Positions 1 to 64,000 of a stretch of DNA of 64,000 nt are shown here, piece by piece (the stretch's first letter is position 1; each line of letters begins with the position of its first letter). Source of the stretch: Lactobacillus laiwuensis (GTDB lineage: Bacteria > Bacillota > Bacilli > Lactobacillales > Lactobacillaceae); NCBI RefSeq assembly GCF_019972835.1, contig NZ_BPPB01000006.1, positions 124,001 to 188,000 on the forward strand, in the 5' to 3' direction. A program made the position numbers and the translations under genes. The notes below the pieces were generated by a model, which was not told where the DNA came from, did not search any database, and saw only the letters and a program-made list of their open reading frames with translations.

Positions 1-5
1 GTTTA

Positions 6-248
6 ATGAAATTTGTTTTGCCTAAAACTCAAGTAGCTGTTGAAGAAAAAGACAATCAAAATATTTCCTTTTTTAGTCAACCTTTAAATATGATAATTTC
101 ACAGTTTTTAGCAGCTGTTGCGGATGAAGGCATTAAAATTTACCAAAATCCTGGAGACAGCTTAACTCCCTATGTTTTACAAAACTTGAATTTAGACACA
201 AAAAAACTGACCCAAGAATTATATCTTGAAGACAGTCTTAAGAATTAG
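6..248 (+). CDS. Unrecognised 80-residue reading frame at window edge, possibly the 3' end of a longer gene
   Basis: I do not recognise this protein. The frame stays open to the first base of the window, so the ATG at position 6 may be an internal methionine of a longer gene. Only five bases precede it, so no ribosome site can be judged. The sequence is mixed, with a hydrophobic patch at about residues 25-42 and an acidic, Leu-rich end. It converges on the membrane-protein gene, and its stop overlaps that gene's stop by four bases. No function is proposed. Confidence 0.45.
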   Translation: MKFVLPKTQVAVEEKDNQNISFFSQPLNMIISQFLAAVADEGIKIYQNPGDSLTPYVLQNLNLDTKKLTQELYLEDSLKN

Positions 249-706
249 TGTTGTTTGGGATCAATTGACAGGTTGTCATACTCCACATATGCACCAAGAC
301 AGGTTGACAAGAGCATGATCAGCATCACAATGCCGACAGATTTACCCACAATCTGATCTAGTGTTAAAAATTCTCTAACCACAAAAGTGGCAGCAAAGCA
401 GAGAATGAAATCCAAAATTACGTTAGCAATTTGCAAAAGGTAACGTCTTCTGATACTGAAAAAACGTAACAATTGCTTTAAAAAGCCATCGTTTATTTCG
501 ACTGCCAGCAAATCGACCGGTCTTTGAATCGTTGCCTTAATGGCAAACATAATTAAGGCACCGACAGTTGCACCAATAGCAGTGCGAAAAAGATCAGCGG
601 AATGTAAAACCAGAGCGTCATAACCAATACCAATAATGGTAAGACTGCATAGATAGGGAATTAACAGTAAGAATGTGAAAACAAGTATGACATGACTTTT
701 TTTCAT
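245..706 (-). CDS. Small integral membrane protein, four predicted spans, unknown function
   Basis: A 153-residue protein with about four hydrophobic segments (residues 6-27, 38-58, 93-113, 122-142). A basic loop with an RRRY stretch lies between the second and third. There is no recognisable catalytic motif and I cannot name the family. It is transcribed divergently from the CBS/CorC gene, with about 100 bases between the two starts. The final residues are hydrophilic and the gene ends against the small gene at the window edge. A transporter component or simple membrane scaffold are both possible. Confidence 0.7.
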   Translation of the reverse strand: MKKSHVILVFTFLLLIPYLCSLTIIGIGYDALVLHSADLFRTAIGATVGALIMFAIKATIQRPVDLLAVEINDGFLKQLLRFFSIRRRYLLQIANVILDFILCFAATFVVREFLTLDQIVGKSVGIVMLIMLLSTCLGAYVEYDNLSIDPKQH

Positions 707-734
707 AGTTTGACCTCATTTCTTACGTGCTATT

Positions 735-764
735 CTAACATATTGTGTGCGTACATGATATAAT
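735..764 (+). promoter_or_regulatory. Promoter of the CBS/CorC-prfC unit (extended -10)
   Basis: TATAAT at 759-764 is preceded by TG at 756-757, an extended -10. CTAACA at 735-740 is an 18-bp-spaced weak -35. The start codon of the downstream gene is at 806. Confidence 0.55.
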
Positions 765-805
765 GTTGGTATTTAATACGTTATTTTAAGAAAGAGAGCA
801 ATAAA

Positions 806-1678
806 ATGGCTAGCGACCCCGACAAGGGGAATTTATTTGAGCGTTTCAAAAATAAATTTTCCCCTACAAACGATGAAGAAACAAGAGAGCACTTAATTAC
901 AGAAATTGAAGATTTACACAAAGATAAGAAGATTAGTGACAATGAATTTTCAATGTTAAATGCAGTTTTGGATTTTCAGGGACGAATGGTACGTGAAGTG
1001 ATGGTACCCAGAATTGATGCTTTCATGGTTGATTGCCAGGAAAGTTTGCAGGATCATCTCAAAGAAATACTGCGTGAACCATATTCCAGAATACCGGTTT
1101 ATCAACATGATAAGGATAAAATAGTTGGTATTATTCATATTCGCACCGTTTTGCGTAAAGCTTGGGAGAAGGGTTTTGATAAAATTACCTACGATGATGT
1201 CATGAATCCGCCACTTTTTGCACCAGAAACAACTGAACTTAGAGAGTTACTCGTTGAGATGCAGCAAACACAGCAGCAATTAGCTATTTTAACCGATGAA
1301 TATGGTGGAGTAGTCGGAATAGCAACCATTGAGGATATTATCGAAGAGATAGTTGGTAATATTGATGATGAAGTAGATCAAACTGAGGTTTTAGTGCACC
1401 AGCTTGCCCCTAATAAGTATGTCATTTATGGTAAAATGCCTCTTGATGATTTTAACGAGCAATTCGGTACGGATTTGGAAATGGAAGACGTTGATACCAT
1501 TGCCGGCTACATGATCACTAAATTAGGCATAATTCCTGCCAAAGGCGAAAAATTGTCGGTTAAATTAGATAACGGCATGGTTTTAACTACCAGAAGAATG
1601 ATGCGTTCAAGATTGATGACTGTTTTATTAACTATACCTGAAGCAAAACCTAAGAAGAAAGAAGAACAAAATACTTAA
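806..1678 (+). CDS. CBS-domain protein of the CorC/HlyC (TlyC) family
   Basis: A 290-residue soluble protein. After a charged N-terminus come two CBS motifs (about residues 70-125 and 135-190), including VMVPRIDAF and [21 protein letters not shown], which are signatures of this family. The end is a CorC_HlyC transporter-associated domain (about 205-285). It lacks the N-terminal DUF21 membrane domain of the longer homologues, so it is cytosolic like CorC. The family is linked to Mg/Co efflux or adenine-nucleotide sensing; the old hemolysin label is weakly founded. Its TAA overlaps the ATG of prfC by one base, so the two are probably translationally coupled. Confidence 0.88.
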
Positions 1679-3249
1679 TGAGTAATGAACTGTTAGATAA
1701 GGTAAATAAAAGAAGAACATTTGCTATCATATCGCACCCAGATGCAGGGAAGACTACTATCACGGAGCAAATGCTTCTTTTTGGTGGTGTGATTCGCAGT
1801 GCCGGGACGGTCAAGGCGCGTAAAAGCGACCATTATGCTACCAGTGACTGGATGGAAATTGAAAAGCAACGTGGTATCTCAGTTACCAGCTCCGTCATGC
1901 AATTTGAGTATCAGGGAAAGAGAATCAATATTCTTGATACTCCAGGGCACGAAGACTTTTCCGAAGATACTTATCGCACTTTAATGGCAGTTGACTCAGC
2001 AGTCATGGTGATTGATTCAGCTAAAGGTATTGAACCGCAAACCAAAAAATTATTTAAGGTCGTGAAACAAAGGGGAATTCCGATTTTTACTTTCATGAAC
2101 AAGTTGGATCGTGACGGCAGACCTCCTTTGGATTTGATTGCTGAACTTGAAGACTTGCTGGGCATTGAAGGAGTGGCTATGAATTGGCCAATTGGGTCGG
2201 GTCAAACCTTACAAGGACTATATGATATCGCTAATAACAAAATTGAAATGTATCATAAAGATGGATCTGACCGCTTTTTATCACTAGATAAAGATGGTAA
2301 ATTGCCCGACAGTGAACCTTTTAGTCAAAATCCACAATTTCAAGATACCCTAGGAGAAATTGAATTAATTAAAGAGGCCGGCAATCAGTTTGATTTGCAA
2401 AAGATTGCTAAGGGTGATCAGACTCCAGTCTTCTTTGGTTCTGCCTTGACAAACTTTGGTGTTGAAACTTTCCTGCAAAGCTTTGTCAAAATGGCTCCTG
2501 CACCTGCAAGTCATATAGTTAATGAAACTGAAGACCTGGCTCCTGATAATCAAGAATTTACTGGCTTTGTATTTAAAATTCAGGCTAATATGAATCCTCA
2601 TCACCGTGATCGCATTGCTTTTGTCCGGATTGGCAGTGGCGAATTTAAAAAAGGCTTGGATGTAACTTTGGCTCGGACTGGTAAAGCGATTAGACTTAAT
2701 AATGCTACCGAGTTTATGTCGAGTGAAAGGATGCAGGTTTCAGATGCAGTTGCCGGGGATATAGTTGGTTTATATGATACCGGTAATTTTCAAATTGGCG
2801 ACAGTATTTATGCTGGCAAAAACAAAGTGGTTTATCCACCGCTGCCAGAATTTACTCCAGAATTATTTGTAAGAGTCACTGCAAAAAATGTGATGAAGCA
2901 GAAATCATTTCATAAGGGAATGGTCCAACTGGTTCAAGAAGGTGCAATTCAGTTGTACCAAAATTATCAAACTGATGAATATATCTTGGGTGCTGTTGGT
3001 CAATTGCAATTTGAAGTCTTTAAATTCAGAATGAAAAATGAGTATAATTCAGACGTTGAGATGACTAATATTGGTCATCGCGTAGCGCGTTGGATTGATC
3101 CTGAACAACTTGATCCAGCTATGGCAAATAGCCGAAATCTGCTGGTTAAAGATCGTTATGGTCAACCACTATTTTTGTTTGAAAATCAATTTGCGGAGCG
3201 CTTTTTTAAAGATAAATATCCTGATGTTAAATTAACTGAAAAGTTGTAA
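1678..3249 (+). CDS. prfC: Peptide chain release factor 3
   Basis: A 523-residue translational GTPase that recycles RF1/RF2 from the ribosome after peptide release. The G domain is plain: SHPDAGKTT (G1), DTPGHEDFS (G3) and NKLDRDGR (G4). Domain II and a C-terminal RF3 domain follow, with the usual family length. It starts on the last base of the CBS/CorC stop codon and ends in a bidirectional hairpin terminator shared with the convergent DUF1827-like gene. Confidence 0.97.
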
Positions 3250-3250
3250 T

Positions 3251-3281
3251 AAAAAAACTGGCTTTTAAGCCAGCTTTTTTA
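3251..3281. terminator. Bidirectional terminator between prfC and the DUF1827-like gene
   Basis: CTGGCTT/AAGCCAG stem with a two-base loop, flanked by A-run and T-run, so it can act on both strands. Confidence 0.85.
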
Positions 3282-3569
3282 TTTATCAATATGGATTTCA
3301 ATGACATGTTGACTTTTATCAAAGGTCAATATATATGAAGGGTCTTTTTCTTTAATTAAGCGTTCAATCACAAAATCTGTTTCCTCTTTACGCACTCGTC
3401 GATTGTGATTTTCCAAAACAATTCCGATCGCCTTATCACTCTCGGTGTAGATAACAGAGGTATTACCCAAAGAGTAAACCTTGACATAATTTACATTGGT
3501 CGAATTTAATTGACTGTGAACTAGGTCCCTGTAGCTATTGGTTACATCTATTAAATGCATGGATTTCAC
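3279..3569 (-). CDS. Small cytosolic protein, probable DUF1827 family
   Basis: A 96-residue soluble protein beginning MKSMHLIDVTNSYRDLV. The LIDVTNS start and VKVYSLGNTSVIYTE segment resemble the DUF1827 family of Lactobacillales as I remember it; I have not searched. No membrane segment or catalytic motif is visible. It lies between prfC (convergent) and clpE (same strand, upstream). A strong terminator after clpE separates it, so it probably has its own weak promoter. Family function is not known to me. Confidence 0.65.
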   Translation of the reverse strand: MKSMHLIDVTNSYRDLVHSQLNSTNVNYVKVYSLGNTSVIYTESDKAIGIVLENHNRRVRKEETDFVIERLIKEKDPSYILTFDKSQHVIEIHIDK

Positions 3570-3630
3570 CCGTTTCTTCTAGTAGTTCTTTTTATTTTAG
3601 TATACAACTTATTAAAACTTTTTTCTTTAG

Positions 3631-3669
3631 TAAAAAGCATGATTATTATTATCTGTAATAATCATGCTT
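3631..3669 (-). terminator. Rho-independent terminator of clpE
   Basis: On the minus strand a 14-bp perfect stem (3635-3648 with 3656-3669, 7-base loop) is followed by TTTTT. It lies just past the clpE stop. Confidence 0.9.
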
Positions 3670-3687
3670 AATGAAGAGTTACTTTAA

Positions 3688-5898
3688 CTAATTATTTGTA
3701 GTTTGATCAACGGACTCAGTAGCACTGTTTTCATTATTATCTTCACTAATGATAATTTGATTATCAGAAACACTGGCAATTAAATTCTTGGCAGTGGAAT
3801 GATCAAGTTTGTAGTCGGCAACCTTGTCTTCAATTTCCTCCTGAATAGTTCTACGTAATGGTCTTGCACCCATAGCAGGATTGTAGCCTTCATCAACCAA
3901 TTTCTTCTTAGCATCATCACTAACAGTGATTTGTAAGCCTTGGTTCTTAACCATGTTGTTAACATCGGTGAGCATTAAGTTGACAATTTTCACTAAGTCG
4001 TCCTTGGTTAATTCGTTGAATTCGATCACATCGTCTAAACGGTTTAAGAATTCAGGCTTAAAGAACTGACTCATTGAATTTCTGGCAGTATCAGGTTTAT
4101 CTTTAGCATTTTCAGCAGCGAAACCTACACTGGCATTTTTAATACCCTGACCAGCATTAGAAGTCATGATAATAATTGTATCTTTGAATGATACAGTTCT
4201 GCCTTGAGAATCGGTCAAACGACCATCATCTAATATCTGCAGGAAAAGATTCATAACTGCTGGATCAGCTTTTTCAATTTCGTCCAGCAAGATCAAACTA
4301 TACGGATGACGACGTACACGTTCAGTTAATTGACCAGCTTCTTCATAGCCGACATACCCAGGTGCCGAACCAATCAATTTGGAAACTGAATATGATTCCA
4401 TATATTCTGACATGTCAAAACGAATTAGAGCATTTTCTGAACCAAACATTTGCTTGGCCAACTGCTTAGCCAGTTCCGTTTTACCGACACCGGTTGGTCC
4501 AACAAAGAGGAAGGAGCCAATTGGACGACCTGATTTATTAAAGCCAATCCGATTACGCCGTATTGCTCGTGCCAGCTTATCGACTGCCTTATCTTGCCCA
4601 ATAACATGTGCTTTCAAATTTGGCGCTAAATTTTGCAACTGGTTTTCTTCTTGCTTTTGCAAGTCCCCAACGGGGATGCCAGTTTTTTCTTCCACGATCT
4701 TATTCATAATTTTACTAGTGATCACTGGCGATTTATCTGGATCAACCTTTTGATCTTTCATCTTATTGTATTTCTCAATTTGATCGCGGTAGTAGGCAGC
4801 TTTTTCGTAATCTTCGTTCTTTAAGGATTCCTGCTTTAGTTTTTGGGCTGCATCAATTCGCTCTTTCATTTTATCTTTATCAACATATGGAATCGTCAGA
4901 TTCATGCGTGAACCTGCTTCATCAAGCAAATCGATGGCTTTATCCGGTAAGAAACGATCTTGAATATAACGCTCAGATAGTTCAGCAGCAGCTTTAATGG
5001 CATCATCAGTGTAGTGAACGTGATGATAATCTTCATAGCGCTTTTGAATACCCTTTAAAATACGGATAGTTTCTTGAACCGAAGGCTCTTTAACGTCAAC
5101 GGGCTGGAAACGTCTTGCCAGAGCAGAATCTTTTTCAATTTCACGATATTCCTTTAAGGTTGTCGCACCAACTAGTTGTAAATCACCGCGCGCAAGAGCA
5201 GGTTTAATAATATTGCCTGCATCCATTCCGCCTTCAGCATTGCCTGCGCCAACTATTTCGTGAATCTCATCAATAAAGAGAATGATATCATCGTGATTTT
5301 CTACTTCTTTGAGCAGTTGTTGCATACGCTGTTCAAATTGACCGCGAATGCCTGTACCTTGTACTAAAGAAACTACATTTAATGATATTATTCTTTTGTC
5401 TTGCAGTTTGGCAGGAACTGAGCCATCGACAATTTGTTGAGCTAGGCCTTCAACTACAGCAGTTTTACCGACACCGGCTTCACCAATTAAAACTGGGTTG
5501 TTTTTTGTTCTGCGGTTTAAAATTTCAATCACACGTGCGATTTCTTTATCGCGCCCGATGACTGGGTCAATCTTGCCCTTTCTTGCCAGTGCAGTTAGAT
5601 CTGTTCCATATTGATCTAAAAGTGAACGACCACCGCCTGCACCATTATTTCCATTGGTATTGCCGGGTCCGCCATTACTCATTCTGGGATCTCCTGGATT
5701 TCCAACGTTGCCATTGTAATTAAACAGGTCGCTGAAATCGCCAAAAAAGCCATTATTGTCATTATTCATATTAATATTTCCTTGTTGTTTAAGTTGTTGA
5801 TAACATTGTCCGCATAAATTAATTTCGCGACTTTGTCCATTAACCTTTGCAAATAAGTGAATGGAAGCTGGTCGTTTTTGACAGTTTTGACAAAGCAT
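3688..5898 (-). CDS. clpE: ATP-dependent Clp protease ATPase subunit ClpE
   Basis: A two-AAA+ unfoldase that feeds ClpP. The N-terminus has the ClpE-type zinc finger (two CxxC pairs in residues 3-30) followed by an Asn/Gly-rich linker. AAA-1 carries GEAGVGKT and [16 protein letters not shown]-like coiled segment follows, and then AAA-2 with GPTGVGKTE and [13 protein letters not shown] place the start at the ATG at 5898 (MLCQNC, 736 residues) because AAAGGCGG lies seven bases before it. A further in-frame ATG at 5916 has no ribosome site. A CIRCE operator overlaps its promoter, implying HrcA heat-shock control. It ends in a strong hairpin terminator. Confidence 0.96.
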
Positions 5899-5929
5899 TG
5901 TATTACCGCCTTTCATATCAGTTTACTAA

Positions 5930-5965
5930 ATTATATAATTAGCACTCGGAATAATCAAGTGCTAA
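5930..5965 (-). promoter_or_regulatory. clpE promoter overlapped by a CIRCE (HrcA) operator
   Basis: On the minus strand TTGATT (5953-5958) and TATAAT (5930-5935) are 17 bp apart. On the plus strand, TTAGCACTC (5939-5947) and AAGTGCTAA (5957-5965) are separated by exactly nine bases. This is the CIRCE consensus with one mismatch. The operator covers the spacer and the -35, as expected for repression by HrcA. Confidence 0.88.
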
Positions 5966-5989
5966 AACTTGGATCTTATTATTTGTAAG

Positions 5990-6039
5990 TATGCTAAATA
6001 TGCTAAAATACATGTAAGCAAAATCAAAAATGTTGCTTA
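5990..6039. repeat. Tandem 9-bp repeat and short inverted repeat in the clpE/small-ORF gap
   Basis: TATGCTAAA occurs twice head to tail (5990-5998 and 5999-6007). It is followed by TAAGCAA (6015-6021) and TTGCTTA (6033-6039), a 7-bp inverted repeat with an 11-base loop. TAAAAT at 6004-6009, inside the repeat, could be a -10 for the following small ORF. Role unknown. Confidence 0.45.
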
Positions 6040-6059
6040 AATAATATAAATTAAAAGCG

Positions 6060-6251
6060 GTGGTAAAGTTGGATTATCAAAAAATTCTTGAGCAGTTGGC
6101 AGATGGTGAACTAGATCATTATGAAGTTGATCCTCAAAACGCTTTTGAATTTCAATCTGCATTAAGGTCTTTTGGTAAGAGGCAAAACATAACGGGAAAG
6201 GCCTTGCGGGGTGGTAAAATAATTTATTCGCAGTCCAAGACTGGAGTTTAA
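6060..6251 (+). CDS. Small soluble protein of about 60 residues, unknown function
   Basis: A 63-residue acidic-to-neutral protein without membrane segments. The first half is acidic (LADGELDHYEVDPQ) and the second half basic (GKRQNITGKALRGGK). The listed start is GTG. A TTG at 6069 has a better placed GGTGG ribosome site and would remove three residues. It sits between divergent clpE and ptsH. Codon use and conserved-looking composition suggest a real gene, but I do not recognise a family. Confidence 0.55.
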   Translation: MVKLDYQKILEQLADGELDHYEVDPQNAFEFQSALRSFGKRQNITGKALRGGKIIYSQSKTGV

Positions 6252-6274
6252 TGATGTAAACTGTTACATTTATG

Positions 6275-6303
6275 TTGTCTAATTCACAAAAAAATGATAG
6301 TCT
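6275..6303 (+). promoter_or_regulatory. Possible ptsHI promoter
   Basis: TTGTCT (6275-6280) and TAGTCT (6298-6303) are 17 bp apart, about 60 bases before ptsH. A short palindrome, TGTAAACTGTTACA (6255-6268), lies just upstream. Both hexamers are poor matches, so this is tentative. Confidence 0.3.
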
Positions 6304-6364
6304 AAGTAAGCGAATAGGTATTTACTACCGTTTTGATTTTTTGAATTAAAAGGAGATATATATA

Positions 6365-6631
6365 ATGGAAAAACGCGATTTTCATGTTGTTGCAGAAACA
6401 GGTATTCATGCTCGTCCAGCTACATTGCTAGTACAAGCAGCTTCTAAGTTTGGTTCAGATATCAACTTGGAATACAATGGTAAATCAGTTAACTTGAAAT
6501 CAATCATGGGTGTCATGTCACTCGGAGTTGGTAAAAATGCTGATGTCACAATCAGTGCTGATGGTGATGATGAAAAAGACGCAATCAACGCTATTTCTGA
6601 AACAATGAAAAAAGAGGGTTTAGCTGAATAA
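6365..6631 (+). CDS. ptsH: Phosphocarrier protein HPr
   Basis: An 88-residue cytosolic phosphocarrier. His15 in GIHARPAT takes phosphate from enzyme I and passes it to the sugar-specific EIIA domains. Ser46 in [11 protein letters not shown] is the target of HPr kinase, whose gene lies at 46.7 kb here, and P-Ser-HPr is the CcpA corepressor. An AAAGGAGA ribosome site precedes the ATG. The final A of its stop is the first base of the ptsI ATG, the standard ptsHI operon arrangement. Confidence 0.98.
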
Positions 6632-8364
6632 TGACCAAGACTTTAAAAGGAATTGCTGCAAGTGATGGTATTGCTGTAGCACCAGCCTATCTCTTGGTTG
6701 AACCTGATCTTTCATTTTCAAAAACTACGGTTAGCGATGTTGAAAGTGAGTTAGCACGCTACAAGAAGGCAATTTCAGTAGCAACTGCTGAAGTTGAAAA
6801 AATCCGTGATAGCGCAAAAAAGAGTTTAGGTGAAGATGAAGCTCAAGTTTTTGAAGCTCACCTGATGATCTTAAATGATCCTGAATTTACTGGTGCCATC
6901 GAAAATGAAATCAAAGAGCAAAAAGTTAATAGTGAAGCTGCACTTGATGAAACTGCTCAAAAGTTCATTACAATTTTTGAAGGCATGACTGATAACGAAT
7001 ACATGCAGCAACGTGCAGCTGATGTACGAGATGTTTCTAAGAGAATTATGGCTCATTTGCTGGGCAAAGAATTGCCTAACCCAGCATCAATTGATCATGA
7101 AGTAATTGTGGTAGCTCATGATTTGACACCCAGTGACACTGCTCAATTAAACAAGAAGTTTGTTAAAGGCTTTGTAACTGATATTGGTGGTAGAACTGCG
7201 CACTCAGCAATTATGGCACGTTCTTTGGAATTACCTGCGGTTGTCGGTACAGATTCAATTACCAAAGATGTCCAAAATGGTGATACAGTTGCTGTTGATG
7301 GTCTGAATGGTGATGTTGTCGTTAAGCCAACTGATAGCGAGATTGAGGAATATAAGCAAAAGAGTGCTGACTTCTTGAAGCAGAAAGCTGAATGGGAAAA
7401 ATTAAAGAATGAACCATCAGTAACTGCAGATGGTAAGAAATTCACAATTGCAGCAAATATTGGTACACCAAATGATATGCCAGGGGTAAATGACAATGGC
7501 GCTGAGGCTGTAGGTCTTTATAGAACTGAATTCTTGTATATGGACTCAAAAGATTTCCCAACAGAGGATGAACAATTTGAGGCTTATAAGGAAGTTATCG
7601 AAGGCATGCATGGCAAGCAGGTTATTATCAGAACCATGGACATTGGTGGCGATAAGCATCTTGATTACTGGGACTTACCAGAAGAAATGAACCCATTTTT
7701 GGGTGTACGTGCAATTAGACTTTCACTACAAAATGAGAATATTTTCCGTACTCAGCTTCGTGCTTTATTACGTGCGTCTTCTTATGGCAAGTTGGGTATC
7801 ATGTTCCCAATGATTGGTACCTTAAACGAATTACGCAAGGCTAAAGCGATTTTAGGTGAAGAAAAAGACAAGCTAGAGGCAAAAGGCGTTAAGATCGGTT
7901 CAGACCTAGAAGTAGGAATGATGATTGAAGTTCCAGCTGCTGCCGTTTTAGCTGACCAATTAGCAAAAGAAGTTGACTTCTTCTCAATTGGTACTAATGA
8001 TTTAATCCAATATACAATGGCTGCTGATCGTGGTAATGACAATGTTTCTTACCTGTATCAACCAGCGAACCCATCAGTTTTGCGCTTAATAAAGCATACA
8101 ATTGATGCAGCTCATGAAAATGGTATTTGGTGCGGCATGTGTGGTGAAGCTGCTGGAGACAGTACCATGTTCCCAATTCTGTTGTCAATGGGCTTAGACG
8201 AGTATTCAATGAGTGCTACCTCAATTTTACGAATCAGAAGTTTGATGAAGAAGCTTGACACTAATGACATCAAGGAATTAGCTAATAAAGCTTGTTATGT
8301 TTCAGAAACTGCTGAAGAAAACGAAAAATTGGTTAGTGATTTAATGAAAAAAGTAAACAATTAA
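6631..8364 (+). CDS. ptsI: PTS enzyme I (phosphoenolpyruvate-protein phosphotransferase)
   Basis: A 577-residue enzyme that autophosphorylates from PEP and loads HPr. The active histidine lies in [21 protein letters not shown]-like sequence at about residue 190. The C-terminal PEP-binding TIM barrel has [25 protein letters not shown] and the catalytic Cys in GMCGEAAGD. Length is normal for the family. It is coupled to ptsH and followed by a hairpin terminator. Confidence 0.98.
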
Positions 8365-8373
8365 ATATTTTTT

Positions 8374-8412
8374 AAAAAGGGTACCATTTTTTTAATTTGT
8401 GTATCCTTTTTT
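8374..8412 (+). terminator. ptsHI terminator
   Basis: AAAAAGGGTAC pairs with GTATCCTTTTT (one G-U) across a 16-base AT-rich loop and ends in T6. Confidence 0.7.
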
Positions 8413-8495
8413 AATTTCTTTAGTCTTTCTTGGTAAAAAATTCACAGAATATTCATTTTTTGAACTTAACATAACAATGTAGTCAGTTATGAAAA

Positions 8496-8530
8496 ATACT
8501 ACTTACAAAAAAGAAGTAGTATGTTATAAT
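8496..8530 (+). promoter_or_regulatory. spx promoter with a perfect 9-bp inverted repeat (candidate operator)
   Basis: CTTACA (8502-8507) and TATAAT (8525-8530, extended by TG) are 17 bp apart. ATACTACTT (8496-8504) and AAGTAGTAT (8514-8522) form a perfect inverted repeat with nine bases between. It covers the -35 and most of the spacer. The position suits a repressor; the protein is not identified. Confidence 0.65.
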
Positions 8531-8564
8531 AATTTAGAAAACAATTTAAAGGAGCGTGAAATAT

Positions 8565-8963
8565 ATGGTCAATTTATATATATCTCCGAGCTGTACATCA
8601 TGTCGCAAAGCCAAGGCTTGGTTAAAGAAACATGACATTCCCTTTAAGGAAAGGAACATTTTTTCAGAGCCCTTAACAAAAGACGAGCTTATGCAAATTT
8701 TGCGAATGACTGAAAACGGTACGGAAGAAATTATTTCTACGCGTTCAAGAGCCTTTCAACAACTTAAAGTCAATCTTGATGATCTGTCAATAGACCAACT
8801 GCTTGACTTAGTTGAAAAAAATCCTAGTTTATTAAGACGTCCAATTATTATGGATGATCGGCGTTTGCAAGTTGGGTATAATGAAGATGAAATTCGGCGC
8901 TTTTTACCAAGAAAAGTGCGTCGTCTTGAGCTTGAAGAAATGCAGAAGATAGCTGATTTATAA
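8565..8963 (+). CDS. spx: Transcriptional regulator Spx
   Basis: A 132-residue ArsC-fold protein that binds the RNA polymerase alpha C-terminal domain and redirects transcription under thiol stress. The redox CxxC is at Cys10/Cys13 (SPSCTSC). The family motif [11 protein letters not shown] follows Gly52. I use the ATG at 8565 because AAAGGAG ends ten bases upstream; a GTG at 8556 would abut that site. Spx is normally kept low by ClpXP with the SpxH adaptor, whose gene lies 1.7 kb downstream. mecA follows after a terminator. Confidence 0.95.
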
Positions 8964-8980
8964 AATTCAGGTAAGTTTAA

Positions 8981-9020
8981 AATAAAAGCGTTAGTTTTTA
9001 AACTAACGCTTTTATTTTAT
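8981..9020 (+). terminator. spx terminator
   Basis: A near-perfect hairpin (AATAAAAGCGTTAGTTT against its complement at 9000-9016) followed by T-rich sequence. Confidence 0.88.
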
Positions 9021-9070
9021 GAGCAAAGTACGATACAATAGAACAAAGAATCCGGTGGAGGTGAGAACTC

Positions 9071-9793
9071 ATGCAAGTAGATCATATAAACAATAATACG
9101 ATTCGTGTGAGAATAGGTAAACAAGAATTAGCCAATCGTGGTCTCAAAGTTTTAGATTTACTAGGTGATAAAAATAAAATCCAACATTTCTTTTATTCGA
9201 TTTTGGATGAAATTGATACTGATCATTCATTTAGTCAAGATGCACCGGTAACTTTTCAAGTAATGCCTAATAACGGTGGGCTTGATTTATTAATCACTAA
9301 AGTGACAGAGAAAGATCGTAATAATCTTGCCCAGTTATTTGATAATGATTTTACTGACAACAATAAAAAGAATAATGATGCTCGTAAATCTTTTCTTGAC
9401 CTTGAACCTGAGGATGAAGAAACAGATAAGGACGAGTCAAATGAACCAGCAGATTCTTCTCAACCTAAAGTTAAGAAGCAGTTTTGGAAATTGCAGAAAA
9501 AGCAGGCATATAGTTTTACTGACCTTGATCAGGTGACTGAATTGGCGGAAAGTCTTAAAGCAAATGATTTGTCTTCCAGTCTTTATTTTGAACGGGGAAA
9601 ATTTTACTTAGAACTGATTTTTACTAGTCAAGACTATTCGGAAATAAAGCCCGCTGATGCATGGGCAATTGCAAATGAATATGGTATTAAAGTAAAAACA
9701 AGTGAAATGGCTCGTGTTCGTACTAATGGTAAATGTTTGTTAACTAATGATGCATTAGATCAACTGCGGCATTATTTTAGCGGTATTAAATAA
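9071..9793 (+). CDS. mecA: Adaptor protein MecA
   Basis: A 240-residue adaptor that delivers substrates (ComK or competence regulators, others) to ClpC and ClpP. The N-terminal substrate-binding part has the typical IRVRIGKQELANRG start and FYSILDEI. An acidic, Lys/Asp-rich linker (about residues 95-145) leads to the C-terminal Clp-binding domain (about 150-240). Ribosome site GGAGGTGAG precedes the ATG. It sits between spx and coiA, each separated by its own terminator, the common Firmicutes order. Confidence 0.95.
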   Translation: MQVDHINNNTIRVRIGKQELANRGLKVLDLLGDKNKIQHFFYSILDEIDTDHSFSQDAPVTFQVMPNNGGLDLLITKVTEKDRNNLAQLFDNDFTDNNKKNNDARKSFLDLEPEDEETDKDESNEPADSSQPKVKKQFWKLQKKQAYSFTDLDQVTELAESLKANDLSSSLYFERGKFYLELIFTSQDYSEIKPADAWAIANEYGIKVKTSEMARVRTNGKCLLTNDALDQLRHYFSGIK

Positions 9794-9813
9794 ATTAACA
9801 AATATAGCTGAAT

Positions 9814-9842
9814 AAAAAGGGCAGGTTAAATCCTGCCTTTTT
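9814..9842 (+). terminator. mecA terminator
   Basis: GGCAGG/CCTGCC stem extended by A-T pairs, six-base loop, T-run. Its T-run merges into the motif upstream of coiA. Confidence 0.85.
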
Positions 9843-9852
9843 GCGTACTTAT
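9837..9852 (+). promoter_or_regulatory. Candidate competence promoter motif before coiA
   Basis: CTTTTTGCGTACTTAT lies so that its GCG is 25 bases before the coiA ATG. The same 16-mer with one change stands 24 bases before the comFA ATG. It resembles the TACGAATA-type -10 box of competence sigma factors (ComX/SigH). Confidence 0.5.
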
Positions 9853-9867
9853 TTTTAGGTGATAAGT

Positions 9868-10710
9868 ATGTACGCAGCACTGTTAAATAATACTTTGGTT
9901 TTAGCTGTTGAGGAAGCTAAATCGACCAAAAGTAACAACAAAGTAAAGAAACATTATTTTTGCCCACATTGTGAACGAGAAATGCAATTAGTATGTAAAG
10001 ATAAGCAGTCCTATTTTAAACATATACCTTCCAAAGTAAACTTATCTGGGGAAAATAAAGAACATGCACAGAGTAAAAGTATACTGACAAAAGCACTCAG
10101 AGAAGTACATTTTAATGCAGAAACAGAAGTTAATCTTGCCAATGGACAACTGCGAGCTGATATATTAGCAGCTTCAAATTTAGCTTTCGAAATTCAGTGC
10201 GCTCCTTTAAATAAGTCAGAATTTCGCCACCGCCATTTTTTGTATAAGCAAATAGGCGTTAAAGATATATGGATAGTTGGCCAGAGACATTTTTTAGGAC
10301 AAAACATAAAAAAATCGCAGCTTATTTTCTTTCGCAGAAACTATTTTTGGCAAGACTATTATTTAGAGATTGATCCGTTTAAAAAAATTATTCGACTAAA
10401 ATATAACGTTTTGCTTGAGCCATTAACAAATAAGCTTCATTTCCAAGAGGAAAAATTCGATATCAATGCAATAGGCTTAAAACAGTTGTGGCATTTTCAC
10501 CCTTTATTGCAAAAATATCATGTTAATTCCACACAGCAAAAGCAATATCTGCAAATGCAACTAAAACATATGAGTTTGAAAGGCATGCAAATTGCAAATT
10601 TGCTATATAAAAAGCGCCAAACCATAGAAAATTTGCCGCCCTGGGTTTTTACCAATTTTCGAAAAATAAATTCACCAGATAATGTAAGTAAATATTTAAA
10701 TCAGTCGTAA
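9868..10710 (+). CDS. coiA: Competence protein CoiA-like
   Basis: A 280-residue protein of the late-competence CoiA family, needed for transformation after DNA uptake. An N-terminal FCPHC zinc-knuckle-like pair and FKH segment are followed by the nuclease-like core, with LRADILAASN and FEIQC supplying a D...ExQ motif at about residues 95-115. I start at the ATG at 9868 because AGGTGA is six bases before it; a GTG at 9859 overlaps that site. The 3' end overlaps the convergent spxH stop by 15 bases. Confidence 0.88.
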   Translation: MYAALLNNTLVLAVEEAKSTKSNNKVKKHYFCPHCEREMQLVCKDKQSYFKHIPSKVNLSGENKEHAQSKSILTKALREVHFNAETEVNLANGQLRADILAASNLAFEIQCAPLNKSEFRHRHFLYKQIGVKDIWIVGQRHFLGQNIKKSQLIFFRRNYFWQDYYLEIDPFKKIIRLKYNVLLEPLTNKLHFQEEKFDINAIGLKQLWHFHPLLQKYHVNSTQQKQYLQMQLKHMSLKGMQIANLLYKKRQTIENLPPWVFTNFRKINSPDNVSKYLNQS

Positions 10711-11316
10711 GTGTCTCACCGGGTAGTAGCCCTTTGGGTCACTTGCGATACAACCATTATCCTTAAGAAGCTTTATTAGTTTGTCATGTGCAAGAATGCC
10801 TTCCAGCATTACCCCATTATAATTGCCACTTTCATTAAAAATAACTGTAGTAGGGAAATTACGAACATTGAATTTACGTGCAAGATCCTTGTCTTGTTGG
10901 ATAGATTCATCAACATAGTGGGCAATTTTGCGATCATTGATCCGATTAAAATCCAAGTCTAAACTTTCTGCAATTTGTTTAGGCAAACTTTCTGTATATT
11001 TATTAAAATCGTTGCTAATAACTCGTTGCAAAGCGACTAAATAAGCACGTGCCTTTTTGTTGCCATATTCTATCTTAATAGCATTGTAATGTCGTAAGAC
11101 CTGAAAAGAGACAATTGTGTATTGTGGTATATCTTTTATTTTCTGTCCATCATTTTTTCTTCTAATAATGTCCTCTTTGATTACTTTTGCATTTATAATT
11201 GGAACAAAATGAAATGAAGAGTTGATATTAAGTTCATCAATTGCGTCTTTGATTAAAACTTCCGTATTATAGCAATATATACCAACGGGATTAACAAAAA
11301 GAAAAATCTCGAACAT
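10696..11316 (-). CDS. spxH: DsbA-fold ClpXP adaptor SpxH (YjbH) with degenerate active site
   Basis: A 206-residue cytosolic DsbA-like protein. Members bind Spx and promote its ClpXP degradation. The thioredoxin fold is visible in the N-terminal FLFVNPVGIYCYNTE strand-turn and in the FNVRNFPTTVIFN cis-proline region near the end. The usual CxxC of Bacillus YjbH is reduced to a single Cys15, with Gly-Ile where the first Cys would be. This suggests a binding rather than a redox role. A GGAGG site precedes the ATG. It is co-oriented with the CYTH gene and convergent with coiA. Confidence 0.85.
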   Translation of the reverse strand: MFEIFLFVNPVGIYCYNTEVLIKDAIDELNINSSFHFVPIINAKVIKEDIIRRKNDGQKIKDIPQYTIVSFQVLRHYNAIKIEYGNKKARAYLVALQRVISNDFNKYTESLPKQIAESLDLDFNRINDRKIAHYVDESIQQDKDLARKFNVRNFPTTVIFNESGNYNGVMLEGILAHDKLIKLLKDNGCIASDPKGYYPVRHLRLI

Positions 11317-11389
11317 GATCAGGCTCCTCCAATACTGATTATCAAGTATAAAATTATTAAATATCTATCCTTTGAAAACTATCCTTCAA

Positions 11390-12013
11390 TTATATTCTAA
11401 CACGATGTATGTAAGCGCGTGCAATTTTCGCTTGGTTAGTGTTAGCATAATTTTGTGTAAACTGATATTCTTTCTTTAATTTTGCCAGAGTTTCTGCTAT
11501 CAAGTCTGGGTTGCAATTTTCAATCTCAAGTTCAAAATCTTCGTAGTTGTCTGGATAAGTGTTATCATCAAAAGTTAATTCACAATTTTTTGGTCCATTC
11601 GCTAATATGCGATGAGTTTTGCAATAAGTTTGCAAATGAAGGTTTAATTTCTGTGAAAATTTCTGATTCAAATATTTTCCTGCACTATACTTAAAAATTA
11701 TAGGCGATCCAGCGGCCCCCTGCTTAATAAATGCTTTTGCTTCATTTAATTTTAAGGAATCGTTAATTTCTATTGCTTCATGAAAATCTTTTTGTATGGG
11801 ATTCTTATTTGGAACCTTGAGAGTTTGCTCTGCGTGGTCAGCAAAAAGTCTAATGCGGCAGCTTATATTAGACTGTTTTAGCAAACCGTCGCTAGTGTCA
11901 AAATAATAATTTTCCTGGTTAAAGCTGTGCTTAAGTGGAAAATCATGGCAAAGTTTTAGATATATTGCCTTAGGTAAAATGATTTTAGCTTCAATTTCAT
12001 TGTTTTGTGACAT
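11390..12013 (-). CDS. CYTH-domain protein (YjbK-like triphosphate tunnel protein)
   Basis: A 207-residue protein with the CYTH/triphosphatase tunnel fold. The N-terminal EIEAKI strand supplies the ExExK-type motif. Further charged strands (RIRL, TLKVP, ELTFDDN, EDFELEIEN) line the tunnel. Members hydrolyse inorganic or nucleoside triphosphates. The ATG at 12013 is chosen because ATGGAG, including an upstream ATG at 12028, serves as its ribosome site. It is followed by spxH, as in Bacillus, and lies divergent from relQ-nadK-rluD. Confidence 0.87.
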   Translation of the reverse strand: MSQNNEIEAKIILPKAIYLKLCHDFPLKHSFNQENYYFDTSDGLLKQSNISCRIRLFADHAEQTLKVPNKNPIQKDFHEAIEINDSLKLNEAKAFIKQGAAGSPIIFKYSAGKYLNQKFSQKLNLHLQTYCKTHRILANGPKNCELTFDDNTYPDNYEDFELEIENCNPDLIAETLAKLKKEYQFTQNYANTNQAKIARAYIHRVRI

Positions 12014-12366
12014 TTTATAATACTCCATTTAATATTGTGGCTATCAAAGAATTCCCTTTAACATTTTGTGTCAAAGTCTATATTTATTTTAAAATTTAGC
12101 TTCTAAAAGTGAAAAGCGACTGCATTTAATTTTTAAAATTCCCTAAATTAGTGAAAAAAGGGCTAAAGCTATGATAGTATAGCCTAATTGAAATTAATAA
12201 ATTTATAATATTATTAAAAGGTTTAATGTGCAAGAAATAAGACTTTATAATAACCTCCTGGTTTTGTATAGGAAATTGCCATTTTATTAAGGCAAATCAT
12301 CATATGAAATTGCTATCATATAATTTATGTTAAAATGAATATGCTGTTTGAGAAAGGGTTATTTCT
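12014..12366. other. 353-bp AT-rich gap between the divergent CYTH and relQ genes
   Basis: No protein-coding frame with a usable start is present. A hairpin at 12161-12184 is followed on the minus strand by a T-run (12153-12160), like a weak terminator or attenuator ahead of the CYTH gene. An isolated AGGAGG on the minus strand (12254-12259) has no start codon within normal distance. A TTGCC/GGCAA inverted repeat lies at 12276-12295. TATAAT at 12319-12324 and TAAAAT at 12331-12336 are possible -10 boxes for relQ. Confidence 0.5.
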
Positions 12367-12996
12367 ATGAATTATGATTGGGATAATTTTTTATGGCCAT
12401 ATGAAGAGGCCGTGCGAGAATTAAAGGTGAAGTTTCGTTCTTTAAGACAAAGTTTCTTAACCAAAGGAGAACATTCACCAATAGAATTTGTAGTCGGCAG
12501 AGTTAAAACTGTTGATTCAATTAAGGAAAAAATGCAAAGGCGTGTTATCAGTCCGGATGTGATTGAGACTGATATGCAAGACATAGCAGGAATTAGGATA
12601 GTCTGTCAATTTGTCGATGATATTTACAAGGTGGTAGACTTAATACATGCACGTGATGATATGGAAGTCATTGAAGAACGTGATTATGTTAAAAATGCTA
12701 AGCCTTCAGGCTATCGCTCTTATCATATGGTTATTTCTTATACGGTTTACCTGCCAACCGGATCCAAAAAATTATTAGCCGAAATTCAAATTAGGACTCT
12801 AGCAATGAATTTTTGGGCTACTGTTGAGCATACTCTTAATTATAAATATCAGGGTTCTTATCCAAAAGATATTTCTGAAAGACTAAAATCTACTGCAGAA
12901 ACGGCATATAAACTTGATGAAGAAATGTCTTTGATAAAAGATGAAGTACAAGAAGCGCAGAAGGTTTTTACTAAAAACAAGGGTAAGGAAAAATAA
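12367..12996 (+). CDS. relQ: Small alarmone synthetase RelQ (YjbM)
   Basis: A 209-residue synthetase-only enzyme that makes (p)ppGpp from ATP and GTP or GDP, with no hydrolase domain. Motifs of the RelA/SpoT synthetase fold are present: VVGRVKTVDSIKEKMQRR, DIAGIRIVCQFVDDIY, PSGYRSYHMV and EIQIRTLAMNFWATVEH. Length and final helix fit RelQ rather than RelP. An AAAGGG site precedes the ATG. It abuts nadK by one base (TAATG). Confidence 0.95.
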   Translation: MNYDWDNFLWPYEEAVRELKVKFRSLRQSFLTKGEHSPIEFVVGRVKTVDSIKEKMQRRVISPDVIETDMQDIAGIRIVCQFVDDIYKVVDLIHARDDMEVIEERDYVKNAKPSGYRSYHMVISYTVYLPTGSKKLLAEIQIRTLAMNFWATVEHTLNYKYQGSYPKDISERLKSTAETAYKLDEEMSLIKDEVQEAQKVFTKNKGKEK

Positions 12997-13802
12997 TGAG
13001 AATTACAATTGCCCATAACACCAATCAAGAAACTTTAAGGGTGGTAGCGCACTTGCGAAAATTGTTAGAAACTAAAGAGGGCGTTGTCTTTGATGCCAAA
13101 TATCCAGATGTAGTTATTACTGTCGGCGGTGATGGAACTTTGATAAATGCCTTTCACCGATATGAAAATCAAATTAGTTCAATTCGCTTTATTGGCATCC
13201 ACACTGGACATTTGGGCTTTTATACTGATTGGCGTGGTCCTGAAGTCGATAAAATGGTAGATGCATTGTTTTTAAGGGAACCTGAATCTGCCAGCTATCC
13301 GCTTTTAGAGGTGGAACTTTTAACTGAAGCTAATGAAAAGAAACATTTTTTAGCTTTAAATGAATCTGCAGTCAAACGGGTATCGCATACATTAGAAGCA
13401 AAAGTCTATATTGATGATCAATTATTTGAGAATTTTAGGGGGGACGGCTTATGTGTCTCAACACCAACCGGCTCAACCGGATATAATAAATCGCTTGGTG
13501 GTGCAGTAATTCATCCGAGACTCAAGGCCTTGCAGATGGCGGAAATAGCTTCTATTAACAATCGTATTTTTAGATCTTTATCTTCACCAATTGTACTAGC
13601 TCCCGAGCAATGGGTTACCATAGTTCCTGAAGCTGATCACTTTGTAATGACTATTGACGGTCGTCGGATTAACGTTCGCAATGCCAAAAAGGTCAATTAC
13701 CGTATTTCTAGTAAGGAAATCCATTTTGACAGATTTGGCCATACTCATTTTTGGTCAAGAGTTCAAAGTGCATTTATCGGAGATAACAATGACACTATTT
13801 AA
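12996..13802 (+). CDS. nadK: NAD kinase
   Basis: A 268-residue ATP-NAD kinase, source of NADP. Signatures are ITVGGDGTLINAF, HTGHLGFYTDW and STPTGSTGYNKSLGGA. It lies between relQ and the pseudouridine synthase, with a one-base overlap upstream and a 14-base overlap downstream, so the three form one operon. Confidence 0.97.
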   Translation: MRITIAHNTNQETLRVVAHLRKLLETKEGVVFDAKYPDVVITVGGDGTLINAFHRYENQISSIRFIGIHTGHLGFYTDWRGPEVDKMVDALFLREPESASYPLLEVELLTEANEKKHFLALNESAVKRVSHTLEAKVYIDDQLFENFRGDGLCVSTPTGSTGYNKSLGGAVIHPRLKALQMAEIASINNRIFRSLSSPIVLAPEQWVTIVPEADHFVMTIDGRRINVRNAKKVNYRISSKEIHFDRFGHTHFWSRVQSAFIGDNNDTI

Positions 13803-14679
13803 AGTTACTGTGAATGAAAAAGCCCCCAAAAAATTGGGGATTTTTTTATTAAAGAATGGTTTTTCAAAAAGAGCTGTTAATAATGCTAAAAATGCGGGTG
13901 GAATGATTCTTGTTAATCATAAACGGCGCTATACAAACTTCATTTTACATACCGGTGATGAAGTGATTTTCATCCCGGGTCAGGAAAAATGTAACCCATG
14001 GCTTGTACCTTCTCAAGAACCTCTTGCGGTTGTTAAAGAAACAGAAAATTACCTGGTTGTTAATAAGCCTGCAGGGATTTTATCGATTCCTTCTCGCTAC
14101 GATGATAACGCACTCGTTAACCAAATTTTAGGTTATTTTGAGCGCAAAAAAAGTGTGAATATTAAGCCACATATTGTAACGCGACTTGATCGTGACACTT
14201 CTGGTTTGGTTTTAGTTGGTAAAAATGCTATTGCCCATGCACGTTTTAGTCAGCTCAAAAAGGATAAGTTTATTAAAAAGTATCATGCAATAGTTCACGG
14301 TAATTTTGGTTTAGACGAACTAAAAGGCACCATAGATCAGCCAATTGGCCGAAAGGGAACTTCAATTGTACGTAGTATTGAACCCACCGGCAAGAAAGCA
14401 AAAACTGCCTATAAAGTGATCGCACAAAAGCCCAATGTCAGCTTAGTAGAACTGCGTCTTTATACTGGAAGAACCCATCAAATTCGCTTGCACATGCAGT
14501 ATATCGGTCATCCATTATATGGGGATCCATTATATGGGGAAGATGATAATTTTAACAGGCAAGCACTAAATTGCTTTCACTTGGAATTTCCTGATCCGTT
14601 CAGGAAAGAAAAGCAAGTCAGTATTGAGGTGCCTGATCCACCTGATATGCAAAAATTGTGGCAGGGTACTCCTAAATAA
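13789..14679 (+). CDS. RluA/RluD-family pseudouridine synthase
   Basis: A 296-residue protein. An S4-like RNA-binding start (GIFLLKNGFSKRAV ... GDEVIFIPG, residues 15-65) leads to the catalytic domain with RLDRDTSGLVLVGKN, whose Asp is the nucleophile. RTHQIRLHMQYIGHPLYGDPLYG follows. The frame is open further upstream inside nadK. I start at the ATG at 13789 (MTLFKVTV), which gives the normal family length. It is the third gene of the relQ operon. The exact rRNA or tRNA site cannot be told. Confidence 0.92.
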   Translation: MTLFKVTVNEKAPKKLGIFLLKNGFSKRAVNNAKNAGGMILVNHKRRYTNFILHTGDEVIFIPGQEKCNPWLVPSQEPLAVVKETENYLVVNKPAGILSIPSRYDDNALVNQILGYFERKKSVNIKPHIVTRLDRDTSGLVLVGKNAIAHARFSQLKKDKFIKKYHAIVHGNFGLDELKGTIDQPIGRKGTSIVRSIEPTGKKAKTAYKVIAQKPNVSLVELRLYTGRTHQIRLHMQYIGHPLYGDPLYGEDDNFNRQALNCFHLEFPDPFRKEKQVSIEVPDPPDMQKLWQGTPK

Positions 14680-14697
14680 TTTTTTAAAATAAGTACA

Positions 14698-14734
14698 ATA
14701 AAAGAGTTGCCTTTATTCAAGACAACTCCTTTTC
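14698..14734. terminator. Bidirectional terminator between the pseudouridine synthase and lactonase genes
   Basis: GAGTTG (14704-14709) pairs with CAACTC (14723-14728), with A-runs and T-runs outside on both strands. Confidence 0.75.
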
Positions 14735-14746
14735 GTTATCCAAAAA

Positions 14747-15781
14747 TTATTCACTAAAAAGTACGCGGGTTCCTTCTGGAACAAAAATATTCTTTTGCAC
14801 AGGCGTCAAACAGCCATTTTCTGCATCCCTGGTATATAAAGTAGCATTATCAGAATTTTGGTTGGTTGCCACCACATATTTTTCGTCCTTATCCCAGTTA
14901 AAATCTCGCGGAAATTCGCCAAAGGTTGAGATTCTTTGACGCAACTGTAAAGTGTGATCATCGTTGACTGCAAAAACAGTAATAGTATCATGACCACGAT
15001 TGGAAGCATAAATAAATTTACCATCTTTACTAATTTTAATAGCAGCCGCTCCATTGTGGTCGGAATAATCATCAGGAATAGTTGAATAAGTGGTAATATT
15101 CTTAAATTGCCAATTAACTTCATCAAACTTGACTAAATTAATTTTACTTGAAAGCTCACCAACAACATAAAAATAATTACCATCAGGACTGAAAACAATA
15201 TGACGTGTGCCAAAACCTGGTTCGTTTTGATATTTAGCTAAATGATGCAGCTTATCATTTTTGAAACTGTAAAAATCAACACAGTCATTGCCTAAGTCGC
15301 AACTTACAAGATTGCCTTGCGGTGTTTGATCAAAAAAATGCGGATGGGGACCGTCAGCTTGTTCAGGACAAGGCCCCAGGCTATCTGCAGTGTGAGTCAC
15401 TGAATCCAAAAAAGTTAACTTGCCATCATCATCAAATGAGAATACAGCTAAAACTGCTGTATGGTAATTGGCAGTATAAAGCAATTTCTTTTTCTGGTTA
15501 ATGCCAATGTAGGCAGGTGACGAACCGGGAGTTAAGTATGAATCTTTTTCCTGATACTTACCATCAACGAGTTCAAATGAGCTGATGCCACCCTTATCGC
15601 CAGCGTTATTAATAGTAAAAATAAGCTTGCCATCTTGAACAAAATAGGTTGGACCTCCAACTTTTATTACTTCTTTAGCTGGTCCCATTTGCATTTCCAG
15701 ACCGTTTTCAGCAAGTGTGAGTGGTAATTCATAGATTCCCGTTGATTTTTTTTTGGTATATCCTCCAATTAATAATTTCAT
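14747..15781 (-). CDS. Beta-propeller lactonase, probable 6-phosphogluconolactonase
   Basis: A 344-residue protein of the lactonase (YbhE/Pgl) family, seven-bladed propeller type. Motifs are LIGGYTKKKSTGIYE, PSPAYIGI-like turns, DGPHPHFFD, FSPDGNYFYVVGE and YASNRGHDTITVF. It probably hydrolyses 6-phosphogluconolactone in the oxidative pentose phosphate branch; other lactones are possible. GGAGGC lies before the ATG at 15781. The frame extends a further 30 codons upstream without a ribosome site. It is divergent from the P-type ATPase. Confidence 0.85.
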   Translation of the reverse strand: MKLLIGGYTKKKSTGIYELPLTLAENGLEMQMGPAKEVIKVGGPTYFVQDGKLIFTINNAGDKGGISSFELVDGKYQEKDSYLTPGSSPAYIGINQKKKLLYTANYHTAVLAVFSFDDDGKLTFLDSVTHTADSLGPCPEQADGPHPHFFDQTPQGNLVSCDLGNDCVDFYSFKNDKLHHLAKYQNEPGFGTRHIVFSPDGNYFYVVGELSSKINLVKFDEVNWQFKNITTYSTIPDDYSDHNGAAAIKISKDGKFIYASNRGHDTITVFAVNDDHTLQLRQRISTFGEFPRDFNWDKDEKYVVATNQNSDNATLYTRDAENGCLTPVQKNIFVPEGTRVLFSE

Positions 15782-15861
15782 GCTTGAAAAGCCTCCAATT
15801 TCATTTATAATTGTCTCAATAATTAGTATAGCATGACACGCAATTGTAAAAATATTGAGTG

Positions 15862-15894
15862 ACTTTAACATTTCAAAAAGTGTTAAAGTATGGT
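15862..15894 (+). promoter_or_regulatory. P-type ATPase promoter inside a 9-bp inverted repeat
   Basis: ACTTTAACA (15862-15870) and TGTTAAAGT (15881-15889) form a perfect inverted repeat with ten bases between. TTAACA (15865-15870) and TATGGT (15889-15894) could be -35 and -10 with an 18-bp spacer. A regulator bound here would cover the promoter. Confidence 0.5.
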
Positions 15895-15951
15895 GTCGGC
15901 TTTATTGATTAGTTTAAAATTGAAAGTTTTGAAATAAGAGGTATGTTGGGA

Positions 15952-18708
15952 ATGGAAGAAAATAAAATTCGAGAGCTTTATGCTAAGAATGATATTTCTG
16001 AAGTTTATACTAATCTTCACTCATCTTCTGCAGGTTTAACTTCTGCAGAAGCAGCCGCAAGATTGGCTAAATATGGTCGTAATGAAATTAAAAAGTCTGA
16101 AGAAGAATCTGAATGGAAGACTTTTTTTAAGAACTTTATTAGTATGATGGCAATCTTGTTGTGGATTTCCGGAGCTGTTGCGATGTTCAGCGGTACCATT
16201 GAATTGGGAATTGCCATTTGGCTGGTTAATATTATTAACGGTCTGTTTAGTTTTTGGCAGGAAAGAGCTGCTAAAAGAGCCACAGATGCTTTGAATAATA
16301 TGTTGCCGACCTACGTTCAGGCAATTCGTGACGGTAAAAAAACGCAGATTGATGCCAAAGAACTGGTTCCTGGAGACGTTTTTATTCTTCAAGCAGGTAA
16401 TGCTATTCCAGCAGACGCCAGACTAATTACTGCCAGTTCAATGCAAGTTGATCAAAGTGCTCTAAATGGTGAATCTGTACCTGAATCAAAAACTACGGAT
16501 TACGCACCGGGCGAAGGCAGCTACGCTGAAGCTAACTTGGTTTATTCAGGAACAACCGTTGGCTCAGGCACAGCTCGTGCAATAGCATTTGCCACGGGAA
16601 TGAATACTGAATTTGGCAAAATAGCGCAGTTAACCCAAAAGCAAAATAAAGTCGATAGTCCACTAACCCAGGAACTAAACCGCCTGACGAAACAATTATC
16701 AATTATTGCTGTTTCGATAGGCGTTTTGTTCTTAATTGCAGCAATTTTCTTTGTTAAATATCCGTTTGCAAAAGCATTTATTTTTGCTTTAGGGATGATT
16801 GTAGCTTTTATTCCAGAAGGATTATTGCCTACTGTAACCCTTAGCTTAGCCCAAGGTGTTAAACGCATGGCCAAAAAACATGCATTGGTTAAGGAATTAA
16901 ATTCAGTTGAAACATTAGGAGAAACTACAGTTATTTGTTCAGACAAAACGGGTACTTTAACTCAAAATCAAATGACTATTCATTACATTTGGACTCCTAA
17001 AAATGAATATAAAGTTACTGGCAACGGCTACGTCAATAATGGTCAAATTGAGTTAAACAATAAGCAGTTGTGGTATGAAGAAAATCCCGACTTGCATAAG
17101 TTGGTTCAAATAGCGTCTTTGGACAACGACACTGCTGTTCAACCCAGCAAGGTTAAAGGGGGTAAGCCTAAAATTTTAGGTACTCCAACTGAAGCTTGTT
17201 TAATTATTATGGCTGAAAAAGCAGGGTTTGATCGGCAAAAAGTTTTGGTTAAATATCCCCGATTAAGAGAACTGCCTTTTGACTCTAATCGAAAGCGCAT
17301 GTCAACCATTCATCGCTGGAATGATCACCAATATATCATTTTTACTAAGGGTTCTTTTAGTGATGTGATCAAACAGTGTGATCAAATTCAGGTCGATGGT
17401 AAAGTTCGGGCTCTGACTGATGATGATAAGAAACGCGCCGAAAAACACAACGCTGACTATGCTGCTAAAGGGCTTCGCAGTATGGCTATGGCCTATCGCA
17501 TTGTGGAAAAAGAAAATACTGACGTTACTAAGTTGACTATCGCAACAGCTGAAGAACATTTAGTATTTGTGGGTTTGACTACAATGAGTGATCCACCTCG
17601 GCCAGAAATATATAACGCTGTTAGACGTTGTCATCAGGCAAAAATTAAAATTATTATGGTTACCGGGGATTCCAAGTTGACAGCCAAGTCTGTTGCTGTC
17701 CAAATTGGTTTAACCTCAGACAAGGCACGGGTAATTTCTGGTGATGAACTGGAAAAGATGAGTACTGCAGATTTACGCGAAGCTTTAAAAGGAGAGGTAA
17801 TTTTTGCTCGGGTAGCTCCAGAGCAAAAATATAAAGTTGTCAAGACTTTACAGGAAAATGGTGAAATTGTAGCTTCTACCGGTGACGGAGTTAATGATGC
17901 TCCTGCTTTGAAGCAGGCAGATATTGGTATAGCTATGGGCTTGACTGGTACAGATGTAGCTAAAGATGCTGCTAATATTATCTTGACTGATGATAATTTT
18001 GCGTCCATTGTGGCCGCAATTGAAGAGGGCCGTGCCGTTTATAGCAATATCCGTAAGTTTTTAACTTATATTTTGACTTCCAATGTGCCAGAAGCCTTTC
18101 CATCAATTTTATTCCTGTTTTCTGGAGGCCTGATTCCTTTGCCGATGACGGTAATGCAAATCCTGACAGTCGATTTGGGAACGGATATGTTGCCAGCATT
18201 AGGACTTGGCGGAGAAGCTGTTGATCCAGATGTTATGAAACAGGCGCCACGGAAGCGTAATGAGCATTTGCTTAATAGAAGCGTCATCATTAAAGCCTTT
18301 TTGTGGTACGGTCTAATTTCCAGTGCCATCTCGATTGGTGCATATTTCTTTGTGAATTTCCAAAATGGCTGGCCTCACGTGCCATTAGCTGCTAACGGTC
18401 CTGTTTATATGCGTGCAACTACAATGGTTTTGGGGGCAATTATTTTTACGCAGATTGCAAATGTCTTAAATTGCAGAACAAATAAAGTTTCACTATTTAA
18501 GAAAGGCATATTTAGCAACCGGAACATCTGGTATGGCATTATTTTTGAAATACTGCTGTTTTTAGCTTTAACTGTTACTCCTGGCTTGCAGCAGTTATTC
18601 AATACTACAAGATTATTGCCAGTTGACTGGTTATTTCTATTTTGTTTGCCAATACCGTTAGTTATTATTGATGAAATTAAAAAATGGCTGCTTTACCATA
18701 AAAAATAA
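15952..18708 (+). CDS. P-type cation-transporting ATPase, type II, Na,K-ATPase-like
   Basis: A 918-residue ten-span pump. The N-terminal cation ATPase domain leads to the actuator loop (NGESVPES). Phosphorylation site CSDKTGTLTQNQMTIHYIW and hinge TGDGVNDAPALKQADIGIAMG are intact. The M4 motif is FIPEGLLPTVTLSLAQGVKRMAK-like; PEGLL plus KELNSVETLG is closer to Na,K/H,K-ATPases than to SERCA-type PEGLP. The ion is not certain (Na, K or Ca). AAGAGGT directly abuts an ATG at 15943, so I prefer the ATG at 15952 with a nine-base gap. A terminator follows. Confidence 0.9.
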   Translation: MEENKIRELYAKNDISEVYTNLHSSSAGLTSAEAAARLAKYGRNEIKKSEEESEWKTFFKNFISMMAILLWISGAVAMFSGTIELGIAIWLVNIINGLFSFWQERAAKRATDALNNMLPTYVQAIRDGKKTQIDAKELVPGDVFILQAGNAIPADARLITASSMQVDQSALNGESVPESKTTDYAPGEGSYAEANLVYSGTTVGSGTARAIAFATGMNTEFGKIAQLTQKQNKVDSPLTQELNRLTKQLSIIAVSIGVLFLIAAIFFVKYPFAKAFIFALGMIVAFIPEGLLPTVTLSLAQGVKRMAKKHALVKELNSVETLGETTVICSDKTGTLTQNQMTIHYIWTPKNEYKVTGNGYVNNGQIELNNKQLWYEENPDLHKLVQIASLDNDTAVQPSKVKGGKPKILGTPTEACLIIMAEKAGFDRQKVLVKYPRLRELPFDSNRKRMSTIHRWNDHQYIIFTKGSFSDVIKQCDQIQVDGKVRALTDDDKKRAEKHNADYAAKGLRSMAMAYRIVEKENTDVTKLTIATAEEHLVFVGLTTMSDPPRPEIYNAVRRCHQAKIKIIMVTGDSKLTAKSVAVQIGLTSDKARVISGDELEKMSTADLREALKGEVIFARVAPEQKYKVVKTLQENGEIVASTGDGVNDAPALKQADIGIAMGLTGTDVAKDAANIILTDDNFASIVAAIEEGRAVYSNIRKFLTYILTSNVPEAFPSILFLFSGGLIPLPMTVMQILTVDLGTDMLPALGLGGEAVDPDVMKQAPRKRNEHLLNRSVIIKAFLWYGLISSAISIGAYFFVNFQNGWPHVPLAANGPVYMRATTMVLGAIIFTQIANVLNCRTNKVSLFKKGIFSNRNIWYGIIFEILLFLALTVTPGLQQLFNTTRLLPVDWLFLFCLPIPLVIIDEIKKWLLYHKK

Positions 18709-18717
18709 AGAAGTAAC

Positions 18718-18753
18718 AAAAAAACCGCCTATATATTAGTTAAGCGGTTTTTG
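18718..18753 (+). terminator. P-type ATPase terminator
   Basis: AAAAACCGC (18720-18728) pairs with GCGGTTTTT (18744-18752), 15-base loop, T-run. Confidence 0.88.
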
Positions 18754-18787
18754 TTATGCTAAAATTAAAGCTTAAGGAGAACAAATT

Positions 18788-19168
18788 ATGAAATGGACAG
18801 CAACTATTACAAAAATTGGTAAACAAGCTATTGAACCTAAGGGCAATATGGTAATTTTATTTGGTGAAAATGTCACTCCAGAATTAGTCGATGTTTCGGT
18901 TATTCAAAAATTTGATCCCCAAACTCCGCTTACTGGTTTTATTATGAAAAAGGGCGATACAGTTACAATCGATGGCCAGACCTATGTTGCTGACTTTGTT
19001 GGCTCCATGGTTGCCAGTGATATGAGAGCTTTAGGTCATGTTACCTTATTTTTTAATCAGAAAAAGTCAAAAAATCCACTGGCTAACGGTGTATATTTCA
19101 CTTTAGAAGATAAACAGACAATGCCCGAATTTAATATCGGTGATGACATAATATATGAGCATATTTGA
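18788..19168 (+). CDS. Orphan PTS EIIA domain, glucitol/sorbitol type
   Basis: A 126-residue single-domain protein. The start TATITKIGKQA, the FVGSMV segment and ALGHVTLFF match the glucitol-specific EIIA family; I recognise it by eye against E. coli GutA. No EIIB, EIIC or sorbitol dehydrogenase gene is nearby. It lies between a cation pump and an AI-2E family transporter. A regulatory or shared-carrier role is possible. AAGGAGA precedes the ATG. The next gene starts 13 bases after the stop. Confidence 0.82.
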   Translation: MKWTATITKIGKQAIEPKGNMVILFGENVTPELVDVSVIQKFDPQTPLTGFIMKKGDTVTIDGQTYVADFVGSMVASDMRALGHVTLFFNQKKSKNPLANGVYFTLEDKQTMPEFNIGDDIIYEHI

Positions 19169-19181
19169 TTAGGATGATTTG

Positions 19182-20408
19182 ATGGACTACGAGAAGAAAC
19201 ATAAAAAAAGAACCATCTTTCAAAAATGGTTTTTGAATAATCGGTTTAGTATTGCACTACTAAACATTTTGTTGTTCTTCCTTGTGATTTGGTTGTTCAA
19301 CAAAATATCATTTGTTTTAAATCCCGCTAAGGTCTTTGTAAGTGCGATTCTTCCCCCATTGATGCTGGCTTTGATTCAGTTTTATATTATGAATCCACTG
19401 GTAGATATTTTAGAGAGGAAGTTTAAAGTACCAAGGATTGTTACTATTCTTGGGTTATTTGTTTTGGTAGCAGTTTTGCTCGTTTGGATAGTTAATACTT
19501 TATTGCCGATTGTTCAAAGTCAAATTAACTCCTTAATTGCGCATTGGCCTCACATCTGGAAGGATGCTACAAATGCCGTACAAAATTGGCTGAGTAATCC
19601 CCAACTACACAGTGTAAAGGGCAATATTAATGATGCTATCAATAGGGCGCAAGATATGCTCTTTAAATCAGGGCATGAAGCTATCAATGCTACTTTAAGC
19701 AATATTTCTTCAGCAATAAGTGTTGTGACTATCATCGTTATGACTCTGCTTACTGCACCTTTTATTCTTTTCTTTATGTTAAAAGATGCTCATAACTTGC
19801 GCCCATATTTAACCCAATTTGCACCGAAACGTTGGCAAAAAAGTTTTGGTGAGCTTCTTTACGATATTAATACTGCACTGGCATCTTATATTAGGGGTCA
19901 ACTTACTGTTGCCTTTTGGGTCGGAATCATGTTTGCCATTGGTTACAGTATCATTGGCCTTCCGTATGGCATTGCCCTTGCCGTTTTAAGCGGTATTCTT
20001 AACCTTATTCCATATTTTGGTACTTTTATTTCCTTTATACCTGTAATCGTGATTGCTATTATGCTTTCTGTGCCAATGGTAATTAAAGTTTTGGTTGTTT
20101 TCGCAATCGAACAGACCATTGAATCAAGAGTTATTAGTCCTTTGGTAATGGGAAACAAGATGGAGATGCATCCTGTTACTACTATTTTGTTATTGATAGG
20201 CTCAAGTTCTGTTTGGGGACTTTGGGGCGTCATTTTTGGTATTCCAATTTATGCTATTTTAAAAATTATTATTTTGCGTGTTTATAACTATTATCGTAAT
20301 GTTTCTCAAGTATTCAAAGAAGATGAAGATGAGGAAAACTTACCAGTTGCGGCTGAAAACCCGAATAATTTAAGCAAGGGATCAGTAGAAAAAAAGTCAA
20401 AAAAATAA
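19182..20408 (+). CDS. AI-2E family (PerM/YdbI-like) membrane transporter
   Basis: A 408-residue membrane protein. About eight spans are visible: two N-terminal (30-50, 60-110), one at about 180-205 and a C-terminal block from about 240 to 370. The family region has GLPYGIALAVLSGILNLIPYFGTFI and PLVMGNKMEMHPV. Homologues are called autoinducer-2 exporters, but several are Na/H antiporters, so the substrate is open. ATG at 19182 follows AGGATG; a TTG one codon earlier is less likely. The end is charged and cytoplasmic. Confidence 0.88.
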   Translation: MDYEKKHKKRTIFQKWFLNNRFSIALLNILLFFLVIWLFNKISFVLNPAKVFVSAILPPLMLALIQFYIMNPLVDILERKFKVPRIVTILGLFVLVAVLLVWIVNTLLPIVQSQINSLIAHWPHIWKDATNAVQNWLSNPQLHSVKGNINDAINRAQDMLFKSGHEAINATLSNISSAISVVTIIVMTLLTAPFILFFMLKDAHNLRPYLTQFAPKRWQKSFGELLYDINTALASYIRGQLTVAFWVGIMFAIGYSIIGLPYGIALAVLSGILNLIPYFGTFISFIPVIVIAIMLSVPMVIKVLVVFAIEQTIESRVISPLVMGNKMEMHPVTTILLLIGSSSVWGLWGVIFGIPIYAILKIIILRVYNYYRNVSQVFKEDEDEENLPVAAENPNNLSKGSVEKKSKK

Positions 20409-20446
20409 TTCTTATTTGTTAAAAAATTCAGTGAAGGAGAAAAAGA

Positions 20447-21004
20447 TTGACAAATCACGTAGTGTTATATGAACCACTGATGCCGGCTAATACTGGTAAC
20501 ATTGCTCGGACTTGTGCTGGAACTAATACAGTTCTTGATTTAATTGAGCCTTTAGGTTTTCAAATTGATAATAAAAAAATGAAACGAGCGGGTTTAGATT
20601 ATTGGGATAAGGTTGATGTTCACGTCCATGAAGATCTTAATGCATTCCTAGGTGAACTTGGTCCCCAAGACGAAATGTATCTTATTTCTAAATTTTCTTC
20701 AAAAAATTATGCGGAAATAGATTATACAGATTCTGCGAAAAATTACTACTTTGTGTTTGGCAAAGAAACTACTGGTTTACCAGAAACATTTATGCGAGAA
20801 TATTACGAGCGCAATTTGAGAATACCAATGTCGGATAATATTCGTTGTTATAATCTAGCTAATTCAGTGGCAATTGTTTTACTAGAAGCTTTGCGCCAGC
20901 AAGGTTTTCCCGATTTAGAAACTAGCCATCATTATGAAAATGATAAATTAAAAGATAACTACAATCGCCCTGAACGGTATGAAAGAAATTTAGGAGGAAA
21001 TTAA
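20447..21004 (+). CDS. trmL: tRNA (cytidine/uridine-34 2'-O) methyltransferase TrmL (CspR)
   Basis: A 185-residue SPOUT-fold methyltransferase acting on the wobble base of tRNA-Leu isoacceptors. Motifs are PANTGNIARTCAGT, FGKETTGLPE and RIPMSDNIRCYNLANSVAIVLLEALRQ, which build the SAM knot. The start is TTG, set by AAGGAGA seven bases earlier. The following gene begins one base after the stop, so they are cotranscribed, probably with ftsK. Confidence 0.94.
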   Translation: MTNHVVLYEPLMPANTGNIARTCAGTNTVLDLIEPLGFQIDNKKMKRAGLDYWDKVDVHVHEDLNAFLGELGPQDEMYLISKFSSKNYAEIDYTDSAKNYYFVFGKETTGLPETFMREYYERNLRIPMSDNIRCYNLANSVAIVLLEALRQQGFPDLETSHHYENDKLKDNYNRPERYERNLGGN

Positions 21005-21005
21005 G

Positions 21006-21398
21006 ATGGATTTTGAAAAAGAAACTCCTGTTATAGTCAAAAATTTTCATTATGATATTAATGAAGAGCCGGAAACTAAAGATCAGGTAAATTTTGGCTT
21101 GAAAAAGGTTGAAAAACAAAATGATGATGGCACTACTGATGCTGGAACTGACGGCAATTATTTTGATGTAACCGTTGTTTTTGACGTGGCACCTGCGCCA
21201 GGAGATTTCTCAGTAAGCGGAATGATTAGTCAGATCGTTAAAATCAAAGATTATTTTGGTGATGGCAGTGACCTGGAAAAAACAGATTATAAGTTGCTTA
21301 GTCGGCCATTAGTCGAATATATTGAAACCCTTACTTATGAAGTTACTCAAATTACTTTGGATGAGCCAGTTAATTTGAACTTCCAAGCAAATTTTTAA
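21006..21398 (+). CDS. Small acidic cytosolic protein, probable DUF1149 (SecB-like) family
   Basis: A 130-residue acidic soluble protein. It has an N-terminal VIVKNFHYDI strand, a long hydrophilic loop, then a FDVTVVFDV strand and a C-terminal PLVEYIETLTYEVTQIT helix. The pattern fits DUF1149, a SecB-like fold of Lactobacillales, by memory rather than by search. AGGAGG overlaps the trmL end. It sits between trmL and ftsK. Confidence 0.65.
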   Translation: MDFEKETPVIVKNFHYDINEEPETKDQVNFGLKKVEKQNDDGTTDAGTDGNYFDVTVVFDVAPAPGDFSVSGMISQIVKIKDYFGDGSDLEKTDYKLLSRPLVEYIETLTYEVTQITLDEPVNLNFQANF

Positions 21399-21417
21399 TT
21401 GTTGATTAGGTAGTATT

Positions 21418-23868
21418 ATGCCTAAAAAGAAGAGGAGAAAAACCACTAAATCTCATAAGAAAAATCAGAATACTGGAATTACTTGGGCAATTATTGGCCT
21501 TGTACAAATTATTATTTCAGTTTTGGCATTTGTTAAATTTGGCATTCTTGGTAAACAAGTTGCGAATATTTTTCGTTTCTTTTTTGGAGATTCATATTTA
21601 TTAGCTGCTGGAATTTGTATTATTTTTGGCCTGGTTATGCTGATTTACAACAAGCCGATGCACTTTAAATTTAAGCGCAGTTGTGGTCTGTTTTTTGCAA
21701 TACTCGGATTTTTATTAATTCAGAGCAGCGTTTATTTTGAAAGTGAATTTGTAAATAATGCGTTTATGAATGCATTCTGGCATGAAATATCTGCCGAATT
21801 TGGCCGCATGGCTGTTACCAAACATGTTGGTGGAGGAGTCATTGGCGCATTATGTTACCAAATATTTTATCCCTTACTAGGCCATATAGGATTGCGTGTA
21901 GTTGCGATTTTATTGATTCCATGTGGCATTTTAATGTTCTTTGATGTAAAGTTTGCCACGATAATCCAAAAATTTCAGCAGGTTAGTCAGCTTTTTATTA
22001 ATAAAAATAAAGCGGCCGGCACGAAAATAAAAAACAAATACGGTTCCTTCAGAGAGAAAAAGCAGCAGAAAATCTCAGAGAAACAATCTCAGAATTCACA
22101 GGAGACGTCGGATTCTAAAAATATGGTTTTTCCTGATGTTGATGATTTTGCCGTAAATGACCAGTCTTCTGAGGGATTTGCAGATAATCAGGATATTGAC
22201 GATGCAGTTGCAAATGAATCTGAATTTGGTGATATGCCAGAGCATGCTCCAGTTGAGCCACAGATTCAGGTGGCCAGTCAAAATGATAGTCAAAAAGGAA
22301 GAAAAGCAACTAGTTCTAGTAGCAATTTACCCAAATCACATTCTTTTGCTGAAGAAGATAGAAAAATTAAGCAAGAATTAGGATCTATAGATCATGGCGA
22401 ACTTAAGCAAGACCAAAAAGTTAGTCCAGACTATCAAAAGCCACCCATAGCCTTACTTGATAGCATTAAGAACATTGACCAAAGTACTGATAAGGCTCTC
22501 ATTCGCAAAAATACGCAAATCTTGCAGTCTACTTTTAAAAGTTTTGGGGTCAAAGTTATAATTAAAAAAGCGATTTTAGGACCTACAATTACACGGTATG
22601 AAGTTCAGCCGGCTGTTGGGGTTAAAGTTAGCAGAATTGTAAATTTAGCAGATGATTTGGCTCTTGCCCTGGCAGCAAAAGATATCAGAATAGAAGCACC
22701 TATTCCAGGTAAGCCATATATTGGTATAGAGGTACCTAACAAAAATACTTCAGTTGTTGCTTTTAAAGATGTAATGCAAAGTCAAGATAATAAGGCGAAG
22801 AAGGACCCTATGCAAGTGCCTTTGGGCAAGGATGTTAGTGGACAAACGATTTCAGCTGACTTAACTAAGATGCCCCACCTTCTCATTGCTGGTTCAACAG
22901 GTTCTGGGAAGTCTGTTGCAATCAATACCATTTTAACGAGTATATTAATGAAGGCACTGCCGGATCAAGTTAAGTTGATTTTAATCGATCCTAAGATGGT
23001 TGAACTTTCTGTTTATAATGGTGTGCCACATTTGTTGATACCAGTAGTTACAGATGCTAAGTTAGCTGCGAATGCTTTAGGCAAAGCTGTTAAAGAAATG
23101 GAACGGCGTTATAAACTATTTGCTGCAAGTGGTGTCCGTAATGTGGGTGAGTTTAATGATAAGGTTCAACTTAATAATCAAGATAAATCTAAGCCTGCAA
23201 TGAAACCATTACCATATATTTTGGTCGTAGTTGATGAGCTTAGTGATCTGATGATGGTTGGTGGGCGCGATGTTGAAGGTGCAATTGTCCGCTTAGGGCA
23301 AATGGCTCGTGCTGCAGGAATTCATATGATTCTGGCTACTCAAAGGCCGAGTGTTGATGTTATTACCGGTTTAATTAAGGCAAATGTACCATCGCGCATT
23401 TCTTTTGCTGTTTCAAGTGGTATTGACTCGAGAACAATTTTAGACCAAACTGGTGCCGAGAAACTGCTCGGCAGAGGAGACATGCTGTACATGCCGGTCG
23501 GAGCCTCTAAGCCTGAACGTATTCAGGGTGCTTATGTTTCTTCTAGTGAAGTTGAGAAAATAATTTCGTGGGTAAAGAAGCAACAAAAGCCTGAATATGA
23601 CCAAGGTATGATTCCGCAAAAAAGTCAAGAAAATTCTGAGAAACAAGATGACGAACCAGAGGATGAATATTATGATCAGGCTGTTGAACTGGTCAGACAG
23701 CAACAAACAGCTAGTGTGTCACTCCTACAAAGAAAGTTCCGCATAGGATATAATCGTGCTGCCCGAATTGTTGACGCGATGGAAGAAAAAGGCATTGTAG
23801 GACCGTCTGAAGGTTCAAAACCTCGTCAGGTATTATTACCGCCCAAAAAAGATGAAGGCAAAAGCTAA
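21418..23868 (+). CDS. ftsK: DNA translocase FtsK/SpoIIIE
   Basis: An 816-residue septal DNA pump. The basic start is followed by four membrane spans (about residues 22-45, 60-77, 85-103, 140-178). A Gln/Ser/Asp-rich linker (about 190-340) leads to the motor, with Walker A GSTGSGKSVAIN and Walker B ILVVVDELSDLMM. The C-terminal winged-helix gamma domain (about 745-805, ending KPRQVL) reads KOPS-like DNA sequences. It moves chromosome ends through the closing septum. Confidence 0.96.
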   Translation: MPKKKRRKTTKSHKKNQNTGITWAIIGLVQIIISVLAFVKFGILGKQVANIFRFFFGDSYLLAAGICIIFGLVMLIYNKPMHFKFKRSCGLFFAILGFLLIQSSVYFESEFVNNAFMNAFWHEISAEFGRMAVTKHVGGGVIGALCYQIFYPLLGHIGLRVVAILLIPCGILMFFDVKFATIIQKFQQVSQLFINKNKAAGTKIKNKYGSFREKKQQKISEKQSQNSQETSDSKNMVFPDVDDFAVNDQSSEGFADNQDIDDAVANESEFGDMPEHAPVEPQIQVASQNDSQKGRKATSSSSNLPKSHSFAEEDRKIKQELGSIDHGELKQDQKVSPDYQKPPIALLDSIKNIDQSTDKALIRKNTQILQSTFKSFGVKVIIKKAILGPTITRYEVQPAVGVKVSRIVNLADDLALALAAKDIRIEAPIPGKPYIGIEVPNKNTSVVAFKDVMQSQDNKAKKDPMQVPLGKDVSGQTISADLTKMPHLLIAGSTGSGKSVAINTILTSILMKALPDQVKLILIDPKMVELSVYNGVPHLLIPVVTDAKLAANALGKAVKEMERRYKLFAASGVRNVGEFNDKVQLNNQDKSKPAMKPLPYILVVVDELSDLMMVGGRDVEGAIVRLGQMARAAGIHMILATQRPSVDVITGLIKANVPSRISFAVSSGIDSRTILDQTGAEKLLGRGDMLYMPVGASKPERIQGAYVSSSEVEKIISWVKKQQKPEYDQGMIPQKSQENSEKQDDEPEDEYYDQAVELVRQQQTASVSLLQRKFRIGYNRAARIVDAMEEKGIVGPSEGSKPRQVLLPPKKDEGKS

Positions 23869-23908
23869 TTTTTAAGAAAGTTTATCGTGTCGCTTTATTA
23901 GTTCAAAC

Positions 23909-23936
23909 TTGCCAAAAAATAATGTTAAAATATAAT
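23909..23936 (+). promoter_or_regulatory. Promoter before the short-chain dehydrogenase gene
   Basis: TTGCCA (23909-23914) and TATAAT (23931-23936) are 16 bp apart. The leader to the start codon is about 90 bases. Confidence 0.65.
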
Positions 23937-24028
23937 CGAATATGAATGCATAACTGAATTTATTTTTTAAAAATAGTTTAGCTATATGGTCATCTTCATA
24001 CAATTTAAAAATAAAAGGAATGTTTTAA

Positions 24029-24757
24029 TTGCAGCGAGCGCTTGTATTTGGTGCAACAGGAGGCATTGGTCAAGCTATTTGTGCTGACTTAGCCCAAGCT
24101 GGTTGGTCTCTTTATGTTCATTGCAGTCAAAATTGGCAAAAAGCCTATACTATGGCTGAAGGAATGAGTCAGAAATATCCTGGTCAGGACTTTATTCCTA
24201 TAAAATTGGATTTTTTGGCTAAAAATGATGAGTTAAAAGAATTTGTGAATAATCTTTTGCCAGTAAATGCTGTGGTATTTGCTCAAGGGATTACAGATTA
24301 TAATTTTGTTAGTAGTCAAAATATGGCAAAAATTGATGATGTTTTGCATATAAATTTGGCTACTCCAATTAAACTAACAGGATTATTAGAGCCTCATTTG
24401 ATAAAAAATGATTATAGTCGTATCGTTTATTTAGGTTCAGTTTACGGTGGTTCAGGTAGCGCTATGGAAGCTGTCTACAGTTCTTCTAAATCTGGCCTTG
24501 AACGTTTCGCACAAGCATATTCCCGTGAAGTCGCTTCAGCTAATCTCACGGTGAATGTTGTAGCACCAGGTGCAGTCAATACAGCAATGAATTCAATATT
24601 AGCACCTGAAGCAATGGAAGAAGTTAGAGGCGAAATACCTGTTGGACGTTTAGCAGAAGGCAAAGATATTTCCTATTGGGTTAGGACTCTACTTGATGTG
24701 CATTCTGGATATTTAACTGGACAGACCATTTATGTTAGTGGTGGCTGGCTCATTTAA
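24029..24757 (+). CDS. ymfI: Short-chain dehydrogenase/reductase (YmfI-like)
   Basis: A 242-residue Rossmann-fold oxidoreductase. The NAD(P) loop is VFGATGGIGQAI; catalytic Ser and YxxxK are in YLGSVYGGSGSAMEAVYSSSKSGLERF, with Tyr and Lys in place. The C-terminal PVGRLAEGKDISYWV and GQTIYVSGGW follow 3-oxoacyl-ACP reductases. Position ahead of rodZ and pgsA fits Bacillus YmfI. The start is TTG after AAAGGA. The M16 peptidase pair ymfF-ymfH, common just upstream in relatives, is absent here. Confidence 0.88.
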   Translation: MQRALVFGATGGIGQAICADLAQAGWSLYVHCSQNWQKAYTMAEGMSQKYPGQDFIPIKLDFLAKNDELKEFVNNLLPVNAVVFAQGITDYNFVSSQNMAKIDDVLHINLATPIKLTGLLEPHLIKNDYSRIVYLGSVYGGSGSAMEAVYSSSKSGLERFAQAYSREVASANLTVNVVAPGAVNTAMNSILAPEAMEEVRGEIPVGRLAEGKDISYWVRTLLDVHSGYLTGQTIYVSGGWLI

Positions 24758-24780
24758 ATGTAAAAATAATATGTAGTATA

Positions 24781-24789
24781 TGTTATACT
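24781..24789 (+). promoter_or_regulatory. Extended -10 of the rodZ promoter
   Basis: TG-T-TATACT at 24781-24789 is an extended -10. No convincing -35 is seen. Confidence 0.45.
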
Positions 24790-24822
24790 CAAAGAGTAAA
24801 TTTAGAATTTAAAGAGGTAACT

Positions 24823-25947
24823 ATGGCAGATATCGGAGATAAATTACGCAGTGCCAGAGAGGCTAAGGGACTTTCAATTGAAGATATTGAAAAAGCAACC
24901 AAAATTCAAGGCAGATATCTGACGGCAATTGAGCAAAACGATTTTGATAAACTTCCTGGAGATTTTTATGTAAGAGCTTTTATCAGACAGTATGCCCAGA
25001 TAGTCGGTTTAGATGGTAAAAAGCTGTTAAGTGAATACCATGAGGATATACCTAAGGCCGAGCCTGATGAATTTGTCGAAGATTCGATTGACAACAAAAG
25101 TGAAGAAGTCCGTAAAACAACTAGTAGCAAGAAAAAAATATGGCAGGATTACCTGCCGCGAATTATTGTTGGCTTAGGAATAATAGTCGTTGTTTTGGTA
25201 TGCTATGTTGTTTATGCTCACTTTTCTTCTAGCCGCAATCAAAATAACAATACTGCTGGGGATGTATCTGTTTCTTCAGATAATGGCAAACGGCGTCAAA
25301 AGGTAAAAAAACCTAAAAAGAAAAGCGTTAAAATCAAAGAATTAGCGGCAAATCAATTTCAGATTACTGGCCTAAAAACTAATCGCAACTTAGTCGTGCG
25401 AGCTGGTGATCAGGCTACTACAGTTTCTATTGCAATGAATGGAGTTAACCAAAGTGGTCAAACGCTGACTGCTGGTCAAAAGCATACACTAAGGATTCCT
25501 GAAACTGCTCAAACAGTTGTCGTTACATTCAGTAATGCTATTGGAACTTCAATTACAATCGGTGGTAAGAAAGTTCCTTATAATTCTCAGAATTCGAATC
25601 TCACTTTGACTTTCTATATCGGTAAACGTCATAGCAGTCAGAGTAATCAAACTCAAAATGGTCAGAATAATTCTGGAACCACTAATTATAATTCTGAACA
25701 TAGTAACTCAAATCATCAAAATCAGAGTCATAATCAAACTGGCGGTCATAGCAATAACAATAATACTAATGACAATAATCATTCTAGTTCAACCAATAAC
25801 CAAGAAGATAATCAAAATAATAACCAGAGTAATCAAAATGGTCAGTCGAGTCATGACGGCAATCAGTCAAATAATAATGATCACAGTAGTGAATCTGGTC
25901 ATTCTGGGAGTAATTCTTCCAGTGGGAATGAAAATAATGAAAGATAA
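24823..25947 (+). CDS. rodZ: RodZ/YmfM-like membrane-anchored HTH protein with Asn/Ser-rich tail
   Basis: A 374-residue bitopic protein of the elongasome. An N-terminal Cro-type HTH (residues 5-70, LRSAREAKGLSIEDIEKAT) should face the cytoplasm and contact MreB. A basic stretch precedes one membrane span (113-134). The outer part has a beta-rich DUF4115-like domain (about 170-266). The last 108 residues (267-374) are almost only Asn, Ser, Gln, His, Gly and Asp, an extreme low-complexity tail probably lying in the cell wall. pgsA follows 24 bases on. Confidence 0.88.
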   Translation: MADIGDKLRSAREAKGLSIEDIEKATKIQGRYLTAIEQNDFDKLPGDFYVRAFIRQYAQIVGLDGKKLLSEYHEDIPKAEPDEFVEDSIDNKSEEVRKTTSSKKKIWQDYLPRIIVGLGIIVVVLVCYVVYAHFSSSRNQNNNTAGDVSVSSDNGKRRQKVKKPKKKSVKIKELAANQFQITGLKTNRNLVVRAGDQATTVSIAMNGVNQSGQTLTAGQKHTLRIPETAQTVVVTFSNAIGTSITIGGKKVPYNSQNSNLTLTFYIGKRHSSQSNQTQNGQNNSGTTNYNSEHSNSNHQNQSHNQTGGHSNNNNTNDNNHSSSTNNQEDNQNNNQSNQNGQSSHDGNQSNNNDHSSESGHSGSNSSSGNENNER

Positions 25948-25971
25948 CTATTTTGGGAGGAAAAGTTAAGA

Positions 25972-26532
25972 ATGAATTTACCTAATAAGTTAACGGTTTT
26001 TAGAATATTATTAATACCAGTTTTTATGTTAATTGTCATTTTTGGTGGCGATGCCAGCGTTAAAGTAGCAGGAACAACTGTTTATTGGAAATTAGTCATT
26101 GCTGCTGTTGTTTTTGCAGTTGCATCTGCAACCGATTGGTTTGATGGGCATATAGCGAGATCACGTAATCTAGTTACCAATTTTGGTAAATTTGCAGACC
26201 CGCTCGCAGATAAAATGCTGACTATGACTGCTTTTATAATGTTAATTTCGCTAAATCTAGCTCCAGCATGGGTCATCGCAATTATAGTTTGTCGTGAATT
26301 GGCAGTAACAGGTTTGCGGTTAATACTGGCGGAAAATAAAGGCCAGGTTATGGCTGCAGCTATGCCCGGTAAGATTAAAACAACTTGCCAGATGCTATCA
26401 ATTATTTTCTTGTTAATCGGGGACTTCTATCACATAGGAACAATTTTGTTATACATTGCATTAATCTTTACCATTTACTCAGGTTGGGACTATTTCCACA
26501 GCTCATGGGATGTTTTTGAAGGTTCAATGTAA
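25972..26532 (+). CDS. pgsA: CDP-diacylglycerol-glycerol-3-phosphate 3-phosphatidyltransferase
   Basis: A 186-residue membrane enzyme, first step of phosphatidylglycerol synthesis. The CDP-alcohol phosphotransferase motif DG..AR...G...D...D appears as DWFDGHIARSRNLVTNFGKF followed by ADPLADK. About four to five spans are visible. It is cotranscribed with rodZ and ends at a terminator. In many relatives cinA follows; here an opuC operon does. Confidence 0.96.
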   Translation: MNLPNKLTVFRILLIPVFMLIVIFGGDASVKVAGTTVYWKLVIAAVVFAVASATDWFDGHIARSRNLVTNFGKFADPLADKMLTMTAFIMLISLNLAPAWVIAIIVCRELAVTGLRLILAENKGQVMAAAMPGKIKTTCQMLSIIFLLIGDFYHIGTILLYIALIFTIYSGWDYFHSSWDVFEGSM

Positions 26533-26555
26533 ATTTAATGATAGGTTAAATTAGG

Positions 26556-26585
26556 AAAAAGCACTACTATAAGTGGTGCTTTTTT
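26556..26585 (+). terminator. pgsA terminator
   Basis: AAAAAGCACTAC pairs with GTGGTGCTTTTT with one wobble pair, ending in T-run. Confidence 0.88.
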
Positions 26586-26628
26586 GTGCATGATTTTAAA
26601 TATAAAAGTCTGCAAAAAATGCTGATTG

Positions 26629-26657
26629 TTGATTAAGTTACATTTACTTGTTAGGAT
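26629..26657 (+). promoter_or_regulatory. Probable opuC promoter
   Basis: TTGATT (26629-26634) and TAGGAT (26652-26657) are 17 bp apart, 36 bases before the opuCA start. Confidence 0.45.
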
Positions 26658-26692
26658 TAGATTAAGGGAATATTGGAAAAGGAGGAAATTTT

Positions 26693-27871
26693 ATGGTAGA
26701 AAAAGTACCAGCAGTTGAATTTAGGGATGTATCAAAAATATATCCTAAGATGAAAAATGCAGCTGTAAAACATATTAGTTTCAAAATAGAAAAAGGTGAT
26801 TTTTGCTGCCTGATTGGTACCTCCGGTTCAGGAAAAACCACTTTAATGCGTATGATAAATCGCATGAATAGTGTGACTAAGGGTGAAGTGCTTGTTGATG
26901 GCAAGAATGTCAAAAGTTTTAACCCAGTTAATTTACGGCGGCATATAGGTTATGTTATTCAAAATAATGGATTAATGCCTCATATGACCATCAGAGAAAA
27001 TATTATTCTAGTACCCAAATTACTAAAGTGGCCTAAGGACAAGCTGGCTGGTGAGGCGCAAAAGCTCATAAAAATGGCTGAATTACCTGAGTCATATTTA
27101 GACAGATATCCTACAGAGTTATCAGGTGGTCAGCAACAAAGAATTGGAGTTGTGCGTGCATTAGCGGCAAATCAAAATTTGATATTAATGGATGAGCCCT
27201 TTGGCGCACTGGATCCAATAACTCGTGAAAGTTTGCAGAATTTAATTCAAAATTTACAAGTGCGATTAGGCAAAACAATTGTTTTTGTTACTCATGACAT
27301 GGATGAAGCATTAAAGCTTGCAACTAAAGTAGTTGTTTTGCATGATGGGCAATTGATTCAAGTAGGAACACCTGACCAGATTCTACATCATCCTGCAAAT
27401 GACTACGTTAAGAGCTTGATTGGTGAAGAGCGTTTGTCAGAAGCAAAATATGAAACTGTAAAAGTTAAAAACGTGATGTTGACTAACCCAACTAAAATTG
27501 ATTTAGGAGCTTCGCTCACTGACGCTTTAACCATGATGAAAGAGCATCGAGTTGACACGCTTTTAGTTGTTGATAATGGCGACCACCTCAAGGGCTACAT
27601 TTCAATTGATGATTTACAACGCAATTACCCTAAAGCAAGCAGTGTCAGTGATATTTTGATTACTAAACTGGGCACTGTCGGTCCTGAGGAATATCTGCGT
27701 GATAATTTTAGTCGGATTATGAGTCGGAATAAGAGTTACATTCCTGTAACGGATTCAGACAAAAAATTAGTAGGTATAGTTACCCGTGCCAGTTTAGTAA
27801 ATGTTGTTTATGAAAAAATTTGGGGCGATAAAAGTCGCTTGCAAAATACTTCAGAAAAAGAGGCGAAATAA
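26693..27871 (+). CDS. opuCA: Glycine betaine/carnitine/choline ABC transporter ATPase OpuCA
   Basis: A 392-residue ATPase of the ProV/OpuCA family. Walker A is [17 protein letters not shown], the signature [16 protein letters not shown] and Walker [14 protein letters not shown]. Two CBS domains occupy about residues 255-375 and sense ionic strength in this family. Ribosome site AAAGGAGGA. It heads a four-gene operon, spaced two bases from opuCB. Confidence 0.94.
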
Positions 27872-27873
27872 TA

Positions 27874-28497
27874 ATGTCAACCTTTTTTGCACAACATGGT
27901 TCAGAATTATTAGTAAAAACTTGGCAACAAATATATATTTCTGCTATTTCTTTAGGGTTAGGAATAATAGTTGCAGTTCCCTTAAGCGTGGTATTAATGA
28001 AATTTAAGCGAATAGCTAAAGTGGTAATAGCAATAGCCAGTATGCTGCAAACTATACCGGCTTTGGCTTTGCTGGCAATCATGATACCGTTTTTTGGTGT
28101 TGGCAAAGTACCAGCAATCATTGCTCTTTTTCTTTACAGTTTAATGCCAATTTTACGTAACACATATGTAGGACTAACTGATGTTAATCAAGATACAATT
28201 GACTCTGCTCGGGGCTTAGGCATGACTAATATGCAGCTTATTTTAAAAGTTGATATTCCTTTAGCTATGCCCGTAATTATGGCAGGAATCAGACTTTCTG
28301 CTATTTATGTGATTGCCTGGGCAACTCTGGCTTCGTATATCGGAGCTGGCGGCTTAGGAGACTTTATTTTTAACGGACTTAGCCTCTATCAAACGGATTT
28401 GATTTTTGGAGGAACAATTCCTGTAATCATTTTGGCACTTCTCACGGATTACCTACTGGGAAAGCTGGAACGTAAGCTGACTCCAAAGGGAATATAA
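27874..28497 (+). CDS. opuCB: Osmolyte ABC transporter permease OpuCB
   Basis: A 207-residue permease with five or six spans. The cytoplasmic EAA-like loop is in [31 protein letters not shown]. Homologous to OpuCD downstream; together they form the membrane channel. The short family length is typical of OpuC systems. Confidence 0.92.
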
Positions 28498-28510
28498 GGA
28501 GGTGTTCATC

Positions 28511-29446
28511 GTGAAAAAGTATTTGCAAAAAATATTGTTGATGATAACCACCTTGCTCGTAATGCTTACTACTAGTGCTTGTGGTCTACCGGGACTTTCT
28601 GATAGTGAGGGCAGTGAAAAAAATATTAGAATTACGGCACTGACAACAACTGAGTCGCAAATTATGGCTAATATTGTTGCCCAACTAATTGAGCATGAAA
28701 CGTCATACAAGACCTCTATTGTTAATAATTTGGGGTCTGCACCGATGCAGCACCAGGCTTTGTATCGTCATGATGCTGATATTCAAGCAGCTGCGTATGA
28801 TGGTGGTGAGTTAACAGCGAATTTGCTCTTACCTGCCATTAAAGATTCCAAAAAGGCAAATGATACAGTGCGCAGAGAAGTAAAAAAGAGATGGGACCAA
28901 ACTTATTTGCATACCTATGGTTTTGCTAATAATTATGCCTTTATGGTTAGAGCAAAAGATCAAAAGAAATATCATCTTTATAAAATTTCAGATTTAAAGA
29001 AAGTTAAAGACAAATTTTCTTTTGGTGTAGCATCTGAATGGGTTAATGCTCCAGGAGTGGGTTATCCGGCTTTCCAAACAGCCTACGGAATGACTTTTGC
29101 TAAAGCCCATCCTATGAACATAGGTTTAGTTTACTCCGCTTTGAATAGTGGAAAAATGGATGTTATTTTGGGCTATTCAACAGATGGTCGAATTGACAGC
29201 TATAATTTACATCTCCTAAAAGATGATAAGCATTTCTTTCCACCATATAATTGTGGGATGTTGATTAATAATTATTTATTGCGTGAGCATCCTGAATTAA
29301 AGCCGATACTAAAACGCCTGGTTGGCAATGTGAGTGTACATGATATTCGTAAAATGAATTTTCAAGTTGATGACAAGTTGCTTGAGCCGTCTATTGTTGC
29401 ACATCAATTCTTAGTAAAGCATAATTACTTTAGGGGGGAGAAATAA
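28511..29446 (+). CDS. opuCC: Osmolyte-binding lipoprotein OpuCC
   Basis: A 311-residue lipid-anchored substrate-binding protein. The signal peptide ends in a TSAC lipobox with Cys24, so it will be processed by Lgt (gene at 47.7 kb) and signal peptidase II. The mature domain follows the OpuAC fold, with QALYRHDADIQAAAYDG and GYSTDGRIDSYNL regions. I start at the GTG at 28511 because AAGGAGG is eight bases before it; a GTG at 28502 lies inside that site. Confidence 0.91.
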   Translation: MKKYLQKILLMITTLLVMLTTSACGLPGLSDSEGSEKNIRITALTTTESQIMANIVAQLIEHETSYKTSIVNNLGSAPMQHQALYRHDADIQAAAYDGGELTANLLLPAIKDSKKANDTVRREVKKRWDQTYLHTYGFANNYAFMVRAKDQKKYHLYKISDLKKVKDKFSFGVASEWVNAPGVGYPAFQTAYGMTFAKAHPMNIGLVYSALNSGKMDVILGYSTDGRIDSYNLHLLKDDKHFFPPYNCGMLINNYLLREHPELKPILKRLVGNVSVHDIRKMNFQVDDKLLEPSIVAHQFLVKHNYFRGEK

Positions 29447-30111
29447 TGTCTCGTTTATCATTGTGGCAGCAATTTATTTATTATTATGTCCATAATGGCA
29501 GTTATGTACTAGAACAATTTAATCGTACTTTTCTCATTTCAATCTATGGGGTCCTATTCGCTGCAATTATAGGTATTCCAGTGGGAATTTTTATTTCTCG
29601 CAATGGTCATTTAGGTGATTTTGTTGTTGAAATTGCCAACTTTATCCAAACTATCCCATCTTTGGCCCTGTTGTCCATAGTAATGATCGGCTTGGGCCTA
29701 GGTGTTATGACTGTTATTGTAACAGTTACACTTTATTCACTTTTGCCTATTATTAAAAACACATATACTGGTATGAGTAATGTTAATAAAAATGTTATTG
29801 ATTCCGGTAAAGGAATGGGTATGACAAAGTTGCAGCTACTTTACATGGTCCGTTTGCCCCTATCAATGTCAGTTATTATAGCAGGTTTAAAAAATGCTTT
29901 AGTCATAGCTATTGGTATTACATCAATTGGTTCATTTGTAGGTGCTGGCGGTTTAGGAGACATTATTATTCGCGGCACTAATGCTACTAACGGCAGTGCA
30001 ATTATACTAGCCGGAGCTCTTCCTACAGCATTAATGGCAATTTTAGCAGACGTCATTTTGAATTTTTTGCAGAAAATATTACAACCAAAGGGATTAAAAA
30101 AGGCAAACTAA
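29446..30111 (+). CDS. opuCD: Osmolyte ABC transporter permease OpuCD
   Basis: A 221-residue permease paralogous to OpuCB, with the EAA-like loop in DSGKGMGMTKLQLLYMVRLPLSMSVIIAGL. It begins on the last base of the opuCC stop codon. The last gene of the operon; no clear terminator separates it from the recA promoter region. Confidence 0.92.
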   Translation: MSRLSLWQQFIYYYVHNGSYVLEQFNRTFLISIYGVLFAAIIGIPVGIFISRNGHLGDFVVEIANFIQTIPSLALLSIVMIGLGLGVMTVIVTVTLYSLLPIIKNTYTGMSNVNKNVIDSGKGMGMTKLQLLYMVRLPLSMSVIIAGLKNALVIAIGITSIGSFVGAGGLGDIIIRGTNATNGSAIILAGALPTALMAILADVILNFLQKILQPKGLKKAN

Positions 30112-30159
30112 AAAAGTTTTTGGCAATTTTTACGTAATTATTATTGTGAATAAAATTAA

Positions 30160-30173
30160 TAAACATTTGTTCG
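30160..30173 (+). promoter_or_regulatory. Candidate LexA (SOS) box before recA
   Basis: TAAACATTTGTTCG fits the Gram-positive CGAAC-N4-GTTCG box except in its first two bases. It ends nine bases before the recA -35. Confidence 0.55.
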
Positions 30174-30182
30174 CCTTTTTTC

Positions 30183-30212
30183 TTGCAAATATACACTAAA
30201 GCAAAGTATAAT
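30183..30212 (+). promoter_or_regulatory. recA promoter
   Basis: TTGCAA (30183-30188) and TATAAT (30207-30212) with an 18-bp spacer; the leader is about 40 bases. Confidence 0.72.
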
Positions 30213-30258
30213 TATTACGTATTAAAATAATGAAACTATTTATAGGAGGACAAGAGTC

Positions 30259-31371
30259 TTGGCCAAAGATGAAAAACAAGCTGCGTTGGAAAATGCACTT
30301 AAGAAAATTGAAAAGAATTTTGGTAAAGGCGCCGTCATGCGTATGGGCGATAAAGCCGACACCAAAATTTCGACTGTTCCTTCAGGTTCGCTTGCTCTTG
30401 ATGCGGCCTTGGGAGTTGGCGGCTATCCCCGTGGTAGAATTGTAGAGATTTATGGACCAGAGTCTTCTGGTAAAACGACAGTTGCTTTACATGCGGTCGC
30501 TGAAGTGCAAAAAAGAGGTGGTACCGCTGCTTATATTGACGCTGAAAATGCCATGGATCCTGCTTATGCAGAGGCACTAGGTGTAGATGTTGATTCATTA
30601 ATTTTATCCCAGCCAAACACTGGTGAAGAGGGATTGCAGATCGCGGATACACTGATTACGAGTGGTGCGATTGACATTTTAGTAGTTGATTCAGTTGCTG
30701 CACTTGTGCCACAAGCTGAAATTGACGGCGAGATGGGTGACAGTCATGTCGGACTGCAAGCTCGTTTAATGAGTCAAGCATTGCGTAAACTTTCAGGTAA
30801 TATTAATAAGACCAAAACTATAGCAATTTTTATTAATCAAATCCGTGAAAAAGTTGGGATTATGTTTGGTAACCCTGAAACTACTCCAGGTGGTCGCGCA
30901 CTCAAGTTTTACGCCACTATTCGACTTGAAATTAGAAGAGCAGAAAAAATTAAACAAACTGGTGGTGAAATCACTGGTAACCGCGTAAAAATCAAAGTTG
31001 TTAAAAATAAAGTTGCCCCACCTTTTAAAGTTGCCGAAGTTGATATGATGTACGGCAAAGGTATCTCTCAAAGTGGTGAACTTCTAGACATGGCAGCTGA
31101 CAAGGACATTATTGCTAAAGCAGGTTCTTGGTATTCATATCATGATGAACGAATTGGGCAAGGACGAGAAAATGCCAAAAAGTATCTTGAAGATCATCCT
31201 GATGTTTATGATGACGTTCAGAAACAAGTTCGTCAGGCTTTCGGCATTGATGAAGAATCTGTAGCTGAAAGGGAAGATCCGGAAAAAATAAAAGAGAAAA
31301 AAGCTAAGAAAGTTGCAAGCAAAGAAAAGGAAGCTTCTGATAAAAAAGAAGCTGACAGCAAAAGTAGCTAA
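30259..31371 (+). CDS. recA: Recombinase RecA
   Basis: A 370-residue recombinase for homologous repair, SOS induction and transformation. Walker [10 protein letters not shown], Walker [12 protein letters not shown] and the L2 region [15 protein letters not shown] are intact. The start is TTG, eight bases after AGGAGGA. The C-terminus is unusually Lys/Glu-rich (last 40 residues). It lies between opuCD and rny with its own promoter and terminator. Confidence 0.98.
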
Positions 31372-31386
31372 CTATGAGGAAATAGA

Positions 31387-31419
31387 CCTCGACCTGTGAA
31401 AACTGGTCGAGGTTTTTTT
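31387..31419 (+). terminator. recA terminator
   Basis: CCTCGACC (31387-31394) pairs perfectly with GGTCGAGG (31405-31412), followed by T7. Confidence 0.93.
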
Positions 31420-31427
31420 CATGACGT

Positions 31428-31456
31428 TTGACATAATCCCCGTGGTTCTTTATCAT
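31428..31456 (+). promoter_or_regulatory. rny promoter
   Basis: Consensus TTGACA (31428-31433), 17-bp spacer, TATCAT (31451-31456). Confidence 0.75.
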
Positions 31457-31503
31457 TAATATTGTGTGAATAATCTAAAAAAATAAAAAAGGCGATAGAA
31501 ATC

Positions 31504-33135
31504 ATGATGAATAAATTTTTGATTCCCGTCGCGATTGCTATTATTTCAATTACAGTAGGCATGGTTGTAGGATACGCTATACGTAAAAACATTTGGGAAA
31601 AGAAAGCCCAAAATGCTCAAAACGATGCCGATCATATTTTAACCGAAGCAAAAGCACGAGTCGATGCTGCTAAGGCAGAAGTCAATGCACAAAAGCAGGC
31701 AGCTGATGCTATCAAACAAAGTGCGCAAAACACCAAAAAAGAAAAAATTCTTGAAGCCCAAGAACAAATTCAAGATTATCGACAAAAAGTTGAAGATGAA
31801 TTAAACGACAAACGTGACACAATAGCACGTGATCAAAATCGCTTAACGCAACGAGAGGATACTCTTGATCATAAAAACTCTTTGCTAAAAGAAAAAGAGG
31901 ATGATTTAGCTAAAAAAGACGAGCAGCTAGAACAGAAGCAAACTGAATTGACCACTAAGTTGCAAAAGGCAGATGAATTAGTCGAACAGACTACACAAAA
32001 GCTGTATGAAGTTGCTCATTTAGACAAGGAGCGGGCGCAAAAGCTTGTTTTAAATCAATTGTCAGATCAATTAGTTAAAGAACGAGCAGAAATGATTAAT
32101 AATAGTAATGCAGAAGTAAAAGCCAAGGCGGATCACTATGCACGTAAAATAATTATTGATGCTATTCAAAGCAGTTCTGCTGATACGGTAGCCGAAACCA
32201 CAGTATCAGTAGTTGATTTGCCTAATGAGGAAATGAAAGGTCGAATTATCGGTCGTGAAGGGCGTAATATTAGATCTTTTGAAGCACTTACCGGAGTAGA
32301 TCTAATTATTGATGATACTCCTAAAGTTGTGACACTAAGTGGTTTTGATGCAATTAGACGTGAAATTGCTAAAAGGGCAATGGAACGTTTAATTAAAGAT
32401 GGAAGAATTCATCCAGCTAGAATTGAAGAAACAGTTGATAAAGCTCGTAAAGAAGTCAATGATGATATTTACGAAGCTGGCGAAAGTGCTCTAATGGAAC
32501 TGGGGATTCACAAAATGAATCCAGAGTTGGTCAAAATATTGGGTAGACTCAAGTACCGTACATCATACGGTCAAAACGTTTTGGGTCATTCGATTGAAGT
32601 TGCAAAACTAGCTGGAACAATGGCTGCGGAGCTTGGATTAAATGAAAAATTAGCGGTTCGCGCGGGATTATTACACGATATTGGAAAAGCAGTCGACCAT
32701 GATATTGAAGGTTCACACGTCGAGATAGGCGTGGAATTGACCAGAAAATATCACGAGCCGGATGTGGTTGTTAATGCAATTGCAGCACACCATGGGGATG
32801 TGCCGAAACTATCATTTATTGCGGAACTGGTAGTTGCAGCGGATACAATTTCTTCTGCAAGACCTGGTGCCAGAAGCGAAAGTTTGGAAAACTACATTAG
32901 AAGACTTACTGACCTGGAAGAAATAGCTAACAGGTATGAGGGGGTTAAGCAGGCATATGCTATTCAGGCTGGACGTGAAGTTCGCGTAATGGTTGAGCCT
33001 GATAAGATTTCAGATGATCGAATTACAGTATTGGCACGAGACATACGTAACCAAATTGAAAAAGAACTTGATTACCCGGGTAATATTAAAATAACAGTTA
33101 TTCGTGAAAAGCGTGCTGTAACAATTGCGAAATAA
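31504..33135 (+). CDS. rny: Ribonuclease Y
   Basis: A 543-residue membrane-anchored endoribonuclease that starts mRNA decay. One N-terminal span (residues 4-25) is followed by a long Lys/Glu/Gln-rich coiled coil (30-195), a KH domain ([19 protein letters not shown]) and an HD domain with [12 protein letters not shown] and AAHHGD. Length is close to the family norm. Ribosome site AAAGGCGA. Confidence 0.97.
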
Positions 33136-33140
33136 AATAT

Positions 33141-33172
33141 AAGGTTGAATTTTAAAAATTCAGCCTTTTTTA
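33141..33172 (+). terminator. rny terminator
   Basis: AAGGTTGAATTTT pairs with AAAATTCAGCCTT (one wobble), then T-run. Confidence 0.88.
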
Positions 33173-33199
33173 TTTGATTCTTTTTATAAATTTAACTAA

Positions 33200-33252
33200 A
33201 AAGTGGCGTATTTTGACATATATTATCGTAAAGTGACATATTTTGCTAAAAT
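33200..33252 (+). promoter_or_regulatory. Two direct repeats 30 bp apart at the AraC-regulator promoter
   Basis: AAAGTGGCGTATTTTG (33200-33215) and AAAGTGACATATTTTG (33230-33245) match at 14 of 16 positions and start exactly 30 bp apart, near three helical turns. TTGACA (33213-33218) overlaps the first copy; ACATAT or TAAAAT (33247-33252) could be a -10. Direct repeats on one face of DNA are typical AraC-family sites, so autoregulation is likely. Confidence 0.62.
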
Positions 33253-33291
33253 GAAAGGGTATACAATTAAAATTGAATGGAGGAAACTGCT

Positions 33292-34284
33292 GTGAATCTA
33301 AAAATAACAGTTGAGCTGAAAGATTTTTTGCAAGAGCTAGGATATCCATTTGATTCTATTTCTGGGTTACTTGATTCCAGCGTTATGGACAAATATCTCA
33401 ATGCCAAGTGGATTAAGAATTCGCATGTATTTCAAGTGCTTGATAGAAAAGCAAGCGATGAACAGTTGCTAGCTTGCAGTGATGTCCGAAATTTTTACCA
33501 GTTTGTTCCTCCATATTTTGCTGCATTATCAAGTAAAAACGGAATACAAGCAATTTCTCGGTTAGCAACTTACCAGCAGCTTATAGGACCAATCGAAATG
33601 GGAAGATTTAAAGAAGGTGAAAATTTAAGAATTCATATTAGATATTTAGATCAATATCGTAAATACTCACGATTTAGTTTACTGGTTGATCAAATTTCTC
33701 TGGTTAGTCTGATTAGAGCAGGAACAAATAAAACTATTATCCCTGTGTCTATTGGTAGCAAATACAAATATGGATCAAAAATTAATAGTTATTTAGGCAT
33801 TAAAGGTCAAAATAGTTTAGACAATTATTTGGTGTTTAGAAAGTGTGATTTAGAACAACCATTTATAACTAAGAACGATGTAATGTGGAACTTTATTGAA
33901 CCCGGTTTAAAAAAGTACATTAAAAAATTAAATATTAATCCTCCAATTTCAGCCGTTGTACAAAACACTCTTTTTCAGCTGATTGCTGGGGGTAATTTTC
34001 AGCTAAAAGATGTAGCAAATGAGCTAAGTATTTCTTCACGGACATTACAAAGATGGCTGCAAAATGAGGGTACTACATTTAAAAAGCAACTCAGTATTGT
34101 ACAAAAAATTTTGGCACAGAACCTACTTCAAGATAAAAATTTAAATACTGCTGAAGTAAGTTTTTTAGTCGGTTTTAATAGTGTTGCTTCATTTTATAAG
34201 GCTTTTAAAAAATGGTCTGGATTAACGGTCAGAGAGTACAGACTACAAAAAATTCTACAATCTAATAGTATTAATGCAATTTAA
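33292..34284 (+). CDS. AraC-family transcriptional regulator
   Basis: A 330-residue regulator. The C-terminal AraC domain (about 235-330) has two HTH units: LKDVANELSISSRTLQRWL, then the AEVSFLVGFNSVASFYKAFKKW region with the family GF.....F...FK pattern and final SGLTVREYR. The N-terminal 200 residues resemble the AraC_binding type found in OruR/GadX-like proteins, with no sugar-cupin motif visible. A GTG at 33292 is chosen because GGAGG lies eight bases upstream; an ATG at 33277 overlaps it. The flavoprotein gene starts 16 bases after its stop, so it probably controls that pair. Confidence 0.88.
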   Translation: MNLKITVELKDFLQELGYPFDSISGLLDSSVMDKYLNAKWIKNSHVFQVLDRKASDEQLLACSDVRNFYQFVPPYFAALSSKNGIQAISRLATYQQLIGPIEMGRFKEGENLRIHIRYLDQYRKYSRFSLLVDQISLVSLIRAGTNKTIIPVSIGSKYKYGSKINSYLGIKGQNSLDNYLVFRKCDLEQPFITKNDVMWNFIEPGLKKYIKKLNINPPISAVVQNTLFQLIAGGNFQLKDVANELSISSRTLQRWLQNEGTTFKKQLSIVQKILAQNLLQDKNLNTAEVSFLVGFNSVASFYKAFKKWSGLTVREYRLQKILQSNSINAI

Positions 34285-34300
34285 TTTAGGAGAAAACAAA

Positions 34301-36106
34301 ATGTTTTTAAAAGATAATGAGTCTTGGAATGTGACTTATGACGTTGTGGTAATCGGTTTTGGCGGAGCAGGTGCTACAGCAGCGCGTTTTGCTGCAGATA
34401 AAGGAGCAAATGTCCTTTTAGTAGATAGTGCGCCAGAAGGACATGAAGGTGGTAATACCCGATACTGTGGTCAGATTGTTGAAGCAGGTTATGATTATGA
34501 CAAGCTCAAAAAGTATTATCAAAAAATGACTGCTCCACTTGATTTAGATGAGCAGGTGCTTGAAACTTTTGTAAAAGGGATGGTCAATTTACCAGATTAC
34601 TTTGAAAAGTATCTCGGTGGTAAAGCATTTAGCGTTAAAAATAATCCAGGTAACAAAAATGTTGCTATGTTGGCATACATGAGTGCTGAATATCCCGAAT
34701 TTGAAGGTGCAGATACAAATGACGACTTGTTAGTACATGATCAAATATTCGATGCCGCTCTTTGGAAGAAATTGCGCCAGAATGTTTTAGACCGCAGCGA
34801 CAAGATTGATGTACTTTATTCAACACCGGCAAAGCATTTAATCCAAGATACGGATAAGACAATTATCGGTGTACAGATTGAAAATAAAGGCAAGCTGTTC
34901 AACGTCCAAGCAAAAAATGGTGTAGTTTTAGCGCTAGGTGGATTTGAAAATAACGAACAAATGGTGCAGGACTATTTAGGTGAAACTAATTTACTGCCAT
35001 ATGGGACGCTTTATAACAATGGCGATGGCATCAAAATGGCCATAGAAGTTGGTGCGGATTTATGGCACATGAATAATTATGAACCAGGTGGAACTGTTAA
35101 TTTAGCTGCTCCCAAAGGCCAAAGAGCTCATAACATTATGGCTTGGAAAGCATTATTTGGCGGTTCACTGATCACAGTTGGCGATGATGGGACGCGTTAT
35201 GTAGCAGAAGACGATCCAACCCGTCATGGACATCGTTATAATCATGGTATTTGGAGAATTCCTTTAGCTCAAGTACATCCTCATATGATTTTTGATCAGA
35301 AGAAATACGATGAACTATTCTCAGCTGAGAATGATGAATTTCAAAAGGAAGCTTTAAGCAAAGTGGTTAAGTCAGAAACTATCGCTGACTTAGCTCAAGA
35401 AATAAAAGTTGATCCGGCAGTTTTAGAAAATACTTTGAACACGTATAATTTCTTCGTTGATCGTGGAGTTGATTACCAATGTGGCCGTAAGCCAGAGTCA
35501 ATGACCAAAATTGCACTTACAGGTCCGTTCTATTCTTTAGCTCAGCAACATACTATGTTAAACACTCAAGGTGGACCACGCCGAAATAAAAATGCTGAAG
35601 TATTAGATACAGATCAGAAAGTTTTGCCACACTTATATGCTGCTGGTGAACTGGGTCATATAGGTGCAAATCAATATAATGGCGGGGGTGACATGGCTGA
35701 CTGCTTAATATTTGGTAAGATAGCTGGAGAAAATGCCGCTAAAATTAAAGATGAGCAAGTTGTTTCAGGTGCCAGTGTTAGTGAAAATAATGCTGATGCT
35801 GCATTTCCTGAATCGGATGTAAAAGAAGAAAGCTATTCAACTGCTGAAAATCAATATATTGGTAAATCTTCAAGTGGTATGGGCAACGAAATTATAGTGC
35901 GAGTAACAGTTGACAGTGATAAGCGTCCAAGCAATATTGAAGTTTTAAAAGAAAGCGAATCACCTGACTATGGTGAAAAAGCAATTAAGAAAATGAAGAC
36001 AGAAATGCTAGCACAGAAAACAGCTAACGTAGATGCCGTTTCTGGAGCTTCTGCATCAAGTCGTGCATTTAAAGAAGCAGTTGAATCTGCGTTGAAGCAG
36101 GCCTAG
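34301..36106 (+). CDS. FAD-dependent reductase with C-terminal FMN-binding domain (fumarate reductase-like)
   Basis: A 601-residue flavoprotein. The FAD_binding_2 fold starts with VVVIGFGGAGATAARFAADK (residues 9-30) and closes with NTQGGPRRNKNAEVLD and LYAAGELGHIGANQYNGGG, the substrate-side region of fumarate reductases. Residues 510-601 are an FMN_bind domain with DAVSGASAS, the Dxx(S/T)GAxx(S/T)-type site to which ApbE attaches FMN. No signal peptide, so cytosolic. TTAGGAGA sets the ATG at 34301. It may reduce an alpha,beta-unsaturated acid (fumarate, urocanate, hydroxycinnamate or other); the substrate cannot be assigned. Confidence 0.86.
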   Translation: MFLKDNESWNVTYDVVVIGFGGAGATAARFAADKGANVLLVDSAPEGHEGGNTRYCGQIVEAGYDYDKLKKYYQKMTAPLDLDEQVLETFVKGMVNLPDYFEKYLGGKAFSVKNNPGNKNVAMLAYMSAEYPEFEGADTNDDLLVHDQIFDAALWKKLRQNVLDRSDKIDVLYSTPAKHLIQDTDKTIIGVQIENKGKLFNVQAKNGVVLALGGFENNEQMVQDYLGETNLLPYGTLYNNGDGIKMAIEVGADLWHMNNYEPGGTVNLAAPKGQRAHNIMAWKALFGGSLITVGDDGTRYVAEDDPTRHGHRYNHGIWRIPLAQVHPHMIFDQKKYDELFSAENDEFQKEALSKVVKSETIADLAQEIKVDPAVLENTLNTYNFFVDRGVDYQCGRKPESMTKIALTGPFYSLAQQHTMLNTQGGPRRNKNAEVLDTDQKVLPHLYAAGELGHIGANQYNGGGDMADCLIFGKIAGENAAKIKDEQVVSGASVSENNADAAFPESDVKEESYSTAENQYIGKSSSGMGNEIIVRVTVDSDKRPSNIEVLKESESPDYGEKAIKKMKTEMLAQKTANVDAVSGASASSRAFKEAVESALKQA

Positions 36107-36127
36107 ATTCTAACGAAAGGATAAAAA

Positions 36128-37924
36128 ATGGCAAATTTAAAAGATGGCATTTATCAAGGACAAGGCTCTGGTAATCGCGGTGAAGTCAAGGTTTCGGTAA
36201 CAGTCAAAGACAATAAAATTACGGATGTAACAATTGATCAACAAGACGAAACTTCTGGTATAAGCACTGCTGCCTTAAAAAAAGCACCGAAGTTAATTGT
36301 TGAGCATCAGTCATATAATATTGATGCAGTCACCGGTGCAACTATTAGTTTTCAAGCTGTCCAAAAAGCAGTCAGAGATGCAGTTTCAAAGGCTGGCGAT
36401 CCCAGTGGTCTTGATCAAAAAGTTGATTTGAGAAATACTGAGAAAAAGTTTAATGGTGAGGACTACCGTAACGTTAATCCAGATAATTTGCAATTTGAAG
36501 ATCAAACTGATGTTTTGGTAATTGGTGCAGGTGCAGCTGGTCTTTCAGCTTCTATTACTGCCAGGCAAAAAGGTGCCTCAGTAATTTGTTTAGAATATAC
36601 TTCAAGTTATATGTTGTCTGATATGACTTTATCAGGTGGTTATTACAACGCTGGTGGGGGCACTAGTTTGCAAAAATCTCAGGGAATAAAAGATACCAAG
36701 GAAAACTGGAATAATTATTTAAAAGCGGTTGGTCAAGGATACGAAGATGCGGGCATGAGAGAAACAATCGTTGAACATGGCGCAGAAGATTATGAATGGC
36801 TGGCTGGTGAAGTTGGTGTCAATTTTCAAGAAGTCCAAGAAATTGGTAATGAAGAAGCAATGAAAGACTATGCGACTCCAGCAGCCAGGTCTCATTTAAC
36901 TGTCGAAAAAAGTGGCTATGGTTTGTCAAAGCCGCTTTACAATAAGGCAAAAGAAGTTGGCACAAAATTTATTTTTAATATTACAGCTGAGAACTTAATT
37001 ACTGACGAGAATAATAATGTAGTTGGTGTACATACTAATAAGGGTAACTACAGAGCTCAAAGTGTTATTATTGCTACAGCAGGCTTTTCTCGTAATAAAG
37101 AGATGCTTAAGAGTTTTGCACCTGATTTTGCTGTTGGAGAATCATATGGTTCAATCAGACAAATGGGTGATGGTATCACCATGGGTGCTGAAATTGGCGC
37201 TAAGTTAAAAGATATGTGGATGCCAATAGCAAACTCAATTGGCACGCAATCCGGCGATAATGTCTGTATCGGTCCTCTGTGTACTGCCTGGACAAAGCCT
37301 TACATTTGGGTAGGCACAGATGCTAAAAGACACTTTAGGGAAGATATGTATTTTGAATATGCCTCTAAGAAAATCGCAAGTCTTGATCAAGGCTACGTTT
37401 GGTTAATTTTTGATGAAGGCATGGCAAATGAAATGCCAGCTGCTTTTTCAGCACCAGCTCCGTCACCACATTTAAAACGTGAGGTAGAAGATGGTTACTT
37501 CAAGAAAGCTGATACGATAAAAGAATTAGCTCAGCAGATTAACCTAAATCCGGAGGTATTAGAGCAAACAATTAAAAAGTGGAATAATGATGTCACTGGG
37601 GGAGAGGACACAGAATTTAATCGTCAAAAAGATTTAACAGCTTTCAAAGCACCATTTTATGCTGCTAAACTGGCTCCATCAACACCAGACATGGCAGGTG
37701 GATTAGCTATTAACACCAAAGCAGAAGTTCTGGACAATTTTGATAAAAAGATAAACAATCTTTATGCTGCAGGAAGTACTACAGGTGGTTGGCGCGGAAT
37801 GACTTATCCCGGATGTGGAATGGGCATTACTAATGCTGTTGTTTTTGGAAGAATAGCTGGAGAAAGTGCTGCAACTAATGTCAAAGTAGAGGCTGATGCA
37901 AGTTCAGCTGCCTCTCACATGTAG
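36128..37924 (+). CDS. FAD-dependent reductase with N-terminal FMN-binding domain (fumarate/urocanate reductase-like)
   Basis: A 598-residue flavoprotein paralogous to the gene before it, but with the domain order reversed. The FMN_bind domain is residues 1-93, with flavin-attachment site DAVTGATIS at 66-74. The FAD_binding_2 domain begins DVLVIGAGAAGLSASITARQ at about 128 and ends with GGLAINTKAEVLD and TGGWRGMTYPGCGMGITNAVVFGRIAGESAA. There is no signal peptide, unlike secreted respiratory relatives. It follows 21 bases after the first reductase and ends at a terminator. Covalent FMN would need an ApbE transferase, not present here. Confidence 0.86.
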   Translation: MANLKDGIYQGQGSGNRGEVKVSVTVKDNKITDVTIDQQDETSGISTAALKKAPKLIVEHQSYNIDAVTGATISFQAVQKAVRDAVSKAGDPSGLDQKVDLRNTEKKFNGEDYRNVNPDNLQFEDQTDVLVIGAGAAGLSASITARQKGASVICLEYTSSYMLSDMTLSGGYYNAGGGTSLQKSQGIKDTKENWNNYLKAVGQGYEDAGMRETIVEHGAEDYEWLAGEVGVNFQEVQEIGNEEAMKDYATPAARSHLTVEKSGYGLSKPLYNKAKEVGTKFIFNITAENLITDENNNVVGVHTNKGNYRAQSVIIATAGFSRNKEMLKSFAPDFAVGESYGSIRQMGDGITMGAEIGAKLKDMWMPIANSIGTQSGDNVCIGPLCTAWTKPYIWVGTDAKRHFREDMYFEYASKKIASLDQGYVWLIFDEGMANEMPAAFSAPAPSPHLKREVEDGYFKKADTIKELAQQINLNPEVLEQTIKKWNNDVTGGEDTEFNRQKDLTAFKAPFYAAKLAPSTPDMAGGLAINTKAEVLDNFDKKINNLYAAGSTTGGWRGMTYPGCGMGITNAVVFGRIAGESAATNVKVEADASSAASHM

Positions 37925-37947
37925 TTTTTATATTTTGTGAATTAATT

Positions 37948-37980
37948 AGAACTGGATTCATTTGAACCTAGTTCTTTTTA
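37948..37980 (+). terminator. Terminator of the two-reductase operon
   Basis: AGAACT (37948-37953) pairs with AGTTCT (37970-37975), extended by GG/CC past a bulged A, then TTTTT. Confidence 0.7.
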
Positions 37981-38032
37981 ATTATAAATAACAACATTTT
38001 GTTAAAAAATACTTGTATTCAATTAACCTAAT

Positions 38033-38061
38033 TTGTGCATTTTTATTCCAGCTTGTATAAT
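38033..38061 (+). promoter_or_regulatory. tagO promoter
   Basis: TTGTGC (38033-38038), 17-bp spacer, TATAAT (38056-38061); 30 bases to the ATG. Confidence 0.68.
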
Positions 38062-38091
38062 TAAGACAACTATAAATGAAAGTAGCCGACT

Positions 38092-39246
38092 ATGTTTAAA
38101 ATTATTGTTGAATTATTTTTTTTAGTGATTATACAAGCTGCGATCACGCCTTTTATTAGGAGATTGGCTTTTGTATTAGGTGCAGTCGACATTCCAAATA
38201 AAAGAAGGGTAAATAAAAAACCAATGCCAACGTTAGGCGGATTGGGTATTTTTGTGACCTTCAATATTGGCGCTTTTGTTTTATTGCGGGAGCAATTCCC
38301 AACTCATGAGGCTTTTAGCATACTTCTAGGATCCAGTGTGATTGTCTTGACCGGCATAATTGACGATATTATGGAGCTAAAGCCAAGGCAAAAAATGTTG
38401 GGTATATTTATTGGTGCTCTGGTAATTTATTTTCTTGCCGGCATCAGGATGAACGTCTTAAATTTACCCTTTCTTAATAAACAAATAAATTTAGGCTGGT
38501 GGAGTTTACCAATTACTATTTTTTGGATATTGGCCTTAACTAATGCAGTTGATTTAATTGATGGTCTTGATGGCTTGGCCGATGGGGTTTCAATGATTTC
38601 ACTTATTACCATGGGGATCGTTGGTTATTTCTTCCTGCATACCGGTCAATTATACATACCTATTGGCTGTTTTATGCTTGCTGCCTGCCTATTGGGATTT
38701 TTACCTTATAACTTTCATCCCGCAAAAATATTTTTGGGTGATACAGGAGCTTTATACATTGGCTTTATGATTGCGGTATTTTCACTTAAAGGTTTAAAAA
38801 ATGTGACTTTTATCTCTCTGTTAGTGCCAGTCACTATATTAGGGGTTCCAATTACAGATACAATTTATGCCATGATTCGGCGCAAATTAAATAACCGTCC
38901 GGTTTCGCAAGCCGATAAGCACCATTTGCATCATCAACTAATGAAAATGGGTTTAACCCATAGACAAACTGTTTTAACTATTTATGCTTTGTCGCTAATT
39001 TTTTCATTCATTTCTCTCTTGTTTTTGTTGTCACCAATGTGGGGAATGTGGGTTTTAATTGCTGGTCTGGCAGTTGCCTTAGAGTTTTTTGTGGAATCTA
39101 TTGGTCTTTTAGGAGAAAAATATAAACCACTGATGAATTTGACCCAAAAGCTGATTAATTCTCGCAGTAAAAAAGATCCTACTGTGGAAGTTTGGCACCT
39201 CGGACAAGACAAGCCTGAGCAATTAAGAAAGAAAAAGAAAGATTAA
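38092..39246 (+). CDS. tagO: Undecaprenyl-phosphate N-acetylglucosamine-1-phosphate transferase TagO/WecA family
   Basis: A 384-residue multi-span enzyme, first step of wall teichoic acid (or other surface polymer) synthesis. Conserved cytoplasmic loops are visible: VDIPNKRRVNKKPMPTLGG, GIIDDIMELKPRQKM, NAVDLIDGLDGLADGV, FLGDTGALYIGF and HHLHHQLMKMGL. About ten or eleven spans. The C-terminus is basic and cytoplasmic. Monocistronic between a promoter and a bidirectional terminator. Confidence 0.93.
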   Translation: MFKIIVELFFLVIIQAAITPFIRRLAFVLGAVDIPNKRRVNKKPMPTLGGLGIFVTFNIGAFVLLREQFPTHEAFSILLGSSVIVLTGIIDDIMELKPRQKMLGIFIGALVIYFLAGIRMNVLNLPFLNKQINLGWWSLPITIFWILALTNAVDLIDGLDGLADGVSMISLITMGIVGYFFLHTGQLYIPIGCFMLAACLLGFLPYNFHPAKIFLGDTGALYIGFMIAVFSLKGLKNVTFISLLVPVTILGVPITDTIYAMIRRKLNNRPVSQADKHHLHHQLMKMGLTHRQTVLTIYALSLIFSFISLLFLLSPMWGMWVLIAGLAVALEFFVESIGLLGEKYKPLMNLTQKLINSRSKKDPTVEVWHLGQDKPEQLRKKKKD

Positions 39247-39299
39247 GCTTGGAAGATACTAGTTTTAAGGTCAATTTGACTATTGCCAAAATCAATAAG

Positions 39300-39345
39300 A
39301 AAAAAAGAAGACAAATTCCTTGAATGTGGATTGTCTTCTTTTTTC
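39300..39345. terminator. Bidirectional terminator between tagO and the YigZ gene
   Basis: AAAAAAGAAGACAA (39301-39314) pairs with TTGTCTTCTTTTTT (39331-39344). Confidence 0.9.
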
Positions 39346-39367
39346 GTATAGTTATTGAATTATGTTT

Positions 39368-40030
39368 TTATTGATCATGATAGTTATGTTGAGTGACAAC
39401 GATTTCGTTATATCTTTTGGGAAGAAAAATAAACTGTACTTTGCCGGACAAAATATTGGTAAGATCATTTTCTAAATTCTCTAATTTGTTTTCATCAATG
39501 TAAATTGAAATTGTCACGCTGACGCCATAGTCAATATTGTCAATAAAGATTTTTTGTTGTTTAAGATAATGCTGGACCTCATCGAATTTATTATAATCGA
39601 CTTCGAATTTAACACCTTGTTGCTGAACGCGTTTAACTACACCTACAGCTTCGGCTGCCTTAGTCACACTATTAGAATATGCACGGATCAATCCTCCAGC
39701 TCCCAGTTTTATTCCGCCAAAATAGCGCGTAACTACTGCAGTGACATTTTTAAGTTTCATTAACTGCAAGGCTTTTAATTCGGGAACTCCGGCCGTACCA
39801 GAGGGTTCACCGTTGTCGCTGGCTTTGACGTGCTCATCATTGAGGCCAATAGTATAAGCAAAAGTGTTATGAGTAGCATCACGATATTTGTTAGAAACAG
39901 CAGCAATTGCTTTTTCAGCTTCTTCAACGGTTGAGGTCCTAATTAGAGTCGTAATAAAGCGACTTTTTTTAATCGTTAATTCGTGATGGCCATTTTCTTT
40001 AATGGTCAAATAATTTTCTTTTTCATTCAA
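39368..40030 (-). CDS. YigZ/YvyE (IMPACT) family protein
   Basis: A 220-residue two-domain protein. The first domain carries KSRFI, YRDATHNTFAYTIG, SDNGEPSGTAG and RYFGGIKLGAGGLIRAYS, the family hallmarks. A DUF1949 ferredoxin-like domain closes it. IMPACT relatives modulate translation or ribosome-linked kinases; the bacterial role is unclear. I take the TTG at 40030 as start (MNEKENYL) since AAAAAGGG lies about ten bases before it. The frame is open to an ATG at 40087 that would overlap comFA. Divergent from comFA, as in Bacillus. Confidence 0.85.
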   Translation of the reverse strand: MNEKENYLTIKENGHHELTIKKSRFITTLIRTSTVEEAEKAIAAVSNKYRDATHNTFAYTIGLNDEHVKASDNGEPSGTAGVPELKALQLMKLKNVTAVVTRYFGGIKLGAGGLIRAYSNSVTKAAEAVGVVKRVQQQGVKFEVDYNKFDEVQHYLKQQKIFIDNIDYGVSVTISIYIDENKLENLENDLTNILSGKVQFIFLPKRYNEIVVTQHNYHDQ

Positions 40031-40041
40031 AAAAATCAGCC

Positions 40042-40057
40042 CTTTTTGCGTATTTAT
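40042..40057 (+). promoter_or_regulatory. Candidate competence promoter motif before comFA
   Basis: CTTTTTGCGTATTTAT, with GCG 24 bases before the comFA ATG, is the coiA motif with one change. The CTTTTT part also serves as the minus-strand ribosome site of the YigZ gene. Confidence 0.5.
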
Positions 40058-40071
40058 CATTGGAGGACAAA

Positions 40072-41355
40072 ATGGAAAGTATTTCAAATCTTGCAGGCCG
40101 CCAATGGCTTAGTAGTCAAATGGATTTTAGCACAAAGGATGGCTTAACCAAAATCGAGGCAATTAAAGATGGTCGCTGCTTGCGTTGCAATGCAAAGGTT
40201 TATGCCAAATTGCCAAGTGGCAAAAAATATTGCAGAGCTTGCATTGGTCTGGGAAGAATTGTGGAAGGCGATTATTTGATTCGCAATAAACAAAAAATAA
40301 ATTTTTCGATAAAAGCAAATGGTGGATTAACGTGGAAGGGTGAACTAACCTCACTACAAGCTGAAATTGCACGCAAATTAACTAAAAATTATGTAGATGG
40401 TCGAGATTCACTAGTCCATGCAGTAACCGGTGCAGGAAAAACAGAAATGTTATTTCCGTTAATAGCACATTGTTTGGCAGAAGGAAAAAGATGTTGTATA
40501 GCCACGCCAAGAATTGATGTGGTAAACGAATTATATCCGCGTTTTCAAAAAGCTTTTAGTGAAATTAAAATCGGTAAATATCATGGCCGTGAGTACCAAG
40601 AGCCTGGCTTAGAACAATTAACTATTTGTACAACACACCAATTGTTAAAATTTTTTCATGCTTTTGACTTACTTGTGATTGATGAAGCTGATTCTTTTCC
40701 CTATGCCCATAATTCAGAATTACATTTTGCAGCGAAAAATGCGGTTAGTGCTAATGGTCAACGCGTTTACTTAACTGCAACGCCTACCAAAGACTTATTA
40801 GTATCTGTAGAAGAAGGTAAATTACGCAAACTAAAGCTGAAAAGAAGGTTCCATGGAAATCTTTTACCTGTACCAAAAGAAAAATTGTTTCTCCGTCCTT
40901 TTCTGCACCAAAACAAAATCAATGTTAGACTCATTAAAGAAATTGTAAAAGTTATACAAGCAGGCCACCCACTACTGCTTTTTGTACCTCGTGTTGATCA
41001 AATAAAGCTTTATGTTGATGCCCTGAAAAAAGAGCCAAAATTTAGTCAGATTAGGATTTCTGGAGTTTATGCAAATGATATTAATAGAATTGAAAAGGTT
41101 GAAAAGTTTCGGGCAGGAAAAATTCAGTTGTTAGTGACGACTACAATATTGGAACGAGGCGTTACTTTTAACCATGTCTGGGTAATTGTTGTTCAAGCAG
41201 ACGATAAAATTTATTCTGCTTCGAGTCTAGTACAGATAGCTGGCAGAGTGGGTCGGGCTAAAACAGATCCCAGTGGTTTAGTTTTATTTTGTTATCATAA
41301 ATACACTAAAAGTATTCGTGATGCGATGAAACAAATTCGTGAGATGAACAAATGA
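40072..41355 (+). CDS. comFA: Competence DNA translocase ComFA
   Basis: A 427-residue DEAD-type ATPase that helps pull single-stranded DNA into the cell. The N-terminal zinc finger has CLRC and CRAC pairs (residues 39-66). The helicase core has VTGAGKTEMLFPL (Walker A), VIDEADSFPY (Walker B), LTATPT (motif III) and QIAGRVGR (motif VI). The ATG at 40072 is set by GGAGG; a TTG at 40060 overlaps that site. comFC overlaps by four bases (ATGA). Confidence 0.95.
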   Translation: MESISNLAGRQWLSSQMDFSTKDGLTKIEAIKDGRCLRCNAKVYAKLPSGKKYCRACIGLGRIVEGDYLIRNKQKINFSIKANGGLTWKGELTSLQAEIARKLTKNYVDGRDSLVHAVTGAGKTEMLFPLIAHCLAEGKRCCIATPRIDVVNELYPRFQKAFSEIKIGKYHGREYQEPGLEQLTICTTHQLLKFFHAFDLLVIDEADSFPYAHNSELHFAAKNAVSANGQRVYLTATPTKDLLVSVEEGKLRKLKLKRRFHGNLLPVPKEKLFLRPFLHQNKINVRLIKEIVKVIQAGHPLLLFVPRVDQIKLYVDALKKEPKFSQIRISGVYANDINRIEKVEKFRAGKIQLLVTTTILERGVTFNHVWVIVVQADDKIYSASSLVQIAGRVGRAKTDPSGLVLFCYHKYTKSIRDAMKQIREMNK

Positions 41356-42041
41356 AAAAGTGCTTACTGTGCGGTCAGGTTTTTGTTGCTAAAGTAACAT
41401 TTGTAGAATTATTCTCTTGGAACAAGCAGGAAGCCCAATGCATCTGTTGTAATTGTCAAAGTAAATATATGCGGATTCCTGATAAACACTGTCCAATTTG
41501 CTTTGGCAAATTGAGCCAAGATAAATTTTGTTCAGATTGCATTAAATGGCAGAAAATATATGGACAAAAATTATTAAAAAATCATTCCATATATTTATAT
41601 AATAGGGCTTTTCATGATCTAATGGTTAATTATAAGCGGTATGGTGATTATGCTTTGCACAAAGTACTACAGGAATTATGTCTGGAAGATCTGGCTAAAT
41701 TTAAAGCTGATCTTTATGTTCCCGTGCCCACTTCTCCAGAGCATCTTGCACAAAGGCAGTTTGATACTGTCAGTTCAATATATGGTAGTCTTGTTTCATT
41801 AACCCCTGTATTGGGTAAGAAGGCAGGACTAGGAGCACAAGGAGAAAAAAATCGCGCGGAAAGATTGAGAAGTGCGCAAAGTTTTTTTGTTAAGAAAAAT
41901 TTTACGATTAACTTTCAGAAATGCAAGATACTTTTATTAGATGATATTTATACTACGGGCAGAACGCTTTATCATGCACGGGATGCACTGGCAGAAGTTT
42001 TCCCTAATGCAAAAATCAGTAGTTTTACCTTATGCAGATAA
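41352..42041 (+). CDS. comFC: Competence protein ComFC, phosphoribosyltransferase-like
   Basis: A 229-residue protein. Cysteine pairs CLLC, CICCNC, CPIC and CSDC in the first 60 residues form a zinc ribbon. The C-terminal PRTase fold has LYVPVPTSPEHLAQRQFD and the PRPP loop ILLLDDIYTTGRTL. It works with ComFA in DNA internalisation or early processing. Coupled to comFA; no terminator before the hpf promoter region. Confidence 0.94.
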   Translation: MKKCLLCGQVFVAKVTFVELFSWNKQEAQCICCNCQSKYMRIPDKHCPICFGKLSQDKFCSDCIKWQKIYGQKLLKNHSIYLYNRAFHDLMVNYKRYGDYALHKVLQELCLEDLAKFKADLYVPVPTSPEHLAQRQFDTVSSIYGSLVSLTPVLGKKAGLGAQGEKNRAERLRSAQSFFVKKNFTINFQKCKILLLDDIYTTGRTLYHARDALAEVFPNAKISSFTLCR

Positions 42042-42048
42042 AACTAAA

Positions 42049-42117
42049 TTGTTCAGCGCTTTCATGTTTTGCTATAATTTTGCTATAATATAGGTAACAT
42101 AAGACTGCAAAAGCAGT
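42049..42117 (+). promoter_or_regulatory. hpf promoter with duplicated -10 and leader hairpin
   Basis: TTTTGCTATAAT occurs at 42067-42078 and 42078-42089, giving two TATAAT boxes 11 bp apart. TTGTTC (42049-42054) is a -35 18 bp before the first. ACTGC-AAAA-GCAGT (42104-42117) is a small tetraloop hairpin just before the ribosome site. Confidence 0.6.
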
Positions 42118-42134
42118 TGAAAGGAGAATCTCAT

Positions 42135-42683
42135 ATGTTAAAGTATAATGTTCGTGGTGAAAATATTGAGGTAACTGATGCTTTAAGAAGTTACGTTGAA
42201 AAACGCCTGAAAAAATTGGAGAAATATTTCGATTTGAATCAAGATATGATTGCCCACGTTAATTTAAAGGTGTATCGTGATCACAAGGCTAAAGTTGAGG
42301 TAACTATACCACTGCCATACTTAGTATTGAGAGCTGAAGAAACTACTGACGACATGTATCGCAGTATTGATTTTGTTTCTGAAAAACTTGAAAGACAAAT
42401 TAGAAAATATAAGACCCGTGTGAACCGTAAGAGTCGTGAAAAAGGCATTAATGACTTCTTTGTTGAAAGTGCCGAAGAAGAGACTAAAGGCAGAGAGAGT
42501 AACGAATTTTCTATTGTGCGCAATAAGCAAATTGGCTTAAAACCCATGAGTCCTGAAGAAGCAATTTTGCAAATGAATATGCTTGAACATGACTTCTTTG
42601 TTTTCCAAGACGGTGAAACTAACGGCACAAGTGTTGTCTATCGCAGGAATGATGGCCGTTATGGTTTGATTGAAACAAAATAA
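42135..42683 (+). CDS. hpf: Ribosome hibernation promoting factor, long form
   Basis: A 182-residue protein. The N-terminal HPF/YfiA domain (residues 1-100) binds the 30S decoding region. A basic linker (KTRVNRKSREKG) leads to the C-terminal dimerisation domain (about 125-182) with NKQIGLKPMSPEEAILQM and GETNGTSVVYRRNDGRYGLIE. The long form alone makes 100S dimers. ATG at 42135 follows AAAGGAG. Confidence 0.96.
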   Translation: MLKYNVRGENIEVTDALRSYVEKRLKKLEKYFDLNQDMIAHVNLKVYRDHKAKVEVTIPLPYLVLRAEETTDDMYRSIDFVSEKLERQIRKYKTRVNRKSREKGINDFFVESAEEETKGRESNEFSIVRNKQIGLKPMSPEEAILQMNMLEHDFFVFQDGETNGTSVVYRRNDGRYGLIETK

Positions 42684-42696
42684 AAACAGTATTATC

Positions 42697-42735
42697 AAGC
42701 AAGGGCCCCACATTTAGTGTGAGGTCTTTGTTTTG
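42697..42735 (+). terminator. Probable hpf terminator
   Basis: GGCCCCACA pairs imperfectly with TGTGAGGTC (one mismatch, one wobble), then T-rich sequence. Confidence 0.55.
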
Positions 42736-42813
42736 TTTATTTTTCATTTGGCGTCAATCATGGTAAAATTATCATGTGTTTTTATACTTTAGCTACATAT
42801 AAGGATCGATTAA

Positions 42814-45213
42814 ATGGTAAACATTTTAAAGAAACTATACAATAATGATAAAAGAGAACTGAAAAAGTTTGAAAAAATTGCTAGTAAAGTTGAGGATCAT
42901 GCAGAAGAGTATGGTCAACTTTCTGATGAAGAACTGCAGGCTAAAACACCTGAATTTCGTAACCGGCTAAAAAATGGTGAAAGTTTGGATTCACTTTTAC
43001 CGGAAGCTTTTGCGGTTGCTCGTGAAGGTGCCAAAAGAGTTCTAGGCCTTTATCCATTTCATGTGCAGGTTCTGGGTGGAATTGCGCTGCACTATGGTAA
43101 CATTGCTGAGATGATGACAGGTGAAGGTAAGACTTTGACCGCAACCATGCCAGTATATTTGAACGCATTAACTGGAAAAGGTGTTCATGTTGTTACTGTC
43201 AACGAATACTTGTCTAGTCGTGACGCTGAAGAAATGGGCCAGTTGTATAAATGGCTTGGTTTAACTGTTGGTCTTAATCTGAACGCAATGTCTCCAGATG
43301 AAAAACGGGAAGCATATAGCTGTGACGTTACTTATTCCACTAATGGCGAACTTGGTTTTGACTATTTGCGTGATAACATGGTTGTTTACAAAGAACAAAT
43401 GGTTCAGCGTGAACTTAACTATGCCATTATCGATGAGGTTGACTCAATTTTAATTGATGAAGCAAGGACACCATTAATTATTTCCGGTGAAGCTGAACAA
43501 GCTAATGGTGACTATATTCGTGCTGATCGCTTTGTCAAAACTCTTCAAGAAGATAAGAGTGACGATGATGCTGATGATGACAAGGATTATGGTGATTACA
43601 AGATTGATTGGCCAACTAAGACTATTTCTTTAACTAGAACTGGTATTCAGAAAGCTTGTGATCATTTTGGACTTAAAAATTTATACGATGTTGAGAATCA
43701 AAAATTGGTGCACCACATTGATCAAGCTTTAAGAGCAAATTATATTATGCTTAAAGACATTGATTATGTTGTCCAAGACGGAGAAGTTTTAATTGTTGAC
43801 TCATTTACTGGTCGTGTGATGCAGGGTCGGCGCTATTCTGATGGTTTACACCAGGCTATTGAGGCAAAAGAAGGAGTAAAGATTCAAGAAGAATCTAAGA
43901 CCCAGGCTACAATTACCTTCCAGAACTTCTTTAGAATGTATAAAAAACTTGCCGGGATGACAGGTACTGCCAAAACGGAAGAAGAAGAGTTCCGTGAAAT
44001 TTACAATATGCAGGTTATTACTATTCCGACTAACCGCCCTTTAATTAGAATAGACAATCCTGATATTCTTTATCCAACTTTGTCATCGAAGTTTGCGGCA
44101 GTGGTTAATGAAATAAAAGAGCGTCATTCTAAAGGTCAACCAGTTTTGGTCGGTACTGTCGCGGTTGAAAGTTCTGAACGACTCAGTAATTTACTGGACA
44201 AAGAAGGAATACCGCATGCAGTTTTAAATGCCAAAAACCATGCTAAAGAAGCTCAGATCATTATGAATGCTGGTCAACGCGGTGCCGTAACTATTGCGAC
44301 TAACATGGCTGGTCGTGGTACTGACATTAAACTAGGGCCTGGTGTCAAAGAATTAGGTGGACTGTCTGTTATTGGTACCGAGCGTCATGAATCCCGTAGA
44401 ATTGATAATCAGCTCCGTGGTCGTTCCGGTCGTCAAGGGGATCCCGGTGTTACACGTTTTTATCTTTCACTTGAAGACGACTTGATGAAACGTTTTGGTG
44501 GCGATAGGGTCAAAGATTTTCTCGACCGCTTATCTGATAATGATGATGACAAGGTAATTGAGAGTCGCTTAATCACCAGACAAGTTGAGTCAGCGCAAAA
44601 ACGAGTTGAAGGTAATAACTACGATACTCGTAAGCAAACTCTGCAATATGATGATGTTATGCGTATTCAGCGTGAAATTATTTACGGTGAACGGATGCAG
44701 GTTATTGGTGAAGAAAAGTCACTTAAGGATGTTTTAATTCCGATGATTCGGCGCACCATTAATAGTCAAGTAGATATGTTTACGCAAGGTGATCGCAGTA
44801 AATGGCGCCTTGATTCTCTGCGGGACTTTATTTCTTCCAGTTTAACTAATGAAGAAGAAACAGATGCAATTGATTTCAAAACAATTACCGTATCTGACTT
44901 AAAGCAAAAATTATATGATCTTGTTGAAGCCAATTATGAAGAAAAAGAAGAAATTTTAGCTGATCCTTCTGAAATGCTTGAATTTGAAAAAGTCGTTATA
45001 TTGCGGGTAGTTGATGATCGCTGGACTGATCATATAGATGCAATGGATCAATTAAGGCAATCAATTAGTCTGCGTGGTTACGGTCAACTTAACCCGTTAG
45101 TTGAATACCAGGATTCTGGTTACAACATGTTTGAAGAAATGATTTCAAATATTGAGTTTGACGTAACTCGTTTATTTATGAAAGCTGAAATTAGACAAAA
45201 TCTTAGTCGTTAA
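42814..45213 (+). CDS. secA: Preprotein translocase ATPase SecA
   Basis: A 799-residue motor of the Sec pathway. Walker [44 protein letters not shown] and [13 protein letters not shown] are intact. It stops at [11 protein letters not shown], without the C-terminal linker and CXCX8CH zinc segment that binds SecB and phospholipids in longer SecA. Such short forms are known in lactic acid bacteria. Ribosome site AAGGAT. Confidence 0.97.
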
Positions 45214-45225
45214 TAGTTAAGATTG

Positions 45226-45252
45226 AAGAGAAAGCAGCTGCTTTCTCTTTTT
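45226..45252 (+). terminator. secA terminator
   Basis: AAGAGAAAGCAG is followed directly by its reverse complement and T-run. Confidence 0.85.
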
Positions 45253-45294
45253 TACTGAAATTTTATTAAAAAATAAAGGAGCTATTTTTAAAAG

Positions 45295-46411
45295 ATGGAA
45301 ATAAGTGTAATTCAAAATGAATTAGATAGTTTAAATAAGCGGTTAGACCACTTTAGGAGGTCTCTTTGACTTAGATTCAATAACTGAAAATATTATTGCT
45401 AATGAAAATAAGATGCAGGACCCGTCTTTTTGGGATGATCAAGAAAAAGCTCAAAGCCTAATCGGTGAGACAAACTTGTTAAAAGAAAAACGCGATTCTT
45501 TTAACAAATTAAAGTCTGATTATGAAAATGAAATAACGGCAGTAGAATTGTTGCGGGATGAACCTGATAGTGACTTACAAAAAGAAGTTGAAGCTGATTT
45601 ACAACAGTTGCAGACTGAATTTCATGATTACGAATTAGATTTGCTCTTATCCGGTAAATATGATAGTCATAATGCCCTAATTGAAATTCATCCTGGTGCT
45701 GGTGGTACTGAGGCTATGGACTGGGGGCAAATGCTGCTTAGAATGTATCAGCGTTATGCTGATATTAGGAATTTCAAGTTTGAAATTAATAACTGCGAGC
45801 CCGGAGAAGAAGCAGGTCTTAAAAGTGTCAGTGCAAAAATTACTGGCAAAAATGCTTATGGCTTATTGAAGTCAGAAAACGGTGTTCACCGATTAGTCAG
45901 AATCTCACCTTTTGATTCAGCTAAAAGAAGACATACTTCCTTTGCTTCTGTTGAGGTTATCCCGGAAATTGATGACAGTATTAAGGTCGACATCAATCCT
46001 AAGGACCTTCGCATTGACGTTTACCGCTCAAGTGGTGCAGGAGGACAGCATATCAACAAAACTTCCAGTGCCGTTAGAATCACTCACTTGCCAACAGGAA
46101 TCGTAACTACATCTCAGGCACAGCGTTCTCAGTTGCAAAATAGGGAAACTGCGATGAATGAATTACGAGCAAAATTGTTTCATTTAGAAGAAGAAAAGAA
46201 ACGTAAGCATAAACAGGAACTTAAAGGTGACCAAAAAGAAATTGGCTGGGGTTCACAAATAAGATCCTATGTTTTTCATCCTTATAATTTGGTTAAAGAT
46301 TTGCGCACAGGCTATGAAACTTCTGATACAAATGGTGTAATGGATGGTAAGCTGCAGCCATTTGTATATGCATATTTGCAATGGCTTTTAAGTCAGGAAA
46401 ACCCGGAGTAG
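45295..46411 (+). CDS. prfB: Peptide chain release factor 2, with programmed +1 frameshift
   Basis: A 371-residue class I release factor reading UGA and UAA. The first 24 codons (45295-45366) end at an in-frame TGA (45367-45369). The site reads AGG AGG TCT CTT TGA C: an internal Shine-Dalgarno, slippery CTT and weak stop context. A +1 shift continues from GAC at 45368 to the stop at 46411. The GGQ loop (SSGAGGQHINKTSS) and SPF anticodon motif (RISPFDSAKR) are present. The shift is autoregulatory, since low RF2 favours it. It is not a broken gene. Confidence 0.95.
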
Positions 46412-46419
46412 GTGATTAG

Positions 46420-46695
46420 ATGAGTTTTTGGGGAATTGTTTGTTTAGTTTTACTGGCCATAGTTATTTTGGGAGTCCTTTTTGCCATATTCCACTTATTT
46501 TTCATGATATTGCCTGCAGCTTTAGTTATTATTGGCATTATATGGCTGATTAACCACTTTACTAAGAATGATGAAAATAAGAGTATGCACTCTGATTCTG
46601 GTCCGTATGACTGGAATAATTGGAGTCAAAATAATGAAACCAGACCAAAGCGTAAAAAAGTACGAGATGCTAAAACTAAAGATGTCGACAAGTAA
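46420..46695 (+). CDS. Small membrane protein with basic tail, unknown function
   Basis: A 91-residue protein with two hydrophobic spans (about residues 4-27 and 29-45), then a hydrophilic tail ending in Lys/Arg-rich sequence ([13 protein letters not shown]). No family recognised. It lies nine bases after prfB and 17 before hprK, so is probably in their operon. The tail has a Trp/Asn patch ([10 protein letters not shown]). Confidence 0.75.
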
Positions 46696-46712
46696 TAAAG
46701 GGGCATTTTAAA

Positions 46713-47675
46713 ATGACAAATGCGGTCAAATTAAGAAATTTAATTCGTGATAATAAAATTGTCCACGTTGTTCAAGGAAAGCAATATATTAAGGATAAAG
46801 AGATTGTAGTGTCTGATATTTATAGACCAGGATTGGAATTGACAGGATACTTTGATTTTTATCCGCGCCAGCGTATTCAGCTATTGGGTCGCACAGAAAT
46901 TTCTTATGCTGCTAGGTTAGATCATGATAGCCTGGTCCAGGTTTTTAATAAACTCTGCACTCCTGATACGCCGTGCTTTTTTGTGTCACGTTCTTTGCGC
47001 ATTCCACCTGAATTAGCTCAAGCTGCCGATGCAGCCCAAATTCCAATCCTTTCTTCACCTGAATCAACCACTTATGTTTCTAGTATTTTAACGGAATATT
47101 TGCGGGAACGTCTGGCTGTTCGTGATACGATTCACGGGGTTTTAATTGAAGTCAAGGGCATGGGTGTCCTTTTAACCGGTGATTCGGGTGTTGGAAAATC
47201 AGAAACTGCCTTGGGTTTGATTCACCGTGGGCATCGTTTAATTGCCGATGATCGGGTCGATGTCTATCAAAAAGATGTTGAAACGGTCATGGGTGAAGCA
47301 CCGGCCATTTTAAAGCACTTAATGGAGATTCGCGGCATTGGCATTATTGACGTCATGGACTTATTTGGTGTTGGAGCAGTTAAAAATCGTGAAAGTATTC
47401 AACTAGTAATCAAACTTGTCAATTGGGATAATAAGGCAAATTACGATCGTTTAGGCTTTGAAGAGAGTAAACGTGATATTTGCAATGTTGAAGTGCCACA
47501 AATTACCATCCCAGTTAAAGTAGGTCGCAACATGGAAGACATTATTGAAATTGCTACAATGAATTTCCGTGCGAAAAGAAGTGGTTATAACGCCACAAAA
47601 ACTTTTGACAATAACTTAACGAAGCTAATTAAGGAAAACTCTAAAGAAGATTCAGCAAAGGATAAGAATAAATGA
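46713..47675 (+). CDS. hprK: HPr kinase/phosphorylase
   Basis: A 320-residue bifunctional enzyme that phosphorylates HPr on Ser46 when glycolytic intermediates are high and reverses it with phosphate. Walker A is [22 protein letters not shown] and the family signature [15 protein letters not shown] follow. With ptsH in the window this gives the signal for CcpA at cre sites. Its stop overlaps the lgt start (ATGA). Confidence 0.97.
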
Positions 47676-48508
47676 CATTGACCATTAGTCCAGTAGCATT
47701 TAAATTAGGAAACCTAAGTGTCAAATGGTATGGCGTCATCATGGCAGTGGCAATTATTTTAGCTGTATCAATGGCAATTGTTGAGGGACGCAAACGGCAA
47801 ATTGCAAGTGATGACTTCATGGATTTGCTGTTATGGGCTGTTCCGATTGGATATGTTGGCGCACGAATTTATTATGTTATCTTTGAGTGGAATTATTACT
47901 CCCAGCATCTCGATCAGATAATTGCTATTTGGAATGGTGGTATTGCTATCTATGGCGGCCTGCTAGCTGGTTTGGCAGTTCTTTTGGTATTTTGTTATAA
48001 AAGGATGCTGCCGCCATTTTTGATGTTGGATGTCATTACCCCGGGTGTAATGGCGGCTCAGATATTAGGACGCTGGGGTAATTTTATTAATCAGGAAGCC
48101 CATGGTGAGCCAACTACCCTTGCATTTTTACAAAGCTTGCATTTGCCTAATTTTATTATTAGCCAAATGAAAATTGGTGGGATCTACTACCAGCCAACTT
48201 TTTTATATGAATCTTTTTTTAATTTGATTGGTTTGTTAATAATATTGTTTTTGCGGCATAAAAAGCATTTATTCAAACAGGGTGAAATATTTATGCTTTA
48301 TTTGGCATGGTACTCTGTGGTGCGCTTTTTTGTGGAAGGGATGCGGACGGACAGCCTTTATCTAATGGGTTCAGTTCGAGTCTCACAACTGCTTAGTTTA
48401 ATACTATTCGCTGTGGTCATAGGGCTATTTATTTATCGCAGAAAAGTAATTAAACCCAGATGGTATCTTGACGGCAGCGGTTTGAAGTACCCTTATAGTC
48501 GGGATTAA
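47672..48508 (+). CDS. lgt: Prolipoprotein diacylglyceryl transferase
   Basis: A 278-residue seven-span enzyme that adds diacylglycerol to the lipobox Cys of exported lipoproteins such as OpuCC. The signature is [17 protein letters not shown]...H-type and R...E residues are in [17 protein letters not shown] and [11 protein letters not shown]. It follows hprK as in many Firmicutes and is coupled to it. Confidence 0.96.
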
Positions 48509-48538
48509 ATAATTGTTTTAAGTGAAAGAGAGTTACAA

Positions 48539-49558
48539 ATGACAAAAATTGCAGTTTTAGGAGCAGGTTCATGGGGCACGGTTCTGGGATCGATGCTTGC
48601 TGATAAAGGTTATGAAATCGTATTGTACGGCAATAACGAAAAAGTTAATGATGAAGTTAATCAGCATCATACTAATGAGCATTACATGAAGAATTGGCAG
48701 GTAAATGAGACAGTAACTGCAACGGGTGATTTAAAACAAGCATTAAAGGCTGCAGAAATTGTTTTATTTGTCCTGCCCACTCAAGCTATTCGCAGTGTTG
48801 CCCAAAATGTAAGCAAAGTGTTAAAACAGATCAAGGCAAAACCACTTTTAGTTACTGCTACTAAGGGTATTGAACCGGGATCCAAAAAATTGATTTCCGA
48901 AATTTTAACAGAAGAAATTTATCCTGATGATGAAGATAAAATTGTAGCAATTTCAGGACCAAGTCATGCAGAAAGTGTAGCTCAAAAAGATTTAACTGCA
49001 ATTTCATGTGCTTCAACAAGTAGGGAAAATGCGCAAAAAGTTCAGCAGTTATTTTCAAATGATTATTTCCGCCTTTATACAAATAGTGACTTGATTGGTG
49101 TTGAAGTGGCTGGAGCAGTTAAGAATGTTATTGCCATTGCAGCAGGTATTTTAGTAGGAAAACACTATGGTGATGATGCTAAAGCGGCTCTAATGACGCG
49201 TGGTTTAGCTGAAATTACGCGTTTAGGAGTCAATTATTTTGGTGCCGACCCGATGACTTTTAGCGGACTTTCCGGAATAGGTGATTTAATCGTTACCTGT
49301 ACGTCAGTTAATTCCCGCAATTGGCGTTGTGGTAAACAATTAGGTGAAGGGAAGAGTCTTGACTATATATTGCAGAACATGGGCCAAGTTGTAGAGGGTG
49401 CGACAACGGTAAAAGCTGTGCATGAATTGTGTCAAGAAAAGCAGATCGATATGCCAATCAGTGAAGCAATTTATCGCGTTTTATACCAAAATTCTAATGT
49501 TGATGATGAAATTACCAGGATGATGGGCAGGAGCCCTAAACAAGAAATTAGACTTTAG
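48539..49558 (+). CDS. gpsA: NAD(P)H-dependent glycerol-3-phosphate dehydrogenase
   Basis: A 339-residue enzyme making sn-glycerol-3-phosphate for phospholipids and teichoic acids. NAD loop VLGAGSWGTVLG, substrate region ATKGIEPGSKKL, ISGPSHAESVA, catalytic Lys in AGAVKNVIAIAAG and GLSGIGDLIVTCTS are present. It follows lgt by 30 bases. Confidence 0.97.
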   Translation: MTKIAVLGAGSWGTVLGSMLADKGYEIVLYGNNEKVNDEVNQHHTNEHYMKNWQVNETVTATGDLKQALKAAEIVLFVLPTQAIRSVAQNVSKVLKQIKAKPLLVTATKGIEPGSKKLISEILTEEIYPDDEDKIVAISGPSHAESVAQKDLTAISCASTSRENAQKVQQLFSNDYFRLYTNSDLIGVEVAGAVKNVIAIAAGILVGKHYGDDAKAALMTRGLAEITRLGVNYFGADPMTFSGLSGIGDLIVTCTSVNSRNWRCGKQLGEGKSLDYILQNMGQVVEGATTVKAVHELCQEKQIDMPISEAIYRVLYQNSNVDDEITRMMGRSPKQEIRL

Positions 49559-49615
49559 CAGGCAATTTGTTGTAACATTACTTACGAAAAATAAGAAAGT
49601 ACTGGGGGTAAAACT

Positions 49616-50545
49616 ATGACGGAAAAATATGATGTGATCATTATTGGAGCAGGGCCGGGTGGCTTAACTGCCGCTCTTTATGCTTCTCGCGCAAATCTGT
49701 CAGTTCTGATGCTTGATCGCGGTTTGTATGGCGGGCAAATGAATAACACCGATGCGATTGATAATTATCCTGGTTTCAGTGAAATAAAGGGACCTGAGCT
49801 AGGCGAAAAAATGTATAATTCAATCATGAAATTTGGTGCCAAATTTGAGTATGGCGATGTTCAAACAGTAACCATAGATGGAGACCAGAAAATCGTAAAA
49901 ACAGATACAGGTGAATATAGTGCTCCTGCTTTGATTATTGCTACTGGGGCTGATCATCGTCATTTAGGAGTCCCTGGTGAAGATGAATATTCTGGTAAAG
50001 GTGTTTCTTATTGTGCAGTTTGTGATGCAGCCTTTTTTAAGGACGAAGACATTGCTGTTATTGGTGGTGGCGATTCGGCAATTGAAGAAGGAATCTATTT
50101 AGCACAAAGTGCTAAATCAGTTACGGTTATCCATCGTCGTGATCAGTTACGGGCACAGCCGACTTTACAAAAACGTGCTTTCGCCAATTCCAAAATGCAC
50201 TTTATTTGGAATGGTTTGACCGAATCTATTGATGGCGATGGTGAAAAGGTTACAGGAGTGACATATAAAGATAAAGAAACAGGAGAAGAAAAGCATTTGC
50301 AAACTCGCGGTGTCTTTATCTATGTCGGGGTTATTCCTCAAACAGCCCCATTTAAAGACTTAGGCATAACTGATGAAAAGGGTTGGATTCCAACTGATGA
50401 ACATATGAGAACTAAAGTTGATGGCATCTTTGCCTTAGGTGATGTACGTGCTAAAGACTTGCGTCAGATTGCTAATGCAGTTGGTGATGGCAGTATTGCT
50501 GGCCAAGAGGCTTATAATTATCTCCAAGACTTAAATGATCGTTAA
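49616..50545 (+). CDS. trxB: Thioredoxin reductase
   Basis: A 309-residue FAD enzyme of the thiol system. FAD loop IIGAGPGGLTAALYASR, redox CAVC within SYCAVCDAAFF, NADPH loop VIGGGDSAIEEGIYLA and FALGDVRAKDLRQIANAVGDG. GGGGG-rich ribosome site before the ATG. In Bacillus its transcription depends on Spx; the upstream AGCA at 49557-49560 could reflect that. Ends at a hairpin terminator. Confidence 0.96.
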   Translation: MTEKYDVIIIGAGPGGLTAALYASRANLSVLMLDRGLYGGQMNNTDAIDNYPGFSEIKGPELGEKMYNSIMKFGAKFEYGDVQTVTIDGDQKIVKTDTGEYSAPALIIATGADHRHLGVPGEDEYSGKGVSYCAVCDAAFFKDEDIAVIGGGDSAIEEGIYLAQSAKSVTVIHRRDQLRAQPTLQKRAFANSKMHFIWNGLTESIDGDGEKVTGVTYKDKETGEEKHLQTRGVFIYVGVIPQTAPFKDLGITDEKGWIPTDEHMRTKVDGIFALGDVRAKDLRQIANAVGDGSIAGQEAYNYLQDLNDR

Positions 50546-50556
50546 ATATAAAGACT

Positions 50557-50592
50557 AAAAAAAGAATTCATTTAAATTGAATTCTTTTTTTA
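50557..50592 (+). terminator. trxB terminator
   Basis: AAAAAAAGAATTCA (50557-50570) pairs with TGAATTCTTTTTTT (50578-50591). Confidence 0.9.
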
Positions 50593-50601
50593 TTTTTACG
50601 G

Positions 50602-50656
50602 CTAGCAATAATGATAAATGCTAGAATAGAATCTATGAAACCGAATTTATTGCTAG
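50602..50656. repeat. 10-bp inverted repeat flanking the phosphoglucomutase promoter region
   Basis: CTAGCAATAA (50602-50611) and TTATTGCTAG (50647-50656) are perfect complements, 35 bases apart. A partial copy (ATGCTAG) lies between. Two TAGAAT boxes (50622-50627, 50627-50632) lie inside, and the ribosome site AAGGGG follows. It could be paired operators or a leader hairpin. Confidence 0.5.
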
Positions 50657-50678
50657 AAAAAAGGGGTACTTTACCGAA

Positions 50679-52403
50679 ATGAATGCAGAAGAAAAATTTC
50701 GAGAATGGCAAAATGCACACAACATGCCAAATTACTTGCAAGCACAGTTAGCAAAAATGGGTCAGGATCCCAAATGGATTGAAGATGCATTTGGCCAGGA
50801 TATTAACTTTGGTACTGCTGGGATGCGTGGCAGACTTGAGCCTGGGACCAATCGTATTAATTTATATACTGTGGGTCGAATGACCGAAGGATTGGCCCGG
50901 CTGATCGATGAAAAGGGTGAAAAAGCTCAAAAAAGAGGTGTAGTGATCTCTTTTGATTCTCGCTACCATTCCCGCGAATTTGCGGAACAGGCAGCGCAAA
51001 TTTTAGGAGCCCATAATATTCATGTTTATCTCTTTGATGATTTAAGACCAACACCTGAATTATCATTTGCTGTTAGGTACTTACACGCTGCAGCCGGAAT
51101 TAATATTACTGCTTCTCATAATGCCAAACAATATAATGGTTACAAGGTTTATGGTGCCGATGGTGCCCAAATGGGGCCTGAAGATGCTGAGCGTGTTTTT
51201 GAATACTCCCAAAAAGTAACTAATATATTTACAGTTAATAGCGCATCGGTAACTCAACTTCGTGCTCAGGGAATTTTACAGTTAATTGGAGAAGATCTTG
51301 ACGAGGCATATTTAGCTGAACTGAAAACGGTAAATGTTAATACTGAACTTATAGAGCAAAATGCAAATAGGCTAACCATTATTTACACTCCTTTGCATGG
51401 CACAGGCAAAATACTTTATGAACGCGCTTTTAGACAAAATGGTTTTAGTAAAGTAATACCCGTTCCTAGTCAGGCAATCATCGATCCGGAATTTCCCACT
51501 ACTAAAAAACCAAATCCTGAATACCGCGATGTTTTTGATCCAGGGATTAAGCTGGCAAATGAAAAAAAAGCTGATTTAATCATTGCCACTGACCCTGATG
51601 CAGATCGTATGGGTGCTTGTGTGCGCACAAAAAATGGTGGTTTTCAAGTATTAACGGGTAATCAAATTGCTACCTTGATGATTTATTATTTATTAGTTAA
51701 TTTGAAAAATAATGGCCAACTCACCAGTGATTATGAATTAATTACTTCTATAGTTTCGAGTAGTATGCCACTTAAAATTGCAGAGGACTTTGGTATCAAA
51801 ACAAAATCAGTTTTGACGGGTTTTAAATTTATTGGCGAAGAAATTGATCGCATGAATAAAATGCACGACGGCAAATTTTTAATGGGCTTTGAAGAAAGCT
51901 ATGGTTACCTTTTTAAACCATTTGCTCGAGATAAAGATGCTATGCAGGGAGCGCTAATGTTTGCTGAAGTAGCCTCTTATTATGCCTCAAGGAAGATGAC
52001 AGTCCTAGACGGTTTGAATGAAATCTGGCAAAAATATGGCACATCCTATGAAATTACTAAAGCTATAGAGATGCCAGGAATTGGTGGACAAAAGAAAATG
52101 GCGGAATTAATGGCAAAATTGCGTTCTGAAAATTTACCAGAAATAAATGGAGTGCCAGTCGTTAAAATTCAAGACTTTTTGAAGCAGCAGGAATTTAATA
52201 AAGATGGCGCTAAACCAATGAGTGACTTACCTAAATCAAATGTATTGAAGTACTTTTTAGCTGATGAAACTTGGTTAGCTTTGAGGCCGTCCGGTACAGA
52301 ACCTGTGATTAAGGCTTATGTTGGAGTAAATAAACCAGACATTGCGACTGCACATGAAGCAGCCGCAAGTTATCAAAAAGCATTGGCAAAACTGTTAAAA
52401 TAA
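50679..52403 (+). CDS. pgcA: Phosphoglucomutase/phosphomannomutase (PgcA type)
   Basis: A 574-residue alpha-D-phosphohexomutase interconverting glucose-6-P and glucose-1-P for UDP-glucose and polymer synthesis. The phosphoserine is in ITASHNAKQYNGYKVYG, the Mg loop is TDPDADRMG, the sugar loop GFEESYGYL and the phosphate loop RPSGTEP. Length fits the long Firmicutes PgcA class. Ribosome site AAGGGG. Confidence 0.94.
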   Translation: MNAEEKFREWQNAHNMPNYLQAQLAKMGQDPKWIEDAFGQDINFGTAGMRGRLEPGTNRINLYTVGRMTEGLARLIDEKGEKAQKRGVVISFDSRYHSREFAEQAAQILGAHNIHVYLFDDLRPTPELSFAVRYLHAAAGINITASHNAKQYNGYKVYGADGAQMGPEDAERVFEYSQKVTNIFTVNSASVTQLRAQGILQLIGEDLDEAYLAELKTVNVNTELIEQNANRLTIIYTPLHGTGKILYERAFRQNGFSKVIPVPSQAIIDPEFPTTKKPNPEYRDVFDPGIKLANEKKADLIIATDPDADRMGACVRTKNGGFQVLTGNQIATLMIYYLLVNLKNNGQLTSDYELITSIVSSSMPLKIAEDFGIKTKSVLTGFKFIGEEIDRMNKMHDGKFLMGFEESYGYLFKPFARDKDAMQGALMFAEVASYYASRKMTVLDGLNEIWQKYGTSYEITKAIEMPGIGGQKKMAELMAKLRSENLPEINGVPVVKIQDFLKQQEFNKDGAKPMSDLPKSNVLKYFLADETWLALRPSGTEPVIKAYVGVNKPDIATAHEAAASYQKALAKLLK

Positions 52404-52416
52404 AACAAAAAGGATG

Positions 52417-52447
52417 CGAAAATACGTTCGAAAGTGTAAAATATAAT
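52417..52447 (+). promoter_or_regulatory. uvrB promoter with LexA (SOS) box
   Basis: CGAAAATACGTTCG (52417-52430) matches CGAAC-N4-GTTCG with one mismatch. It lies over the -35 region of TATAAT at 52442-52447. Confidence 0.7.
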
Positions 52448-52503
52448 AAGTCAAAATAAGAGTTGAGCTGTTTGGTCCAACTTTTTCTACGAGGGGTCTT
52501 TCG

Positions 52504-54546
52504 ATGATTAAACGACAAGAAGAACGTAAATTTGATCTGGTTTCAAAATTTAATCCAGCAGGTGATCAGCAACAAGCAATTGATAAATTAGCTGCTGGTT
52601 TTAAAAGGGGTTATAAAGAACAGATTTTGGAAGGTGCTACCGGTACAGGTAAAACTTTCACGATGGCCAATATTATAGCGAAATTAAATAAACCTACTTT
52701 AGTCATTTCTCATAATAAGACTTTAGTTGGCCAGCTTTACGGGGAATTTAAAGAGTTTTTCCCCCACAATGCCGTTGACTATTTCGTATCATATTATGAT
52801 TATTACCAGCCGGAAGCTTATGTTCCTCAATCTGATACCTATATTGAAAAGGACTCAGCGATTAATGATGAAATTGACCAGTTGCGACACCAAGCTACCA
52901 GTGACTTAATGGAACGTAACGACGTTATAATCGTTGCATCTGTTTCGTGTATCTACGGCTTAGGTGATCCTAAAGAATATGCTGCAAGCGTGATTACTGT
53001 TCATAAGGGTGAAGAATATCACAGAAATACTCTGCTGCGTGATTTGGTCAATATCCAATATGACCGCAATGATATTGACTTTCAACGTGGCCGTTTTCGC
53101 GTTCGCGGGGATGTGGTAGAAGTTTTCCCTGCTGGAAATTCTAATCATGCTTATCGAATCGAATTTTTTGGTGATGAAATTGACAGAATTGTGGAAGTAG
53201 ACTCTTTAACTGGTGAAGTGATTGGTGAAAGAGAGAGCATTTCACTGTTTCCGGCTACTCACTTTATGACCAATGAAGAACAGATGAGAAGGGCTCTTAA
53301 AGCAATTTCACAAGAAATGAATATTCAGGTGAAAAAGTTTGAGGGCGAAGGCAAGTTGTTAGAAGCAGAACGGATTAAGCAGCGCACTACCTTTGACATG
53401 GAAATGATGGGTGAAGTTGGCTATACCAACGGTATTGAAAACTATTCTCGTCATATGGAAGGCCGTAAAGAGGGCGAGCCGCCTTATACTTTGCTGGATT
53501 TCTTCCCTGATGACTTCTTAATTTTAATTGATGAATCACATGCTACAATGCCGGAAATACGGGCAATGTATAACGGTGATCGCAATCGTAAAAAGACTCT
53601 AATTGATTATGGCTTTCGTTTACCTTCAGCACTTGACAACAGACCCTTGAAACTGGCTGAATTTGAAAAACATGTAAATCAAATTCTTTATGTGTCAGCG
53701 ACTCCGGGAGATTATGAACTGGAACGCACAGATCACAAAGTTGAGCAAATCATTAGACCAACAGGTTTGCTTGACCCCAAGATTGAAGTTAAACCAGTTG
53801 AAGGACAAATTGATGATTTGGTCGCCGAAATTAACAAACGCATTGAAAAGAATGAACGTGTTTTTGTTACTACATTAACGAAGAAAATGGCAGAGGATCT
53901 GACAGATTATTTGAAAGATCTGGGTATTAAAGTACAATATCTGCATTCAGATGTTAAAACATTGGAACGGATGCAGATTTTGCGTGATTTGCGGACTGGC
54001 AAGTATGACGTTTTGATTGGGATCAACTTATTGCGTGAAGGAATTGACGTACCGGAAGTTTCACTGGTTGCCATACTTGACGCTGATAAAGAAGGCTTTT
54101 TGCGTGCATATAGACCTCTTGTTCAGACAATGGGCCGGGCTTCAAGAAATGCTGATGGTGCGGTAATTATGTATGCTGACACGATTACTGACTCAATGAG
54201 AGAAGCCATTGAAGCAACACAGAGAAGACGTAAATTACAGATTAAGTTTAATGAAGAACACGGGATGAAACCGAAAACAATTGTTAAACCTATTAGGGAT
54301 GTTATTTCTGCCACAAAAGTTGCCGATGAAGACAGTCAAAGCGATAGTTTTGCCGATCTGAATTTTGATGAACTAACCGTTAAACAAAAGAGAACCATGA
54401 TCAAAGACTTGCGCAAGCAAATGCAGGATGCCGCCAAGAAACTTGACTTTGAAGGAGCCGCTACTTTACGGGATGCGATCATGGAATTGGAGAGCTCAAC
54501 TAGAAGCCCAATTAAGAAAAAAGGAAAAGCATTAAATGGTAAATGA
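52504..54546 (+). CDS. uvrB: Excinuclease ABC subunit B
   Basis: A 680-residue damage-verifying helicase of nucleotide excision repair. [14 protein letters not shown] (Walker A), the beta-hairpin region [34 protein letters not shown] and [12 protein letters not shown] are intact. A UVR domain for UvrC closes it (about residues 630-665). It overlaps the uvrA start by 11 bases. Confidence 0.98.
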
Positions 54547-57388
54547 TAAGATTGTTATTCGGGGTGCCCGTGAACATAATTTAAAAGACATTAACCTGTC
54601 AATTCCTAAGGACAAATTGGTCGTTATTACTGGTTTGTCAGGTTCTGGGAAAAGTTCTTTAGCTTTTGATACATTATATGCTGAAGGACGCAGAAGATAT
54701 GTTCAGTCATTATCAAGCTATGCACGGCAATTTTTGGGTCAAATGGACAAACCTGATGTTGATTCTATTGATGGTTTAAATCCTGCGATTTCAATTGATC
54801 AGAAAACTACCTCACATAATCCCAGGTCAACAGTTGGCACAGTGACTGAAATCAATGACTATCTGCGATTATTATGGGCTCGAGTTGGGCATCCGGTTTG
54901 TCCAAATGATGGCACCTTAATTGAGCGCCAGTCAGTCGAGCAGATGGTAAATCGTATTTTAGCTTTACCTGAGCGAAGTCGTATACAAATCCTGGCACCA
55001 GTAATTAGATCTAAAAGAGGCGCTCATAAAGAAGTTTTTAAACGGGTACAACGCGCCGGATATGTGCGTGTCATTGTCGATGGCACTATGCATGAGATTG
55101 GTGAAGAATTCGATTTAGAAAAGAATAAACGTCATTCGATTGATATCGTTGTCGATCGTTTAATTGTTAAAGAAGGTATTCGCTCGCGACTTTTTGATTC
55201 AGTAGAAGCTGCTTTGCGTTTATCGGACGGTTATATGAATGTTGATGTTATCGGTGGTGATATGATCAATTTTTCAGAGTACTATGCTTGTCCTAAATGT
55301 GGTTTTACTGTAGGTGAAATGGAACCGCGTCTATTTTCTTTTAACGCACCATTTGGAGCCTGTCCTGATTGTGATGGCTTGGGTGTGAAGTTATCAGTCG
55401 ATGAAGATTTAGTTGTCCCAGATAGAAATAAAACTTTGGCAGAAGGTGCAATCGCACCATGGAAGAATTCGAAGTACTATGGGGAAATGCTTGAACAAGC
55501 TTGTGCAGCGTTAAAAATTCCCCTAGACAGACCTTTTGGCAAATTAACTAAAAAGCAAAGAGAGACGATTTTGCATGGCTCAACTAAAAAAATTAAATTT
55601 CATGTAACTGGTGATTTTGGAGTTAATGACACTACTGCACCTTTTGAGGGTGCCATGGAAAATGTTGAAAGACGTTATTACCATCCAATGTCCAAATTCA
55701 TGCGTGATGTTATGGGAAAATATATGACTGAGCTGACTTGTTCAACCTGTCATGGCAAGCGGTTAAATCGTAAAGCCCTGGCTGTCAAAGTCAATGGCAA
55801 AGACATTGCCGAAGCTTCTGATTTGGCAATTAGTCATGCTCTTGAATTTTTCACAGATATCAAGCTTGACGAGCAGGAGTCAGTAATTGCAAAACCGATA
55901 TTAAAAGAAGTGCGCGATCGACTCAATTTTTTGAATAGTGTAGGCTTAGATTACCTGACACTGTCACGTTCTGCTAACACTTTGTCTGGTGGCGAAGCTC
56001 AAAGAATTCGACTCGCAACTCAAATTGGTTCTAATCTTTCAGGTGTTATGTATGTTCTCGATGAACCTTCAATTGGTTTGCACCAACGTGATAATGACAG
56101 GTTGATCGCTGCTCTAAAGCGCATGCGTGATTTGGGCAATTCACTTATCGTTGTCGAGCATGATGACGAAACTATGAGACAAGCTGACTACTTGATTGAT
56201 ATGGGACCAGGTGCTGGTACATACGGCGGTAAAGTCATGGCTGCCGGAACTCCTGAAGAAGTTGAACAAAACAATAAATCCTTAACCGGGCAATATATGT
56301 CCGGTAAGAAGTTTGTTCCTGTGCCTTTGAAAAGGCGTAAAGGCAATGGTAAAAAAATCACATTAACAGGTGCGGCAGAAAATAATCTTAAAAACCTCAA
56401 GGTTGAATTTCCTTTAGGCAAATTAATTGTGGTTACTGGAGTTTCCGGATCCGGCAAGTCAACTCTAGTTAATATGATATTAAAGCGTGCCTTGGCACAG
56501 AAATTAAATAGAAATCAAACCAAACCCGGCAAATATAAGAGTATTAGCGGCTATCAAAATATTGAAAAAATTATTGATATTGACCAAAGCCCAATCGGAC
56601 GCACTCCACGTAGTAATCCTGCTACATATACTAGTGTCTTTGATGATATTAGAGCTCTGTTTGCGCAAACAAATGAAGCTAAACTACGTGGTTATACCAA
56701 AGCACGTTTTTCATTTAATGTTAAAGGCGGTCGTTGTGAAGCCTGCCATGGCGATGGCATTATCAAGATTGAAATGAACTTCCTACCGGACGTTTATGTT
56801 CCTTGTGAAGTATGTCATGGGAGTCGTTATAACTCTGAAACTTTAGAAGTTACTTACCGCAAGAAAAATATCGCGCAAGTGTTGGATATGACAATTAGCG
56901 AAGCATGCGGCTTTTTTAAAAATATCCCTAAAATTGCACGAAAATTGCAAACGATTGTAGATGTCGGCCTAGGCTATGTCAAATTGGGTCAATCTGCAAC
57001 TACTCTTTCTGGTGGGGAAGCTCAAAGAATGAAGCTGGCTGCTGAACTGCAAAAGTTGTCAACGGGAAAGAACTTCTATATTCTCGATGAACCAACGACT
57101 GGACTTCATACTGATGACATTAAGCGGTTACTGGAAGTCTTACAAAGATTGGTTGATCAAGGAAATACTGTTTTAATAATTGAACATAATCTTGATGTGA
57201 TTAAAAATGCTGATTGGTTAATTGACCTAGGTCCTGAAGGAGGAGAAGCTGGTGGCAAAATAGTTGCTACTGGAACTCCAGAACAGGTGGCACAAGTTAA
57301 GGAAAGTTATACTGGTCAGTACTTAAAACCCGTGCTTAAACGTGATACGGCATTAACTGAAAAGGCTAGTAAAAAAGCAAGTAAATAG
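54536..57388 (+). CDS. uvrA: Excinuclease ABC subunit A
   Basis: A 950-residue DNA damage sensor with two ABC ATPase modules. Walker A motifs [20 protein letters not shown] and [12 protein letters not shown], signatures [12 protein letters not shown] and [12 protein letters not shown], and zinc modules CPKCGF...CPDCDG and CEACHGDG...CEVCHG are all present. The ATG at 54536 lies within uvrB and follows an AAAGGAAA site, so the two are translationally coupled. Confidence 0.98.
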
Positions 57389-57438
57389 TATTAATTTATT
57401 GCGATAAAGTGTACAATAAAGCGCAAGGAGGAATAGAA

Positions 57439-57981
57439 ATGGATAACTTTTCTAGTTACAGAGAAAATCGCGGGTTTAACTGGGCAGCATTTATCTCTGG
57501 TATTTTAATGGTAATTGCTGGGCTGTTCTTGTTACGTCATCCTGGTAAAGCACTTCATGCCTTTGTATTGCTTTTTGCTATTGTGTCTATTGTTCAGGGA
57601 TTCGTGTGGCTGGTATTCTACAGTCGTTTTCGTTACTTTATCCCTTCCAGTTGGTTATCGATTGTTTCAGGGGTGCTGGATATTATTGTCGGAATTTTAT
57701 TTCTCTATTCATACGATGCTGCGGGCTTGACAATCGCTTACTTGTTTGCCTTTTGGTTCTTATTTGATTCAATTACCGGGATCATTTTTTCATGGAGTAT
57801 GAGGAAGATTTCTACCTTTTTCTTTTGGCTCAATTTAATATTAAATATTTTAGGGTTACTGATAGCAATTAGTTTGATGTTTAATCCTGCATTATCAGCT
57901 TTAACATTAATCTGGCTGGTTTCCTTCTGGTTGCTAATCTTTGGTATTAATCAGGTAATTGCAGCATTTGTCAACAGATAA
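57439..57981 (+). CDS. HdeD/DUF308-family membrane protein
   Basis: A 180-residue protein with six hydrophobic spans in pairs: FISGILMVIAGLFLLRHP, WLSIVSGVLDIIVGILFLY and LNLILNILGLLIAISLMFNP mark three repeats of the DUF308 unit. Enteric HdeD is acid-stress induced; here the role is not known. AGGAGGAA sets the ATG at 57439; a GTG at 57409 has none. It lies between uvrA and rapZ and ends at a hairpin. Confidence 0.82.
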   Translation: MDNFSSYRENRGFNWAAFISGILMVIAGLFLLRHPGKALHAFVLLFAIVSIVQGFVWLVFYSRFRYFIPSSWLSIVSGVLDIIVGILFLYSYDAAGLTIAYLFAFWFLFDSITGIIFSWSMRKISTFFFWLNLILNILGLLIAISLMFNPALSALTLIWLVSFWLLIFGINQVIAAFVNR

Positions 57982-57985
57982 TTTT

Positions 57986-58011
57986 AAAAAGTTCATTTGA
58001 ACTTTTTTTTT
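57986..58011 (+). terminator. HdeD-like gene terminator
   Basis: AAAAAGTTCA and TGAACTTTTT form a stem with a small loop, then T-run. Confidence 0.8.
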
Positions 58012-58038
58012 GCCAAAAAAGTAATGAAACACCTGGTA

Positions 58039-58047
58039 TGTTATAAT
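58039..58047 (+). promoter_or_regulatory. Extended -10 of the rapZ-yvcK-whiA promoter
   Basis: TG-T-TATAAT at 58039-58047, 25 bases before the rapZ ATG; no clear -35. Confidence 0.55.
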
Positions 58048-58071
58048 TTTAGTAATAGGAGGTCAGCGAAA

Positions 58072-58950
58072 ATGGCTAAGCATAAAAAGCAGCTACTGAT
58101 TGTTACAGGCATGAGTGGTGCAGGGAAAACCGTGGCTTCTCATGCTTTAGAGGATATGGGCTATTTTGTGGTTGATAATTTACCTCCATCGCTTTTATCT
58201 AGTTTTTGGGACTTAATTGTTAATTCGGATGATTTTACTAAAGTAGCAGTTGTAATTGATTTGCGTGTTAGACGATTTTATAAAGATCTTGATAATGAAA
58301 TTAATTCGCTGGAAGACAATGGTACTGTCCAAACTAGAATTATTTTTCTGGATGCTGCAGATAATACTTTAGTAGCACGTTATAAAGAAACAAGGCGTGT
58401 TCCGCCATTGGCCAATAATGGACGCTTACTTGATGGTATTCAGGAAGAACGACGAATTTTAACCAGCATTAAGAGCCGGGCAAATGATATAATTGATACT
58501 TCTAATCTAAGTCCAAAAGAATTGAAACAAGAACTGGCAAATAGGTTTAGTGAACTGCATAAACAGCCCTTTTCAATTGAGGTATTATCTTTTGGTTTCA
58601 AATATGGTATGCCGATTGACGCTGATATCGTGATGGATGTCAGATTTTTGCCTAATCCGTTTTATATACCAGAATTACGCCCTTTTACTGGACTTGATAA
58701 AAGAGTTTTTAATTATGTGATGGAGAAAAAGGAAACGCGCAGTTTTTATCAGAAATTTCTGGACTTATTAAAAGATGCTTTACCAGGTTATATCAAAGAG
58801 GGTAAAAGCAAGTTGACTATTGCCATTGGTTGTACAGGTGGACAGCATCGCAGTGTTGCAATTGCAAAGCAATTAGCCAAAGATTTGGCTGAAGACTACA
58901 CGGTTGACCTAACCCATCGCGAAATTAGTCGTTACACTAGAAATAGGTGA
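58072..58950 (+). CDS. rapZ: RapZ/YvcJ nucleotide-binding protein
   Basis: A 292-residue GTP/ATP-binding protein. The P-loop is [19 protein letters not shown]. The C-terminal domain has [22 protein letters not shown] and [17 protein letters not shown]. In E. coli it steers GlmZ RNA decay; in Bacillus YvcJ affects competence. The role here is not fixed. ATG at 58072 follows TAGGAGG; the frame is open to 57997 without a site. yvcK starts four bases after the stop. Confidence 0.93.
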
Positions 58951-58954
58951 TTAT

Positions 58955-59980
58955 ATGACATTTGGTGAAAAAACAAATCATACCAGTAAAAGCAGGAGAC
59001 CGCAGGTTGTGGTTATTGGTGGCGGTACCGGTTTGCCTGTTGTTTTGACTGCACTCAAAGAGCAAAATGCTGATATCACAGCAATTGTAACGGTATCAGA
59101 TGACGGTGGTTCTTCTGGCTCAATTCGCAACTTTATTAACGTTGTTCCACCGGGGGATATCCGTAATGTCTTAGTTTCGTTAAGTGAAATATCCCAAGAA
59201 GAAAAAGACGTTTTTCAGTACCGCTTTGATTCTTCTGATTCCTTTTTCTCTGGTCATGCCATTGGTAATTTGATTATTGCTGCTTTGAATGAAATGCACG
59301 GAAATATTTTTGATGCTGTCCAGTCTTTATCTAAAATGATGAAAGTAGACGGACATGTTCTCCCAGCTTCTAATGAGCCTTTAACGCTTAACGCTGAGTT
59401 TGTTGATGGTTCCGTTCAAGCTGGTGAAAAAGAAATTACTGATAAAGACAAAAGAATTAAACGAGTATGGGTTACAAATACAAATTCCAAGTCTGAACCA
59501 GAAGCTGTACCGCCAGTTTTGGAGGCAATTAAAAAAGCTGATGCTGTAGTCTTAGGCCCTGGAAGTTTGTTCACATCAATCTTGCCTAATCTGATGATTC
59601 CTAATTTAGGAGAAGCAGTCAAAGAAACTAACGCAGAAGTAATATATATTTGCAATATCATGACTCAGCTAGGCGAAACGGATCACTTTTCAGATTGTGA
59701 CCATGTCAGAGTAATCAATGCCCATCTTGGTGGGCATTATATTAATACAACTTTGGTTAATGGTGCCAGAATAGATATGTCCAAGTTTAATCCTAAAGAT
59801 TATGATGCCTACCTTGAACCTGTTAAAAATGATTTCAAGGGATTACGTGAGCAGGGGTGTCGCGTGATTACTGATGATTTTATTGACCAGCATAGTGGCT
59901 TGGTTTTTCATGATGGCAAAAAAGTAGCTGAGGAAATCATCAACTTGGCATATGCCGCAATGTCTCGTAGGAAGGAATAA
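58955..59980 (+). CDS. yvcK: YvcK/CofD-like protein (gluconeogenesis factor)
   Basis: A 341-residue protein of the CofD-like family. Nucleotide-sugar binding motifs [19 protein letters not shown] and [12 protein letters not shown] are at the start, and [15 protein letters not shown] in the middle. Needed for growth on gluconeogenic sources and for cell-wall homeostasis in Bacillus. Lies between rapZ and whiA in the usual three-gene order. Confidence 0.94.
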
Positions 59981-59986
59981 CAAACA

Positions 59987-60922
59987 ATGGCAAGCTATGC
60001 AAGTAATGTGAAAAAAGAGTTGACCTCATTACCTATTCATCCTGAACATGCTAAAGCAGAATTGGCTGCTTTTTTGCGCATGAATGGTGTCTTAAATTTT
60101 CACGAGCATCAGTTTAGCCTTGATATAACTACTGAAAATCCTGCAATTGCTAGACGTATATTTTCTTTAATAAAAACTGCATATAAAGTTGAGCCACAAT
60201 TAATAGTTTCACGCAAAATGAAGCTTAAGAAAAATAACCAGTATTTGGTACGACTGCAAAATCATGTCAAAGAAATACTGAATAATTTAGAAATTTTAAC
60301 GCCCTCGTTAAATTTAATCACCAGAATCCCAGACAGAATCATTAAGTCACGTGAAGGAGCAATGTCATATCTCAGGGGTGCGTTTTTAGCCAGTGGCAGT
60401 GTGAATAATCCCAATACGAGCAGGTATCATTTAGAGATTTATTCTATTTATCAAGATCATAATGATGATCTACTTAAGATTATGAATGATCGTTTTAATT
60501 TGAATGCTAAAAGTACGAAAAGACGACGAGGTTATATTGTATACCTAAAAGAAGCTGAAAAAATTGGTGACTTTTTACATATTGTTGGAGCGTTGAATGC
60601 GATGCTGTCTTTTGAAGATCTGCGTATTATGCGTGATATGCGTAATTCTGTCAACCGGCTTGTTAATTGTGATACAGCCAATTTAAAAAAGACTGCAAAT
60701 GCAGCAGCGAAACAGGTTGAAGACATAGAACTAATTGAGCGTAAAATTGGCTTAGAAAATATTCCTGAAAAGTTGCAGGGATTGGCTAGACTACGATTAG
60801 AGGAACCGGAACTGTCACTGAAAGAAATAGCGCAGCAGGTTCCGGACGGTCCAATATCAAAATCAGGAGTCAATCATCGTTTTAAAAAAATTCATGATAT
60901 AGCGGAAAACATTCAGAAATAA
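59987..60922 (+). CDS. whiA: WhiA sporulation/division regulator homologue
   Basis: A 311-residue DNA-binding protein. A degenerate LAGLIDADG-like N-terminal domain (RGAFLASGSVNNPNTSRYHLE is its core) joins a C-terminal HTH (LSLKEIAQQV ... GVNHRFKKI). In Bacillus it affects division and chromosome segregation without being a classic regulator. Third gene of the rapZ-yvcK-whiA unit; ends in a bidirectional terminator. Confidence 0.95.
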   Translation: MASYASNVKKELTSLPIHPEHAKAELAAFLRMNGVLNFHEHQFSLDITTENPAIARRIFSLIKTAYKVEPQLIVSRKMKLKKNNQYLVRLQNHVKEILNNLEILTPSLNLITRIPDRIIKSREGAMSYLRGAFLASGSVNNPNTSRYHLEIYSIYQDHNDDLLKIMNDRFNLNAKSTKRRRGYIVYLKEAEKIGDFLHIVGALNAMLSFEDLRIMRDMRNSVNRLVNCDTANLKKTANAAAKQVEDIELIERKIGLENIPEKLQGLARLRLEEPELSLKEIAQQVPDGPISKSGVNHRFKKIHDIAENIQK

Positions 60923-60962
60923 AAAAAGAAACTCATCCATGTGAATGAGTTTCTTTTTTTAT
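60921..60962. terminator. Bidirectional terminator between whiA and the DeoR-type regulator
   Basis: AAAAAAAGAAACTCAT (60921-60936) pairs with ATGAGTTTCTTTTTTT (60945-60960). Confidence 0.92.
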
Positions 60963-61744
60963 TATGTTGAAGTAATAATAAGATCGATGCCATTATTTAT
61001 AATGCTCTTGGCAATATTGATTGGTGGGGTTTTATCAGTGATAATAGTTTGAATTTTTTTTGAATTGAAATCCGATAAAAGAATGTAGTCTTTTTTGCCA
61101 AACTTAGTATGATCAATTAATAATATTGTCTTCTGTGATTTGTCGATTGCAGCTCTCTTCATGTAAGTTTGGCTTTCATCTGCCATATATATTCCATTCT
61201 CATCAATTGAGCTGCATGAAATGAAATTTAAGTTAGGGCGATAATTATTATCAAGATCAGCAATTGCTTTTGGACCCAAAATTGAATTAGAACGGTTTGA
61301 TATTTGGCCTCCTAAAACTGAAATATCAATATTTTCTAATTGTGTTACTTCGTCAACAATATTGATATTATTCGTAATAATATGCAAATTTTCTTTTCCA
61401 GCAAAATACTTAGGCAAAAAAGTTAAGGTGGATGATCCATCTAAAAAAATTGCGGCTCCATTAGTAATTAAATCAGCTGCGTACTTACAAAGTTTATTCT
61501 TTACAGCTACATTTTCACTCTTCCTAGTTGCATATGCAATTTCGACATTGGAATTTTCAAGCAAGCTCACATATCCATGAGTCCGGCTAATTGTATTTGT
61601 TGCCTGTAAACTCATAAGATCCCTTCTTAAGGTTGAAATACTAATTCCAAGTTTTTCTTGTAATTTTTTGGTACTAACTCTCTTGTTTTTAGCTAGAATA
61701 TCGATTATTTGCTGTAATCGATCTGCTTTTGGAACATTCAACAT
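60962..61744 (-). CDS. DeoR/GlpR-family transcriptional regulator
   Basis: A 260-residue sugar-phosphate-responsive repressor. The N-terminal winged HTH (KADRLQQIIDILAKNKRV ... LGISISTLRRDLMSL, residues 6-50) is typical. The C-terminal DeoR sensor has FLDGSSTLTFLPKYF, ITNNINIVDEV, VLGGQISNRSNSILGP and LLIDHTKFGKKDYI. It is divergent from the gatABC-type operon and probably represses it through the TTTGAACA/GTTC half-sites between them. The inducer is probably a sugar or polyol phosphate. Confidence 0.92.
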   Translation of the reverse strand: MLNVPKADRLQQIIDILAKNKRVSTKKLQEKLGISISTLRRDLMSLQATNTISRTHGYVSLLENSNVEIAYATRKSENVAVKNKLCKYAADLITNGAAIFLDGSSTLTFLPKYFAGKENLHIITNNINIVDEVTQLENIDISVLGGQISNRSNSILGPKAIADLDNNYRPNLNFISCSSIDENGIYMADESQTYMKRAAIDKSQKTILLIDHTKFGKKDYILLSDFNSKKIQTIITDKTPPINIAKSIINNGIDLIITST

Positions 61745-61874
61745 AACTCCCCCAATTATTCAATAATAAAAATAACATATTAACAAAAGAAACTAAATAT
61801 GAAGATATTAAAGATTTTTTTAGCCTTCATATTTCAGTAATAGGTTATTAAGTTAAATATCTTGACAAGATTAA

Positions 61875-61888
61875 TTATAGCGTTTACA
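61875..61888 (-). promoter_or_regulatory. cre-like site (CcpA), upstream
   Basis: On the minus strand TGTAAACGCTATAA fits the cre consensus except for A in place of the late C. Confidence 0.6.
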
Positions 61889-61934
61889 AGCCATAAATAC
61901 TTATATATGAATTTTTGTATATTTTAATTAAAAG

Positions 61935-61952
61935 TTTGAACATTTTTGAACA
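61935..61952 (+). promoter_or_regulatory. Direct repeat of TTTGAACA, candidate DeoR-type operator
   Basis: TTTGAACA at 61935-61942 and 61945-61952, one helical turn apart. The same GAACA half-site recurs around the transcription start. Confidence 0.55.
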
Positions 61953-61979
61953 AATATTGGCTTTTACTTAAATTAACTC

Positions 61980-62008
61980 TTGAAATGAAATTGGAAGCGT
62001 TTTATAAT
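61980..62008 (+). promoter_or_regulatory. gat operon promoter with cre-like site in the spacer
   Basis: TTGAAA (61980-61985), 17-bp spacer, TATAAT (62003-62008). TGGAAGCGTTTTAT (61992-62005) is a second cre-like site lying between the boxes, suited to repression by CcpA. Confidence 0.72.
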
Positions 62009-62025
62009 CTTATTGTAATCAAAAA

Positions 62026-62052
62026 GTTCATAAAAGTTCGAACATATGAACA
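62026..62052. promoter_or_regulatory. Cluster of four GTTC/GAAC half-sites, candidate operator
   Basis: GTTCA (62026), GTTCG (62036), GAACA (62040-62044) and GAACA (62048-62052), with GTTCGAAC a perfect 8-bp palindrome at the centre. It covers the likely start of transcription and abuts the ribosome site. Confidence 0.6.
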
Positions 62053-62065
62053 AAAGGAGGATTTA

Positions 62066-62533
62066 ATGAGTAGTTACGCAAATTTATTTGACCGAAATCT
62101 TGTTTTTTGGAATATTCATGCAGATAGTTGCACGGATTTATACCAAAAGATAGCGAATAAGCTTGAGAATGCTAATGTTGTGGAGACAAGCTATTTTAAA
62201 GCTTTAACTGATAGAGAAAAAGAATTTCCTACTGGGCTGAATACGCAATATTTACCTATTGCTTTACCACATGCTAATCCAGAAAATGTAAAAAAGGCAT
62301 TTATAGCTGTTGTGAAAACCACATCTAAAATCAACATGAAACAAATGGGGACTAATGAAGATATGGAAAGTCAATATTTTTTCTTTTTGGGAATTGTTAA
62401 AGAAAAACAGGATTTGCAAGTTAAGTTATTACAAAGATTTATGCAGCTGATGAATGACGAAAGTTTCGTTAAGTCGTTTAAAAAGCTGTCGAAACCAGAA
62501 GAAGTTTATGAATTTTTAGTAAATAGATTTTAA
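62066..62533 (+). CDS. gatA: PTS EIIA component, galactitol/fructose-type fold
   Basis: A 155-residue EIIA (PTS_EIIA type 2). The phosphorylated His69 lies in PIALPHANPENV. It accepts phosphate from HPr and passes it to GatB. The ATG at 62066 follows AAAGGAGG; the open frame upstream is the operator region. gatB starts ten bases after the stop. Together with gatB, gatC and the DeoR-type gene it forms a galactitol-type system, but the sugar is not proven. Confidence 0.9.
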   Translation: MSSYANLFDRNLVFWNIHADSCTDLYQKIANKLENANVVETSYFKALTDREKEFPTGLNTQYLPIALPHANPENVKKAFIAVVKTTSKINMKQMGTNEDMESQYFFFLGIVKEKQDLQVKLLQRFMQLMNDESFVKSFKKLSKPEEVYEFLVNRF

Positions 62534-62543
62534 GGAGTTTATT

Positions 62544-62861
62544 ATGTTAAAAATTGTTGTTGCGTGCGGCAGTGGTATTGCTACTAGTGAAACAGTTGTA
62601 GGGACAGTGAAATCTTTTTTAGAAGACCATTCAGTTAAAGGTGTAGAGGTTGAAGCAACCGATTTTAAGCAACTAGCCAGTGTTTTGCCAAATTATGATA
62701 TTTATGTTTGGTTAGCAAAACCTACACCGGAGATTCATGATATTTGCAAAAAAGAGGGAATTCCTGAAGTAAATGGAGTTGATATTTTGACAGGGTCAAA
62801 AGGTGACAAAACTTATCTAGAGTTGGTCAATGCCATGATGTCATTAAAAAGTAAAGCATAG
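62544..62861 (+). CDS. gatB: PTS EIIB component, galactitol type
   Basis: A 105-residue EIIB. The phosphocysteine is Cys8 in IVVACGSGIATSE, the P-loop of this family. AAGGAG precedes the ATG. It relays phosphate from GatA to the sugar entering through GatC, which starts 18 bases downstream. Confidence 0.93.
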   Translation: MLKIVVACGSGIATSETVVGTVKSFLEDHSVKGVEVEATDFKQLASVLPNYDIYVWLAKPTPEIHDICKKEGIPEVNGVDILTGSKGDKTYLELVNAMMSLKSKA

Positions 62862-62879
62862 TGAAAGGGGATGAGTTAA

Positions 62880-64000
62880 ATGGAAATATTAAAAAACGTA
62901 GTCAATTATGTTCTTAACTTAGGGGCTGCGGTCTTCGTACCATTGATTATGTTCGTCATCTCTATCATAGCAAGATTAAAGTTGAGTAAAGCAGTTAAAG
63001 CCTCACTTACATTGGGTGTTGCTTTTAGTGGAATGACTTTGGTTGTTAATTACATGACTGATTCCATTTCGCCGGCTGCCAAGGCAATGTCTAAGATGTT
63101 GCACTTAAGTTTGAATGCTATTGACCAGGGGTGGCCTGGTGTAGCTGCAATCACCTGGTCATACAAAGCAGCATTTTTGTTCTTTCCGTTCTTGTTACTA
63201 ATTAATTTTGTCATGCTGACATTTAATTGGACAAAAACCTTGAACGTAGATATGTGGAATGTTTGGAACAAGATCTTCACGTATGTTGTGGTCCTATACT
63301 TTACACATAATGCCATTTATGGGTTCATTGTTGCTGGCATTCAAATTGTTTTAGAACTAAAAGCAGGGGACATGTGGCAAAGACACATTCAAGACCTGAC
63401 TGGAATTCCGGGAGTTACTGTGCCTCATTTCGTGACCTTATTTGCAGTTGTACTAATGCCACTTAATAAACTGTTAGATTTTATTCCAATAATGAATAAA
63501 CCAGCTGATGCTAATGCTATCCAAAAGAAAATTGGTATTTTTGCTGATAACTCAGTAATGGGTGCGATTATTGGATTGTTATTAGGTTTTGGAGCAGGTT
63601 ATTCTGTTTCGGGTTCCTTAAAACTTGCCATTGAGGCCGCAGCAGCCATGACAATGTTTCCAATGATTTCAAAATTATTCATGGAAGCATTAAATCCGAT
63701 AGCTAATGCTATGAATGAAATGATGAAGAAACATTTCAAGGGTCGGCAAGTATTTATTGGCTTAGATTGGCCAATTCTCGCAGGAAGAAATGAATTATGG
63801 GTTACAGTAATCATTTTAGTACCAGTTATGTTAATTATGGCGATGGTTTTACCTGGTAACACAGTTTTACCATTTGCCGGAATAATAAATCTGTCATTTG
63901 TAGTTGCAGCTTTGCTTTTAACAGGAGCAAACCTGTGGAGAATGCTGACCTTAGGTATCATTACAACCCCAATTTTCTTATACGGAGCAACCTATTTTGC
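62880..64000 (+). CDS. gatC: PTS EIIC component, galactitol type (cut by window end)
   Basis: At least 373 residues with no stop before the window ends. The ATG at 62880 follows AAAGGGG. Many hydrophobic spans are seen; GatC-like segments are GIPGVTVPHFVTLFAVVLMP, FADNSVMGAIIGLLLGFGAG, GLDWPILAGRNELWV and PGNTVLPFAGIINL. It forms the membrane channel of the system. A galactitol PTS is the best guess; some GatC relatives carry other polyols or hexoses. Catabolic genes would lie beyond the window. Confidence 0.88.
   Translation, partial: MEILKNVVNYVLNLGAAVFVPLIMFVISIIARLKLSKAVKASLTLGVAFSGMTLVVNYMTDSISPAAKAMSKMLHLSLNAIDQGWPGVAAITWSYKAAFLFFPFLLLINFVMLTFNWTKTLNVDMWNVWNKIFTYVVVLYFTHNAIYGFIVAGIQIVLELKAGDMWQRHIQDLTGIPGVTVPHFVTLFAVVLMPLNKLLDFIPIMNKPADANAIQKKIGIFADNSVMGAIIGLLLGFGAGYSVSGSLKLAIEAAAAMTMFPMISKLFMEALNPIANAMNEMMKKHFKGRQVFIGLDWPILAGRNELWVTVIILVPVMLIMAMVLPGNTVLPFAGIINLSFVVAALLLTGANLWRMLTLGIITTPIFLYGATYF

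Follow-up and report, generated by a model that had tools for sequence, protein, structure and literature searches.

A two-reductase locus behind an AraC gene in Lactobacillus laiwuensis: soluble, separable FAD/FMN enzymes probably dependent on ApbE and on a shared NADH:flavin reductase

Two flavoprotein genes of Lactobacillus laiwuensis stand side by side behind an AraC-family gene, and their products share an FAD_binding_2 core with the FMN domain at opposite ends. The locus raises the questions whether such a pair makes one enzyme or two, from where the electrons come, and on which substrates they are spent. The window (the whole stretch of DNA that was analysed, 64,000 nucleotides) contains the following features at this locus.

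33203..33267, + strand: putative AraC-controlled promoter block, TGGCGTATTTTGACATA ... AAAGGGTATACAAT (by-eye comparison; similar block in three settings)
33292..34284, + strand: AraC-family regulator, GTG start preferred, ATG at 33277 also open (HTH_18, 5.2e-15)
34301..36106, + strand: ORF2 of 601 aa, with FMN_bind C-terminal to FAD_binding_2 (Pfam)
34340..35686, + strand: FAD_binding_2 core of ORF2, aa 14-462 (Pfam)
35756..35776, + strand: linker QVVSGAS of ORF2, aa 486-492, flavinylation-like, D replaced by Q (not strict)
35876..36097, + strand: FMN_bind of ORF2, aa 526-599, with DAVSGAS at aa 578-584 (Pfam, motif)
36128..37924, + strand: ORF3 of 598 aa, with FMN_bind N-terminal to FAD_binding_2 (Pfam, orthologues)
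36170..36385, + strand: FMN_bind of ORF3, aa 15-86, with DAVTGAT at aa 66-72 (Pfam, motif)
36509..37828, + strand: FAD_binding_2 core of ORF3, aa 128-567 (Pfam)
37895..37915, + strand: C-terminal heptapeptide DASSAAS of ORF3, aa 590-596, apparently a decayed second flavinylation motif (strict in three of seven orthologue loci, L103-L105)
37948..37979, + strand: possible weak terminator (imperfect hairpin and T-run, by eye; absent from the terminator scan output)

The first-pass annotation of this DNA described two cytosolic, heme-free flavoproteins with FMN attachment sites at opposite ends, led by an AraC gene 16 bases upstream of ORF2, and these features agree with the present results. Pfam places the FMN_bind domain C-terminally in ORF2 and N-terminally in ORF3, the E-values of the four domain matches being 1e-15 to 7e-51. 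The ApbE motif D-x-x-[ST]-G-A-[ST] is intact in the FMN_bind domain of both proteins. By eye, neither a signal peptide nor a CxxCH heme motif is visible in ORF2 or ORF3. The gap between the AraC gene and ORF2 is 16 bases and that between ORF2 and ORF3 is 21 bases, and a purine-rich stretch is located 5' of each start (by eye). From this spacing we infer that the three genes are co-transcribed as one operon. The AraC gene also accompanies ORF2 at the four other loci compared, where its protein is 57.9-96% identical. Among NCBIfam models, the closest to the regulator is QhpR (9.2e-26), with 90.6 bits where the cut-off is 250. The GTG start at 33292 is likelier than the ATG at 33277, because GGAGG falls within the ATG version. 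By eye, this clade, L103 and locus L064 of genome G035, which are three different genomic contexts, have a similar block upstream of the AraC gene; here, a diverged 18-nt direct repeat at 33207/33227 lies inside the block. The shared terminator proposed earlier comes down to the by-eye hairpin and T-run listed above, which are absent from the scan output.

According to the sequence comparison, the two permutations are two old subfamilies, with 8 and 6 members in this genome, and not a special pair. ORF2 and ORF3 are about 30% identical and belong to distinct clades of the tree, and these results rule out a recent duplication with permutation as the origin of the pair. A scan of named genomes with ORF3 gave eight loci, consisting of seven orthologues and one partial match (L106, 37%). 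The orthologues of Lactobacillus sp. W8174, L. huangpiensis, L. kullabergensis, L. kimbladii and L. sp. ESL0679 are 82-97% identical to ORF3, and those of Secundilactobacillus mixtipabuli and S. paracollinoides are 71-76% identical. These orthologues place the window most likely in the honeybee-gut Lactobacillus group, whose species are inhabitants of bees. Within the genus, ORF3 is present at E <= 1e-100 in 4 of 37 genomes (the source genome counted), and ORF2 adjoins it in all four. At the 22 same-genus rny loci, tagO is directly downstream in 18, an AraC gene in three (including this genome), and another gene in one (G010). The latter genome, which matches ESL0679, has the complete AraC-ORF2-ORF3 set at a site other than rny. 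At the rny-tagO site of G035, ORF3 is missing, and the genes present are an AraC gene with 58% identity and a relative of ORF2 with 76%. Conversely, in the two Secundilactobacillus genomes (L104 and L105) ORF3 stands after genes for a TetR protein and a zinc alcohol dehydrogenase, and ORF2 has no orthologue there (best matches 49-58%); at L105, ORF3 is split into two frames. The AraC gene and ORF2 alone in G035, ORF3 alone in Secundilactobacillus, and the shared promoter-like block together make AraC and ORF2 look like one unit, and the operon looks like a cassette to which ORF3 was added with its own history. In a plasmid search, 23 records were obtained, 22 of them from Lactiplantibacillus; among the 20 matches listed, the identity is 67-68% over 21% of the query.

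The gene distribution bears on the question of one enzyme or two. If ORF2 and ORF3 formed one heteromeric reductase similar to HcrAB, electrons would cross between the subunits. In favour of this reading, the gene order and short gaps are the same at all five Lactobacillus ORF3 loci, including L103 (82%) at another chromosomal site, so the pair moves together. However, the FAD and FMN domains are complete in each protein, and the G035 and Secundilactobacillus loci show each gene without the other. We regard the HcrAB-like heteromer as quite improbable. An obligate heteromer is unlikely because ORF2 and ORF3 are so distantly related and each is found without the other; two substrates or two steps are likelier. 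Thus, of the earlier suggestion of a heteromer or two substrates, the first half is disfavoured and the second, better half still stands. ORF3 might instead be a fading passenger, selection for the AraC-controlled function acting on ORF2 only. Its C-terminal tag is decayed here and in four of the seven orthologue loci, and G035 manages without ORF3. Against this, ORF3 has an open frame in four sister strains (96-97% identity) and in ESL0679 (82%), its main FMN site is invariant, and the single in-frame stop among the five Lactobacillus loci L099-L103 hits ORF2 (L. kullabergensis Biut2), not ORF3. Such a passenger role is very unlikely. We treat ORF2 and ORF3 as soluble and, as it appears, separable FAD/FMN reductases, which probably depend on ApbE and are probably fed by a shared NADH:flavin reductase.

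A search for apbE elsewhere in the genome, proposed in the first-pass annotation, found exactly one ApbE, with no signal peptide visible by eye. The genome has 15 FMN_bind matches, corresponding to 14 full-length proteins (8 with a C-terminal and 6 with an N-terminal FMN domain) and one 37-aa remnant. The 24 FAD_binding_2 matches comprise those 14 proteins, six without FMN_bind, a second piece of one protein, and three other flavoproteins. Soluble reductases flavinylated by an intracellular ApbE are described in the consulted part of a review (PMC12052999), namely the cytosolic fumarate reductases of K. pneumoniae and trypanosomatids; these differ in that the substrate is fumarate and the trypanosomatid ApbE is fused to the reductase. 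Close to apbE in this genome are genes for a phosphatase and for two FMN_red proteins (PF03358) of 182 aa each. An ApbE match is present in 35 same-genus genomes, and we examined the apbE neighbourhood in 21 of them. Both FMN_red genes lie at most two genes from apbE in 20 of these 21 Lactobacillus loci, with one gene between the pair and apbE (the phosphatase gene here) or two genes (L210). The exception is G003 (L202), in which apbE has no FMN_red pair beside it. FRedA/FRedB of L. johnsonii, encoded by two consecutive genes, is a heterodimer which reduces FMN with NADH (Km 20 uM, kcat 146 per s) and yields H2O2 (PMC4500961). The pair near this apbE also consists of FMN reductase genes of this kind and is putatively orthologous. 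In the accessible part of PMC4500961, FRedA/FRedB appears as an H2O2-forming NADH oxidase under the control of a PAS protein, and apbE is not named there. The pair near apbE is a probable shared electron supply of the FRedA/B type; a free-flavin role is also possible.

We presume, with somewhat better than even confidence, that the operon, switched by AraC, codes for a set of two soluble C=C reductases fed with NADH electrons by the FRedA/B-type pair near the single ApbE, and that the two act on different substrates or steps. In this scheme the AraC-controlled operon would produce ORF2 and ORF3, members of different subfamilies, and the cytosolic ApbE would attach FMN to both. Within each reductase, electrons would pass from NADH to the ApbE-attached FMN, then to FAD and to its own substrate. 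The NADH dehydrogenase would be encoded outside the operon, by the FRedA/FRedB-type pair near apbE, and would serve all 14 reductases. The targets of ORF2 and ORF3 would be different electron-poor alkenes, or successive steps of one degradation, and the outcome would be NADH reoxidation together with detoxification or use of a diet compound. If true, the scheme gives a candidate physiological job to the H2O2-forming NADH:flavin reductase of lactobacilli, that is, feeding covalent-flavin reductases. It also suggests a way for 14 such enzymes to operate on one ApbE in a genome of 2 Mb.

Pfam finds no FMN_red domain (PF03358) in ORF2 or ORF3. HcrAB of Lactiplantibacillus plantarum, too, is a reductase of a lactic acid bacterium that is linked to NADH and encoded in a regulated operon; however, according to the excerpts of PMC10295242, HcrB has its own NAD(P)H-binding COG0431 domain, which ORF2 and ORF3 lack, and the operon regulator is of the LysR type (HcrR) instead of the AraC family. 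An order-level search covered 295 genomes, 172 of them with a match, and 29 new loci were read from the best matches (L241-L269). In 12 of these 29 loci, an FMN_red-FMN_bind-FAD protein of 803-821 aa is encoded (Pfam agrees in both of the two run); the 12 are not independent, five being from one genus (g4). Their N-terminal domain is 41-48% identical to the FMN_red proteins of this genome, and over all layouts the fused domain is 39-48% identical to the two. S. mixtipabuli has two FMN_red-FAD-FMN_bind proteins, both from one genome, which correspond to the ORF2 layout plus a fused donor. The third layout, FMN_bind-FAD-FMN_red, is found in one protein of one genome (G557), with an apbE gene adjoining. 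These three fusion layouts suggest that the donor domain is probably supplied in trans in Lactobacillus.

How one donor might reach a dozen acceptors is suggested by a seven-residue stretch that some relatives of ORF2 and ORF3 carry outside the FMN_bind domain and that resembles a further flavin attachment site. We surveyed 105 proteins with both domains, of which 96 end in a stop codon; clustering at 85% identity left 67 representatives, which divide into type B (FMN domain N-terminal, 29 proteins) and type A (FMN domain C-terminal, 38 proteins). The loci were taken from match lists and are non-random, and relatives below 85% identity still share descent. In type B, the strict heptapeptide is present within the last 30 residues in 17 of 29 (shuffled tails average 0.03). 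In type A, it is present in the linker from the FAD core to the FMN domain in 8 of 38 (shuffled linkers 0.02). The FAD cores have no strict motif in 11,213 residues of type B or 16,720 residues of type A. A Rossmann-motif filter skipped C1:249765 (no tag) and C5:94883 (DVTTGSS, not strict), both of type B and both from this genome, so that the fairer type B tally is 17 of 31, and it may have skipped others elsewhere. In this genome, two of the six type B and three of the eight type A proteins have a strict second motif. One orthologue family of 30 proteins shows 17 distinct tagged tails, in which D, G, A and S are invariant and every adjacent position is variable. A strict tag also occurs in a different genus of the family, in one protein (L274). 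The tag is present neither in the six FMN-less proteins of this genome, nor in the 12 fused FMN_red-FMN_bind-FAD proteins, nor in the FRed-type proteins whose tails were inspected.

Three other readings of the tag were not borne out. That it is general to the wider family is not supported, as a strict C-terminal motif is absent from all 29 homologues sampled in the phylum beyond the order (L212-L240); judged by match range, just 15 of these extend into the model's FMN_bind portion, and by eye most of the 29 seem to be exported. It is not needed by all unfused Lactobacillus proteins, since 12 of the 29 type B representatives have no strict motif. A relative from S. paracollinoides (L273), which seemed to carry the tag in place of FMN_bind, has the domain afterwards in another frame.

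The motif rule is taken from the review (PMC12052999), which also gives a minimum of seven residues, a preference for chain ends, a loss of roughly 50% on exchange of Gly to Ala or Ala to Val, and little effect when the Asp is lost. In the flavinylated FMN_red of Lactococcus, ApbE-attached FMN is located on an unstructured C-terminal extension, as supported by alanine mutants in the accessible text (PMC11334425); the tag belongs to an FMN reductase in that case and to the FAD-dependent terminal reductase in the present one. The tail of ORF3 is DASSAAS here and in L. huangpiensis, DASSTAS in W8174, DTSSAAS in L. kullabergensis and DTSSAVS in L. kimbladii. Strict tails are retained in ESL0679 (DTTSGAS), S. 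paracollinoides (DVSTGAS) and S. mixtipabuli (two strict copies). The linker motif of ORF2 is not strict here, nor in the four relatives aligned. The tail motif is predicted to be a cofactor-carrying arm. We tentatively propose, at less than even confidence, that this second, domain-free flavinylation site is a mobile FMN arm, loaded by ApbE, which would dock into FRedA/B in place of the fused NADH domain of other genera, so that one dehydrogenase could serve a dozen substrate-specific reductases, and that the arm is decaying in ORF3 (DASSAAS) and ORF2 (QVVSGAS). Because the tag is decayed in ORF3 and the Asp is missing in ORF2, the proposed arm rests on the relatives and is weakest for ORF2 and ORF3 themselves. 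In the literature searched, which mostly excluded subscription papers and was seen in part, no description of a C-terminal flavinylation site on FAD_binding_2 reductases was found. Bogachev's group reportedly described a heterodimeric NADH:cinnamate reductase with several flavins from Vibrio ruber. The novelty of the second site would be smaller if that enzyme has such a site.

The best solved-structure matches of ORF2 and ORF3 are UrdA and the flavocytochrome c3 fumarate reductase. These Shewanella enzymes share the FAD_binding_2 core with ORF2 and ORF3, which differ in having no visible export signal or heme motif and no conserved carboxylate ligands, and in the C-terminal FMN domain of ORF2. 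For UrdA, R411 is proposed to donate the proton, and the carboxylate is contacted by this residue together with H520 and R560 (PMC7921117). By sequence alignment at low identity, the ORF3 residues at UrdA R411, H520 and R560 are F409 (in both of two printed alignments), P520 and Y560. ORF2 R308 aligns with the proton-donor Arg (UrdA R411, Fcc3 R401/402) in two of three printed alignments; at R560, ORF2 has Q458 (two of three) or a gap (one of three), and at H520 it has L420 (Ifc3 alignment). Thus, in these alignments the carboxylate ligands of urocanate and fumarate reductases (UrdA H520, R560) are conserved in neither protein. The AlphaFold models were unusable, with mean pLDDT of 43.5 for ORF3 (7 sequences) and 40.7 for ORF2 (5 sequences). 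ORF2 and ORF3 score 168.6 and 246.5, respectively, against the flavocytochrome c model TIGR01813 (NCBIfam, cut-off 285.45), and 123.3 and 149.1 are the scores against the vinylphenol reductase VprA model NF053717 (cut-off 600), all below cut-off. Neither protein looks like a standard enoate reductase.

The weaker matches of ORF3 include 3-ketosteroid dehydrogenases. ORF3 has Y-P-G-C-G, which we take to resemble the carbonyl-binding motif of ketosteroid dehydrogenases. This stretch, the lost ligand residues and the alcohol dehydrogenase neighbour in Secundilactobacillus (two genomes) point, with low confidence, to an enone or enal rather than an enoic acid as the substrate of ORF3. Judging from the host, the source of the substrates would be a diet compound, and the substrates of ORF2 and ORF3 would bear on plant-compound processing by bee symbionts.

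The first-pass annotation pointed to hydroxycinnamates or fumarate, the substrates of known lactic acid bacterial relatives, and this suggestion is weakened by the missing UrdA/Fcc3 carboxylate ligands. That ORF2 and ORF3 reduce enoic acids (hydroxycinnamate, fumarate or urocanate) like these characterised relatives is consistent with their membership of the same family and plausible from a pollen diet; in the available text of PMC10295242, HcrB reduces hydroxycinnamates and par1 is required for that reaction in another species. However, the carboxylate-holding His and Arg of UrdA are in neither protein, ORF3 also lacks the proton-donor Arg, and we consider enoic acid reduction by the pair improbable. 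Fumarate would be better accommodated elsewhere in this genome: the fumarate residues are conserved in a 465-aa protein encoded beside a gene that looks, by eye, like a fumarase gene, and this protein is a better candidate for a fumarate reductase than ORF2 or ORF3.

The source genome (G000) and five others (G015, G017, G019, G032 and G035) hold 13–22 FMN_bind matches per genome, G032 being a fragmented assembly that is 76% complete. The remaining 31 genomes of the same genus have 1–10 matches each, and the 23 Lactobacillales genomes of other families have 0–3 each. In G000, a phosphatase gene and a pair of FMN_red genes accompany the sole apbE, and both FMN_red genes are located near apbE in 20 of the 21 Lactobacillus loci examined. 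This locus and an FAD_binding_2 gene of G000 are as follows.

C7:87067-89993 (L026), apbE, phosphatase gene and two FMN_red genes
C1:258484-259881 (L066:1985-3382), 465-aa FAD_binding_2 protein without FMN_bind

The 465-aa protein is likely to be a fumarate reductase. The fumarate-site residues are retained in this protein, and its gene adjoins fumarase-like and malate/lactate-dehydrogenase-like genes (neighbours named by eye).

The strict flavinylation heptapeptide (D-x-x-[ST]-G-A-[ST]) is present at the C-terminus, as a putative second site, in 20 of 30 orthologue-family members (L020:7204-9087 and 19 others); outside the heptapeptide, the tails are variable. The ORF3 orthologue (N-terminal FMN_bind) of Secundilactobacillus mixtipabuli (L104:6001-7836) ends with two such motifs. 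Tandem N-terminal FMN_bind-like domains are observed in the reductases L112:939-2879 and L125:913-2952.

In L. kullabergensis Biut2 (L101:4174-5640), ORF2 (C-terminal FMN_bind) is truncated at 488 residues by an in-frame stop codon; its reading frame is uninterrupted in the remaining four Lactobacillus loci compared. At G000 C12:16800-16901 (L014), a 37-aa open frame holds an FMN_bind remnant, perhaps of a decayed reductase gene. Sugar-metabolism-like genes, named by eye, surround a reductase of the ORF2 layout in L019 (G000 C10:14000-27000), and these neighbours possibly hint at its substrate.
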